A stretch of 42,173 nt of DNA, from the IMG/VR virus record IMGVR_UViG_3300032285_001050, positions 1 through 42,173 of that record. The stretch is one strand, 5' to 3'. The notes beneath the pieces are model-generated. The model was not told where the DNA came from. It saw nothing but the letters and a program-made list of their open reading frames with translations, and made no database searches. The stretch's first letter is position 1, and the number at the start of each line of letters is the position of its first letter. The position numbers were made by a program, and so were the translations under genes. Below, in pieces: positions 1 through 42,173 of the stretch. The stretch is from a virus.

Positions 1-1
1 C

Positions 2-550
2 AGCGGCATGACTGCCCTTGGTCCCAAGCAAGTTGCCCAAGCCCGCGCCAAGCTGGGTGATCAAGGCGACAAGTTGGCTGCTGTTGCTATGCACAGCGCG
101 TGCTACTACGACCTAGTAGAACGTAAGGCCATTGATTATGTGTCAACTGCCGACGCCCGTGGCACTGCAACTACCTTTAGCGGTGGTTCAATGGTTTCCG
201 CTTACGGCGGCGACAATGCAGTTCCTACCTATATGGGTCTGCGTGTGATCATCTCAGACGACATCACCAACTCTGGTGGTAACTACGCTTGCTATTTCTT
301 CACCCAAGGCGCTATTGCCACCGGTGAACAGCAAGCATTGCGCACCGAGACCGACCGGGACATCCTGGCTAAGTCCGATGCCATGGCCGTTGATTGGCAC
401 AACTGCTTCCACCCTGTAGGCGCTAAGTGGGCCGTGACCACTACCAACCCAACCGGTGCACAACTGGCTACTGTTGGTAACTGGTCTAAGGTGTATGAGA
501 ATAAAAATATCGGAATTGTTAGGGCAACCATTCAATCCAACTACGACTGA
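2..550 (+). CDS. Major capsid protein, C-terminal part (5' truncated)
   Basis: The frame is open from base 2 without a start, so the window cuts the gene; the ATG at base 8 is probably an internal methionine. The visible 182 residues include a segment with AMHSACYYDL, which resembles the HK97-fold coat proteins of siphoviruses where the protein lists its own interaction helix, and end in a short beta-rich tail. The family usually has about 300-350 residues, so roughly half is missing. It would form the icosahedral shell. The position fits: the scaffold gene occupies the other end of the window and a connector cascade follows. A terminator lies one gene downstream, as expected for a very highly expressed gene. 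The identification rests on residue pattern and context. Confidence 0.8.
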   Translation, partial: SGMTALGPKQVAQARAKLGDQGDKLAAVAMHSACYYDLVERKAIDYVSTADARGTATTFSGGSMVSAYGGDNAVPTYMGLRVIISDDITNSGGNYACYFFTQGAIATGEQQALRTETDRDILAKSDAMAVDWHNCFHPVGAKWAVTTTNPTGAQLATVGNWSKVYENKNIGIVRATIQSNYD

Positions 551-561
551 GGCAGTTAACC

Positions 562-975
562 ATGGCTTCCATTTTTGAGCTTGGTGATATCCCCGGCGGC
601 TTGCTGCCTGGGTCATCCACACTGGCAGCACCTACCGCTACTGCCACCCTAACCACCGCCCAGTCATACAACGCCATCATCCGTGGTGTTCCTACCGCTG
701 CTGCTACCTATACCACCGCTGCGGCGGCTGATATTGTGGCTGCAATCGGTGGTGATTGTGCAGTTGGCACCTGCTTCCGTGTCGTTGTTATCAACGCATC
801 GGCTGGCGCCTTTACCATCACCATCGCCGGTGGTACTAACGTAACCGTTTCTGGTGTTGCCACTGTGGCCCAGAATGCTTCCAAGGAGTTCATCGGCTAC
901 GTGTCAAACGTAACTGCTGGCTCTGAGGCAATCACGCTGTATGGCCTAGGCTCTACTGCATCTGCCGCTGCCTGA
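562..975 (+). CDS. Small Ala/Thr-rich protein next to the capsid gene, possible head decoration protein
   Basis: This 137-residue protein is rich in Ala, Thr, Val and Gly and has almost no charged residues. It is predicted to be beta-rich, with alternating stretches such as FRVVVINASAGAFTITIAGG. It starts 11 bases after the capsid gene and is the last gene before a strong terminator, so it would be made at the same high level as the coat protein. Small beta proteins in this place commonly decorate the capsid surface. I recognise no specific family, so decoration protein is inferred from position, composition and likely expression. Confidence 0.6.
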   Translation: MASIFELGDIPGGLLPGSSTLAAPTATATLTTAQSYNAIIRGVPTAAATYTTAAAADIVAAIGGDCAVGTCFRVVVINASAGAFTITIAGGTNVTVSGVATVAQNASKEFIGYVSNVTAGSEAITLYGLGSTASAAA

Positions 976-1010
976 TGGGTTTATTCGCTTTCAGGCGATT
1001 ACGTGAACGT

Positions 1011-1041
1011 GAGGCTGCTGCTACGGCGGCGGCCTCTTTTT
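1011..1041 (+). terminator. Rho-independent terminator with a UACG tetraloop
   Basis: An 11-bp stem (including G-U pairs) opens with GAGGCTGCTGC and closes with GCGGCGGCCTC around the loop TACG, followed at once by TTTTT. C(UACG)G belongs to the very stable UNCG tetraloops. It lies 36 bases after the putative decoration gene and before the connector genes, so it would limit readthrough from the abundant capsid message into the low-abundance connector genes. Confidence 0.85.
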
Positions 1042-1074
1042 GCGTGCCTAAACTAGAACCAACGGAGCCAACTG

Positions 1075-1629
1075 ATGGCAATAACAATCGACGCGACAAT
1101 CGGCGGAACAAGCGCCAACTCATACCAAACACTGGCGGACGCACAAGCGATAGTTGACGGCATGGTGCAGGATGCAGACGTAACCGCATGGGCGGCTGCA
1201 ACCACTGACGCCAAAAACCGCGCCCTATACACCGCCACGCAACGCCTAGACCGCGAACGGTTCATTGGCGCTAGATCAACTGACACGCAAGCACTGCAAT
1301 GGCCGCGCACTGGTGTCCGCAAGCCAGACACGTACATCAACACGTATGCCGTTGGGTTTCCATTCCGCATCACGACCGACTACTACACCGACACCGAAAT
1401 CCCTGACCAGATCAAAAAAGCACAGGTGATGCTTGCGGTTTACCTGAATAACAACGTCGATGGCCTTGGTCTGACTGGCCTTGAAGACTTTAAGAACGTC
1501 AAGGTCGGTAGCCTAGACGTAACACCAGCCCAAGGCATGGGCGCCGACAAGATCCCACCGTTGGTTGAACGATACATGACTGGCCTTAGAATAAGTGGGC
1601 CAGGTAACTTTGCTATCCGCCGGAGCTGA
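1075..1629 (+). CDS. Head-tail connector (DnaT-like phage adaptor protein)
   Basis: This 184-residue protein has the look of the phage family annotated as DnaT-like ssDNA-binding protein, which in siphoviruses serves as the first head-tail adaptor ring bound to the portal. Visible family features are the N-terminal segment with SYQTLADAQAIVD, the central ALYTATQRLDRERFIGAR and a WPR motif (QWPRTGV). Helices dominate up to the C-terminal part. The start is supported by GGAG eight bases upstream of the ATG. It is the first gene after the terminator and begins the canonical order adaptor, stopper, gp10-like, tail terminator, tail tube. Confidence 0.75.
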   Translation: MAITIDATIGGTSANSYQTLADAQAIVDGMVQDADVTAWAAATTDAKNRALYTATQRLDRERFIGARSTDTQALQWPRTGVRKPDTYINTYAVGFPFRITTDYYTDTEIPDQIKKAQVMLAVYLNNNVDGLGLTGLEDFKNVKVGSLDVTPAQGMGADKIPPLVERYMTGLRISGPGNFAIRRS

Positions 1630-1630
1630 A

Positions 1631-1858
1631 ATGTCCGAATACGCCATAGGCTTTGAATACATCAGCGACACCGCAGCACATACTGGCCGCTTTTGCGAAT
1701 TGGTCGCATTTGAGGATTCGGTGATTGCTAGCGCGGTAATCCAAAACCAAACCGGCAACACGTTCACCAGCGTGCCACTTAAGGCTGGCCAATGCGTTGA
1801 GGCGGTATTCACTAGCGTGACACTAGCCTCCGGCAAGATCGCCGCTTACAAGATTTAG
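1631..1858 (+). CDS. Small connector-region protein, first of a tandem paralogous pair
   Basis: This 75-residue protein has no recognised family. It is chosen from the ATG preceded by GGAG within the end of the upstream gene; a longer in-frame start lies upstream inside that gene. Its body aligns along its length with the next protein: TGRFC, then a variable segment, then VFTSVTLASGKIAAYKI against VFTSINLSAGHCLAYKL. It is probably a small beta-sandwich. Placement among head and connector genes suggests a virion or tail-neck component, but this is inference. Confidence 0.65.
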   Translation: MSEYAIGFEYISDTAAHTGRFCELVAFEDSVIASAVIQNQTGNTFTSVPLKAGQCVEAVFTSVTLASGKIAAYKI

Positions 1859-1860
1859 CC

Positions 1861-2109
1861 ATGGGTGATTCCAACGTATTAGGCATTGATTATTCCAAAG
1901 GCGCAACTTTTGTTGACGCCGCAACAACAGTGACTGGCCGCTGGTGTGCGATTACTTTTTTGAACAGCGCAGCAATCACTGAAATTATTAGCACCAACTA
2001 TGACGGGGCATCATTGGCCGGTCATACTCCTACTGCTGGCGTAACAATTTATGGTGTTTTCACCAGTATTAACCTGTCGGCTGGCCACTGCCTTGCCTAC
2101 AAGCTCTGA
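1861..2109 (+). CDS. Small connector-region protein, second of a tandem paralogous pair
   Basis: This 82-residue protein follows its paralogue by 2 bases and overlaps the next gene by one base (TGATG). It shares the TGRWC motif near residue 27 and the C-terminal pattern VFTSINLSAGHCLAYKL with the preceding protein. The N-terminus and the middle differ, so the duplication is old or the copies have specialised. Function is unknown; a small structural protein is the simplest reading. Confidence 0.65.
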   Translation: MGDSNVLGIDYSKGATFVDAATTVTGRWCAITFLNSAAITEIISTNYDGASLAGHTPTAGVTIYGVFTSINLSAGHCLAYKL

Positions 2110-2465
2110 TGGCACTATCAACCGCGCTACGAAAGGCCGCCAGTAAGTTGATGTCTAAGTTCGGCGGCACAGCCACCATTCGGCGTATTACCCTTGGCTC
2201 TTACGATCCAGCCACTGGCACTGCGGCAGAAACCACGGCTGATACCAGTGTGCGTGGTGTGCTTGAAGACGTGACCAAACGCGAAGTAAACGACCTAATC
2301 CAAGCGGGCGACAAGCGCTTGATGGTTGCAGCCGCAGACTTGGCCAATGCACCAACGACAGCCGACCGCGTAATTATCAGCAGTCGCTCATTGCAGGTAA
2401 TTGAAGTGCGCACCATTGAACAAGACAACATAGCGATAACCTATGAATTGATACTTAGGGACTAA
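2109..2465 (+). CDS. Head closure (stopper-like) protein
   Basis: This 118-residue protein has the size and make-up of a head-completion stopper: a short N-terminal helix (LRKAASKLMSKFGG), then a beta-barrel-like body with RGVLEDVT, a loop region with DKRLMVAAADL, and a C-terminal strand segment ITYELILRD. It lies between the adaptor region and the gp10-like gene, exactly where the stopper is encoded in HK97- and SPP1-like phages. The start is coupled to the upstream stop by TGATG, and the stop overlaps the next ATG by one base. The family call is from position and gross pattern. Confidence 0.6.
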   Translation: MALSTALRKAASKLMSKFGGTATIRRITLGSYDPATGTAAETTADTSVRGVLEDVTKREVNDLIQAGDKRLMVAAADLANAPTTADRVIISSRSLQVIEVRTIEQDNIAITYELILRD

Positions 2466-2947
2466 TGGCAGGCACCATCCAGCTAGGCGATATGGGCGAA
2501 TACGTGAACCAGCAGATGGAGAAACTGCTGCGCGTAGTGGTGCTTGATGTAGATGCAAGACTCAAGATGGAAAGCCCGGTCGATACTGGCCGCTTTCGCG
2601 CTAGCTGGCAGGTGGGCGAAAATTCAGCAACCGGTGGCATTGCGCCGGATGGTAGTTACCCATCAGCGCCACCGTTGACGCGGCTTAACTATAGCTGGGA
2701 GAAGCTAGGCAACATCTATAGCGTCCACAATAATCTGCCATATGCAGAAAAACTTGCCACAGGCGCTGCTGGCTCAGGCAGCAAAAGCGAAATCCGTTAC
2801 AATCCTCATCGCACTGTGACCAACTGGGCATCGCCTGGCGGTGGCAGCAGCATCCAGACTGGCGGCCCCGGCTGGGTCCAAGCAATCGCTAAGGATGCAC
2901 AAAGCTATGCCAAGGCACAGGCTGCCAAGATCGGGCGGGAATCATGA
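2465..2947 (+). CDS. HK97 gp10-like tail/neck protein
   Basis: This 160-residue protein contains the hallmark segment SPVDTGRFRASWQ near residue 39, typical of the HK97 gp10/tail-completion family, followed by a Gly-rich middle and a LPYAEKLATG motif seen in the same family. These proteins sit at the head-tail joint. The C-terminal segment WVQAIAKDAQSYAKAQ is a basic helix. The gene overlaps both neighbours by 1-4 bases, so translation is probably coupled. Confidence 0.75.
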   Translation: MAGTIQLGDMGEYVNQQMEKLLRVVVLDVDARLKMESPVDTGRFRASWQVGENSATGGIAPDGSYPSAPPLTRLNYSWEKLGNIYSVHNNLPYAEKLATGAAGSGSKSEIRYNPHRTVTNWASPGGGSSIQTGGPGWVQAIAKDAQSYAKAQAAKIGRES

Positions 2948-3366
2948 GCAGCACATTAAACGAAGTACGCGCCGTTATTGAAGGCCGCATTGCAACGCAA
3001 ATGGCAATTGCACCGGTCTATCCGGTCAGTTACCAGAATGTGCCGTTTACGCCACCAAATAACACGCCATGGCTACAGGTCTTTATTCGCTTTGGCGACA
3101 ATGCCTATGCAACGCTGCTACCTACCGGCAATATCGGCTTTAACCGCCAAAATGGCACGCTAGTAGTCAATATCTACACGCCGGTTGGCGTTGGCCCTGC
3201 GGCAAATCTTACAATTGCAGAACGCATCAAGGATTTGTTTGATCGCGTAACAGTGTCTGGCGTTATATTTGATGCGGCGTCCGGTCCGGCACAGGTAACC
3301 CCTGCGTCACCTGAGCCTTACTTCCAGACGCAGCTAACAATCACCTTCGAAGCGTACCTAGACTAA
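2944..3366 (+). CDS. Tail terminator protein (DUF4128-like)
   Basis: This 140-residue protein starts with an N-terminal helix (LNEVRAVIEGRIATQM), has a PNNTPWLQVFI segment, and ends with a strand segment QTQLTITFEAYLD. This is the pattern of the DUF4128 / gpU-like tail terminator family, which caps the tail tube when it reaches the length set by the tape measure. It overlaps the gp10-like gene by four bases (ATGA). The next gene is the tail tube protein, which is the usual order. Confidence 0.75.
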   Translation: MSSTLNEVRAVIEGRIATQMAIAPVYPVSYQNVPFTPPNNTPWLQVFIRFGDNAYATLLPTGNIGFNRQNGTLVVNIYTPVGVGPAANLTIAERIKDLFDRVTVSGVIFDAASGPAQVTPASPEPYFQTQLTITFEAYLD

Positions 3367-3393
3367 ACTCAGCCATCACCTTCTACTAAATCC

Positions 3394-4158
3394 ATGGCCG
3401 TCACTGTTCTGTCCGGTACGTCCGGCGCCCTTTACTACAAGCCTGCCGGTACTAACGGCACGTTTCTTGAGGCAAACGTAACCACCGGCGCTGGCACCAG
3501 TCAGGTCGTTGTGCGGTCTTACCTGAATTTCAAGGTAGGTGACCCAATCAAATTTTCATTGGTTAATGGCCAGACCGGCGGCAGCGGCTCCGGCACCTTG
3601 CCTGCTCCGCTTTCAAGCGCCACCACCTATTACGTAATTGGTTATGTCGCCGCCACTGGTGTGCTGACATTTTCCACCACTGCAGGCGGTACTCAACTGA
3701 CGCTAACCGACGACGGTACTCTGGCCGCTCCTAATGAGTTCCAGGTTGCATACGCCGATTACGCAGCGGTCGGCCAGGTACAGCGCTGGGGCTTTGAAAT
3801 CAGCCGCGCCGAAATCGACGTAACCACCATCGGCCAAACAGCAGCTCAGTATGCGCCTTTTAAGGCTTACATCCCTGGATTTGCTGATGGCACCGGCACC
3901 GCAACTGTTTACGTTACCAATGAAGACAGTGCGCTTTCTAACCGCATGGTTGAAGATGTGCTACAACGCCAGCAAATCGGTTGCGCATTCAAGCTCTACA
4001 CCGATAAAGCGGGCACCGAAGCCCTAAGCCGCAGCATCGCCATGGATGCTGTGCTGTTAAGCGCTAGCATCAACATCAACCCAGATGATGCTCAGATGGT
4101 GGAAATTTCATTCCGCCCCACCGGCACACCTACGTTTGATTTCTCCACTAGCGCCTGA
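3394..4158 (+). CDS. Major tail tube protein
   Basis: This 254-residue protein is beta-rich with a long N-terminal Gly/Thr-rich part and a core with the tube-like pattern RWGFEISRAEIDVTT, followed by GTGTATVYV, a helix LSNRMVEDVLQRQQIG and AFKLYTDKAGT. It would polymerise into the tail tube around the tape measure. It sits directly before the chaperone frameshift pair and the tape measure. A GC-rich hairpin follows the stop, matching the need for high expression. Similar core patterns recur in two proteins encoded after the tip protein. Confidence 0.8.
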   Translation: MAVTVLSGTSGALYYKPAGTNGTFLEANVTTGAGTSQVVVRSYLNFKVGDPIKFSLVNGQTGGSGSGTLPAPLSSATTYYVIGYVAATGVLTFSTTAGGTQLTLTDDGTLAAPNEFQVAYADYAAVGQVQRWGFEISRAEIDVTTIGQTAAQYAPFKAYIPGFADGTGTATVYVTNEDSALSNRMVEDVLQRQQIGCAFKLYTDKAGTEALSRSIAMDAVLLSASININPDDAQMVEISFRPTGTPTFDFSTSA

Positions 4159-4170
4159 TAGTTAGCCAAT

Positions 4171-4195
4171 GGCCCCGGCACTGCTGGGGCCTTAT
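4171..4195 (+). terminator. GC-rich hairpin after the tail tube gene, probable weak terminator
   Basis: A 9-bp stem GGCCCCGGC / GCTGGGGCC (one G-U pair) closes a 3-base ACT loop and is followed by TTAT. The U tract is poor, so partial termination or message 3'-end protection is likely. It lies 12 bases after the tail tube stop and before the chaperone start. An in-frame ATG upstream of the chaperone gene lies on this hairpin, which argues against that codon being used. Confidence 0.6.
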
Positions 4196-4216
4196 ACACA
4201 CCATTCACCAAATACG

Positions 4217-4564
4217 ATGGCCGCTGCTCAAATCCGCGCACTTGATCGCCTGAAAAAAGCCGCCAATCTTACACCCGTCAAAAAAACGGTGCAGCTAAGC
4301 GACGGCAGTCAGTTTGAGTTCTACCGTACGCCACTAACCATGGCTGAACGTGAACGGGCACAAAAAGCATCTAGCACCGATGATGCCAATGCATTTGCGT
4401 TGCAGTTGCTCATCCAAAAAGCAATGGATGAAAACGGCCAACGCATATTTGCCGCCGGTGAAATTGCAGAGCTAAAAAATGAAGTACGCGATGCTGATTT
4501 GCAAACACTGATGCTTGCTGCCATCAGCGAAGACAGCAGCGATGAGGTAGACACAAAAAAATAA
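4217..4564 (+). CDS. Tail assembly chaperone, short form (lambda gpG-like)
   Basis: This 115-residue, mostly helical and acidic protein ends in DEVDTKK followed by TAA. Helical chaperones of this size lie between tail tube and tape measure in nearly all long-tailed phages, and coat the tape measure during assembly. I prefer the ATG before AAAQIRALDRLKKA; an upstream in-frame ATG falls in the hairpin after the tail tube gene. The last sense codons are AAA AAA on a run of seven A, which allows a -1 shift to make a longer form. Confidence 0.75.
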   Translation: MAAAQIRALDRLKKAANLTPVKKTVQLSDGSQFEFYRTPLTMAERERAQKASSTDDANAFALQLLIQKAMDENGQRIFAAGEIAELKNEVRDADLQTLMLAAISEDSSDEVDTKK

Positions 4565-4740
4565 AGGCGGAGCTAAAGCAAGACAACTTGCTGCGGCTCC
4601 AAATGGGTGTGGCTAAAGAACTTGGCTACACCCTGACCGAATTAATGGAACGCATGACACTGGCCGAGCTTTTGCTGTGGTCGGCATATTTTGACTTGCA
4701 AAATGATGAGCAAGAATCAGCAATGAAGCGCAGGCGGTAG
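4217..4740 (+). CDS. Tail assembly chaperone, frameshifted long form (lambda gpGT-like)
   Basis: A -1 slip on the A AAA AAA heptamer at 4555-4561 re-reads base 4561 and continues to a TAG at 4738-4740, giving a fused protein of about 174 residues. The extension starts IKAELKQDNLLRLQMG, contains ELGYTLTELMERMTLAELLLW and ends in basic MKRRR. That matches the T domain of lambda gpGT, which recruits the tail tube protein while G binds the tape measure. The extension has no good independent start, and it fills the otherwise empty stretch before the tape measure. The slip efficiency cannot be read from sequence. Confidence 0.8.
4555..4561 (+). other. -1 ribosomal frameshift slippery site (A AAA AAA)
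   Basis: Seven consecutive A bases lie with zero-frame codons AAA AAA immediately before the TAA stop. After a one-base slip both tRNA-Lys re-pair perfectly. It is placed exactly at the end of the chaperone short form. Confidence 0.8.
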
Positions 4741-4765
4741 ACTGTAACCACAGAGAGGCCGCGCT

Positions 4766-7700
4766 GTGTCTGTTGTCGCTAATGTTGCCATTAATGTTGA
4801 CGCCAGTAAGGCGACAGAGCAACTCAGGCAATTTCAACGGCAGACACAAACTGCAGCCCGTGCGGTTGAAGATATTAAAGTTGATGCCTTAAACCAAGCA
4901 TTAAATACATTGCCAGGGGGCCTTGGCGTTGCCGCCAATGGTATCAATGGATTTGTACGCAAAATAAATGAAGCAGGCGCCGCAAGCAAGGCTGCAACTG
5001 CTGAAATCGTTGCATTGCAAACCGCGTTAGCAAGCAAAAAGCTACAACTTGCTGGCCGTGGCGGCATTGGTGGCGAAGCGATAAAGGCTGAAATTAAACA
5101 GATTGAGTCATCACTGGCCAGCCTTCAAGGTGCAGCCAAAGGTGTATCACCTGCATTAATTGTGGCAGGCGGTGGCGCCATAGCGCTTACTGCTGGTTTG
5201 GTTGCCATGGCTGGCGCATCGCTTAAGTTTTCAAATGAGGTAGACCGCAATCGTCAACAGCTAACACTATTTACCAAGGATGTAAATGCAACCAATGCAA
5301 TTATTGCACAACTCAAGGTAACGGCTGACGCCACATCACTGGGCCTGCCTGGATTGCTTGAGTCCACCAAAACACTTGCGGCATACGGGTTAAAGGCAAA
5401 AGATGCTGGTACTGCAACCAAGTTACTCGGAGATTTGGCGCTTGGCGACAACGAAAAGCTACAGCGGTTTGCTGTAAACCTTGGCCAAATTAGTAGCATC
5501 GGCAGGGCATATACGGTTGACTTGAAACAGTTTGCCATGGCTGGCATTCCTATTTTTGAAGCGTTATCAAAGGTAATGAATGTCAGCACTGCAGAAGTGC
5601 TGCGGTTGGCAGAACAAGGCAAGGTAACTTATCCAATTGTTATCAAAGCAATTGATGAGCTAACAAAGAAAGGCGCATCGTTTTATGAAGGCGCCACTAA
5701 GGGCGGCACTGACCTTGACCGAGCTACTGCACAGTTGCAAGGTTCATTTGAATCGTTACAAACTGTTGTTGGCACTGCAGTTGCGCCATTAGTAATAAAA
5801 GCTGTTAATGAAATTAAAAAATCTATAGATGGTTTATTGCTCTTAGTGCATCAAGTTAGCAATGAGTTTGAATATTGGGGAAAGCAAAAAATACCACTTG
5901 GCCCACTGGAATCATGGGCCACTGGGGTTAAAAATAGTCTAAAAAGCATACAAGATTATATAGATAAAAGTCCAGGGTTGAGAGTTGTCATAGGCGGCAT
6001 GATGGGCGGCGGCTTTGGTGCGTTAGCTGCATTAGGTTCAGCACCAAAAGCATCAGCGCCAGCAGTAGATCGTGCTGGATTACTTAAATCTGCTGAAGAA
6101 ATTGCAAGAAAAAATGCAGCATCGGAAGCTGCAAATATAAAATTAGCAACTGATCAAAAAATCGCCAAAATTAATCAAGATACAGAAAAACAATTAGCAG
6201 ATAACCGCATTCAATATGAGCAACAAATTGCTGATTTTCGTGAGTCAACAATACGGCGCATCATGGATATGGAGCGTAGTCTTCAAGACCAGCGCGTAAA
6301 AGCTGAATTTGATTTGCAGCAATCACAATTAAAATCTACAAATTTAAGCCGTTATGCATCTGCAACTGAAAACATAATTGCAACATCTGCTTCTGGCGGA
6401 GAATTAAAAATGCTAACGGCTATACGCGATGGTCAAAAGATAGTAGATGACGCCGCTTTAAGCAGAAGGCAGATTGAGTTTGATAGCACACAACGCAAGA
6501 TTCAACTTGAACGTGCTTTGACTGACTTCAAACGCGAGACAGAACGTGGCATCGGTGAAATGCAAAAGAATTATGCACGCCAAACTGAAGGCATTTTGAC
6601 AAAAGCAGGCAGAACGATTGGCGAGTTAATGGTCAAAGGCGCTCAAGACGCTGCAAAAATACTTGAAGCCACAAAGCCAACTATGCCGACACAGCCAAGC
6701 CCAATTGGCCCAGCGATTACAAAGGGCATAATTGGAAGAACTGGCAGCACGGGCGACAGCACTGGCCCACATCTTGACATTCGATGGGCAGATGGGCGAC
6801 CAATTACAAAAGCAGATGCAGATAAGTATTTTGCTCTTAATGGTAAAGCCCCTAGCAGCTATGGAGTAACCAGTGGTTACGGTCCACGCAGTTTATTTGG
6901 ACGTAGTTTTCATGCTGGTATGGATTTTGGTACGCCATCTGGCACGCCAATATCATTAAAGGGCGGTGCTGCGCTTACTAAAAATTTAGGATATACAGGG
7001 GCTGGTGGCTATGCAGCAGAAATTTCAACGCCACAAGGCGCAATGCGCATATTGCATTTGCTAGCCAATTCAGTCGCCAAAATTCCAACTGCCGCCAAGG
7101 CTGGCCCAGCCGCCGCTGCAGTACAAGCACCAGCAGGCTTACGCGCAATGCAAGTGGACGCCGCCAACGCCATTAGGCCATTTGCTGCGCCATCGACTGC
7201 CAAGCTCGACAAATTGACTGCTGGACTGGTTACCAGTAATGAAGAACAGCAAAAAGTAGACGCTTTAAATGCGCAAAAAAATATAACCAACGAATTGCTG
7301 ACAAGTCAAGAGCAAATGAAAACGTTAACATTATCTGGATTGAATAGTGCAAGACAAAAAAATGCACTAGATCAAGCAACACTAGAACTAATAAAAAATG
7401 GAATTACTCCTGAATTAGCGGCGCAACTTGTAACCAATCAACAATCAGTAAACTTAACAACACAAGAACTAGAAGCGGCACAAGCAAAAGTTCAAATTAC
7501 ACTTACAGAAAAAGGGCTTACAGATGAACAAAGAATAGCGCGTGAAAATATTGTGCTAGCATATGATGCTTTGATAGCAAAGCAACCGCAGGTGTTGGCT
7601 TCATTAGATGAAGAAGCTCGCAAATCTCAAGCAATAACACTTGAGCAGAAAAAACTAAACGCAGCCAAGGAACGCATGAAAGGGCTTATCCAAGGCATTG

Positions 7701-8248
7701 GCGGTGCAATTGAATCTGGCCTTGTAAACGGTATTGAGGCTGCTGTTACTGGAGCGCAAAGCTTGCAGGATGTGCTGGCTGGTGTGCTGAAGGACATCGG
7801 CAAAATGCTGATCTCATTTGGTATCCACAGTTTGCTTAGCGGCGTTAATATCGGCGGCGTGCCACTGGTCGGCAAAGCCGTCGGCGGTCCCGTAGCAGGT
7901 GGTACGCCGTATGTGGTTGGCGAGAAAGGCCCCGAGCTGTTTGTGCCAGGCGCTAGCGGCACTATCATCCCAAATGATGCAATGTCCCGCTACCAACGCC
8001 AGAACAGCAGCGCAGGCGCAGCAAATGGTGGCACCGGTGCAGCAGGCGATGGTTCACCAGCCTCCTGGGCAATGAACTTTGAAACCACGCAATTCCTAGG
8101 CCAAGATTGGGTAAGCAAAGACCAACTCATGGCTGCTATGGCTGCAACCGAGAAACGCGCCACCGCAGCCGGAGCCAAGGCTGGAGCGCAACAGGTGGCC
8201 ACTAAGATGCGGACATCGCCTGCATTCCGCAGGCAGGTGGGCATCTAA
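4766..8248 (+). CDS. Tape measure protein with an internal M23-like domain
   Basis: At 1160 residues this is the second largest gene. It sets tail length and is ejected ahead of the DNA. It shows an N-terminal coiled-coil-like part, a hydrophobic Gly/Ala segment near residues 130-155, a long charged helical stretch at about 440-640, and a hydrophobic Gly-rich C-terminal part at about 970-1030. Near residues 690-780 lies an M23-like stretch: SGYGPRSLFG, then HAGMD, then a Gly-rich segment and ILHLL, which fits the HxxxD plus later His pattern of Zn endopeptidases that cut peptidoglycan, although the last motif is short of the usual HxH. Start is GTG with AGAGAGG upstream. The middle is more AT-rich than its flanks. 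Confidence 0.9.
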   Translation: MSVVANVAINVDASKATEQLRQFQRQTQTAARAVEDIKVDALNQALNTLPGGLGVAANGINGFVRKINEAGAASKAATAEIVALQTALASKKLQLAGRGGIGGEAIKAEIKQIESSLASLQGAAKGVSPALIVAGGGAIALTAGLVAMAGASLKFSNEVDRNRQQLTLFTKDVNATNAIIAQLKVTADATSLGLPGLLESTKTLAAYGLKAKDAGTATKLLGDLALGDNEKLQRFAVNLGQISSIGRAYTVDLKQFAMAGIPIFEALSKVMNVSTAEVLRLAEQGKVTYPIVIKAIDELTKKGASFYEGATKGGTDLDRATAQLQGSFESLQTVVGTAVAPLVIKAVNEIKKSIDGLLLLVHQVSNEFEYWGKQKIPLGPLESWATGVKNSLKSIQDYIDKSPGLRVVIGGMMGGGFGALAALGSAPKASAPAVDRAGLLKSAEEIARKNAASEAANIKLATDQKIAKINQDTEKQLADNRIQYEQQIADFRESTIRRIMDMERSLQDQRVKAEFDLQQSQLKSTNLSRYASATENIIATSASGGELKMLTAIRDGQKIVDDAALSRRQIEFDSTQRKIQLERALTDFKRETERGIGEMQKNYARQTEGILTKAGRTIGELMVKGAQDAAKILEATKPTMPTQPSPIGPAITKGIIGRTGSTGDSTGPHLDIRWADGRPITKADADKYFALNGKAPSSYGVTSGYGPRSLFGRSFHAGMDFGTPSGTPISLKGGAALTKNLGYTGAGGYAAEISTPQGAMRILHLLANSVAKIPTAAKAGPAAAAVQAPAGLRAMQVDAANAIRPFAAPSTAKLDKLTAGLVTSNEEQQKVDALNAQKNITNELLTSQEQMKTLTLSGLNSARQKNALDQATLELIKNGITPELAAQLVTNQQSVNLTTQELEAAQAKVQITLTEKGLTDEQRIARENIVLAYDALIAKQPQVLASLDEEARKSQAITLEQKKLNAAKERMKGLIQGIGGAIESGLVNGIEAAVTGAQSLQDVLAGVLKDIGKMLISFGIHSLLSGVNIGGVPLVGKAVGGPVAGGTPYVVGEKGPELFVPGASGTIIPNDAMSRYQRQNSSAGAANGGTGAAGDGSPASWAMNFETTQFLGQDWVSKDQLMAAMAATEKRATAAGAKAGAQQVATKMRTSPAFRRQVGI

Positions 8249-8715
8249 TGTCAGTCGTTGTAATCGGTAATTTTCTGACGTTCACCAAACATGATGGCGG
8301 CAGGAGTTACTGGCAAAATTTCTTTAACGACAGTGCCGTTAGTTTTGATGGCATTAGCTGGAACTTACTGCCTTTTGTCTACCAAGGTGCAACCAAAACC
8401 AAGAATGGCGACAATATATCCAGCCAGTTAACGCTACCCACCAACCAGCTAACGCTGGCCTGGACCCGTGATGCCGTAAACAATAGCTGGGTTGCTGAGG
8501 TGCGCACCTATCAACTCACCGATACCTATACACCGATCACGCCACCGCGAGGCCAAGAGATCTGGCTTTGCACTGGCATGAGCTACAACACGCAAGGAAC
8601 TCAGCTTGAACTCAGCAGCCCGCTTGATGCAATTGAATCCCGCGTACCAAACTTGCGGTTCACCGCCAAACAGGTTGGAGCGTTGCCGTCAACCGGTGCT
8701 ATTAGGTCCGGCTGA
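8248..8715 (+). CDS. Minor tail tip protein (lambda L-like / DUF1833-like)
   Basis: This 155-residue protein follows the tape measure (stop/start overlap TAATG). The C-terminal segment LELSSPLDAIESRVPNLRFT resembles the end of small tail-tip proteins of the DUF1833 / lambda L type, and the middle has paired aromatic strands (LTLAWTRDA, QEIWLCTGM). In lambda L sits in the tip complex and binds an iron-sulphur cluster; the cysteine pattern needed for that is not obvious here (a single Cys in WLCTGM). Family call is moderate; membership of the tail-tip module is secure from order. Confidence 0.65.
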   Translation: MSVVVIGNFLTFTKHDGGRSYWQNFFNDSAVSFDGISWNLLPFVYQGATKTKNGDNISSQLTLPTNQLTLAWTRDAVNNSWVAEVRTYQLTDTYTPITPPRGQEIWLCTGMSYNTQGTQLELSSPLDAIESRVPNLRFTAKQVGALPSTGAIRSG

Positions 8716-9079
8716 TCTGATCGGTCTGCCGTACAAGCTTGGCGCTGATCCGTTTCGACACGGTGCCACCGACTGCGTAAACCTATGCCGTGCGGTGTTG
8801 CAGTTCCAAGGCATCAACGCACCAGTGCCAACCCGTGACTGGTACAGACGACTAAGGCGTGGCGATAGTGAAGTTTTTAAGGAGCAGCTAAACTTATGGG
8901 GAAGCCCGGTGATGTACGCGTCGCCAGGTACTATTGCCCTTAGCCAGGTCGGGACCAGCTACGGGTTAGCCGCTTTTTACGATTCAGGATGGATTCATTG
9001 CAACGCCCAAACACTCCGCGTAGCATGGTCCCCAGCCGTCAATACCGTGGCGCTGTACTGCCCTGGGAAAAGCAACTGA
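8696..9079 (+). CDS. NlpC/P60-like tail-tip protein (lambda K-like)
   Basis: About 127 residues with the hallmark FRHGATDCVNLCRAVL, where Cys27 would be the nucleophile of an NlpC/P60 cysteine peptidase; such domains in tail tips open peptidoglycan at entry. The second catalytic region is weak: where the family has HVGIY this protein reads YGLAAFY, then GWIHC. Activity is therefore uncertain. The start is not clear: I chose the GTG that overlaps the L-like gene by 20 bases, with GGAG 15 bases upstream; an ATG at 8606 would add 30 residues with no family resemblance. It ends one base into the J-like start (TGATG). Confidence 0.65.
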   Translation: MLLGPADLIGLPYKLGADPFRHGATDCVNLCRAVLQFQGINAPVPTRDWYRRLRRGDSEVFKEQLNLWGSPVMYASPGTIALSQVGTSYGLAAFYDSGWIHCNAQTLRVAWSPAVNTVALYCPGKSN

Positions 9080-12000
9080 TGGATGCGCTGGGCATGAGCC
9101 CAGATGAATATGCCTGGTACGCAAGCGAAGTAGCAAATATAAAGCCAGAGCGCAGCGCAGCCTATGACGTAGTGCCAGAGGTGGTGTGCATACCGCTGGT
9201 GCCGCTAGCCATGACCATCGTGGGTGCAGGACTTAGTTACGCTGCATCCGCCATGGCGCCTAAACCTAAGATTCCAAGGCAAGACGACCCAGCCGGAACA
9301 CCGCAAAATCTTGAAGGCGAAAACATAAGCAATAACCGTAAATTTACCAATGTAGATGGCTTTACATCAGTTCAAAATGTAGCCCGGCTAGGCGAGGTAG
9401 CGCCATTGGTATTTGCCAAGCGGGAACAGATCGGTGGCAAATGGTATGGCGGTCTACGCGCCGAGACCAAACTACTGTGGAGCCAATTACTAAGCCAAGG
9501 CGATGGCCAGGAGTTGGTGGCGCTGTTTGCGCTTAATGCCATGCAAATGGCAAAGCCTGATTTTGAAGGCTTGGCAATTGGCGATACGTTGCTTAAGAAC
9601 TACCAAGAACCTAAATTGTGCATTTTTTACCGCAGCGGAGAAGTACCGCAACGGTTGAACTCAAGCACCAGGATTGGTGGGACGCTTGCGCCCCGGTCAC
9701 CTAGCGATATTATTGTTGCCGAATACGCCAATGAAGGCGTACAAGCTCTGTTTAGCAGTACCCGCACTCCATCTGGCAGCACTGAATTTGGTACATATCA
9801 GCCGGTACGTAACGGTCAAGACTGGCGGCTGCCATTTAAACGGGTAAAAGTCCGGTGGGACACTCGCAACGCAACGGCGCAGCAATATGACGCATTCGCA
9901 TTAGCAGAGGCAGAGCGGTTTAAGATTCAAAGTTATTACGGAACGTTCTGTGGCATTAACAAGATTGATGTTACTGAAGTTGGTGGTGTATACCGAAATT
10001 ATTTTGATTTGGATGGCAACGAAATTGAATATACAATTTACGCTGATACCAGTGAACCGCCACGCGGACCACAAGGAGTTGCCGATATTATAAACAAGCG
10101 CAAAACAATTGGCGAACAAGCTGATGCTGCATTTACCGTTGGAGAAACTTACTCAATTGGATCAGCCAAAGGAGTTTGCATAAGCGCTAGCACAACCGCT
10201 CCATACGATGGGACATTTTCTAAAACATACAGATTTAAAATCACATCCCGTGGCACCGTAATGCTTTTGGGATTGGGAAGCATTAACCACTACGCATCAT
10301 TTACTGGCCCTTATGGTGCATATACGACTGATCCAACAATTTCAAAAATTGCCTTTGCAAACATAGTAACCACTAGAGCTGTTAACCAAGTAGAAATAGG
10401 AATTAAGTCAATTGTGTATAAAAAATTTAACGGTATTGTAAATTTTGCAGGTATTCCAGCGGAATCAATTGCAGATGCCATTGAAGCAGGCGGCGGTAAT
10501 GTAACATATAGCACATATTCTGATTACGGCATTCGTTACTCATTCTTTTATGTTGAATATCGCAAATCTGGCTCAGATTCATGGCAAAAAGCATATGATA
10601 AACCGTTTGGTGTAAAAGGAACCACACCAGTTGCTCAATTTAATTTTATTCGCTTGGCCTTTTATCAAGGCAGCGACATGTATGAAGTGCGATTTGTGCC
10701 GCTATCAGGTGGTGAGTATATTCTAAAACACCGACAAGCACGTATTTTAGATGCCAGCAGCGGTAGCTTGCAAACATTTAGGTCACCTAATGGTAGCGTT
10801 AACATTAGCTACGCTGGGACTCCTGAGGTTACTATTGACTGGGAAGAAGCCACTAATTCTGTTATGTTTTATGGTGATAGATTGGCCATACCTGCATCTA
10901 ACGCAGCGGTTACATCTATCCAGCCAAACTCATTAGCTACTAGCAGTCCACCAGCAGAGGGCGTTTACAGCACTTCTGGCGGTGGCGGCTCAGGACTTAC
11001 TGTAAGAGTAAGACGCGAAGATTTATTTGGTGCATTGTCGGCCACTACAATTACTACTGGCTGGCGGCAACGATGGTTGCATCAAGGCGTTCAAGGCATA
11101 CCATTGCCAACAAGCGCTGGCCAAACTGCTGGCACTGTTTTAACCCTTTACAACGGTAATCGTGGCAACATAACAGTGCCAATCGAATTGTATAGTGTTG
11201 CAGTCAATGATCCAGTATATAATGCTGACATGATTGCCGCTGGCTATGGTAGTTATACATATGGATGGATTAGTGAACTACAGGTCAACGAAACCACTCT
11301 TGTTGATGGTTTTAATGGTCAGGTAGACAACGGAGATCAATTTTTTATAGATATGCCGCCCGGCTGGTCGGCTTCAGTCACTAGGGTAGGGGTGCAGCTT
11401 AACACAACTGTTACAACAATAACAAAGCTAGATATTGTAAATCCTGGCAGCAACTATACATACCGCAGCACATTTACCATAAACGGCACTAGCTTGCCAG
11501 CAATTATGATTCTCGGCCTTGAAAGCAAGGCAGCCCAGTCTGCAAATACAGCCAAGGTGTCAATATGGGATGCAGTGTCTGATGTGTATTTGTTTGGCGA
11601 AGAAGAAGGCAGTCACGAAAATAGTCCTGAACACCAAATTGTATACGTAAATGAACAACGCAAAAATTCAACTGCACCGCTATATAACAGCCTTGCAATT
11701 GCTGGGATGCAACTCCGCAGCGGCAAAGACTGGAGCAGTTTTAATAACTTTAGCTATTACGCCAAATCTGGGCGGGTTATTCCTTTGATGGTGGATAGCA
11801 GCGGTAATAGCGTCAACTCACCAACAGATCTAAGTGTCACAGGTGCCAGCCATTTATTCCCTGAGATCTTGCGTAACTTGCTGCGCTCTACCGTCTATGG
11901 CTCTGGCGCATTGGTACCTGAGGCCATGATCGACTGGGATGGTTTCCGCGCCGCAGCTAGGGCCTGTCAGGCTAATGGTTGGTTTTTTGATGGCGTAATT

Positions 12001-12873
12001 TCAAGTCAAACCAACGTGCGCGAATGGGCTTATCAACATGCGCCATACTTTATGCTGGATTTTGTGATTAAAGGCGGCAAAATTTCGCTTGCGCCTACCT
12101 ACCCAATTGATCCTAGTTCCAGCAGCGGGTACGGCATTGATTACGCCCGCCAGCCCAAGATCAGCGCGTTGTTCACAGACGGCAACATCATCGAGGATAG
12201 CCTGCAGGTTAACTGGTACTCAACTGAGCAACGACTGGCGCCGCAGGTGGTGGTGACATACAGGCAGGAGATTGAAAATGGCTTTGCCGAAACCCGGAAC
12301 ATACTGGTGCGCCTGGTTACTTCAAGCGAAGCCGCACCAACGGAAGCCGTTGATTTCACTGGCTTCTGCACCAATATCGAACATGCCAAAACCTACGCAA
12401 AGCTGCTTATTCAAGTGCGAGCCAATACGACCCATACCGTCCAGTTTAAAACGTTGCCCGAGGCTGTCTCCCTTGAGCCTGGCGCGTATTTCAAGCTTTC
12501 CAGCACTGCTAGGCACGTAGCATCATTCCAAAATGGCCACGTGTTAAACGATGGCAAGGTGGTGACCACCACCAGCCTCGACAGCCAAACAGCAACCGTG
12601 TACTGGTGGCGATCTGGCATGGCGGCTGTTGAATCAGCATCAATGACCGTTGATAGCAGCGGCATCGCAACCGATCCTAAATTTAGAGGCGCAGTGTTTA
12701 CTGTTTATGATCCAGCCGATCAGTACCCGCGTGTCTATAAGGTCGAATCCATCGCGTATGATGAAGATGGTCTATTGGATATTGGCGCTAGCCATGTCGG
12801 CACAAATGCCAATGGCGCCATATCTTACCTAGACTTGGACGACAATAAGTTCGTGATCGAGGTGCAGTCATGA
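9079..12873 (+). CDS. Tail tip attachment protein J-like (central fibre, host specificity)
   Basis: This 1264-residue protein is the largest in the window. The N-terminal part has a hydrophobic segment (LVPLAMTIVGAGLSYAA) as in I/J proteins, then FALNAMQMAKPDFEGLAIGD typical of the J entry domain. The C-terminal third has the J-like run AKTYAKLLIQVRANTTH and LEPGAYFKLSS. It forms the tail tip and probably binds the host surface. I use the ATG overlapping the upstream stop (TGATG) because this genome uses that junction often; an in-frame ATG 90 bases upstream is possible. The centre (about 9,950-11,650) is clearly AT-richer than the ends, suggesting an exchanged or fast-evolving part. Confidence 0.8.
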   Translation: MDALGMSPDEYAWYASEVANIKPERSAAYDVVPEVVCIPLVPLAMTIVGAGLSYAASAMAPKPKIPRQDDPAGTPQNLEGENISNNRKFTNVDGFTSVQNVARLGEVAPLVFAKREQIGGKWYGGLRAETKLLWSQLLSQGDGQELVALFALNAMQMAKPDFEGLAIGDTLLKNYQEPKLCIFYRSGEVPQRLNSSTRIGGTLAPRSPSDIIVAEYANEGVQALFSSTRTPSGSTEFGTYQPVRNGQDWRLPFKRVKVRWDTRNATAQQYDAFALAEAERFKIQSYYGTFCGINKIDVTEVGGVYRNYFDLDGNEIEYTIYADTSEPPRGPQGVADIINKRKTIGEQADAAFTVGETYSIGSAKGVCISASTTAPYDGTFSKTYRFKITSRGTVMLLGLGSINHYASFTGPYGAYTTDPTISKIAFANIVTTRAVNQVEIGIKSIVYKKFNGIVNFAGIPAESIADAIEAGGGNVTYSTYSDYGIRYSFFYVEYRKSGSDSWQKAYDKPFGVKGTTPVAQFNFIRLAFYQGSDMYEVRFVPLSGGEYILKHRQARILDASSGSLQTFRSPNGSVNISYAGTPEVTIDWEEATNSVMFYGDRLAIPASNAAVTSIQPNSLATSSPPAEGVYSTSGGGGSGLTVRVRREDLFGALSATTITTGWRQRWLHQGVQGIPLPTSAGQTAGTVLTLYNGNRGNITVPIELYSVAVNDPVYNADMIAAGYGSYTYGWISELQVNETTLVDGFNGQVDNGDQFFIDMPPGWSASVTRVGVQLNTTVTTITKLDIVNPGSNYTYRSTFTINGTSLPAIMILGLESKAAQSANTAKVSIWDAVSDVYLFGEEEGSHENSPEHQIVYVNEQRKNSTAPLYNSLAIAGMQLRSGKDWSSFNNFSYYAKSGRVIPLMVDSSGNSVNSPTDLSVTGASHLFPEILRNLLRSTVYGSGALVPEAMIDWDGFRAAARACQANGWFFDGVISSQTNVREWAYQHAPYFMLDFVIKGGKISLAPTYPIDPSSSSGYGIDYARQPKISALFTDGNIIEDSLQVNWYSTEQRLAPQVVVTYRQEIENGFAETRNILVRLVTSSEAAPTEAVDFTGFCTNIEHAKTYAKLLIQVRANTTHTVQFKTLPEAVSLEPGAYFKLSSTARHVASFQNGHVLNDGKVVTTTSLDSQTATVYWWRSGMAAVESASMTVDSSGIATDPKFRGAVFTVYDPADQYPRVYKVESIAYDEDGLLDIGASHVGTNANGAISYLDLDDNKFVIEVQS

Positions 12874-13295
12874 GTCCGCAGGGGCCCGATTTCCCCAGTT
12901 ACGTGCCGAGTAGTCGGTCACTGGCGATGGGCGATTTCCCCAGCAAGACTTTTACTTCGCAATCTGGCATTCAATCCACGGTCCAATACGGAAGCCGCCG
13001 CACCAATCAGACGATTGATCTAGCGTACAACAACACCACCGAAGCCATTGCCGCTGCCATTTACGATCATTACGTGGCATGTCGCGGCACCATTTATACG
13101 TTTGGTCTGACAGAGCCCGCCAAATCTGGCAATCCTACGTTCCACCTAGGGGATAGCAGCGCAAGTACATCAAACCGCTATAGCGCCGCACCGTTTGGCA
13201 TGAAGTACAAATACGCCGAAGCGCCACAGTTCAGCAGTATTAAGCCTGGCCGCATGTCAGTTACGGTAAAATTAGTTGGGGTGCTTGACTCATGA
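12870..13295 (+). CDS. Tail tip-associated protein of unknown family
   Basis: This 141-residue protein follows the J-like gene with an ATGA overlap. It starts with a Pro/Ser-rich stretch (GPDFPSYVPSSRSLAM) and has a beta-rich body with TNQTIDLAYNNTTEAIAAAI and a C-terminal strand SVTVKLVGVLDS. I do not recognise a family. The overlap on both sides and beta-rich make-up point to a tail-tip or fibre-base component. Confidence 0.6.
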   Translation: MSPQGPDFPSYVPSSRSLAMGDFPSKTFTSQSGIQSTVQYGSRRTNQTIDLAYNNTTEAIAAAIYDHYVACRGTIYTFGLTEPAKSGNPTFHLGDSSASTSNRYSAAPFGMKYKYAEAPQFSSIKPGRMSVTVKLVGVLDS

Positions 13296-13687
13296 CCTAT
13301 TACAGCGGCAAAAACGGCACCCTGACCTATAACGGCAGCAGCGTTGCCAAGGTCAGCAACTGGAGTTTCTCCAGCAGCGTTGACACACTAGAGACCACAG
13401 CAATCAGCGAGTCCGAGCGTTCTTACGTGCCAGGATTGCGGCAGGCCACTGGATCAGCCACCATTTTTTACTATGACGATGCCCCCAAACCGCTGCTGGA
13501 GCGGATCATCGGCACCAGCGCCGTTAGTGAATCTGACATTTTATCACTCAAGCTTGGCTGGGGCAGCAAATACGTACAAGGCAATGTGATCATCACCAGC
13601 GGCGAGCTTAACTGCGCAGTTGGTGAGGTAATGCAAGCCACAGTCCAGTTTCAGTTCACCGGGGCAGCCACTGGGGTGAGCTTGTAA
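13292..13687 (+). CDS. Tail-tube-like protein (second copy type)
   Basis: This 131-residue protein carries a tube-fold pattern: NWSFSSSVDTLETTAI, then GSATIFYYDD, then a helix KPLLERIIG, and a C-terminal strand MQATVQFQFTG. The order strand, ETT/DVTT motif, G-x-A-x segment, helix is shared with the major tail tube protein and with the next gene. It is too short and wrongly placed to be the main tube. It may form a ring or extension near the tip. It overlaps both neighbours by 1-4 bases. Confidence 0.65.
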   Translation: MTYYSGKNGTLTYNGSSVAKVSNWSFSSSVDTLETTAISESERSYVPGLRQATGSATIFYYDDAPKPLLERIIGTSAVSESDILSLKLGWGSKYVQGNVIITSGELNCAVGEVMQATVQFQFTGAATGVSL

Positions 13688-14583
13688 TGGCGGTTTACCT
13701 GGGCAATGCCGGTCACGTTGAGCTGGTGCGTAGTGGTATTGCCAATGCCCTGCAGGGCAACGTGGTGAACGCTTACGTTAATACATCCAAAGGCACTTTT
13801 AGCTTTGATTTTCAAGTTGGCACTTTGCTGACTGGGGACTTTGTTGAATTTCGTACTACAGACGGCACAGACCTTAGCTTTGTCGCCGCCAGTGGCTGGG
13901 ATGATGCCGCCCAGCACGCCTTTGGCAATTGGTACATCAATGTCGATCAGGTAGGCAGCATCAGGCTGTATCGCACCTTTACCGATGCGGTAGCTGGTGA
14001 ATCCACAGGCCGCGTGTCGCTAGCCACGATTTCGCGCACCATCCCGATCAGTTGCTCAGTGGCCAATACGGTGCCCAGAACACTAGGGCAGGTGGTGAGC
14101 TATGAGCTAACAACTGACCGCGAAACCGTTGACACCTCTAGCCTTGGCGACGAATTTCGCAACCAGTACAGCACCATGATCACTGGCAGCGGCCAGTTTG
14201 ATTGCCTGTTTGATTACCGCTACGCCAGCAGCTCACGGTATCCGGAATCAGCAGAACTGCCGATATACCTGCATAATTTGCTGCTGCGGCAGCAGTTTGG
14301 CGCCGAATTTACGGCAAAGCTCTACATCATAGGCAGTGGCTATGGCCAAGGATCAGATGCCAGCAACGATTCGGTCTGGCATGAGATTACCGGTATTGTG
14401 ACCCAAGCCGGGATCAGTTGCGATAGCAATGACGTAATGCGCTCCACCATTCGGTTTGTCACCACTGGCGAGATCAAGTTGAGAGTTGCCACGGTAACGC
14501 CCAGTTATCTACTGCAGGAGTCCGGCAGTAGAATCAAACTACAGGACAGCAGTGGATTCTTGATCCTGGAGGATAGCGACTGA
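13687..14583 (+). CDS. Tail-tube-like protein (third copy type)
   Basis: This 298-residue protein has an N-terminal beta domain (to about 125), then the tube-like core VVSYELTTDRETVDTSSL followed by GSGQFDCLFDY and a helix LPIYLHNLLLRQQFG. The last 25 residues (LLQESGSRIKLQDSSG and after) form a small repetitive strand motif not present in the other two. Its stop overlaps the fibre start (TGATG). Placement between tip and fibres suggests a structural ring that fibres attach to; this is inference. Confidence 0.6.
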   Translation: MAVYLGNAGHVELVRSGIANALQGNVVNAYVNTSKGTFSFDFQVGTLLTGDFVEFRTTDGTDLSFVAASGWDDAAQHAFGNWYINVDQVGSIRLYRTFTDAVAGESTGRVSLATISRTIPISCSVANTVPRTLGQVVSYELTTDRETVDTSSLGDEFRNQYSTMITGSGQFDCLFDYRYASSSRYPESAELPIYLHNLLLRQQFGAEFTAKLYIIGSGYGQGSDASNDSVWHEITGIVTQAGISCDSNDVMRSTIRFVTTGEIKLRVATVTPSYLLQESGSRIKLQDSSGFLILEDSD

Positions 14584-16955
14584 TGGCAGACCTCAAGATC
14601 ACAGAACTCCCCGTATTAGCTGGGGCGGATCTAGCAGCGACCGACCCGCTGGCCGTAGCAAGCCTTGCTGCCAGCGAAACCAAAAAGATTACCGCCAAAG
14701 CGTTCACGCAAAAAGCGGTCACACTGATTGACGACGCCTCGATCCCTGTCGCCAAGGTTAATCTGAGCGGCATCAGCGGCACCAACCTTACGGATGGCAC
14801 GGTAACTGCCACCAAGCTCAACACCAGCACGATCCCCGCCACCGGCGGCCTAGCTGTATCCAGCGGCAACCTAGGTCTGGTCGCGCCAACCAGCCCCATT
14901 GTTCGCAATGCTGGCACTGGTTCACTAGAACACGCTGTCAGTGGTGCGACTGCAGGCACCTATACCAAGGTGACAGTAGATGCCAAGGGGCACGTCACCG
15001 CTGGCACTACGCTTGCTGCTGCTGACATTCCACTGGCCACTTCGTCAGTTGTTGGTGGTGTATCCGTTGGCACTGGCCTATCCGTTACCGGCGGTGGCGT
15101 ACTTAACCACAGCAACTCAGTTGCCGCTGGCACCACCAGCGGCATTACCCGCGATGCGCAGGGCCACATCACCGGCGCCGTGGCTTTGGTATCGGCTGAT
15201 CTACCGCTTGCCTCTGCTGGCGTACCAGGTGCTGTTAGCCCAGGCACCGGCACCTCGGTCAGTGGCGCTGGTGCGCTATCAGTTACGGCTGCCACCTCTA
15301 GCGTCCTAGGCGGTGTGATCGTCGGCGGTGATTTTGCCGTTAGCACCGGCACCATTTCGCTGGCAACACAGGCAGGCCTTACCGCTGGTACATATCCCAA
15401 ACTTACAGTAACCACTAAAGGTATTGTTACTGCTGGTACATCATTAGTAGCATCTGATATTCCAAATCTTGATACAAGTAAAATAACAACCGGAACATTA
15501 AGCGTAAGCTTGCTTGGCACTAACTCAATTACTGGGCCTAAACTAGCTAATTACTCCACCATTCAATTCGGCGGCGCAGGTAGCACCAGTGGCGTGGTTA
15601 CATTCCCAACGCCAGATTTTACGGGCCAAGGATTCTTTGATAGCACCAATCAGGATTACTATATTTACGATGGCAACACTTGGCAACCGTTGACAGTTAT
15701 CAGCGGGAACCTTGTTTATGCTGGTACGTATAATGCATCAACCAACAGAGTTGCATCTGTAACGACTGCAGGCACAGCGGGCGGCCTAGTTGTCGGCAGT
15801 GCGTTGCCTGCTGGATCGGCAACTCTAAATCAGTATTACGTTGTTGTATCCGAATCAGGTAACGGCGTTTCGCCAGCGCCGGTGGTAGCGCTTGCGCCGC
15901 CGGACATGATCATTTGTAACGGCGCAACCTGGGATCTGGTTGACGTTTCAAATGCTATTGCAGGTCAAACCGCCACAAATATCTCCTTTACACCTTATGG
16001 CAACCTTGCTGCTACCAACGTTCAAACAGCGCTTCAAGAACTAGACGATGAAAAGATCGCCAAGACTGGTGGAGTTGTAACTGGTGAGTTACTGATCGGC
16101 ACTGCTGGCACATTTGGGTTTGAGGGCAGCACCGCCAACGCATACGAAACATACCTATCTGCGGTTGACCCAACGGCTGATCGCGCCATCGTATTCCCTG
16201 ATCAGTCGGGCAACGTAATCGTCAGCGGCAATGCTTCCATCGTTAATGCCGACATCAATGCCAGCGCTGGGATTGTAGACACCAAGCTGGCCACCATTGC
16301 TACTGCTGGCAAGGTAAGCAACAGCGCCACTACTGCGGCAAGCGCAAATACGGCAAGCGCTATTGTGGCCCGTGATTCATCGGGTAATTTCAGCGCTGGC
16401 ACGATCACCGCAGCCCTGACTGGCACTGCCAGCAGCGCCACGGCATTGGCTACAGCTCGCACCATTCAGGGCGTTAGCTTTGATGGCACCGCAAACATTA
16501 CAGTCGCCACCGCTGGCAGTGGCATCAGCGTTACCGGCACTGCAATTGCAAATACCGGTGTTTTAAGCGTTAACGGCAATGCAGGCGCCATCACAAACAT
16601 TGCGGCAACCAATGCCGTTCAGTCATTCACCGTTGCTCAGCGTGGGACAATTACAGCGCTGACCGATGGCGCCACTATTACGCCGGATTTTGCAGCAGCC
16701 AATAATTTCTCAGTGACCCTTGGGGGCAGCCGCACACTTGCCAACCCAACAAACCTAACGGCTGGGCAAAGCGGAACAATCGTAATCACGCAGGACGGCA
16801 CTGGGTCGCGCACACTTGCGTACGGTGGATACTTCAAATTTGCGGGTGGTACGGCACCAACGCTTACCACCACAGCCGCTGCAGTTGATGTGATCGCATA
16901 TTATGTTGAATCCTCTACCCGTATCACCGCCCGCATCCTCAACGACGTCAAATGA
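14583..16955 (+). CDS. Repetitive tail fibre protein
   Basis: This 790-residue protein is rich in Thr, Ala, Gly and Ser with few charges. The first half holds at least three degenerate repeats of about 60 residues, each built as G-T-Y/S, K-x-T, then K/Q-G-H/I-V/I-T-A-G and (A/V)-A/S-D-I/L-P, for example VDAKGHVTAGTTLAAADIP. Such repeats form trimeric beta-helical shafts in phage fibres. The second half has a fibre pattern with LQELDDEKIAKTGG, commonly seen in fibre shafts, and a C-terminal beta region. It binds the host or links to the adhesin encoded next. Confidence 0.75.
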   Translation: MADLKITELPVLAGADLAATDPLAVASLAASETKKITAKAFTQKAVTLIDDASIPVAKVNLSGISGTNLTDGTVTATKLNTSTIPATGGLAVSSGNLGLVAPTSPIVRNAGTGSLEHAVSGATAGTYTKVTVDAKGHVTAGTTLAAADIPLATSSVVGGVSVGTGLSVTGGGVLNHSNSVAAGTTSGITRDAQGHITGAVALVSADLPLASAGVPGAVSPGTGTSVSGAGALSVTAATSSVLGGVIVGGDFAVSTGTISLATQAGLTAGTYPKLTVTTKGIVTAGTSLVASDIPNLDTSKITTGTLSVSLLGTNSITGPKLANYSTIQFGGAGSTSGVVTFPTPDFTGQGFFDSTNQDYYIYDGNTWQPLTVISGNLVYAGTYNASTNRVASVTTAGTAGGLVVGSALPAGSATLNQYYVVVSESGNGVSPAPVVALAPPDMIICNGATWDLVDVSNAIAGQTATNISFTPYGNLAATNVQTALQELDDEKIAKTGGVVTGELLIGTAGTFGFEGSTANAYETYLSAVDPTADRAIVFPDQSGNVIVSGNASIVNADINASAGIVDTKLATIATAGKVSNSATTAASANTASAIVARDSSGNFSAGTITAALTGTASSATALATARTIQGVSFDGTANITVATAGSGISVTGTAIANTGVLSVNGNAGAITNIAATNAVQSFTVAQRGTITALTDGATITPDFAAANNFSVTLGGSRTLANPTNLTAGQSGTIVITQDGTGSRTLAYGGYFKFAGGTAPTLTTTAAAVDVIAYYVESSTRITARILNDVK

Positions 16956-19345
16956 GTATTATTCGTTCTTCGCTACTTCTCGGCGCTGATGCAGCCGCTG
17001 CTGGCGGACTCCAAGTGAGTAGATCCCTCCGCTTCAATGCCCCGGATTCTGCATATTTAAGTCGTACCCCAGCATCTGCTGGCAACCGCAAGACATGGAC
17101 ATGGGCAGGATGGGTGAAGGTTTCAAAACAACAGGCGTATCCCGATCAGAAAGGATTGTTTTTTGCTGGAACAAGCTCCAGCAATTTATTTAGGTTAATG
17201 TTTGAAGACTCCACTGGGCAGTTGCGGATTGACAACGACGCCAGTGGATCCAACGTAACATCACTTCTGACCACTCAAGTTTTTAGAGATTTTTCCGCGT
17301 GGATGCACATAACACTTGCGGTAGACACGACTCAAGTAACACCAGCAAACAGATATAAATTGTATGTCAATGGAGCACAAATCACTACATTTTCAACTGC
17401 TACATATCAAGCACAGAATACAGATACATTGGTAAATAGTACTAGCGCACACTCAATAGGAAACTTAATTAATCATTCCCCGTTGTATTACTTTGACGGC
17501 TACCTAGCCAACATCCACTTCATCGACGGCCAAGCGCTGACCCCCAGCAGTTTCACCGAAACCGATGCCACTACTGGGCAACTAATACCAAAAACATACA
17601 CCGGCACCTATGGCACGAATGGATACAATCTTTTGTTCGCTGATAATTCCAGCAACACCGCCAGCACCTTAGGGAAGGACTCTAGCGGGCTGGGGAATGA
17701 CTGGACCCCGAATAATTTTAGTGTTACTGCTGGTGCTGGGAATGACAGCCTCATAGACTCCCCCACTAATTATGGGACCGACACCGGCGTGGGTGGTGAG
17801 GTGAGGGGGAATTATGCAACTTGGAATCCGTTGGCCAGAACAAATGCCGTACTTCCAACTCTTACGAATGGCAATCTTGACGTTGGAGCAAATACAACAG
17901 GTGGCACGGTTTTAGGCTCTATTGCCTTCTCGTCTGGTAAATGGTACTGGGAAATAACAGTTAATACCATTGGCGCTGCGTTGATCGGAGCTGCATCAAC
18001 ATCTACTGTTTGGAGTTCTCAGCCTGGCTACCTTGCAAACTCTGCGGCGTATTTAAGTGATGGCAGAGTCAAGAACAACGGTAGTGACGTTGGTACTTAC
18101 GCCTCGTACACGACAGGTGACGTGATTGGTGTTGCCCTTAGCATGGATGCTGGGGCCATCTCTTTTTACAAAAACAATAGCCTGATCGTTACTGTAAGCT
18201 CCAGCATTTCTGGTACATGGGCACCGGCAGTATCGGACTGGAATGGTGTGGGCGCAGTCCTCACTGGCAACTTTGGCCAACGCGCATTTGCCTACACCGC
18301 ACCATCAGGCTTCAAGGCACTCTGCACACAGAACCTGCCAGCCCCATTAGTCACGAAGTCTAATACGGTGATGGATGTGAAGCTGTACACGGGTAATGGC
18401 AGCACGCAGACTATTTCAGGTTTAGGATTTGAACCTGACATGGTGTGGTTGAAATGTAGAAGCGCCACAGCAGACCATCGTATTTATGATCAAATCCGTG
18501 GAGCAACCAAATCCATTGGCCCCAATGTCACTGCTGCGGAAAGCACGGAATCAAATGGTTTGACGGCTTTCACCTCGACTGGATTCAGTCTTGGTGATCA
18601 AGCACCTGGGCACAATAGCCTTAATGATACGTATGTTTCTTGGGCCTGGGACGCAGGCACCTCAACTGTATCCAACACACAAGGCAGCATCACTAGTCAG
18701 GTGAGAGCTAATGCGACTGCTGGGTTTAGCGTGCTTACTTATACGGGAACTGGGGCAACTGCTACTATTGGTCATGGTTTAGGTGCGACCCCAGCGCTTG
18801 TTATTGCTAAGCGTCGTGATGCATCCGGTCCGGTGTGGGCAGTTTACCATTCAGCCCTTGGCGCAAATCAAATTTTGCAGTTGCAGTCTACCGCTGCCGC
18901 TTCAACTGTTTCTGGCTACTGGGGAACTCCAAGCAGCACAACATTTGGCATTCTTACTGGTTCTGATATTGCCACAGGCGGCGGCACCTTTGTCGCATAT
19001 TGTTTCAGCCCGGTAGTCGGGTACTCTAATTTCGGAAGTTATACCGGAAATGGATCGAGCGATGGGCCTTTTGTGTATACCGGGTTTAGGCCAAGGTGGA
19101 TTATGGTAAAGCAATCGTCTACTACTTCAAATTGGGTAATTAACGATACTGCGCGGGACACATACAATGTTTGCACCAAGAGCTTATTTGCTAACTTAAG
19201 TAGCGCGGAAGATACAACATATGGATTTTTTGACGTCCTTTCAAATGGATTCAAGGTGCGGACTTCTGCATTAAACGACAACGGTGCAACAATGATTTAC
19301 GCAGCATTTGCCGAAGCGCCCTTTAACTACTCCCGCGCCAGGTGA
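16952..19345 (+). CDS. LamG/SPRY-type tail adhesin
   Basis: This 797-residue protein has a concanavalin-like LamG domain from about residue 25 to 200 (RSLRFNAPDSAYLSRTPA, WAGWVKVS, then RYKLYVNGAQI and YFDGYLANIHFIDGQ), then a SPRY-like domain near 310-460 (GKWYWEITV, GDVIGVALSMDAGAISFYKN), and a C-terminal part with repeated GLGFEPDMVWLK / GHGLGATPALVIAKRR / TGFRPRWIMVKQ strands of the DUF7483 type. LamG and SPRY bind glycans or proteins, so this is probably the receptor-binding tip. Proteins of this composition are common in aquatic and cyanobacterial phages. The start overlaps the fibre stop by ATGA. Confidence 0.8.
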   Translation: MSIIRSSLLLGADAAAAGGLQVSRSLRFNAPDSAYLSRTPASAGNRKTWTWAGWVKVSKQQAYPDQKGLFFAGTSSSNLFRLMFEDSTGQLRIDNDASGSNVTSLLTTQVFRDFSAWMHITLAVDTTQVTPANRYKLYVNGAQITTFSTATYQAQNTDTLVNSTSAHSIGNLINHSPLYYFDGYLANIHFIDGQALTPSSFTETDATTGQLIPKTYTGTYGTNGYNLLFADNSSNTASTLGKDSSGLGNDWTPNNFSVTAGAGNDSLIDSPTNYGTDTGVGGEVRGNYATWNPLARTNAVLPTLTNGNLDVGANTTGGTVLGSIAFSSGKWYWEITVNTIGAALIGAASTSTVWSSQPGYLANSAAYLSDGRVKNNGSDVGTYASYTTGDVIGVALSMDAGAISFYKNNSLIVTVSSSISGTWAPAVSDWNGVGAVLTGNFGQRAFAYTAPSGFKALCTQNLPAPLVTKSNTVMDVKLYTGNGSTQTISGLGFEPDMVWLKCRSATADHRIYDQIRGATKSIGPNVTAAESTESNGLTAFTSTGFSLGDQAPGHNSLNDTYVSWAWDAGTSTVSNTQGSITSQVRANATAGFSVLTYTGTGATATIGHGLGATPALVIAKRRDASGPVWAVYHSALGANQILQLQSTAAASTVSGYWGTPSSTTFGILTGSDIATGGGTFVAYCFSPVVGYSNFGSYTGNGSSDGPFVYTGFRPRWIMVKQSSTTSNWVINDTARDTYNVCTKSLFANLSSAEDTTYGFFDVLSNGFKVRTSALNDNGATMIYAAFAEAPFNYSRAR

Positions 19346-19361
19346 GTAGTGGACACGCCTA

Positions 19362-19550
19362 CTAGCTTGCAAGGATAGCGTCGATTAGGTGCTTGTAGCT
19401 GGCGCGTGGGTCTTCATCTTCCGGCTCTGGTGGGACCGTGCCAAGTAATTCATGCGCAAAATCAAGGATGCCCTGATCGGTAAATAAGATGCCGCTGGTA
19501 AATTCACTAACGTGGTTATACATGATGCTGCGGATTTCGTCGTCAGTCAT
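19362..19550 (-). CDS. Small acidic protein inserted in reverse among tail genes
   Basis: This 62-residue protein (MTDDEIRSIMYNHVSEFTS...) is acidic and helical, with FTDQGILDFAHELLG in the middle. That pattern, (D/E)-x-I at the start followed by F-A-x-x-(L/V)-L, is reminiscent of short accessory proteins of cyanophages and of the ARAVLARW end of the protein at 24682-25026. It lies opposite to both neighbours, between the adhesin and the fibre-assembly gene, as a moron-type insert. I see no clear own promoter or terminator. Function is unknown. Confidence 0.6.
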   Translation of the reverse strand: MTDDEIRSIMYNHVSEFTSGILFTDQGILDFAHELLGTVPPEPEDEDPRASYKHLIDAILAS

Positions 19551-19600
19551 AAGCTGGTTGGTGTGTCCCTGTTAAACTAAGAGCAAACCGCCCGCGTGGC

Positions 19601-20104
19601 ATGTTCCTACTGAATGGCGTAACACTTCCAATCGACGCCTGTTTTACAGATCCGGCAACTGGCATCCAATACCCAGCCAATTGGTTGAGGTTGGCCAGCC
19701 CTGAGGAACGTGCCGCCATTGGAATTACGGAGCAGCCCGAACCCGCCTGGCACGACCAGCGCTTCTACTGGAGTCCAGAGTTGCCGAAGGACCATTCGCA
19801 ATTGGTTGAGCAGTGGATCGGCCAGACCCGTGCCACGGCAAACACGTTGCTGGCCCCAACTGATTGGATGGTGATACGCGAGGCCGATAACGGCAAGCCC
19901 ATGGATGCCGCCATCAAGGCTGAGCGCCAACGTATCCGCGAGGTTGCTGGCACCAAAGTAGCTGCCATCAACGCCACCGCCACCACCGCTGAGCTAGCCG
20001 CCTACATCACCAGCGCTGCATACTCAAGCTGGAGCGCACCGGAACCAAATGTTGAAGCGCCTGTGGTGTTCTCATCTAATACCACCACCTCAGCATTTGG
20101 CTGA
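19601..20104 (+). CDS. Tail fibre assembly-like protein
   Basis: This 167-residue protein begins with FLLNGVTLPIDACFTDPAT and has a central PTDWMVIREADNGKPMDAAI followed by RQRIREVAGTKVAAINA. The DW-(M)-x-R-x-(A/x)-x-x-G-x-x-(M/I)-(D/P) plus charged helix arrangement recalls the DUF4376 / tail fibre assembly family found next to fibre genes. It lies right after the two fibre genes. The role (chaperoning fibre folding or attachment) follows from the family and position. Confidence 0.65.
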   Translation: MFLLNGVTLPIDACFTDPATGIQYPANWLRLASPEERAAIGITEQPEPAWHDQRFYWSPELPKDHSQLVEQWIGQTRATANTLLAPTDWMVIREADNGKPMDAAIKAERQRIREVAGTKVAAINATATTAELAAYITSAAYSSWSAPEPNVEAPVVFSSNTTTSAFG

Positions 20105-20150
20105 TGTGGCTGGGCTAAACTGGGGGCGAAGGTCGATTGCCGCCACGCCA

Positions 20151-20393
20151 GTGATTGAGATTGTCGCTGCTGCCGCTGGTGCCGTGATCGGCATTGCCGC
20201 TTCTGGTATCGGCGGAATGCTGCGCCGTGACAACGACGCCGCTTCTGCAGTTGTGCGTCTTACCGCTGCCGTAGAGCACATCGCTGGCGAGGTGAGCCTC
20301 ATGCGCGGTGAAATGCGCGAAGACCGCACTGAGTTGTTTGGCCGCCTGGGCAAGATCGAACAACGTGTAGCCACATTGGAGGCACGACAATGA
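20151..20393 (+). CDS. Small membrane protein with coiled-coil tail, holin-region candidate
   Basis: The protein has about 80 residues: a hydrophobic Ala/Gly/Ile segment at the start (IVAAAAGAVIGIAASGIGG), then basic LRRDNDAASAVVRL and a long helical tail with MREDRTELFGRLGKIEQRVATLEARQ, which is coiled-coil-like. This one-span plus coiled coil layout occurs in small proteins of phage lysis cassettes. The start is uncertain: I use GTG before IEIVAA; another GTG at 20106, straight after the upstream stop, adds 15 residues. It overlaps the next gene by ATGA and lies two genes upstream of the endolysin. Confidence 0.6.
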   Translation: MIEIVAAAAGAVIGIAASGIGGMLRRDNDAASAVVRLTAAVEHIAGEVSLMRGEMREDRTELFGRLGKIEQRVATLEARQ

Positions 20394-20638
20394 ATCCGCT
20401 CCAGCTACTGGGCGCCGCATCAGGCGTAAATGCCATGCTGGTCGGCCAGCTTGTGTTCAGCGTTGCATTTATCGGCGGCTGCGAACTCCCAAACTGGATC
20501 GTAGGTCCACGCCAAACCAACGCCTGCCTAGAGCGCTGGTACGTCGTCACCGCTTTGTTTTTCCCATCGGCAGCACAGCAGCCAGCAATTGCTGAGGCCG
20601 CCAAACGGCGCCGCAACTTATTGGGCGGTGACCAGTGA
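20390..20638 (+). CDS. Small membrane protein before the endolysin, possible holin
   Basis: This 82-residue protein has a hydrophobic stretch (MLVGQLVFSVAFIGGC) and a second weaker one (YVVTALFFPSAAQQPA), with a basic C-terminus (AKRRRNLLGG). That layout fits a small membrane protein such as a holin. The FIGGC tetrapeptide also resembles a lipobox, but the N-terminus lacks the positive charge of a lipoprotein signal. The stop overlaps the endolysin GTG start (GTGA). Confidence 0.55.
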   Translation: MNPLQLLGAASGVNAMLVGQLVFSVAFIGGCELPNWIVGPRQTNACLERWYVVTALFFPSAAQQPAIAEAAKRRRNLLGGDQ

Positions 20639-21786
20639 GTAACTTTCTAGCCGCAGCTAAGGCCACTACACAACCGCCATTGCCGCACCAGCAGGCTGCA
20701 TGGAATTATGCATGGGAGTTGCTGGCGCCAGATGAGCAGGCCAATTTTCTCGGCAAATTCCGCAGTGATCCGCCGGTAAAACCTGCATTGGTCCACGATG
20801 CAGCAGTCAAACTAATCTGTGAATTTGAAGGTTTTGAGGCCAACGCTTATCCAGATCCAGCTAGTGGTGGCGACCCTTGGACTATTGGCTATGGATTTAC
20901 AGCCTGGACCGATGGCGCCAAGGTCAAACGGGGCGACACCATCACCCGTGACGCTGCCGACAGAATGCTGGCCGCATGGATTGAAACCAAGGTAGTGCCG
21001 ACGCTGGCCAAGACAATACCCGGCTGGAATAAGCTGCCGACTAATAGGCAATCTTGCCTAGTGTCGTTTTCTTGGAATCTAGGTTGGCATTTTTATGGAT
21101 CGGCTGGCTTTGAAACCATCAGCAAATGCCTAGCCGAAATGCGCTATGACGATGTGCCAGCGGCGCTAATGCTGTATGTCAACCCCGGCAGCAACGTCGA
21201 AACTGGCCTGCGCCGTCGCCGTGCAGCAGAAGGCAAGTTATGGGGCGGTGGCAAGCCAGACCGCGTTGAGCTGGTGGTGCCATACGAAAACCAAAACGAC
21301 AATAAAAGCGGCACCGGCTACCGCGAATGCTTCTCAAGCAGTTGTGCCATGGTGGCGCGGTTCTACGGCAAAGTGGCAAGCGATGATGCCTACAACGCTG
21401 TCCGCGCCCGCTACGGCGACACCACTGATGCGCAGGCACAGGTGCAAGCGCTGCGCTCATTGGGCCTTGATGCCCGATTGGTCACTAATGCCGCTCCTGG
21501 CCTTCTGGAGGCCGAGCTACGCGCCGGTAGGCCAGTGCCGGTTGGCTGGCTGCATAAGGGGCCAATATCAGCACCTAGCGGCGGTGGGCACTGGTCGGTA
21601 GTGACTGGCTTCAACCCCAGCCATTGGATCGTCAACGATCCCAACGGCGAAGCTGATCTGGTGAATGGCGGCTATGTACGCAACACCAATGGCAAAGGCC
21701 AACGCTACAGCAAAGCCAACTTCAACCGCCGATGGATGCCGGACGGCGCCAGCTCCGGTTGGGCATTACTGGTGAGGCCAGCATGA
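20635..21786 (+). CDS. Endolysin: T4-type lysozyme fused to a C39-like peptidase
   Basis: This 383-residue enzyme should cut host peptidoglycan twice. The N-terminal half (about 50-195) is a GH24 lysozyme: CEFEGFEANAYPDP, then PWTIGYGFT, giving the Glu-x8-Asp then Thr arrangement of T4 lysozyme, and later RQSCLVSFSWNLG. The C-terminal half (about 210-380) matches C39-type papain-fold peptidases: ECFSSSCAMVARFYG, where the first Cys falls where the catalytic Cys sits in CGPASLAMV-type proteins; GGHWSVVTGF supplies His; and IVNDPNGE supplies Asp. The fused domains suggest cleavage of glycan strand and peptide stem together. It starts with GTG overlapping the upstream stop, in the lysis cassette. 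Confidence 0.85.
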   Translation: MSNFLAAAKATTQPPLPHQQAAWNYAWELLAPDEQANFLGKFRSDPPVKPALVHDAAVKLICEFEGFEANAYPDPASGGDPWTIGYGFTAWTDGAKVKRGDTITRDAADRMLAAWIETKVVPTLAKTIPGWNKLPTNRQSCLVSFSWNLGWHFYGSAGFETISKCLAEMRYDDVPAALMLYVNPGSNVETGLRRRRAAEGKLWGGGKPDRVELVVPYENQNDNKSGTGYRECFSSSCAMVARFYGKVASDDAYNAVRARYGDTTDAQAQVQALRSLGLDARLVTNAAPGLLEAELRAGRPVPVGWLHKGPISAPSGGGHWSVVTGFNPSHWIVNDPNGEADLVNGGYVRNTNGKGQRYSKANFNRRWMPDGASSGWALLVRPA

Positions 21787-22646
21787 CTGAAGTAATCCGC
21801 CATAGCCCTGAGCTAACAGAACTGCGGATTCCTTATTCGTCCAACAAAGAGCAATTTAATTTTCTTCTTGCTTCTGATATTCATTTAGATAATCCAAAAT
21901 GCGACCGCAAGTTATTTGCTAAGCATCTAAATGAGATGCAAGAACGCAAAGGCAAGGCATTGTTTTTTGGCGATATAATGTGTTTGATGCAAGGCAAAAA
22001 AGATAGGCGCGGCAGTAAAGGCGACATCCGCCCAGAGCACCTAGGCGGCAATTATTTTGATCTTGTGTTTAATGAAACTGCCGAATGGCTTAAGCCATGG
22101 CAAGAAGATATTGTAATGATGAGTGACGGCAACCACGAAACCGCAATAATCAACCACAACGAAATAGATCCGCTTGGTAATGTTGTGCGCATCATGCGCG
22201 ATAACGGCAGCCCCGTCGAGCACATGCGTTACCAAGGATTTATCTGGTTTACTTTCTATCAAAAAGGCTTAGAACGTGCGCAAGAAAAAATACGCCGCCT
22301 AACCCTTGGCTTTCACCATGGCACTTGGGGCGGCGTAATAACCAAGGGGACTCTTGGCGGTGGTCGCTATGCCAGCATCATGCCAGACGCTGATGTTATT
22401 GTTAATGGTCACAACCACGAACGCACAATCGTTGCCCATCCTTGCTATCGTATCAACAACAAAGGAGAACAACGTATAGAGCAACGGTGGCACATACAAA
22501 CTGGGACCTATAAACAAGAGTTCAAAGGTGGCGGCGGATTTGCAATTGAAAAAATTGTGATGCCTAAATCATTAGGTGGTATCTGGCTTAAGCTGCGCCC
22601 CCGTGCTAGTTCTGGTGTTGAAATCACCTGCGAGCCTGCAACATGA
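21783..22646 (+). CDS. Calcineurin-like metallophosphoesterase
   Basis: This 287-residue protein has all calcineurin-family metal motifs: ASDIHLD (Asp, His), FFGDIM (Asp), SDGNHETA (Asn, His), GFHHGTWGG (His) and VNGHNHERT (GHxH). It would hydrolyse a phosphoester or nucleotide, using two metal ions. It overlaps the endolysin by four bases (ATGA) and is itself overlapped by the next gene. The substrate cannot be told from sequence. Phage proteins of this type are known in DNA repair (nuclease-like) and nucleotide signalling; this one lacks the extra domains of SbcD. Codon use is AT-richer than in the endolysin, so the gene may have come from elsewhere. Confidence 0.85.
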   Translation: MTEVIRHSPELTELRIPYSSNKEQFNFLLASDIHLDNPKCDRKLFAKHLNEMQERKGKALFFGDIMCLMQGKKDRRGSKGDIRPEHLGGNYFDLVFNETAEWLKPWQEDIVMMSDGNHETAIINHNEIDPLGNVVRIMRDNGSPVEHMRYQGFIWFTFYQKGLERAQEKIRRLTLGFHHGTWGGVITKGTLGGGRYASIMPDADVIVNGHNHERTIVAHPCYRINNKGEQRIEQRWHIQTGTYKQEFKGGGGFAIEKIVMPKSLGGIWLKLRPRASSGVEITCEPAT

Positions 22647-22822
22647 ACCGCTACCTAGTAGAAATAAGCGCCATGATCGTAGTAGATTCGCCGCATTCAC
22701 CAGATGATGTAGCCACCGGCATTGCGGCTAGGTTAGAGGAAATTTGTCAATCCAGTGCTCACCTCCTTGACTATGAGGTGATTCCGTACATCATGCCGGA
22801 GCCATGTGGATCATCACATTGA
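22643..22822 (+). CDS. Small hypothetical protein, 59 residues
   Basis: The gene reads MNRYLVEISAMIVVDSPHSP..., then DDVATGIAARLEEICQ, ending in EVIPYIMPEPCGSSH before TGA. It starts four bases before the metallophosphoesterase stop (ATGA) and ends 16 bases into the HNH gene. The pattern of a beta strand (YLVEISAMIVV), helix and second strand (LLDYEVIPYIM) looks like a small alpha/beta ferredoxin-like fold. Function is unknown. Inside it a perfect 7-bp inverted repeat lies 25 bases ahead of the HNH start. Confidence 0.6.
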   Translation: MNRYLVEISAMIVVDSPHSPDDVATGIAARLEEICQSSAHLLDYEVIPYIMPEPCGSSH

Positions 22823-23126
22823 TGAGACTGAACTTGTCACCCGCAAAGTCACTAAGCACCGGTTCCGTAAATCAATTATCGAAGCATGGAATAGCCGATG
22901 CTATATATGTGGTGGCCAATTTGAGCACATAACGCTAGATCACATAATACCAAAATGCAAAGGAGGCCATACAACACGCGAAAATTTAGCGCCATGTTGC
23001 TCCGTTCATAATCGCCTCAAGGGCCATGCAGAACTGTGGGAATGGTGGACAACCCACGAATGCTGGGATCTGGAACGCGCTATTGCGTTGATTCATTACT
23101 TGCGCCATGCCGGTGATGCTCCATGA
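22806..23126 (+). CDS. HNH endonuclease
   Basis: This 106-residue protein carries a complete HNH domain: RCYICGGQFEHITLDHIIPK, with Cys32/Cys35 as the first zinc pair and Asp45-His46 as the active pair, then GGHTTRENLAPCCSVHNRLKG with Asn60, Cys64/Cys65 and His68. A GTG start follows the preceding gene's end region. A free-standing HNH gene amid unrelated genes may be a homing endonuclease, or a DNA-processing nuclease; distance from the terminase makes a packaging role less likely here. It is downstream of, and overlaps, the small 59-residue gene. Confidence 0.8.
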   Translation: MDHHIDETELVTRKVTKHRFRKSIIEAWNSRCYICGGQFEHITLDHIIPKCKGGHTTRENLAPCCSVHNRLKGHAELWEWWTTHECWDLERAIALIHYLRHAGDAP

Positions 23127-23241
23127 ATTGGTGGTAAATAATCATTGCTTGCCATTTTTGGCTGTGTTCTTTTAACATGTTGCCATATGTAACACGCCAA
23201 AGCTTGCCATCATATGTAATTTTTGGGCTATCATGTGTCAT
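23080..23241 (-). CDS. Possible small protein, opposite strand, 53 residues
   Basis: This minus-strand frame reads MTHDSPKITYDGKLWRV, then TYGNMLKEHSQKWQAM and ends in HHRHGASNESTQ. The amino-acid mix and codon third positions look protein-like, and no plus-strand gene uses the middle of this interval. Against it: no ribosome binding site upstream, it runs 47 bases over the HNH gene end, and its DNA holds a repeated TTGCCAT element that could be regulatory instead. Treat as tentative. Confidence 0.35.
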   Translation of the reverse strand: MTHDSPKITYDGKLWRVTYGNMLKEHSQKWQAMIIYHQFMEHHRHGASNESTQ

Positions 23242-23273
23242 CTGCAGAAATGCCAATGGCATGGGGCCAATGG

Positions 23274-23507
23274 ATGGTAGTGACATTGACGCTTGAAGAA
23301 CAGTTGCAACTGGAAAGCCAATCCCGTAGCGCATTAAATCATTCAGATAGAGATGCGGTAGCCAAGCTTTGTGCATCACTAATAAAACAAAATGCTTATC
23401 AGTCGCAGTTAATAAAGCAAGCAGTCAATCATATTGCCGCCCTTGAAACTAATGAATTTCTAAGCAGGGCAAATCGTCCATGGTGGCGGCGTTTATTTGG
23501 TCATTAA
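23274..23507 (+). CDS. Small helical protein converging on the sigma gene
   Basis: The protein has about 77 residues: TLTLEEQLQLESQSRSALNH, then a helix with ALETNEFLSRANRPWW and basic end WRRLFGH. It is helical and amphipathic in the middle (KLCASLIKQNAYQSQLIKQA). I take the ATG with GGGG seven bases upstream; a TTG further upstream or a GTG 6 bases downstream are alternatives. Its stop overlaps the converging sigma gene by 15 bases, with no terminator between them. No family recognised. Confidence 0.55.
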   Translation: MVVTLTLEEQLQLESQSRSALNHSDRDAVAKLCASLIKQNAYQSQLIKQAVNHIAALETNEFLSRANRPWWRRLFGH

Positions 23508-24350
23508 AAGTTTTAACTTATTTTTGGCTACTTCTGTTTGCTGGCGAACACGCTCACGGCTAAGGCCACGATCTTGGGCAATTGCAGTCAATGTTTCTGC
23601 TTCTCCATTCAACCCATATCTCCTAGCTATTACTTCACGGTCTGAGTCGCTCAGGTAAAAAAAAGCTAGCTGTAACTGCTCTGAATATTCATCAGTCATC
23701 ATTTCATCAGGCACATTAGGATCTGCGATTAAATCAATAATGCAATTTCCATCATCTGTAAATGATTGATTTAAGCTTGCATGTGGCGCATTGTAATTAA
23801 CTAGCGTGGCCAGTTCTTCTGCAGTAATACCAATAATGGCAGCAAGTTCTCTTCTCGTTGGCGTTCTTCCGTTGACTTGGACAAACTCAGCCTCTGCTTT
23901 GGTCGCTTGATACAATTTATCAAGCACACGCTGCGGAATCTTTACCAAACGTTCATTGTTGTATATGGCGCGGGATATTGACTGCCTAATCCACCAGTAA
24001 GAATAGGTGGAAAACTTATATCCACGGGATGGATCAAATAATTCAGCCGCCCGTTGCAAGCCAAATGCTCCCTCTTGAATTAAATCAATGAGCTCCATAT
24101 TATTAGACTTTAAGCAATTAGAATACTTTTTGGCGGCATGTACCACTAAGCGCAGATTTGACTTAACAATTGTGTCACGGGCGCGGATGCCAATTTTAAT
24201 TTGCCGCAGCTCTTGCTTTGTGCGCTCTCCCGGCGCATTTCGAAGCTCCATGTACCGTGCCACCTGGCGGCCTAGTTGAATCTCTTGCTCTGCCGTTAGC
24301 AATGGGAATTTAACAATGGCAGCTAAATAATCTGACAGTGGATCAGTCAT
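23493..24350 (-). CDS. Phage-encoded sigma-70 family factor (cyanobacterial group 2-like)
   Basis: This 285-residue protein has sigma regions in order: region 1.2 (DPLSDYLAAIVKFPLLTAEQE), region 2 (RLVVHAAKKYSN, then LIDLIQEGAFGLQRAAELFD), region 2.4 (YKFSTYSYWWIRQSISRAI), region 3 (RVLDKLYQATKAEAEF) and region 4.2 (ETLTAIAQDRGLSRERVRQQ). It would replace the host sigma subunit and steer RNA polymerase. Conserved 2.4 and 4.2 helices predict promoters near the TATAAT/TTGACA type. It is the last gene of the leftward operon and its start overlaps the upstream stop by ATGA, so it is made once the whole operon has been read. Late structural genes are the obvious targets (inference). A start 15 residues upstream is possible but unneeded. 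Confidence 0.85.
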   Translation of the reverse strand: MTDPLSDYLAAIVKFPLLTAEQEIQLGRQVARYMELRNAPGERTKQELRQIKIGIRARDTIVKSNLRLVVHAAKKYSNCLKSNNMELIDLIQEGAFGLQRAAELFDPSRGYKFSTYSYWWIRQSISRAIYNNERLVKIPQRVLDKLYQATKAEAEFVQVNGRTPTRRELAAIIGITAEELATLVNYNAPHASLNQSFTDDGNCIIDLIADPNVPDEMMTDEYSEQLQLAFFYLSDSDREVIARRYGLNGEAETLTAIAQDRGLSRERVRQQTEVAKNKLKLLMTK

Positions 24351-24685
24351 TGCGCCTCCAGTTCGTCGGGAATGGGTTGATACTGCGGCAGCCACTGACC
24401 GTGCTTGTCGGTGAAGCCAGCCTCATGCAAGAATTGCTTAGCGGCGGTGGCATCACCGGCTAAGGCGCATTCCATCAGGGTTGGAGCCTCTAGCGCGTCG
24501 GCTAGGTCTTCAAGGGTGCGGGTTGGAACGGCATAGAACGATTCCATGTCGCCGTACTGGGAATCGGTGTCGGCTAGGTGGCGCAGCACTGTCGCGATGC
24601 CATGACGGACGCTAAAGCCCCCGTAGAAACTGGCAGCTTGCTCAAACTCGTCAACTAGGCGCTGGGCGCGGGAGTCGCTAGTCAT
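24347..24685 (-). CDS. Accessory protein with acidic helices, unknown function
   Basis: This 112-residue protein (MTSDSRAQRLVDEFEQAASF...) has a helical N-terminal part, a segment PTRTLEDLADALEAPTLM and a C-terminus with HEAGFTDKHGQWLPQY. It overlaps both neighbours by four bases (ATGA), in the operon just before the sigma gene. No family recognised. The composition resembles the other small proteins of this operon, which probably act against or alongside host processes. Confidence 0.65.
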   Translation of the reverse strand: MTSDSRAQRLVDEFEQAASFYGGFSVRHGIATVLRHLADTDSQYGDMESFYAVPTRTLEDLADALEAPTLMECALAGDATAAKQFLHEAGFTDKHGQWLPQYQPIPDELEAQ

Positions 24686-25026
24686 GGCTGCCCCCAGCGG
24701 GCAAGGACGGCGCGGGCGTAGTCAAGGGCGCCCGTGTTCAAGCTGACACGGAATATGCCAGGCTTGACTTGGCCGCCAGTTGCATCACTGCAGACTTTGG
24801 CTGCGTAGCTGAACTCATCCAGCATTGTTTCGGGCATTAGTTTTAGTAGCTCCTCATCCGTTGGCGCCACCGGCTCTGGCTGGGCTAGGGCGGCGCGGGC
24901 GCGGTCTAGCAGTTGTTGAGATTGTGAGTAGTACCCTACCGTTGGGATTTTTCGGTCTTCGTTGCTGACTCGGACCTGTAAGTGGTTAATCAGCTCAGCG
25001 CACAGGGTGCAGAGGTCGGTGCTCAT
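24682..25026 (-). CDS. Accessory protein ending in ARAVLARWGQP, unknown function
   Basis: This 114-residue protein starts with MSTDLCTLCAELINHLQV and has two helical parts linked by a Pro-rich stretch (QPEPVAPTDEELLKLM), ending with ALDYARAVLARWGQP. The Y-A-R-A-V-L end is a recurring feature in small phage proteins; the gene at 19362 has a similar F-A-x-x-L-L. The two parts may represent fused modules. Function unknown. ATGA overlap with both neighbours. Confidence 0.65.
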   Translation of the reverse strand: MSTDLCTLCAELINHLQVRVSNEDRKIPTVGYYSQSQQLLDRARAALAQPEPVAPTDEELLKLMPETMLDEFSYAAKVCSDATGGQVKPGIFRVSLNTGALDYARAVLARWGQP

Positions 25027-25358
25027 TGGTTGGTCTCCTGTTCAAGGCGCCTGGCCCAGTGCGATCCGGAGCCAAGATGGCCTTCGGATTCGGCCCGCAC
25101 CCACGACGCCACCTCAAGGATCGCGGCGCGGGCTGGGCGGTCGTTGACGATGCCAGCAGAGGTGGCTTGTGCTGCGATGGCATCAGCCACCCGTTCAACC
25201 AGGGGTGATTCAGGGGCAGAGCGGATCTTCTGCTGCGCAGCCTCCAGTGCCTCGATGCGGGCGCGGAGTTCGAGAATGGTTTCCCACTGCTCAGGCATGG
25301 CGATGCAACTGTAGCCGATGGAGTCGGCGTACTTGGTGATTGGGTGTTGGTTAGTCAT
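25023..25358 (-). CDS. Accessory protein with MTNQH start and coiled coil, unknown function
   Basis: This 111-residue protein begins MTNQHPITKYADSIGYSC and has a coiled-coil-like helix (TILELRARIEALEAAQQK) followed by an alanine-rich helical end (VADAIAAQATSAG...). It shares its first codons and the surrounding bases with the gene starting at 26213 (24 bases, one mismatch). The start is set by the ATGA overlap with the DUF3310-like gene. Function unknown. Confidence 0.65.
   Translation of the reverse strand: MTNQHPITKYADSIGYSCIAMPEQWETILELRARIEALEAAQQKIRSAPESPLVERVADAIAAQATSAGIVNDRPARAAILEVASWVRAESEGHLGSGSHWARRLEQETNQ
25335..25358. repeat. 24-bp repeat at the start of the 111-residue gene (copy 1)
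   Basis: These 24 bases match 26190-26213 with one mismatch and contain the ATG and first codons (Met-Thr-Asn-Gln-His) on the minus strand. The matching start sequence may mark recent shuffling of small genes in this operon. Confidence 0.6.
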
Positions 25359-25612
25359 TGTTCTGTTGTATCGGGGAGTGGATAGGTGTCTAGGTGTTTT
25401 AGTAGTCGCCGCAAATACCACAGCGATTTTGATGCATTGAGGGTTGGGTCGTCTTTGTCCCACATGCGGAGCATGTAGCGCAGCACGTGGCTCTGGCAGT
25501 TGCCCAGAACGGGCGTAGGTGCCCGCCCGATGGCATCTTCAATAATGTCGATGACTTCCATCCGCCCGGTGGTGTAGTGGGACGGGTGGTTTACAGGATC
25601 AGGACCGGTCAT
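25355..25612 (-). CDS. DUF3310-like small protein
   Basis: This 85-residue protein contains the DUF3310 pattern: VNHPSHYTTGRMEVIDIIED near the start, then LGNCQSHVLRYMLRM and KSLWYLRRLLKHL. The family is common in phages and is often annotated as a nucleotide kinase-like or SaV-like protein; its true role is not established. The gene follows a 68-base gap downstream of the 59-residue gene, so it may have a separate translation start region. Confidence 0.8.
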   Translation of the reverse strand: MTGPDPVNHPSHYTTGRMEVIDIIEDAIGRAPTPVLGNCQSHVLRYMLRMWDKDDPTLNASKSLWYLRRLLKHLDTYPLPDTTEQ

Positions 25613-25680
25613 GGGTGAACAAATGGACGGCGCTACTGTAGCACAGAAGGCTGGCTTACCGCTTCTCCCAAGACCCGAGG

Positions 25681-25860
25681 TTAGTCATTAATAGGCTCCA
25701 GTGAGATTTTAATGTCGCGGCCGTAGCCGCAAGTACCCCAAGGCACGTAAGTTCGCCGTAAGCCTTGGACAAGGTTGCCTCCATAGATCTTCATTGATGG
25801 CTGAGAGTTGATCCACCACAGTTCACCAATGCGGCCCTGGCCTGAGTCGATGTTGATCAT
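25681..25860 (-). CDS. Small protein of 59 residues, unknown function
   Basis: The frame reads MINIDSGQGRIGELWWINSQ, then PSMKIYGGNLVQGLRRTYVP and WGTCGYGRDIKISLEPIND before TAA. Its start overlaps the upstream stop by ATGA, as for the other genes in this operon. Trp pairs and Gly-rich turns suggest a small beta fold. A 68-base gap without a gene follows it before the DUF3310-like start. Confidence 0.6.
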   Translation of the reverse strand: MINIDSGQGRIGELWWINSQPSMKIYGGNLVQGLRRTYVPWGTCGYGRDIKISLEPIND

Positions 25861-26213
25861 TCGGGAAGGGCCTCCAGTGCGCGGCGGACAATTAGCCGGT
25901 CTTCAATATTGGGGAACTGATCCATGCGGTCTAAAGCTTCCAGCGCCTGCTCTTTCAAGCTCGGCGGCTTGGGGCGGCGGGCGACGCGAAGTTTTGCAGC
26001 CAAAGCCTTGCCTTCTTGCCAAAGCACCTCTGCACAGCACTCCTCCAGCTCCTGGTCGGCGCCCCATTGGGCGGCGCAAAGGGCGATGTTCTGGAGCCGG
26101 TTGGCCGTGATGGTAATGGACGTCTGCTCAAGTGGACCCCATGGGTAGTCGTCTGAGCACAACCACTGCTGCACCAGCTCAGGCGGTGGGGTGATTGAGT
26201 GTTGGTTAGTCAT
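25857..26213 (-). CDS. Accessory protein with MTNQHSITPPPELVQQW start, unknown function
   Basis: This 118-residue protein starts with MTNQHSITPPPELVQQWL, a start I know from small proteins of cyanophages. It has a helix with NIALCAAQWGADQELEECC and a basic linker VARRPKPPSLKEQALEALDR followed by RLIVRRALEALPE. Two helical modules joined by a flexible linker resemble small DNA- or protein-binding adaptors, but no function is known. ATGA overlaps on both sides; the start region is repeated at the gene ending at 25023. Confidence 0.65.
   Translation of the reverse strand: MTNQHSITPPPELVQQWLCSDDYPWGPLEQTSITITANRLQNIALCAAQWGADQELEECCAEVLWQEGKALAAKLRVARRPKPPSLKEQALEALDRMDQFPNIEDRLIVRRALEALPE
26190..26213. 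repeat. 24-bp repeat at the start of the 118-residue gene (copy 2)
   Basis: Second copy of the element at 25335-25358, covering the minus-strand start ATG and codons 2-8 of the MTNQHSIT protein. Confidence 0.6.
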
Positions 26214-26446
26214 GAGATTTGCACGCGAAGGGCGCCGGGTTTGCGTTTAGGTACTGATTGAAAGGTTTCTTGAGATATTTTCCAGTGCACAGAATCTGGC
26301 GGGAGTTCTACTTCAAGGGTCCAAACTCTGTGGTTGCAATGTTTGCAACGTCGTTGCCTTAGGTGAGAGTCAATGGTGTCAGCGCGAGATTGCATTACTT
26401 CGCCATTGCCACTTGTGAAAGATGTGTCACAGTTTGGGCAGTTCAT
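26210..26446 (-). CDS. Small zinc-ribbon protein (NrdR N-domain-like)
   Basis: This 78-residue protein starts MNCPNCDTSFTSGNGEV and continues RADTIDSHLRQRRCKHCNHR, giving two Cys-x2-Cys pairs as in the zinc ribbon of the transcription repressor NrdR (which has C..C, then RRRR.C..C..RF). The ATP-cone domain of NrdR is absent, so it is a ribbon-only protein. It may bind DNA, RNA polymerase or another protein. It lies between SSB and a small gene, starting in an ATGA overlap with the SSB stop; a TTG one codon upstream is less likely. Confidence 0.7.
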   Translation of the reverse strand: MNCPNCDTSFTSGNGEVMQSRADTIDSHLRQRRCKHCNHRVWTLEVELPPDSVHWKISQETFQSVPKRKPGALRVQIS

Positions 26447-26790
26447 CAAAACGCAGGCTCCTCATTTTGCGCAGTACGCGGCAGAAATTCAAACCGCTGC
26501 ACGCTTAGCACATGCTTACTGCGCTTATCTCCGGTGGTCTTATCGGCCCAGTCTTGGCGTTTAATGTTGCCTGTAACCATAATACAGTCGCCTTTTTTGC
26601 AGCGATCAACGACAACCTCAGCAGATTTACCCCATATTTCTACATCAATTGCGTTATTGATGTAATTGCCTTCTTTATCTTTGCCTTCAATAATGCCACC
26701 ACCAAAATTAGCGACCATGCTGCCGCTATCAAATGAGCGCAGTTGTGGGTCTGAAATGATGCGAATGATACCGGATGCGTAGAGGCTCAT
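26446..26790 (-). CDS. ssb: Single-stranded DNA-binding protein
   Basis: This 114-residue protein has the OB-fold pattern of SSB: FGGGIIEGKDKEGNYINNAI, then DVEIWGKSAEVVVDRCKKGD and CIMVTGNIKRQDWADKTTG. Its C-terminus is NEEPAF, a short acidic tail ending in Phe, like the DDDIPF-type peptide that recruits partners in bacterial SSB. It protects single-stranded DNA in replication and annealing. It is encoded between the RecT-like gene and others, and overlaps both neighbours by ATGA-type junctions. Confidence 0.85.
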   Translation of the reverse strand: MSLYASGIIRIISDPQLRSFDSGSMVANFGGGIIEGKDKEGNYINNAIDVEIWGKSAEVVVDRCKKGDCIMVTGNIKRQDWADKTTGDKRSKHVLSVQRFEFLPRTAQNEEPAF

Positions 26791-26999
26791 GGGTTCAAAG
26801 GAGTGATGTTGTTGGCGGCTTCAAAAGCCAAGACTTGTGCTAGGGGATACCGAACGCGGGCGACACCAGCAGGAACGGCAATACGCGATAGCGTTATGTA
26901 TTCAGGGCCGACACCACGGGCGCGTTGGTGTTTAATCGTTGCTGGCCGTAGTCCCCACCTAGCGGCAAGTTGTTCAGTTGTTAGATATGGTTCAATCAT
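26787..26999 (-). CDS. Small winged-helix/excisionase-like DNA-binding protein
   Basis: This 70-residue protein has an HTH of the MerR/excisionase type: YLTTEQLAARWGLRPATIKH, followed by a small wing with EYITLSRIAVPAG and a final ARVRYPLAQVLAFEAAN. HTH_17-type proteins serve as recombination directionality factors or small regulators. There is no integrase in the window, so a regulator of the operon or a plasmid-like control role is more likely. The ATG overlaps the RecT-like gene by 8 bases. Confidence 0.75.
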   Translation of the reverse strand: MIEPYLTTEQLAARWGLRPATIKHQRARGVGPEYITLSRIAVPAGVARVRYPLAQVLAFEAANNITPLNP

Positions 27000-27732
27000 C
27001 AGCAAATGGATCAGATGCAGGTGGAACCAGTTCGGTTTCCTTCGCCAGCGCCAGCTTTAGCAGTTCTTGGTACTGGTCATCGCTTAGGTCACCTTTGCGG
27101 GCTTCCATGCGACCAGTAACCTCTGTGAGCTTGGCAATGCTATCAGCCTTAGCAATAGCAGCCTTGCCAGCGGTAAAGATCTTGGTATCACCGGCAGGCG
27201 CTGCGGTTACGGTAACTGTCTCTACTGCCTGATCCATTTCATCGGTGCTGTAGACGCCTGACATGTCAGCAGGGAATGCCTTACGCAGCGCCAATGCCTC
27301 GGAGCATTTGGCAATCATGGCGGCTGGCATCTTGGACCACAGGCCTTGGCCAGCGTTGTAGTCCGCAAAGCGAGCAACACCGACAAATGGGTGAGCGGCG
27401 CCTTTGCGGTGCAGAACAGTCTTAGCTGCAGCGGGTGGCTTGCTGTTCAGCCACACATCAGCCCAGACGCCATCATCACCGCACCAATACGTCTCAGACC
27501 CATCAAGCTGGCCAGTGCGTTCGGCAATGGCACGTAGACCGTCGATGCCAGCCTGAATGGTCATCTTGCCGCCACGCTTGATGGCGTAGATCTGCTTGCT
27601 GAACGGATCAAGCCCCGTCCGCTGGCAGGCATAGGCAAATAGTCGCAACTCGTCGTTGCTGCAGCCTGGCGCAATAGTGGTGCTAATTAGCTGGGTTTGC
27701 TCTGGTGTCCAGAGCGCAAGACTAGAAGTCAT
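26992..27732 (-). CDS. recT: RecT/Bet-family single-strand annealing protein
   Basis: This 246-residue protein has the RecT/Bet pattern: ELRLFAYACQRTGLDPFSKQ, IYAIKRGGKMTIQAGIDGL, RAIAERTGQLDG and later GLWSKMPAAMIAKCSEALAL with RKAFPADMSGVYS. It anneals single strands exposed by a partner exonuclease. That exonuclease is encoded directly upstream (27722-28510) and SSB lies two genes downstream, a full RecET-type set. Overlap with the exonuclease gene is 11 bases. Confidence 0.88.
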   Translation of the reverse strand: MTSSLALWTPEQTQLISTTIAPGCSNDELRLFAYACQRTGLDPFSKQIYAIKRGGKMTIQAGIDGLRAIAERTGQLDGSETYWCGDDGVWADVWLNSKPPAAAKTVLHRKGAAHPFVGVARFADYNAGQGLWSKMPAAMIAKCSEALALRKAFPADMSGVYSTDEMDQAVETVTVTAAPAGDTKIFTAGKAAIAKADSIAKLTEVTGRMEARKGDLSDDQYQELLKLALAKETELVPPASDPFADD

Positions 27733-28510
27733 CGGAGGTAATGGTTTGGGTGGTTGAAAGCGCCCAGCCGGGTAGGCTCAGCGATTGAAGGCCAGTGCTG
27801 TAGCCAGGCCATTCGTTGATGGCACGGCAGTCGGCAATGGTTTGTAGGTTTTGACGGCGCAGCGCCTCACCAACAGCCATGGCAGCAGCGTCCAATTGAT
27901 AAACGCCTACGCCGTATGGATAGGATTTCTCAACTGCAATAAAAATGAAGCGCTCAGCGTTGAGGCCAGCCATGTAATGGCAAGCCTGCTGATGGTACTT
28001 AAAATTAATTACACTCTTAGCAAACCCGGCCGGGCTGGCATCAATTGTGGTTTTAAGGTCCACAATGGTGGTGCCGTCATACCAGTCAGGGCGGCACTTA
28101 CACCGCAAACCGGTAGCGGCATCATCCCACCAAAACGACTGCTCTGCCTTGCCAGCAGACAGCAAGATGCTTGCCATCGAATGGCCGCGAACGGCATCGC
28201 TCATGGCTAATGCCAGTTCCATGTCGCCATTGGTTACAGCCTCAATGCCAGCAGCAGCAAGCTCAGCAGCTTGTTCCTTACCAGCTTTGGTGGTGCGTGA
28301 TGCGCACGTTGAGTAGCGTGCGCCCAACTCATAAGGCTCCAGCACTGCGCAATGCACCAAACTACCAAGCCGCATCGCTGCAGTTGGCGTTGATGGCGGG
28401 CGCTGAGGGTCTAAATACCGCTTCCAGTAGTGATACGGGCTGGCCGTAACCGCGCCCAGGTGACTGGCGCTAACAGCAGGGTCAGCGTGGTACTCAGCGT
28501 TTGTAGTCAT
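27722..28510 (-). CDS. Exonuclease VIII-like PD-(D/E)XK nuclease
   Basis: This 262-residue protein belongs with the RecE / DUF3799 type nucleases: VSASHLGAVTASPYHYWKRY, then RLGSLVHCAVLEP, the active-site run CRPDWYDGTTIVDLKTT (Asp then DLK) and YHQQACHYMAG. It digests one strand from a duplex end to provide substrate for the RecT-like protein encoded next. Start is the ATG before TTNAEYHADP, within the end of the 66-residue gene; a start 26 codons upstream has no family resemblance. A TAGGG lies immediately before the ATG. Confidence 0.82.
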   Translation of the reverse strand: MTTNAEYHADPAVSASHLGAVTASPYHYWKRYLDPQRPPSTPTAAMRLGSLVHCAVLEPYELGARYSTCASRTTKAGKEQAAELAAAGIEAVTNGDMELALAMSDAVRGHSMASILLSAGKAEQSFWWDDAATGLRCKCRPDWYDGTTIVDLKTTIDASPAGFAKSVINFKYHQQACHYMAGLNAERFIFIAVEKSYPYGVGVYQLDAAAMAVGEALRRQNLQTIADCRAINEWPGYSTGLQSLSLPGWALSTTQTITSDDF

Positions 28511-28694
28511 CCCTAAGTGCTCGATGGAGATTTGATGCAGCGCCGTAAGTGGCGCCAAGCTCTGGCCATGCCTTGAACAACCGGTCACGGTTGGTCGGGT
28601 CAGCCTTAAGGCCAGCCGCTGCTAAAGCCTTGAAGAAACCGCCGCCATATTCGGCGGCAGTCATTAGTGTCCAGTGCTGTTCGATTGGGTTCAT
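28494..28694 (-). CDS. Small protein of 66 residues, unknown function
   Basis: The protein starts MNPIEQHWTLMTAAEYGGGF and continues FKALAAAGLKADPTNRDRLF, ending in NLHRALRDDYKR. A compact helical protein with a Gly-rich turn. Start overlaps the stop of the 35-residue membrane gene by ATGA, and its end overlaps the exonuclease start by 17 bases. A second in-frame methionine at position 11 could also start it. The same protein type occurs in cyanophages (recalled pattern), function not known. Confidence 0.65.
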   Translation of the reverse strand: MNPIEQHWTLMTAAEYGGGFFKALAAAGLKADPTNRDRLFKAWPELGATYGAASNLHRALRDDYKR

Positions 28695-28798
28695 TTGTCT
28701 AGCTGGTGATATGCGAATGGCTGAGGCGCGGTGCCAAAACTGCCGACAATGACGCCAAATGTCGAGGCGACAATCAGGAATGAAAGAATGTTGGCCAT
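28691..28798 (-). CDS. Microprotein of 35 residues with one membrane segment
   Basis: The frame reads MANILSFLIVASTFGVIVGS, then FGTAPQPFAYHQLDK and TGA. The first 20 residues are a clean hydrophobic span. The stop overlaps the next gene's ATG by ATGA, the same junction used throughout this operon, which argues it is a true gene although very short. It lies about 40 bases downstream of a predicted promoter. Function unknown; a small membrane effector is plausible. Confidence 0.55.
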   Translation of the reverse strand: MANILSFLIVASTFGVIVGSFGTAPQPFAYHQLDK

Positions 28799-28844
28799 GG
28801 TTCTTGGGTTGGGGTGATGCGGCCTTGGCTGGCCGCTTGCGCAT

Positions 28845-28872
28845 ATCCTACACCATGGTCAACCCCTGTCAA
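28845..28872 (-). promoter_or_regulatory. Candidate sigma-70-type promoter inside the leftward operon
   Basis: On the minus strand TTGACA (28867-28872) is followed 16 bases later by TAGGAT (28845-28850), which matches four of six -10 consensus bases. The -35 overlaps the stop of the HTH microprotein gene. Start of transcription would be near 28838, about 40 bases before the 35-residue gene. It would drive the recombination genes down to the sigma gene independently of the divergent promoter. Confidence 0.5.
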
Positions 28873-29045
28873 CACATGCGCTGGACACGGCTGCGGCTGA
28901 TGCCTAGATGCGTCGCAATCCGTTGCTGGGTCCAGCCCTGGCGGCGTAGGCGGCGAATGCGTTGCTGTTGCGTTTGCGTCACCCACAGCAGGATGACAAT
29001 CGGAATGGTCAGCAAGACTGCCGCCCATACAAAAATGCAGGTCAT
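28869..29045 (-). CDS. Membrane-anchored HTH microprotein
   Basis: The 58-residue frame has an N-terminal membrane span (CIFVWAAVLLTIPIVILLWV) followed by a basic HTH of the resolvase/Sigma-like kind: RIRRLRRQGWTQQRIATHLG, then ISRSRVQRMC. A DNA-binding domain directly joined to a membrane segment is unusual in so small a protein. It could tether phage DNA or a regulator to the membrane. No ribosome binding site is obvious. A 98-base stretch between this gene and VRR-NUC holds no gene I trust. Function is inferred only from these two features. Confidence 0.65.
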   Translation of the reverse strand: MTCIFVWAAVLLTIPIVILLWVTQTQQQRIRRLRRQGWTQQRIATHLGISRSRVQRMC

Positions 29046-29143
29046 GATTCAAGTTGTAATGATTGGTTTGCTGGCCTTGCACCAGCTTGGTCTCGTTTGG
29101 GTTACGCGGTCGTTTGACTGTTCCCGCGGGAGGCTCCTTGTGG

Positions 29144-29530
29144 CTACTGCCGGGGTGCTTCCGTCCGCCCCATGCAACCATTATACACCCTAGTCAATAG
29201 TTGCTGTGCATCTGCCACACTGCGAGCCACACCAGCAACACCACCAGCAGCCTGCACGGCATCAAGCCAAGCCTGCTGCTCTGGTCTGAGCCTGCCGGTA
29301 GGGGTCTTTACCTCAATGCTGGTGAACACGGCCACCTGGGTGCCGACCATCTCTGGGGTGATGGTGCGAGTTGTCCAGCCGATCAGGTCGGCGCTGCCTT
29401 TGCAGAGGCCAAACTGCACCGGACGGCCATTGGCATCCTTAAGCGTGCCGGTGTTATTGCGGAATAGTCGGCAGTTGCCGCTGCTGCACGCAAGGCGAAT
29501 GTGTTGCTGGATTGTTTGCTCAGATGCCAT
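29144..29530 (-). CDS. VRR-NUC domain nuclease
   Basis: This 128-residue protein is a stand-alone VRR-NUC nuclease: LCKGSADLIGWT, then TSIEVKTPTGRLRPEQQAWL (Glu-x-Lys active pair) and DAVQAAGGVAGVARSVADAQ. Such proteins act on flaps, replication forks or Holliday junctions. It is placed after the DEAD helicase gene, overlapping it by 11 bases, so the two may act together on branched DNA. Confidence 0.85.
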   Translation of the reverse strand: MASEQTIQQHIRLACSSGNCRLFRNNTGTLKDANGRPVQFGLCKGSADLIGWTTRTITPEMVGTQVAVFTSIEVKTPTGRLRPEQQAWLDAVQAAGGVAGVARSVADAQQLLTRVYNGCMGRTEAPRQ

Positions 29531-30860
29531 GCCGCTTGGCTAGCCGTGCTTCATACACGCGCTCAGCCCAGCCCCGTTTATAGCCACGTTGCTGCGCTAG
29601 CTGGCGCAGGTCGTCGAGGCTTTGCGCGCTGCCTTGTTGGCGGCGCCTGGTCACGGCGAGTTCCTGAAGCTCACCATCCACCTGTTTCAACTCACGCACC
29701 TCAGGGCTAAACCGGTGTCCGCATTCCGAGCACGTCTGCGCAGCGCTGGCAGCAGTGGCAAAGCACGCCGGGCACACCTTAACCGATGGCGCCTGCTCAC
29801 GGTCGCGCTTAGGGATGCCGTCCAGCGTCCAATCACGCGGCTCCAGGTGATGGCCTAGCCGCAGTGTGTTTCCCACATGGTCAAGCACCACCGCACGCTT
29901 GCCAGGCTGTGGACGCAAGCATCTACCAATCATCTGCAGATGCAACGCCACCGATGCGGTAGGCCGCAGCAGGATGCAACCGCCGACTGAAGGCACGTCT
30001 ACGCCTTCGCCGATCAGGGCGCAGGATGTGAGCACGCGTATCCGGCCAGTTCCTAGCGCTTGCAGCAGGTCGCGCCGCTGCTCGCTGGTCATGCTGCCGT
30101 CAATACTTGCCGCTGGGATGCCAGCACCCATGAACAATGCCGCTACCGCCTCAGCATGGGCCACACTGCAGCAAAACGCAATCGCCGTCTGGCCGTCTAG
30201 ATGCTTGCGGTAATGGCCGATGCAGTCGCCCATGATCGTGCCGACACGCTGCTCAGCCTGCTTGGTGTCAAAATCACCCATGGTCTTGCGCAGGCCCGTG
30301 GCACTAAACCCCGGCGGCGCTAGCGCCCGGGCAGGCGCCAGGAATCCTGCATCGGTCAATTCCGCTGCTGATGGGCCTTGCACCATGGCTTGGTAATGAG
30401 CGCCAAGCCCACGGCCATCACTGCGTATAGGTGTAGCGGTAACGCCTAACAGTTTGGCTGCTTGGAAATGCTGGATGCAATCGTCCCACGATTTTGCCGT
30501 GGTGTGGTGCGCCTCATCAACCACTAGGAGCTGGAAAAAGTCCCTAGGCAACAGGTGCAGCCTACGAGCTAGCGTTTGCACGCTGGCAACCTGTACTGAA
30601 TGGCTTAGATCCATGCTGCGGTTAGCTTGGATCCGGCCATGCGGCACCGGCAGGCTGCGGCTAGCTTGATCCAGCAGCTCCTGGCGGTGCACCAAAATGC
30701 AGACCCGGTTGCCTTTTTTTGCCGCAGCTTGGGCAATATGACTGAAGCACACGGTCTTGCCGCCGCCGGTGGGCAGCACCGCCAGCACTGAGCGCTTGCC
30801 TAGCTGGTACTGCAGTCGGATGTCGGTTATCAGTTGATGCTGGTAGGGGCGGAGATTCAT
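29520..30860 (-). CDS. DEAD/DEAH-box superfamily 2 helicase with zinc ribbon
   Basis: This 446-residue protein has helicase motifs: Walker A PTGGGKT (residues 30-36), VVDEAHHTTAKSW (DEAH, about 115), VTATPIRSDG (motif III), and QMIGRCLRPQPGKRAVVLD (motif VI). Near residue 360-385 is a zinc ribbon, CPACFATAASAAQTCSECGH. It resembles the RAD25/UvsW-type phage helicases that remodel forks and R-loops. The start overlaps the HNH stop by ATGA; another ATG two codons upstream is less likely. It is the second gene of the leftward operon. Confidence 0.88.
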   Translation of the reverse strand: MNLRPYQHQLITDIRLQYQLGKRSVLAVLPTGGGKTVCFSHIAQAAAKKGNRVCILVHRQELLDQASRSLPVPHGRIQANRSMDLSHSVQVASVQTLARRLHLLPRDFFQLLVVDEAHHTTAKSWDDCIQHFQAAKLLGVTATPIRSDGRGLGAHYQAMVQGPSAAELTDAGFLAPARALAPPGFSATGLRKTMGDFDTKQAEQRVGTIMGDCIGHYRKHLDGQTAIAFCCSVAHAEAVAALFMGAGIPAASIDGSMTSEQRRDLLQALGTGRIRVLTSCALIGEGVDVPSVGGCILLRPTASVALHLQMIGRCLRPQPGKRAVVLDHVGNTLRLGHHLEPRDWTLDGIPKRDREQAPSVKVCPACFATAASAAQTCSECGHRFSPEVRELKQVDGELQELAVTRRRQQGSAQSLDDLRQLAQQRGYKRGWAERVYEARLAKRHGI

Positions 30861-31432
30861 TGGCACTGCGCTCCCTTGCCTGCGTTGCAGTCACGGCACA
30901 GCAACTGCAAGTTGTCAGGCTCGTTGGTGCCGCCTTTGGATACAGGATGAATATGGTCTATCTCAAGTGTGACGCCATTCTTGGCGGTTGCACCGCACAT
31001 CTGACAACGGTAATCATCGCGCTTAAGGATTTCAAAACGTAGGCTTGGCTTGATTGGTTTGCGCTTTATTTCAGGCTCTGGTTTTGGTTGGATGTCAACC
31101 CATTCCAAATAGGTGCATCCTTTGTGTTGAATAATTGCAAGTCGTGGCTTTGCGTCACATTCTTCACAGAAAAATTCAGTTAATACCGACCCCCTTCGTG
31201 GGCTAGGATTTTCAGTCATTGGAAAATTGTTTCTTGCAGATATTAAATATCCTTCGTCATTTTCCCAGCAATCAAGGCCATCAATTAAACAAACATCACC
31301 TTTTACATTGTCTTCACAATTTCTTTTTAATGTAAAAACCTTGTAATGATGCAAATAAGAACTGCCGCAAGAGGGGCAGGCCAAGCAGCCATTTTCGTCA
31401 ATTTGCGGATCTGCAATACCCCAAATAGCCAT
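30857..31432 (-). CDS. HNH endonuclease with N-terminal zinc-binding region
   Basis: This 191-residue protein starts with a region holding CLACPSCGSSYLHH and FFCEECDAKP (Cys-x2-Cys pairs), then KRDDYRCQMCGATAKNG, VTLEIDHIHPVSKGG and LLCRDCNAGKG, a complete HNH motif (Asp-His, Asn, two Cys pairs). It is the first gene read from the leftward divergent promoter. It may be an early nuclease acting on host or phage DNA; function cannot be fixed from sequence. The middle of the gene is AT-richer than the rest. Confidence 0.8.
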   Translation of the reverse strand: MAIWGIADPQIDENGCLACPSCGSSYLHHYKVFTLKRNCEDNVKGDVCLIDGLDCWENDEGYLISARNNFPMTENPSPRRGSVLTEFFCEECDAKPRLAIIQHKGCTYLEWVDIQPKPEPEIKRKPIKPSLRFEILKRDDYRCQMCGATAKNGVTLEIDHIHPVSKGGTNEPDNLQLLCRDCNAGKGAQCQ

Positions 31433-31451
31433 GCTTTTAATCAGCGGTGCC

Positions 31452-31479
31452 TTGACACTGTAGACTAACCGTATACACT
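31452..31479 (+). promoter_or_regulatory. Candidate rightward early promoter
   Basis: TTGACA (31452-31457) lies 16 bases before TACACT (31474-31479, four of six -10 bases). Start of transcription would be near 31487, giving a leader of about 16 bases to the ribbon-helix-helix ATG at 31503. A TATACA overlapping it is at 14-base spacing, less good. Confidence 0.55.
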
Positions 31480-31485
31480 TGTCAA
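31457..31485 (-). promoter_or_regulatory. Candidate leftward early promoter
   Basis: On the minus strand TTGACA (31480-31485) is followed after the optimal 17 bases by TACAGT (31457-31462, four of six). Start would be near 31450, about 18 bases ahead of the HNH ATG. Its -10 shares a base with the rightward -35, so the two promoters cannot be used at once. Confidence 0.6.
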
Positions 31486-31502
31486 GCTTCCCGGCAGCGC
31501 GT

Positions 31503-31679
31503 ATGCCTTTAGCTCAACCGATTCCACTGCGCCTTACGCCAAACCAACTGGAATGGCTGGATTCTTGGCGTGGCGATGCCCTTTCTCGCTCTGCCGCTAT
31601 CCGGCTTTTGTTAGAGCAGTCCATTTGTTTCCACCGCGACGGCATCCTGCTTTCCACTGAATTATTGGTGGTCAAGTGA
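31503..31679 (+). CDS. Ribbon-helix-helix DNA-binding protein, probable regulator of the divergent promoters
   Basis: This 58-residue protein has an Arc/CopG-like core: PIPLRLTPNQLEWLDSW (strand and first helix) and SRSAAIRLLLEQSI (second helix). Proteins of this type bind DNA as dimers at inverted repeats. It is encoded immediately right of an inverted repeat covering both early promoters, so it is the natural candidate for their regulator (inference). Start is ATG with no clear Shine-Dalgarno. Its stop overlaps the primase GTG start. Confidence 0.75.
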   Translation: MPLAQPIPLRLTPNQLEWLDSWRGDALSRSAAIRLLLEQSICFHRDGILLSTELLVVK

Positions 31680-34054
31680 AAGAAATTGATTTCACGGAAG
31701 CGCGGCGCTTTATTGCGCTGCTTGGCAAACCAGCGGGCACCATCAGGTTGCGTGCATTCCTTCACCGCGACCATGCCGATAAGCCAAATGACAAAGGCCG
31801 TAAAGGTGGCGCTCGCAAGCCACTTATCAGGCAGTGGCAAGAAGAGGGTCGCGGCGTTTATGTAGTCATCAATGATGGCGGTGACACCAATGCTGAAATC
31901 ACTGCTTGCCGCGCATTTTTTGCCGAATGGGACGATCGTCCCCGTGAATGGCAACTTACCGCATGGCAAGAACTAAAACTACCAGAGCCTACATTTCAAA
32001 TTAATACCGGCGGCAAGTCCATCCATAGTTATTGGGTACTAGCAGATCCCATCACACCTCAGCATTGGGAACTAGTTCAAGCGCGATTGCTTGATTATTG
32101 TGACGCCGATCGTAGCATCAAGAACTCATCCCGCGTAATGCGCTTACCTGGCAGCTATTACGCCAAAGCTGATGGCAGCCTTGGTGATATGTGCCGCATG
32201 GTATCTAGTGCTGGTCAACGTTATAGCGTTGCCGATATTGAAGCCGTACTGCCTTCTGAGGTGTATTATCAGCATGAAAAACCAGCCAGTCGGCACGCAG
32301 AATCCGTCCCGCGTGGCATCGATGAAATTCGCCAAGCCTTAGCCGTAATACCGCCGCGTACGCCAGGCACCGGCACCTATCATATCTATCGCAATATCTT
32401 TTGGGGTTTAATCCAGGCCTGCGGTGATGCAGGCCTGGCTATTGATCTAATGCAGGCGCATAGCCCGCAATGGCAGGGCCTACAGCAGATTGCAGGCTCT
32501 GGTGGTGATCGCATTAATGAAGGCACCTTTTGGTATTGGGCACGGCATTATGGTTGGCGGCCACCTTTGCCAACGCCACAAATAAGCCGTCAGCAGTTAG
32601 ATGCTGCGTCCGCTGATGGCGAAGTTGTCAACCTACAACTTTACGACAAGACCGGCACTGACTGGCTTGATTTAGCCGTAGTGCATGTCTTCAGGCATCC
32701 GCAGGAGCGTTGGATATGCGTTGATGGCATCCTTCACGTTTGGAATGGCACCCATTACCAAGCCAAAACAGATGATGAGTTGGCGCCACAATTGGCGTCA
32801 TTTCTTTCGCTGATCTATGTAGTAGATGGCAAATCAGGCGCCACCTGTTATCCATGGCGGCGCCCGCGCTATGTCGATGAGGCTTTGGCATGGATGCGTC
32901 GGCTGCTAAAACCAATAGCAGTTAATGCAACCAACGCCATTAATTGCCGCAATGGCGTGGTGTCTTGGTCATGGTCTGGCAAAAAACTTGACCTTACTTT
33001 TTCGCCGCATGACCCTGATTTTGCCTTCACATATGTCACTGCTTACAATTACGACCGTGAAGCCAATGGGCAGCATTTATGGCGGTTACTGGAAGCGGTA
33101 GAAGCTGGCGACCGTGACACCCTCCAACGCATACTTGGCAGTGGTCTTGATCTAGCCAAATATCGCGCTATCCAAGGCAGACCCCGTGCTGTGTTAATGA
33201 TTGGTGAAGGCAGTAACGGTAAAGACACCATCCGTACCGCCTTGCGCGATACTCTTGGCGCTCGCAATTTTACCTCATGCACACTGGCCGATTTTCGGCA
33301 ATATGACCAAGGACGCAAGTTTCCTATTGCACCATTGCGCGGCGCATCTGTTAACTGGTCAAGTGAAAATTCACAATTTGTCAGTATCGATAATCTTCAA
33401 TCATTAAAGGCTGCTATTAGCGGGGAAGAGTTGTCATACGAACTAAAAGGCGTACAAGAGTCTCAGTTTGTACCATCTGCATTATTTGTTTTTAACCTTA
33501 ATAAAGACCCATCACTAACTGGTGAACAAGCCGCCATTGAAACGCGGTTTCATGTATTCAAATTTCGTAAAACATTTATGGCAACACCTACAGAACCAAC
33601 CCACATTCAAGCCGATCCAAAACTCAAAGATGACCCTGAGTTTATTCAGCAACAGATATGCCCGGCGTTCCTTAATTGGTTGTTAGAAGGTATGGCCTTA
33701 AGTATTGCAGATGGGATTGATTACACAACTGGCACTCAAGCGATGCAGGATGTGCGTAGAGCTAGTTGTCATCTGTGGGACTTTTGTGATGCTACTGGAT
33801 TGACTTACCAAGATGGCGCGTCAGTGTCAACAAAGCGAGTGTGGGATGCGCTTCAAGCTTGGTATCGAGAGGAAGGCTATATCGACCGCTCAGGTAGGTG
33901 GTTGATGGACCCACCAAATGATCGCACCGTCAAGGCACCCAGGCTGCTGGTGGCTGCATTGCGCCAAATCTTTCCGAAAGTTGCGTCCGAACGGCAGCCC
34001 AGTAAGACCCGTGAGCGTCTCATTAAGGGTCTCAGGATGGACACATGGGCTTGA
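31676..34054 (+). CDS. Primase-helicase (RepB-like AEP primase plus D5/SF3 helicase)
   Basis: This 792-residue protein has an archaeo-eukaryotic-type primase domain in the N-terminal third: AFFAEWDDRP (acidic pair, about residue 84), GGKSIHSYWVL (the S-x-H motif, about 115) and DADRSIKNSSRVMRLPGS (about 142-160). The C-terminal half is a D5/SF3 helicase: MIGEGSNGKDTIRT (Walker A, about 508), VNWSSEN and FVPSALFVFNLNKDPS, with a D5_N-like linker before. It would start replication and unwind DNA, probably at the iterons that lie at and beyond its 3' end. One iteron copy lies in its last codons. It starts with GTG overlapping the RHH stop (GTGA). Confidence 0.88.
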   Translation: MKEIDFTEARRFIALLGKPAGTIRLRAFLHRDHADKPNDKGRKGGARKPLIRQWQEEGRGVYVVINDGGDTNAEITACRAFFAEWDDRPREWQLTAWQELKLPEPTFQINTGGKSIHSYWVLADPITPQHWELVQARLLDYCDADRSIKNSSRVMRLPGSYYAKADGSLGDMCRMVSSAGQRYSVADIEAVLPSEVYYQHEKPASRHAESVPRGIDEIRQALAVIPPRTPGTGTYHIYRNIFWGLIQACGDAGLAIDLMQAHSPQWQGLQQIAGSGGDRINEGTFWYWARHYGWRPPLPTPQISRQQLDAASADGEVVNLQLYDKTGTDWLDLAVVHVFRHPQERWICVDGILHVWNGTHYQAKTDDELAPQLASFLSLIYVVDGKSGATCYPWRRPRYVDEALAWMRRLLKPIAVNATNAINCRNGVVSWSWSGKKLDLTFSPHDPDFAFTYVTAYNYDREANGQHLWRLLEAVEAGDRDTLQRILGSGLDLAKYRAIQGRPRAVLMIGEGSNGKDTIRTALRDTLGARNFTSCTLADFRQYDQGRKFPIAPLRGASVNWSSENSQFVSIDNLQSLKAAISGEELSYELKGVQESQFVPSALFVFNLNKDPSLTGEQAAIETRFHVFKFRKTFMATPTEPTHIQADPKLKDDPEFIQQQICPAFLNWLLEGMALSIADGIDYTTGTQAMQDVRRASCHLWDFCDATGLTYQDGASVSTKRVWDALQAWYREEGYIDRSGRWLMDPPNDRTVKAPRLLVAALRQIFPKVASERQPSKTRERLIKGLRMDTWA

Positions 34055-34340
34055 TTACGGACGCAAGTTGCGTCCGATCGGACGCTAGCCGGACGCAAGT
34101 TACGGACGCAAGATCCCTGTTCCTATCTACCTTTTCACCTCTTCGGACGCAAATAGGGGTAAGTCAAATCAGGTATTTACAAAGAGGCGGCAATGTAGCG
34201 GGGTGAACAAAATACACATATAGGGGGGGGGAATAGGAAAATGCCGTTTTTACGTCCATCGTTGGTATGACTAGCTTTTTTGCGTCCGACTTGCGTCCGT
34301 TTGCGTCCGAACCCAGTAATGACGTGGAGTTTGGCGTCCG
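33981..34340. repeat. Iteron array CGGACGCAA, candidate replication origin
   Basis: The 9-mer CGGACGCAA or its complement TTGCGTCCG occurs about twelve times, counting near-copies. Plus-oriented: 34058, 34079 (7 of 9), 34090, 34103, 34144. Minus-oriented: 33981, 34068, a degenerate copy near 34250, 34280, 34291, 34301 and 34332 (8 of 9). Neighbouring copies start 10, 11, 11, 13 bases apart on the left and 11, 10 on the right, close to one DNA turn. 34058-34076 is a perfect palindrome with a one-base centre. Between the arms, 34153-34279 has no gene and holds an AT-rich tract and nine G at 34223-34231. The 317-base gene gap 34055-34371 is filled by this. Confidence 0.75.
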
Positions 34341-34371
34341 ACGTACTATTGCCCCAGTTACATACCAACCA

Positions 34372-34665
34372 ATGCCTGAAATTAAGTTTCATGTTTCTGA
34401 TGCTGAACTGTCAGAATTGAATGCCGCTGCCGCTGCCGCTGGAACCAGCCGTGCAGCATTTATTCGTGATCGTGCCCTTGCAGGAATGACCACGATGGAC
34501 TACAATGCGCTGGTGGCTGGGGCCGTGCGTCAAATGCATGGCGACATCCCACGCGGCAAAATTGAACACCTCGTTGCATATGTCATCAATCAAACAGCAA
34601 TCAGTAGTCGAAAAGCTCCGTGCGCTATTGACCGAAGCGCTTGCAGTCGCCGCTGCAATCCGTGA
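34372..34665 (+). CDS. Ribbon-helix-helix (MobC/CopG-like) DNA-binding protein
   Basis: This 97-residue protein begins with an RHH core: EIKFHVSDAELSELNAAAAA, then AGTSRAAFIRDRALAGM, typical of relaxosome accessory and CopG-like proteins. The following part (MTTMDYNALVAGAVRQ...) is helical. The last 25 residues may be overlap reading. A start 35 codons upstream lies in the iteron array and has no RHH resemblance, so I chose the ATG before PEIKFHV. It is encoded directly right of the array and may bind the iterons or its own promoter. Overlaps the next gene by 86 bases. Confidence 0.65.
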   Translation: MPEIKFHVSDAELSELNAAAAAAGTSRAAFIRDRALAGMTTMDYNALVAGAVRQMHGDIPRGKIEHLVAYVINQTAISSRKAPCAIDRSACSRRCNP

Positions 34666-34807
34666 CAACGCCCAAGACGATCAGCAGCCGCTGCCTGCTG
34701 ACATAGCTGAATCGCTCACATCCATCGCATCCACAATCAATGAAGCTTGTAACGTCCCAGATCGAATTGCACAATGCATTGCGTCTGGTGGCGCGTGCAG
34801 TCGGTAA
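34580..34807 (+). CDS. Small helical protein overlapping its neighbours
   Basis: This 75-residue frame (MSSIKQQSVVEKLRALLTEA..., ending SGGACSR) is helical with an acidic middle (AQDDQQPLPADIAESL). It lies within the end of the RHH gene and over the start of the clamp gene (68 bases). Protein-like composition supports it; large overlaps on both sides weaken it. Function unknown. Confidence 0.45.
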   Translation: MSSIKQQSVVEKLRALLTEALAVAAAIRDNAQDDQQPLPADIAESLTSIASTINEACNVPDRIAQCIASGGACSR

Positions 34808-35786
34808 CGGTCGCACTCATGCCATCACCGCTGGCGTCTTGCTACATGCTGCTGATGGCATATTGACCGTCACCGGCTACGACATGGAGCTAGGCATCAC
34901 AACCGCCATCAGCGCCTGCGTAGAGGCCCATGGCGCCACCGTCGTACCCCATCGGCTGCTGTCGGACATCATTGGCCGCTTAGACGCCTCTGAGGCCGTC
35001 TCGCTGGCCATCAGCGGCAATCGGCTGGCATTGGTATCGCTCAGCGGCTCCTACAGCCTCTCAGTGGCCTCTGCGGATGATTTCCCGGCTTTACCCGTGG
35101 TGGATGCTGCTAATGGCATTGCCATCGACCTCGTTGGCCCCTTGGCCGCCGTCATGCCAGCAGCCAGCACCGACGTCAGCAAGCAATTGCTGCAGGGCAT
35201 TCACCTGGCCACTGGTCGCGTAGAAGCCACCGATGGCCATCGCCTAGCTATCTGCGCCATTGACTCAGACGCCGAGTTAGACGTGGTGCTACCTGTTCGC
35301 TGCCTGCAGCAAGTCCGGCAACCGGCAACCATCGCCATCGACGGTGGTCAGGTGGCCATCGCCCTAGCCGATGGCACGCAAATCACCAGCCGTACCCTAG
35401 ACGGCACCTATCCCAATGTCCGGCAGTTGGTGCCTACAGAATTTGCACATGCTCTAACCGTTGATCGTCTGCAACTACTGCACGCCTTAGAGCGTGTGGC
35501 CTTAATTGCCGTCAATCATAACTCAATTGTTAAATTATCAACCGCAACTAAAATCCTTGAAATCACAGCCGAAGCCGATGCCAACAGCGGCGCCGAATCC
35601 CTTGTAACCACTGGCACCTTACCCGATCTTGCCATCAACGTTCATTACCTAATCGATGGCTTAAAAACCATGGGCGCTAAGTCGGTTACCCTATCCGCCA
35701 ACACCGCAACCGCACCCGTCACCTTGACGCCTGACAGCATAAGTGGCCATACTTACCTCATAATGCCTGTCCAAGTCAGAAAATGA
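34740..35786 (+). CDS. dnaN: DNA polymerase III beta sliding clamp
   Basis: This 348-residue protein is a full-length beta clamp: MKLVTSQIELHNALRLVARA at the start, ATDGHRLAI at about 163-171 (the conserved TDGHRLA), DGTYPNVRQLVP at the start of domain 3, and the C-terminal IMPVQVRK as in VMPMRL of bacterial clamps. It should form the ring that holds polymerase on DNA. No phage DNA polymerase or clamp loader is visible in the window, so it would have to work with host Pol III. It sits between the origin region and the methyltransferase gene. Confidence 0.9.
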   Translation: MKLVTSQIELHNALRLVARAVGNGRTHAITAGVLLHAADGILTVTGYDMELGITTAISACVEAHGATVVPHRLLSDIIGRLDASEAVSLAISGNRLALVSLSGSYSLSVASADDFPALPVVDAANGIAIDLVGPLAAVMPAASTDVSKQLLQGIHLATGRVEATDGHRLAICAIDSDAELDVVLPVRCLQQVRQPATIAIDGGQVAIALADGTQITSRTLDGTYPNVRQLVPTEFAHALTVDRLQLLHALERVALIAVNHNSIVKLSTATKILEITAEADANSGAESLVTTGTLPDLAINVHYLIDGLKTMGAKSVTLSANTATAPVTLTPDSISGHTYLIMPVQVRK

Positions 35787-36985
35787 CGTCCATCAAGGAT
35801 CTCAAGTCTGATCATAAAAATGCCCGCAAGCGTACAGATCGCTCAGCCAACTTGATTGCTGAATCGCTGCAGCGTTACGGTGCTGCACGCAGCATTGTTA
35901 TTGATGAAGACAACCGGATCCTTGCTGGTAATGGCACCATCGAAGGTGCCAAAGCGGCAGGCATCAAGAATGTCCGCGTCATTGAAACCGATGGCACCGA
36001 AATCATTGCCGTCAAGCGCACCGGCTTAACTGAAGATGAGAAGATCGGTCTTGCCCTTGCCGATAACCGCACCAGCGACTTGTCTGATTGGGACAAGGAC
36101 ATGCTGCAGCGGCTTAGTGAAGAGCATGATATTGCTCCATGGTTTAATGCCGATGACCTAGCCGAGATCCTCGGCACTGTTGAGCAGTTGCCCGCTGAAG
36201 GCCTGACCGATGCCGATGATGTACCCGAGGCGCCAGAGGAGCCGGTTACGAAGCCGGGGGATCTTTGGGTGCTGGGTGATCACCGCTTGCTTTGCGGTGA
36301 CTCGACTGACACTATTGCCCTTGAGCGGTTGATGGGTGGCGTCAACGCCGACCTTTGGCTTACCGACCCTCCTTATAACGTCAATTACGAAGGTGGCACT
36401 GGATTAAAAATTCAAAACGACAATATGAAAGATGCCGAGTTTCGGCAGTTTTTGAAAGATGTTTATATTGCTGCGAATTGCTTTCTTCGCCCTGGTGCTG
36501 CTTTTTATGTTTGGCACGCCGGCTCAGAAGGCTACAACTTTTGCGGTGCCGCCTTTGACACTGGCTGGAAAGTTAGGCAATGCTTGATTTGGATTAAATC
36601 CTCGCTTGTAATGGGCCGCCAAGATTATCAATGGAAACATGAGCCTTGCCTTTACGGTTGGACCGAAGGTGCCGCCCACACCTGGAACTCAGATCGCAAG
36701 CAAACCACCGTTCTTGAGTTTGACAAGCCAAGCCGCAACAAAGAACATACAACCATGAAACCCGTTGACCTTTTCCAATACCAAATGGCCAACAGCACAA
36801 AGCCAGGCAATATTGTGCTCGACTCTTTTGGCGGCTCCGGCACCACCATGATTGCTGCTGAGCGCATCAACAGGAAGGCCCGGTTAATGGAACTAAACCC
36901 ACGCTACTGCGACGTGATCATCAAGCGCTGGGAAGATTTCACTGGCAAGAAGGCTATCCTTGAAGAGGCACCGGAGGCGTTCTGA
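35783..36985 (+). CDS. ParB-like domain fused to a beta-class DNA methyltransferase
   Basis: This 400-residue protein has an N-terminal ParB-like part (about 1-115: RILAGNGTIEGAKAAGI), then the methyltransferase: WVLGDHRLLCGDS, LTDPPYNVNYEG (DPPY at 195-198) and the AdoMet motif DSFGGSGTTMIAAE (about 347). The DPPY motif before FxGxG marks the beta class, which modifies adenine N6 or cytosine N4. No restriction partner is visible, so an orphan methylase that protects phage DNA or marks origin/packaging sites is likely. The start overlaps the clamp stop (ATGA) and the stop overlaps the terminase small subunit start (TGATG). Confidence 0.88.
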   Translation: MTSIKDLKSDHKNARKRTDRSANLIAESLQRYGAARSIVIDEDNRILAGNGTIEGAKAAGIKNVRVIETDGTEIIAVKRTGLTEDEKIGLALADNRTSDLSDWDKDMLQRLSEEHDIAPWFNADDLAEILGTVEQLPAEGLTDADDVPEAPEEPVTKPGDLWVLGDHRLLCGDSTDTIALERLMGGVNADLWLTDPPYNVNYEGGTGLKIQNDNMKDAEFRQFLKDVYIAANCFLRPGAAFYVWHAGSEGYNFCGAAFDTGWKVRQCLIWIKSSLVMGRQDYQWKHEPCLYGWTEGAAHTWNSDRKQTTVLEFDKPSRNKEHTTMKPVDLFQYQMANSTKPGNIVLDSFGGSGTTMIAAERINRKARLMELNPRYCDVIIKRWEDFTGKKAILEEAPEAF

Positions 36986-37308
36986 TGGCCTCGATTCGCA
37001 GTACCCAACTAGAAACCCAAGACCGTGCAGCACGGTTCGCCCGCATCATTGCTAATGGCGGACGTAGGTCGGATTGTGTTCGCTTTGCAGCGGAGAACTG
37101 GGGGGTTAGCGAGCGGTCATGCGACAAGTACCTTGCAATAGCCCGCGACAAGCTCAAGGCTGACTGGGACATCGAACGTCCGCAGATGGTGGCTGACTTG
37201 CTGTCACAATGCAGCACCTTGCAAATGGAAGCTCGTCGCGCTGGGCAGTATCACATCGCCCTTGGCGCAATCAATACCGCAGCCAAGCTGGCGCAACTTT
37301 GTTCATGA
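36985..37308 (+). CDS. Terminase small subunit-like protein
   Basis: This 107-residue protein precedes the terminase large subunit and shows a HTH-like segment: SDCVRFAAENWGVSERSCDK, then YLAIARDKLKADWDIERPQM and a helical oligomerisation tail. These proteins recognise the phage pac or cos site and regulate cutting. No specific family is certain; position and HTH carry the call. It overlaps the large subunit start by four bases (ATGA). Confidence 0.7.
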   Translation: MASIRSTQLETQDRAARFARIIANGGRRSDCVRFAAENWGVSERSCDKYLAIARDKLKADWDIERPQMVADLLSQCSTLQMEARRAGQYHIALGAINTAAKLAQLCS

Positions 37309-38654
37309 GCATTTTAAATGCCATTAGGGGTGGCAATGTTTTACAACGTCTTGGCTATGGCGATATTGATATTGATGTGCCTCAGTTGTTAGAACGCATC
37401 CGTGCTGACCTGCACCCAGGCCAGCTTGCGTTTGTTGATGACCAAACCACCAGCATCCTTGGCGTATCTGCTGGTTACGGCGCAGGCAAGACCAGAGCGC
37501 TATGCGCCAAAGCCGTTCACCTTGCTATGGCAAATCAAGGCTTCATTGGTGTGGTACTTGAGCCCACGGGTCCGCTAATCCGGGACATTTGGCAGAATGA
37601 TTTTGATGATTTTTTAGAAACCTACGACATCCCATATACATTTAGGGCATCACCATTGCCTGAATACAATCTCCATTTGCCAGGTGGTGATACCAAAATC
37701 CTATGCCGTAGCTTTGAGAACTGGACGCGCATCATTGGTATTAACGGCGCATGGATACTGGCCGATGAGATCGACACCGTAGCGCCCAGCATCGCTAATA
37801 AGGCATTCCCAAAGATCCTTGGCCGCTTGCGTGCTGGCAATGTGCGGCAGTTTGCGGCGGCATCCACGCCAGAAGGCTTTAGATGGATGTGGCAAACATT
37901 TGCCAGTGAAGACAGTAAAGGCCGCGAGGATCGAAAGCTGATTCGAATGCGCACTGCTGATAACCCGCATTTACCGCCGGACTTTATTGAGCGGATGCAG
38001 GCCAACTATGACCCGCAACTGCTTAAGGCTTACCTAGATGGCGAGTTTGTAAATCTAACCACCGGGCAGGTGTATGACCGCTTTGATCGTGCCAAGCATG
38101 TGGCTGACATCACTGCACCTGACAGCAGTGAACCGTTGCGCATCGGCGTTGACTTCAACGTGGGCAACATGTCGGCAGTGATCGCATACCGCAATGGCAA
38201 AACACTACAAGTATTTGATGAGATCAGCGGCGCCCATGACACTGATGCATTAGCAGCCGCCATCAAATGCCGTTACCCAGACCATCGCCTTTATGTGTAT
38301 CCAGATGCCAGTGGCGGCAACCGCAGCACCAATGCAACTCAAACCGATATTGCCATCCTTGAAAGCTACGGCATGTCCAACCAATCACCACGCGCCAACC
38401 CACCGGTGCGCGACCGCGTAGCAGCAGTGCAGGCGCTACTGGAAAATGGAAAAGGCGAGGTGCGTTTACACATCGCGGCATCATGTGTAAAGCTTATTGA
38501 ATGCCTAGAACTGCAAAGCTATACCGAACGCGGTGAACCTGATAAAGACCAAGGCTATGACCACATGAACGACGCCATCGGTTATCTCATCTGGCGTGAG
38601 TTCAACCCCCTGCACGCTAGAGCAGGCCGTGGCACAGGAGTTAGATTGTATTGA
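37305..38654 (+). CDS. terL: Terminase large subunit
   Basis: This 449-residue DNA-packaging motor has a Walker A SAGYGAGKTRA (residues 55-63), Walker B AWILADEID (149-157) and RNase H-like nuclease acids in GVDFNVG (Asp283), YPDASGG (Asp334) and DHMNDAIGY (Asp423). It pumps DNA into the prohead through the portal encoded next. The start is set by the ATGA overlap with the small subunit. An ATG 32 codons upstream lies inside the small subunit and is not needed. Confidence 0.92.
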   Translation: MSILNAIRGGNVLQRLGYGDIDIDVPQLLERIRADLHPGQLAFVDDQTTSILGVSAGYGAGKTRALCAKAVHLAMANQGFIGVVLEPTGPLIRDIWQNDFDDFLETYDIPYTFRASPLPEYNLHLPGGDTKILCRSFENWTRIIGINGAWILADEIDTVAPSIANKAFPKILGRLRAGNVRQFAAASTPEGFRWMWQTFASEDSKGREDRKLIRMRTADNPHLPPDFIERMQANYDPQLLKAYLDGEFVNLTTGQVYDRFDRAKHVADITAPDSSEPLRIGVDFNVGNMSAVIAYRNGKTLQVFDEISGAHDTDALAAAIKCRYPDHRLYVYPDASGGNRSTNATQTDIAILESYGMSNQSPRANPPVRDRVAAVQALLENGKGEVRLHIAASCVKLIECLELQSYTERGEPDKDQGYDHMNDAIGYLIWREFNPLHARAGRGTGVRLY

Positions 38655-38671
38655 CACCATAAGCCGCTGCA

Positions 38672-40015
38672 ATGTATAGCCTGCCGTCTGCATATGATTT
38701 CCAAACGGCAAGCAGGCGCATTGCTGCAGTCAATGACCCAAATGGCGCATGGTACTCACAGCAACCGCATTGGATCCTGATCGAGGATCTCATGCAAGGC
38801 ACCTACGGGATGCGGCGCAAGCATCGCCGCTATCTACCGCAGGAGCCTAGGGAGCAAGACGAATCCTACAACAACCGTTTAGCGCGCAGCGTGGTCCCGC
38901 CGTACTACCAACGCCTTGAACGGATGCTGGCCGGGATGCTAACCCGCAAGCCCGTTCGGTTGAATGATGTGCAAGACGTGATCCAGGAAACGTTATTTGA
39001 TGTAGATCTACAGGGCAACGACCTAAACGTATGGACCTATGAAACCACACGTAAAATGGTCCGCTATGGTCACATCGGCGTTTTGGTTGATGCGCCCAAA
39101 GACACTGGCCGCCCCTACTGGGTTACATACACACCACGCGACATCTTAGGCTGGCGCACTGAAGGCAATGACCTAACCCAGCTAAGGCTACAAGAAACAA
39201 TCGTCGTGCCTGATGGTGAGTATGGCGAGAAGACAATCGAACAGGTGCGAGTGCTAACACCTGGCGCATATGAACTGCATCAGCGTGATGAAAAGAGCAG
39301 TTGGAAGATTGTGGATGAAGGCAACACAAGTCTAGATAAGATCCCATTCAGCATTGCATATGCCAACTGCGTTGGTTTTATGGAATCAAGACCACCATTG
39401 GAAGATATTGCAGAGCTAAACCTTAAGACTTATCAAATCCAGTCAGATCTTGACAACCAGCTCCATATCTCAGCCGTGCCGATGCTGGCCTTCTACGGCT
39501 TCCCATCAGCGGCGGAAGAGGTGTCAGCAGGCCCTGGCGAAGCAATTGCGTTCCCCGCTGAAGGCCGCGCCGAATACATTGAACCAGCAGGCCGTAGCTT
39601 TGATTTTCAATTCCGCAGGCTGGAGCAAATCGCATCACAAATCAATGAACTTGGCCTGTCGGCGGTGCTAGGCCAGAAGCTATCAGCCGAAACCGCTGCG
39701 GCTAAGACCATCGACCGCAGCCAAGGCGACAGCACCATGATGGTGATTGCGCAGAATATGCAAGATATGATCGACAATTGCCTGCAGTTTCATGCTCAAT
39801 ATCTCAACACACCACAGGCCGGTAGCTGCCTGATAAATCGTGATTTCCTTGGCGCAAGGCTTGACCCTGCAGACGTAAGCAGTTTGCTCCAGCTTTATAC
39901 AGCAGGAACCATCACGCAAGAAACACTGCTACAGCAACTGGCCGATGGCGAAGTGTTGGGCGATGACTTCGACGTGCAGCAGGAGATTGACGCTACGGCA
40001 AATGCTGGCCTATGA
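38672..40015 (+). CDS. Portal protein (DUF4055 type)
   Basis: This 447-residue protein fits DUF4055 portals: LPQEPREQDESYNNRLARSV, then PPYYQRLERMLAGMLTRKP, YGHIGVLVDAPKD, RDILGWRTEGNDLTQLRL and QIQSDLDNQLHISAVPMLAF. It forms the 12-mer ring for DNA entry. It follows TerL by 17 bases and is followed with an ATGA overlap by the Mu F-like head protein. Start is ATG; no strong ribosome binding site. Confidence 0.88.
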   Translation: MYSLPSAYDFQTASRRIAAVNDPNGAWYSQQPHWILIEDLMQGTYGMRRKHRRYLPQEPREQDESYNNRLARSVVPPYYQRLERMLAGMLTRKPVRLNDVQDVIQETLFDVDLQGNDLNVWTYETTRKMVRYGHIGVLVDAPKDTGRPYWVTYTPRDILGWRTEGNDLTQLRLQETIVVPDGEYGEKTIEQVRVLTPGAYELHQRDEKSSWKIVDEGNTSLDKIPFSIAYANCVGFMESRPPLEDIAELNLKTYQIQSDLDNQLHISAVPMLAFYGFPSAAEEVSAGPGEAIAFPAEGRAEYIEPAGRSFDFQFRRLEQIASQINELGLSAVLGQKLSAETAAAKTIDRSQGDSTMMVIAQNMQDMIDNCLQFHAQYLNTPQAGSCLINRDFLGARLDPADVSSLLQLYTAGTITQETLLQQLADGEVLGDDFDVQQEIDATANAGL

Positions 40016-41208
40016 CAACACCATCAGCGCTATATCGCAACGCAATCGACCTAAACCGTTACAGCAACAGTGTTGCTAAGCGTATTGTCAGCGCATATAA
40101 CGACATCATTATTGATGCTGCAAATCAACTGCTCGTCATAAATGACTTAACGGCACCAGCTAAGGCTGCACGGTTGCGTGGCATCCTTGCGCAGCTTAAA
40201 GACTCACTAGCCACATGGGCAGGAGATAGCACGGTCACCACTGCAAGTGAACTGCAAGGCCTAGCTGAATTGCAGTCGGAATTTATTACTGAGCAACTGC
40301 GTAAGGTGTTGCCAGCCGGTGCCCGTGATGCAGTAAACACCATTGAAATAAGCCCACAATTTGCGCAGTCTGTTGTTACAACTGATCCAACTCAGTTAAA
40401 TGTGGTCACCCTAAGCGATGACCTATTTAAGGCAGCTTTTGGCTCACCACAAACCTATAGCCTGACCGCAGCGCAAGGCACAGCAATCACGTTGCCTAAT
40501 GGCGAGGTGGTAAACAAAGCATTTCGCGGTATTGCTGAATCACAGGCCGAGCAGTTTTCGCAGGTGGTACGTAATGGCCTGTTGACAGGTGAGACCACAC
40601 CAGACGTAGCAAAGCGCTTGATTGGCAGGCTTGAATTTGGCCAGGCAGGCAGCGTTAGGCAAATCGCCCTTGCGGGCGGTCAAGCTACTAAGGCCGCTAA
40701 CCATCAGGTGATTTCACTGGTGCGCACCAGCATCAATCAAGTGGCAAATGAGGCAAGCCAACAGGTATACGAGGCCAACCAAGACATCACGCAAAAATAT
40801 CGTTACGTTGCAACGCTTGACACTCGCACCAGTGCCATATGCCGTGCACTTGACGGTCGTGAGTTTGAATATGGCAAAGGCCCTAAGCCACCGCAGCATT
40901 TTGGCTGCCGTTCAACCACAGTACCGGTCATCAACTATCAGGAGCTTGGCTTTGATGCACCGCCATCAGTTACTAAAGGCAAACGCGCCAGCATGGATGG
41001 GCCAGTGCCTGCAAACACCAGCTACGGCCAATGGTTGCAAGGCCAGCCGCGTGCGGTGCAAGATGAGGTATTAGGCAAGGCAAAGGCTGATTACTTTAAT
41101 AAGCTTGCCGACCAGCATGGCGCCCGTGATGCCATCGCAAAGCTAGTCCGTGATGATGGGTCAGAGCTAACCTTGGATGAGTTGCGTGGTCGCTATGTCA
41201 AAGCCTAA
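40012..41208 (+). CDS. Minor head protein (Mu F / SPP1 gp7-like)
   Basis: This 398-residue protein carries the Mu gpF signature near its middle-end: HQVISLVRTSINQVANEASQ, then YVATLDTRTSAICRALDGRE and PPQHFGCRSTTVPVINYQ (Cys/His positions of the F domain, a possible metal site). Such proteins are found inside the head next to the portal and help DNA exit. Helical N-terminal half. Overlaps the portal by four bases and the next small gene by 14. Confidence 0.85.
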   Translation: MTTPSALYRNAIDLNRYSNSVAKRIVSAYNDIIIDAANQLLVINDLTAPAKAARLRGILAQLKDSLATWAGDSTVTTASELQGLAELQSEFITEQLRKVLPAGARDAVNTIEISPQFAQSVVTTDPTQLNVVTLSDDLFKAAFGSPQTYSLTAAQGTAITLPNGEVVNKAFRGIAESQAEQFSQVVRNGLLTGETTPDVAKRLIGRLEFGQAGSVRQIALAGGQATKAANHQVISLVRTSINQVANEASQQVYEANQDITQKYRYVATLDTRTSAICRALDGREFEYGKGPKPPQHFGCRSTTVPVINYQELGFDAPPSVTKGKRASMDGPVPANTSYGQWLQGQPRAVQDEVLGKAKADYFNKLADQHGARDAIAKLVRDDGSELTLDELRGRYVKA

Positions 41209-41368
41209 GGACAAGATCGCCAAGATCATGGGCGAATACAAGCGTGGCACATTAAATACCGGTAAGCCAGGCCCCGGCAAAGGTCCAAAGGTTAAAAGTC
41301 GCAAGCAAGCCATCGCAATTGCACTTAGCGAAGCTGGCAAGACCAAGAAGCCTAAGAAGAAAAAATGA
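41195..41368 (+). CDS. Small basic DUF6496-like protein
   Basis: This 57-residue protein is very basic: DKIAKIMGEYKRGTLNTGK, a Gly/Lys-rich turn GPGKGPKVKSRKQAIAIALS, then EAGKTKKPKKKK. The KSRKQAIAIAL-SEAGK pattern is that of DUF6496. It may bind DNA, or head interior, but function is unknown. Start is ATG inside the Mu F-like gene's end; a longer start is possible but has no resemblance. The stop overlaps the next gene by four bases. Confidence 0.7.
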   Translation: MSKPKDKIAKIMGEYKRGTLNTGKPGPGKGPKVKSRKQAIAIALSEAGKTKKPKKKK

Positions 41369-41637
41369 TCACCTATCGCGGTGAAGAATTTGAAGGGTAC
41401 AACAAGCCCAAGCGCACCTTAAACAATCCAAACAAGTCTCATGCCGTGCTTGCCAAGGAAGGCGACACCATTAGATTGATCCGTTTCGGTCAGCAGGGTG
41501 TGTCTGGGTCGCCACCGAGACAAGGTGAATCAGCAGCAGATAAAGCCCGTAGAGCTGCATTTAAGGCTCGCCATGCCGAGAATATCGCCAAAGGAAAATT
41601 GTCTGCTGCCTATTGGGCTAATAAGGTAAAATGGTAA
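41365..41637 (+). CDS. Small basic head-module protein, unknown function
   Basis: This 90-residue protein has a pattern common in phage head modules: KEGDTIRLIRFGQQGVSG, then DKARRAAFKARHAENIAKGK and the ending SAAYWANKVKW. The RFG...FKARH...YWANKVKW order resembles small conserved structural proteins of tailed phages; I do not know its function. It precedes the scaffold gene by 24 bases. Confidence 0.65.
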   Translation: MITYRGEEFEGYNKPKRTLNNPNKSHAVLAKEGDTIRLIRFGQQGVSGSPPRQGESAADKARRAAFKARHAENIAKGKLSAAYWANKVKW

Positions 41638-41643
41638 TGTACT

Positions 41644-41658
41644 TTAGCCTGCGGCTAA
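41644..41658 (+). other. Small hairpin ahead of the scaffold start
   Basis: TTAGCC and GGCTAA form a perfect 6-bp hairpin with a TGC loop, ending three bases before the scaffold ATG. It could affect translation of the scaffold. No U tract, so not a terminator. Confidence 0.35.
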
Positions 41659-41661
41659 TTC

Positions 41662-42173
41662 ATGTCTGAAGAAAATCAAACTCAGGAGCCTGCGGTGACT
41701 GAGCAACTGCAACGCAGTGTCGAAGCATTAGAGCGCAAGAATCAAGAACTGATTGCCGAATTGCGGGCGGCCAAGAAATCACCGCAACTGCCAGATGGGG
41801 TGAACATTGACGAATTGCTTGAATTTAAGCGCAAGGCCGAGCAATCTCAACTGGAGCAGCAAGGCAACTACACCGAAGCCAGGCAGGCTTTGGAGCAGCA
41901 ATACCGTGAGGCGACGACGCAAAAGGACCAGCGCATTAGCGAACTTGAAACCCGAGTTAAAGAACTAGAGCTAATAAGCCCTGCTGTCACGGCATTGGCT
42001 GAGATTGTTCACGACCCAGACCTAGTGCTCAAATCCAAACTGTCACCTGACCAGATTGAACGCGAAGCTGATGGCACCGTAGTGGTGGTCAATGGCTATC
42101 AGCGCACACCAGTGGCTGAATGGGCAAAGACGCTGCCAGCATGGATGCAAAAGGCACCCAAACCCCAAGGCAG
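41662..42173 (+). CDS. Scaffold protein, N-terminal part (3' truncated)
   Basis: The visible 170 residues start MSEENQTQEPAVTEQLQRSV and continue in a long coiled-coil (ALERKNQELIAELRAAKK, then RKAEQSQLEQQGNYTEARQA), followed by ELETRVKELELISPAVTALA and a C-terminal part ending AEWAKTLPAWMQKAPKPQG. The coiled coil, acidity and place before the capsid gene identify a scaffold (internal core) protein. The frame is open at the window end. Confidence 0.8.
   Translation, partial: MSEENQTQEPAVTEQLQRSVEALERKNQELIAELRAAKKSPQLPDGVNIDELLEFKRKAEQSQLEQQGNYTEARQALEQQYREATTQKDQRISELETRVKELELISPAVTALAEIVHDPDLVLKSKLSPDQIEREADGTVVVVNGYQRTPVAEWAKTLPAWMQKAPKPQG

Follow-up and report, generated by a model that had tools for sequence, protein, structure and literature searches.

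The window analysed here is a 42,173-bp IMG/VR virus record of an uncultured phage. It contains an array of short repeats at the 3′ end of a gene for an AEP–D5 primase-helicase, surrounded further by genes for an RHH protein, a β-type sliding clamp, a ParB-like/methyltransferase protein, terminase, portal, and head proteins. All three neighbours named in the original prediction (primase-helicase, RHH protein, and sliding clamp) were found, and D5_N and DUF5906 domains were recognized in the primase-helicase. Elsewhere, the window encodes RecT, exonuclease VIII, SSB, a helicase, a resolvase, tail and head proteins, an endolysin, and an approximately 300-aa sigma factor of RNA polymerase (23493–24395). 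The ParB-like N-terminal part and the N6/N4 DNA methyltransferase C-terminal part belong to a single gene (35783–36985). The identity of a PICI, i.e., of a satellite, was rejected since virion genes of its own are present in the window (major head, scaffold, portal, terminase, and tail, along with the endolysin). The window genes searched included no DNA polymerase, which, given the encoded β-type clamp, suggests that the phage uses the host polymerase with its own clamp. The terminase shares 70–78% identity with those of siphoviruses of marine Synechococcus and Prochlorococcus, which makes cyanobacteria the likely hosts; a scan of genome contigs for the host or a prophage revealed no relative.

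The array is built of a 9-bp iteron, CGGACGCAA, represented by nine exact copies between positions 33981 and 34309 and by none elsewhere in the whole 42,173-bp record. Together with three degenerate copies (one mismatch at 34079 and 34332, two mismatches at 34250, TTACGTCCA, a slot occupied by a one-mismatch copy in relatives), the 360-bp stretch 33981–34340 holds 12 iterons, in agreement with the predicted number of about twelve. When the most frequent 9-mer was counted in 360-bp tiles, the array tile gave 9, against a maximum of 3 in 683 other tiles of the window. As predicted, the left copies mostly point rightward and the right ones all leftward, with starts separated by 10, 11, 11, 13 and by 11, 10 bp. 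The pair described as a perfect palindrome proved to be a perfect inverted repeat with a 1-bp centre (34058–34076), and GCGTCCGATCGGACGC (34070–34085) is a true palindrome. The copies had also been said to flank a gene-free core; the core (about 34153–34249) is indeed gene-free, but the first copy (33981) sits within the primase gene, where it is exact in 68 of 68 class-A sequences while the neighbouring codons are variable. All features are listed in Table 1.

Table 1. Features of the array and its flanking genes in the window.
Feature	Position	Strand	Basis
Primase-helicase gene, 792 aa, proposed initiator	31676..34054	+	Pfam D5_N, DUF5906; PrimPol match; C-terminal fold
Iteron, exact, within primase gene (codes L/V-A-S)	33981..33989	-	In all 68 class-A sequences
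Iteron 1 of left arm, exact	34058..34066	+	Sequence
Iteron, exact, inverted partner of 34058	34068..34076	-	Sequence
Iteron CGGACGCTA, one mismatch	34079..34087	+	Sequence
Iteron, exact	34090..34098	+	Sequence
Iteron, exact	34103..34111	+	Sequence
Box, left slot, degenerate in window (CCCTGTTCCTATCTACC); CCCTTGCTATTACT in many relatives	34115..34131	+	Alignment
Iteron, exact, last of left arm	34144..34152	+	Sequence
Gene-free core, proposed melting/loading region	34153..34249	.	55.7% AT
Degenerate iteron TTACGTCCA, one mismatch in relatives	34250..34258	-	Comparison of relatives
Box TCGTTGGTATGACTAGC; inverted in this slot in other lineages	34259..34275	+	Motif matches
Iteron, exact, right arm	34280..34288	-	Sequence
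Iteron, exact, right arm	34291..34299	-	Sequence
Iteron, exact, right arm	34301..34309	-	Sequence
Box, right outer slot, degenerate in window; CCCAGTCATACCAACGG in some relatives	34312..34334	.	Alignment
Iteron TGGCGTCCG, one mismatch	34332..34340	-	Sequence
RHH (NikA-like) gene, neighbour; array independent of it	34372..34665	+	Pfam NikA-like, just below cut-off
DNA polymerase III β-type sliding clamp gene, neighbour	34740..35786	+	Gene annotation

An Rfam search gave no match. The cumulative GC skew does not turn at the array and thus provides no support for an origin. The strong predicted fold of the stretch (z −5.1) results mainly from inverted iterons pairing with each other, so that a large stem-loop of the pRN1 type in place of iterons was rejected. 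DnaA boxes (TTWTNCACA) are absent from the putative origin, both copies in the genome lying elsewhere, which argues against a DnaA-dependent iteron plasmid origin. An upstream extension of the RHH reading frame to 34267, which would make the right arm coding, was dismissed as well, since the lengths of the core and the arm vary freely among relatives.

Relatives were collected by a primase scan, which yielded 58 loci, and by an independent scan for three iterons, which yielded 90 stretches, mostly of the same family. A loss of the array or its phasing would have spoken against the original prediction, but neither occurs in the main clade: in 68 of 68 class-A sequences, the window included, the array lies 3′ of the primase-helicase gene, with location, orientation, and spacing unchanged. 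Within class A, the arms, the orientations, and the spacings are near-constant, and core lengths differ by about 18 bp. With these same arms, the left one comprises 403 forward and 69 reverse iterons and the right one 370 reverse and 5 forward; the polarity, left forward and right reverse, is seen across the family. Iteron spacings pooled over classes A–C fall at 10–13, 21–23, 29–32, and 40–44 bp, with few others, i.e., near whole helical turns; the periodicity at 10.5 bp reaches R = 0.68 with a phase of 0.09 bp, or R = 0.53 on distinct spacing values. Since close packing of 9-bp sites partly predicts the one-turn peak, it is the multi-turn spacings that carry the phasing argument. The two arms are not phased relative to each other.

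With 55.7% AT, the core of the window exceeds the genome as a whole (48.2%) only slightly. Between the arms, at +99 to +157 relative to the end of the primase gene, 22 of 34 relatives have their weakest 40-bp duplex within 2 kb. The window departs from this pattern: its stability minimum within 1 kb is found at −555, outside the core.

Beside primases 54–65% identical to that of the window, the layout is mostly kept, and all copies of the iteron are re-spelled together. Thus, CGAAGGCAA replaces CGGACGCAA in the same layout beside some of these primases, CGGAGGCAA serves as the iteron in L204 and L230, and three copies of CGGACCCAA are found in L208; the arrays of L209, L210, L226, L246, and L251 are degenerate. 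In 540-bp control windows, the top 9-mer is usually present once or twice. On the primase tree, class A forms one clade (99/99), and the iteron classes require 6 changes as compared with 16.4 when labels are shuffled; the iteron type thus follows the primase tree. Such a concerted change is as expected if a single protein reads every copy. A further case is provided by Synechococcus phage S-H1, where two-armed iterons again follow a primase gene, with RHH, clamp, and terminase genes next to them as in the window, and a box (see below) occupies the left slot. However, the upstream gene of S-H1 encodes a Zn-ribbon/TOPRIM primase, non-homologous to the window protein (without significant similarity), and the iteron is different, TCCKAACGG, with nine copies in the array (at most one mismatch) and one elsewhere in 15 kb. 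Primase and iteron are swapped amid the same neighbours, which implies that the iteron and its initiator have been exchanged as a pair.

The candidate initiator combines an AEP PrimPol domain, a D5_N/DUF5906 SF3-type helicase, and a C-terminal winged-helix-like domain. Its N-terminus matches the S-2L PrimPol (6zp9) both in sequence (E 8.6e-40) and in fold (TM 0.90). The helicase part is poorly predicted in the full-length model, and the SF3 match to the solved structure 7ola is marginal (E 0.0098); Pfam Pox_D5 has no match in the window protein. The predicted model of the C-terminal 113 residues (pLDDT 79, pTM 0.71) shows the helix-strand-helix-helix-strand-strand order of a winged helix. Its best matches among solved structures are RFX winged-helix domains, though weak (E 0.026–0.048), and the P4 origin-binding domain is absent from the matches listed. 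It has been reported that SaPI Rep and Cch2 recognize their iterons or origin by the C-terminal domain (PMC7581432). The iterons would be read by the adjacent primase-helicase, probably via its C-terminal winged-helix domain.

Among the iterons lies a second element, a box of about 17 bp, CCCTTGSTATKACTRGG, which occupies up to three slots in either orientation depending on the lineage. Counts of the box exceed expectation in origins of the AEP–D5 family (60 matches with at most 4 mismatches against 1.7 expected) and after unrelated initiators, i.e., in NrS-1-type prophages (24 against 0.37), Javan225-type satellites (5 against 0.09), and the TOPRIM phages L269, L453, and L354 (3 against 0.07), with related loci treated as independent and the significance therefore overstated. 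The L312, L269, and Javan225 families were chosen via one box-bearing member each, and their relatives constitute the more independent evidence. In NrS-1-type PrimPol phages and prophages (L413–L450), AGTAACCC-type iterons follow the PrimPol gene, and in two thirds of the loci, the box has a constant position, +212 to +221; the long variants L431, L437, L438, and L447 have neither these iterons nor the box. Many viral and bacterial copies are located elsewhere, so the box was rejected as an origin-only signal. Exact CCCTTGGTATGACTGGGTT occurs near the 3′ ends of groEL, guaA, or rpsD in 38 bacterial genomes (L373–L410; e.g., L391:4488, L378:3389, and L401:5133), in some cases near short integrase-arm-like repeats, and tandems of three or four boxes were observed in viral contigs (L278:9549–9662, L309:3200–3313, and L330:2066–2180), those of L309 being near terminase and tail genes. 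A hairpin was also rejected, as the flanks outside CCC/GGG show no better pairing than shuffled partners. No paper describing the box sequence was found in the open-access literature, and an earlier description in SaPI origin papers is possible. A second factor probably acts at the box. The box may even be a common, initiator-independent part of this class of origins, present beside iterons after unrelated primase-helicases, a proposal we put forward tentatively and with somewhat more doubt than confidence.

Origins of similar design are known. PICI origins are located immediately 3′ of the pri-rep initiator gene and consist of two iteron sets around an AT-rich region (PMC6092414). The window resembles PICIs and SaPIs in having two iteron sets around a putative melting region directly 3′ of such a gene, and the Javan225 group likewise has a D5-type initiator; the window differs in that its iterons are GC-rich, its initiator is a fused AEP–D5 protein, and it represents not a satellite but a tailed phage, equipped with terminase, portal, head, tail, and lysis genes. 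In the siphovirus Sfi21 of Streptococcus, a non-coding “origin of replication” has been deposited (NC_000872, 34487–34784) directly after a Pox_D5/DUF5906 gene, and its sequence bears inverted AGTAAC repeats around an AT-rich core. The plan is the same, but Sfi21 has separate primase and helicase genes, a much higher AT content in the core, an unrelated iteron, and a degenerate box. Of what PICI- and Sfi21-type origins have in common, the window shows the location immediately after the primase-helicase gene, a core flanked by two iteron sets, and a D5_N/DUF5906 initiator. P4 offers a parallel in its α protein, a D5-family primase-helicase that is self-sufficient, and in its short type 1 iterons, which occur in both orientations and are present at ori and at crr, the latter just 3′ of the α gene. 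A P4-type replicon was nevertheless rejected: P4 has a TOPRIM primase and two sites (ori and crr), whereas the window initiator is of the AEP type (S-2L PrimPol-like), and its exact iterons all lie in one array, within a single 330-bp stretch. ORF904 of pRN1 also unites an AEP primase, an SF3 helicase, and a winged helix in one protein and is followed by an essential non-coding stretch, but pRN1 relies on a stem-loop and lacks iterons (PMC4234260). S-2L, which has the nearest known primase domain, was discarded as an example, since after its PrimPol gene there are weak GGCAC repeats (8 against 1.3 expected) with no clear arms. The parallels with PICIs, Sfi21, and P4 place the window array in a known kind of origin, here in a phage and not in a satellite; the same plan in dozens of tailed-phage contigs and in the Sfi21 origin indicates that it is not a PICI hallmark. 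The view that such ordered iterons are typical of plasmids and much less so of siphoviruses is, thus, only half right, this class being known in both PICIs and Sfi21.

The array might instead be an operator at which the RHH protein or another phage regulator controls the RHH–clamp operon; the right arm is directly 5′ of the RHH gene (34372), and RHH proteins commonly recognize short repeats close to the genes that encode them. However, 17 of 35 loci have no RHH-like gene within 1.3 kb and most of these keep the array, which makes the RHH protein an unlikely reader of the iterons. Besides, half of the array lies at or within the 3′ end of the primase gene, and S-H1 combines a similar RHH protein with a different iteron and a different primase, so we regard an operator as quite improbable. 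The retention of the array where the RHH gene is missing speaks equally against a centromere-like partition site read by the RHH protein or the ParB-like methyltransferase. Though the RHH gene and the ParB-like/methyltransferase fusion gene downstream would fit partition, no ParA-type gene was found among the genes searched, and the iteron spelling tracks the primase; the chances of this reading seem slimmer still. Slightest of all is the chance that we are dealing with a packaging or recombination site in which the box is the important part, as its copies adjoining groEL, guaA, and rpsD 3′ ends in bacteria, sometimes near integrase-arm-like repeats, might suggest: the co-evolution of iterons and primases would be left unexplained, the terminase gene is 2.9 kb off, and no integrase was found among the genes searched.

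We, therefore, favour, with a probability of roughly 85%, the reading that the array serves a siphovirus-like phage as its replication origin, with 9-bp iterons bound by the phage’s own primase-helicase. The original prediction of a phage origin is well supported by the position, the phasing, the concerted iteron change, the weak duplex between the arms, and the shared plan of Sfi21. Position, orientation, phasing, the initiator-linked change of iterons, and the recurrent weak core are established by sequence comparison; iteron binding, melting, loading, and a bidirectional start are what we infer from them. According to the proposed mechanism, the primase-helicase would bind the iterons, probably with its C-terminal winged-helix domain, and bound initiators would line up along one face of the DNA in each arm. 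With the arms facing each other, a head-to-head pair of helicase assemblies would form around the weak core and could melt it, after which the fused AEP primase may prime both strands and hand them over to the host polymerase and the phage clamp.

PICIs and Sfi21 already have origins of this class; what is new here is their occurrence across a large family of phages that probably infect cyanobacteria, along with the concerted iteron switches and the box common to origins of unrelated initiators. The family offers a natural experiment, as four or more iteron spellings occur with initiators that can be aligned, which makes the winged helix–iteron code directly testable. If the box is indeed a common part of these origins, its reader would be conserved across phyla, e.g., a host replication or transcription factor, and PICI-like origins would make up a single broad class recognizable by a common DNA signal. 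Should it hold up, the box would provide a sequence handle for origins in uncultured phages and point to a shared factor.
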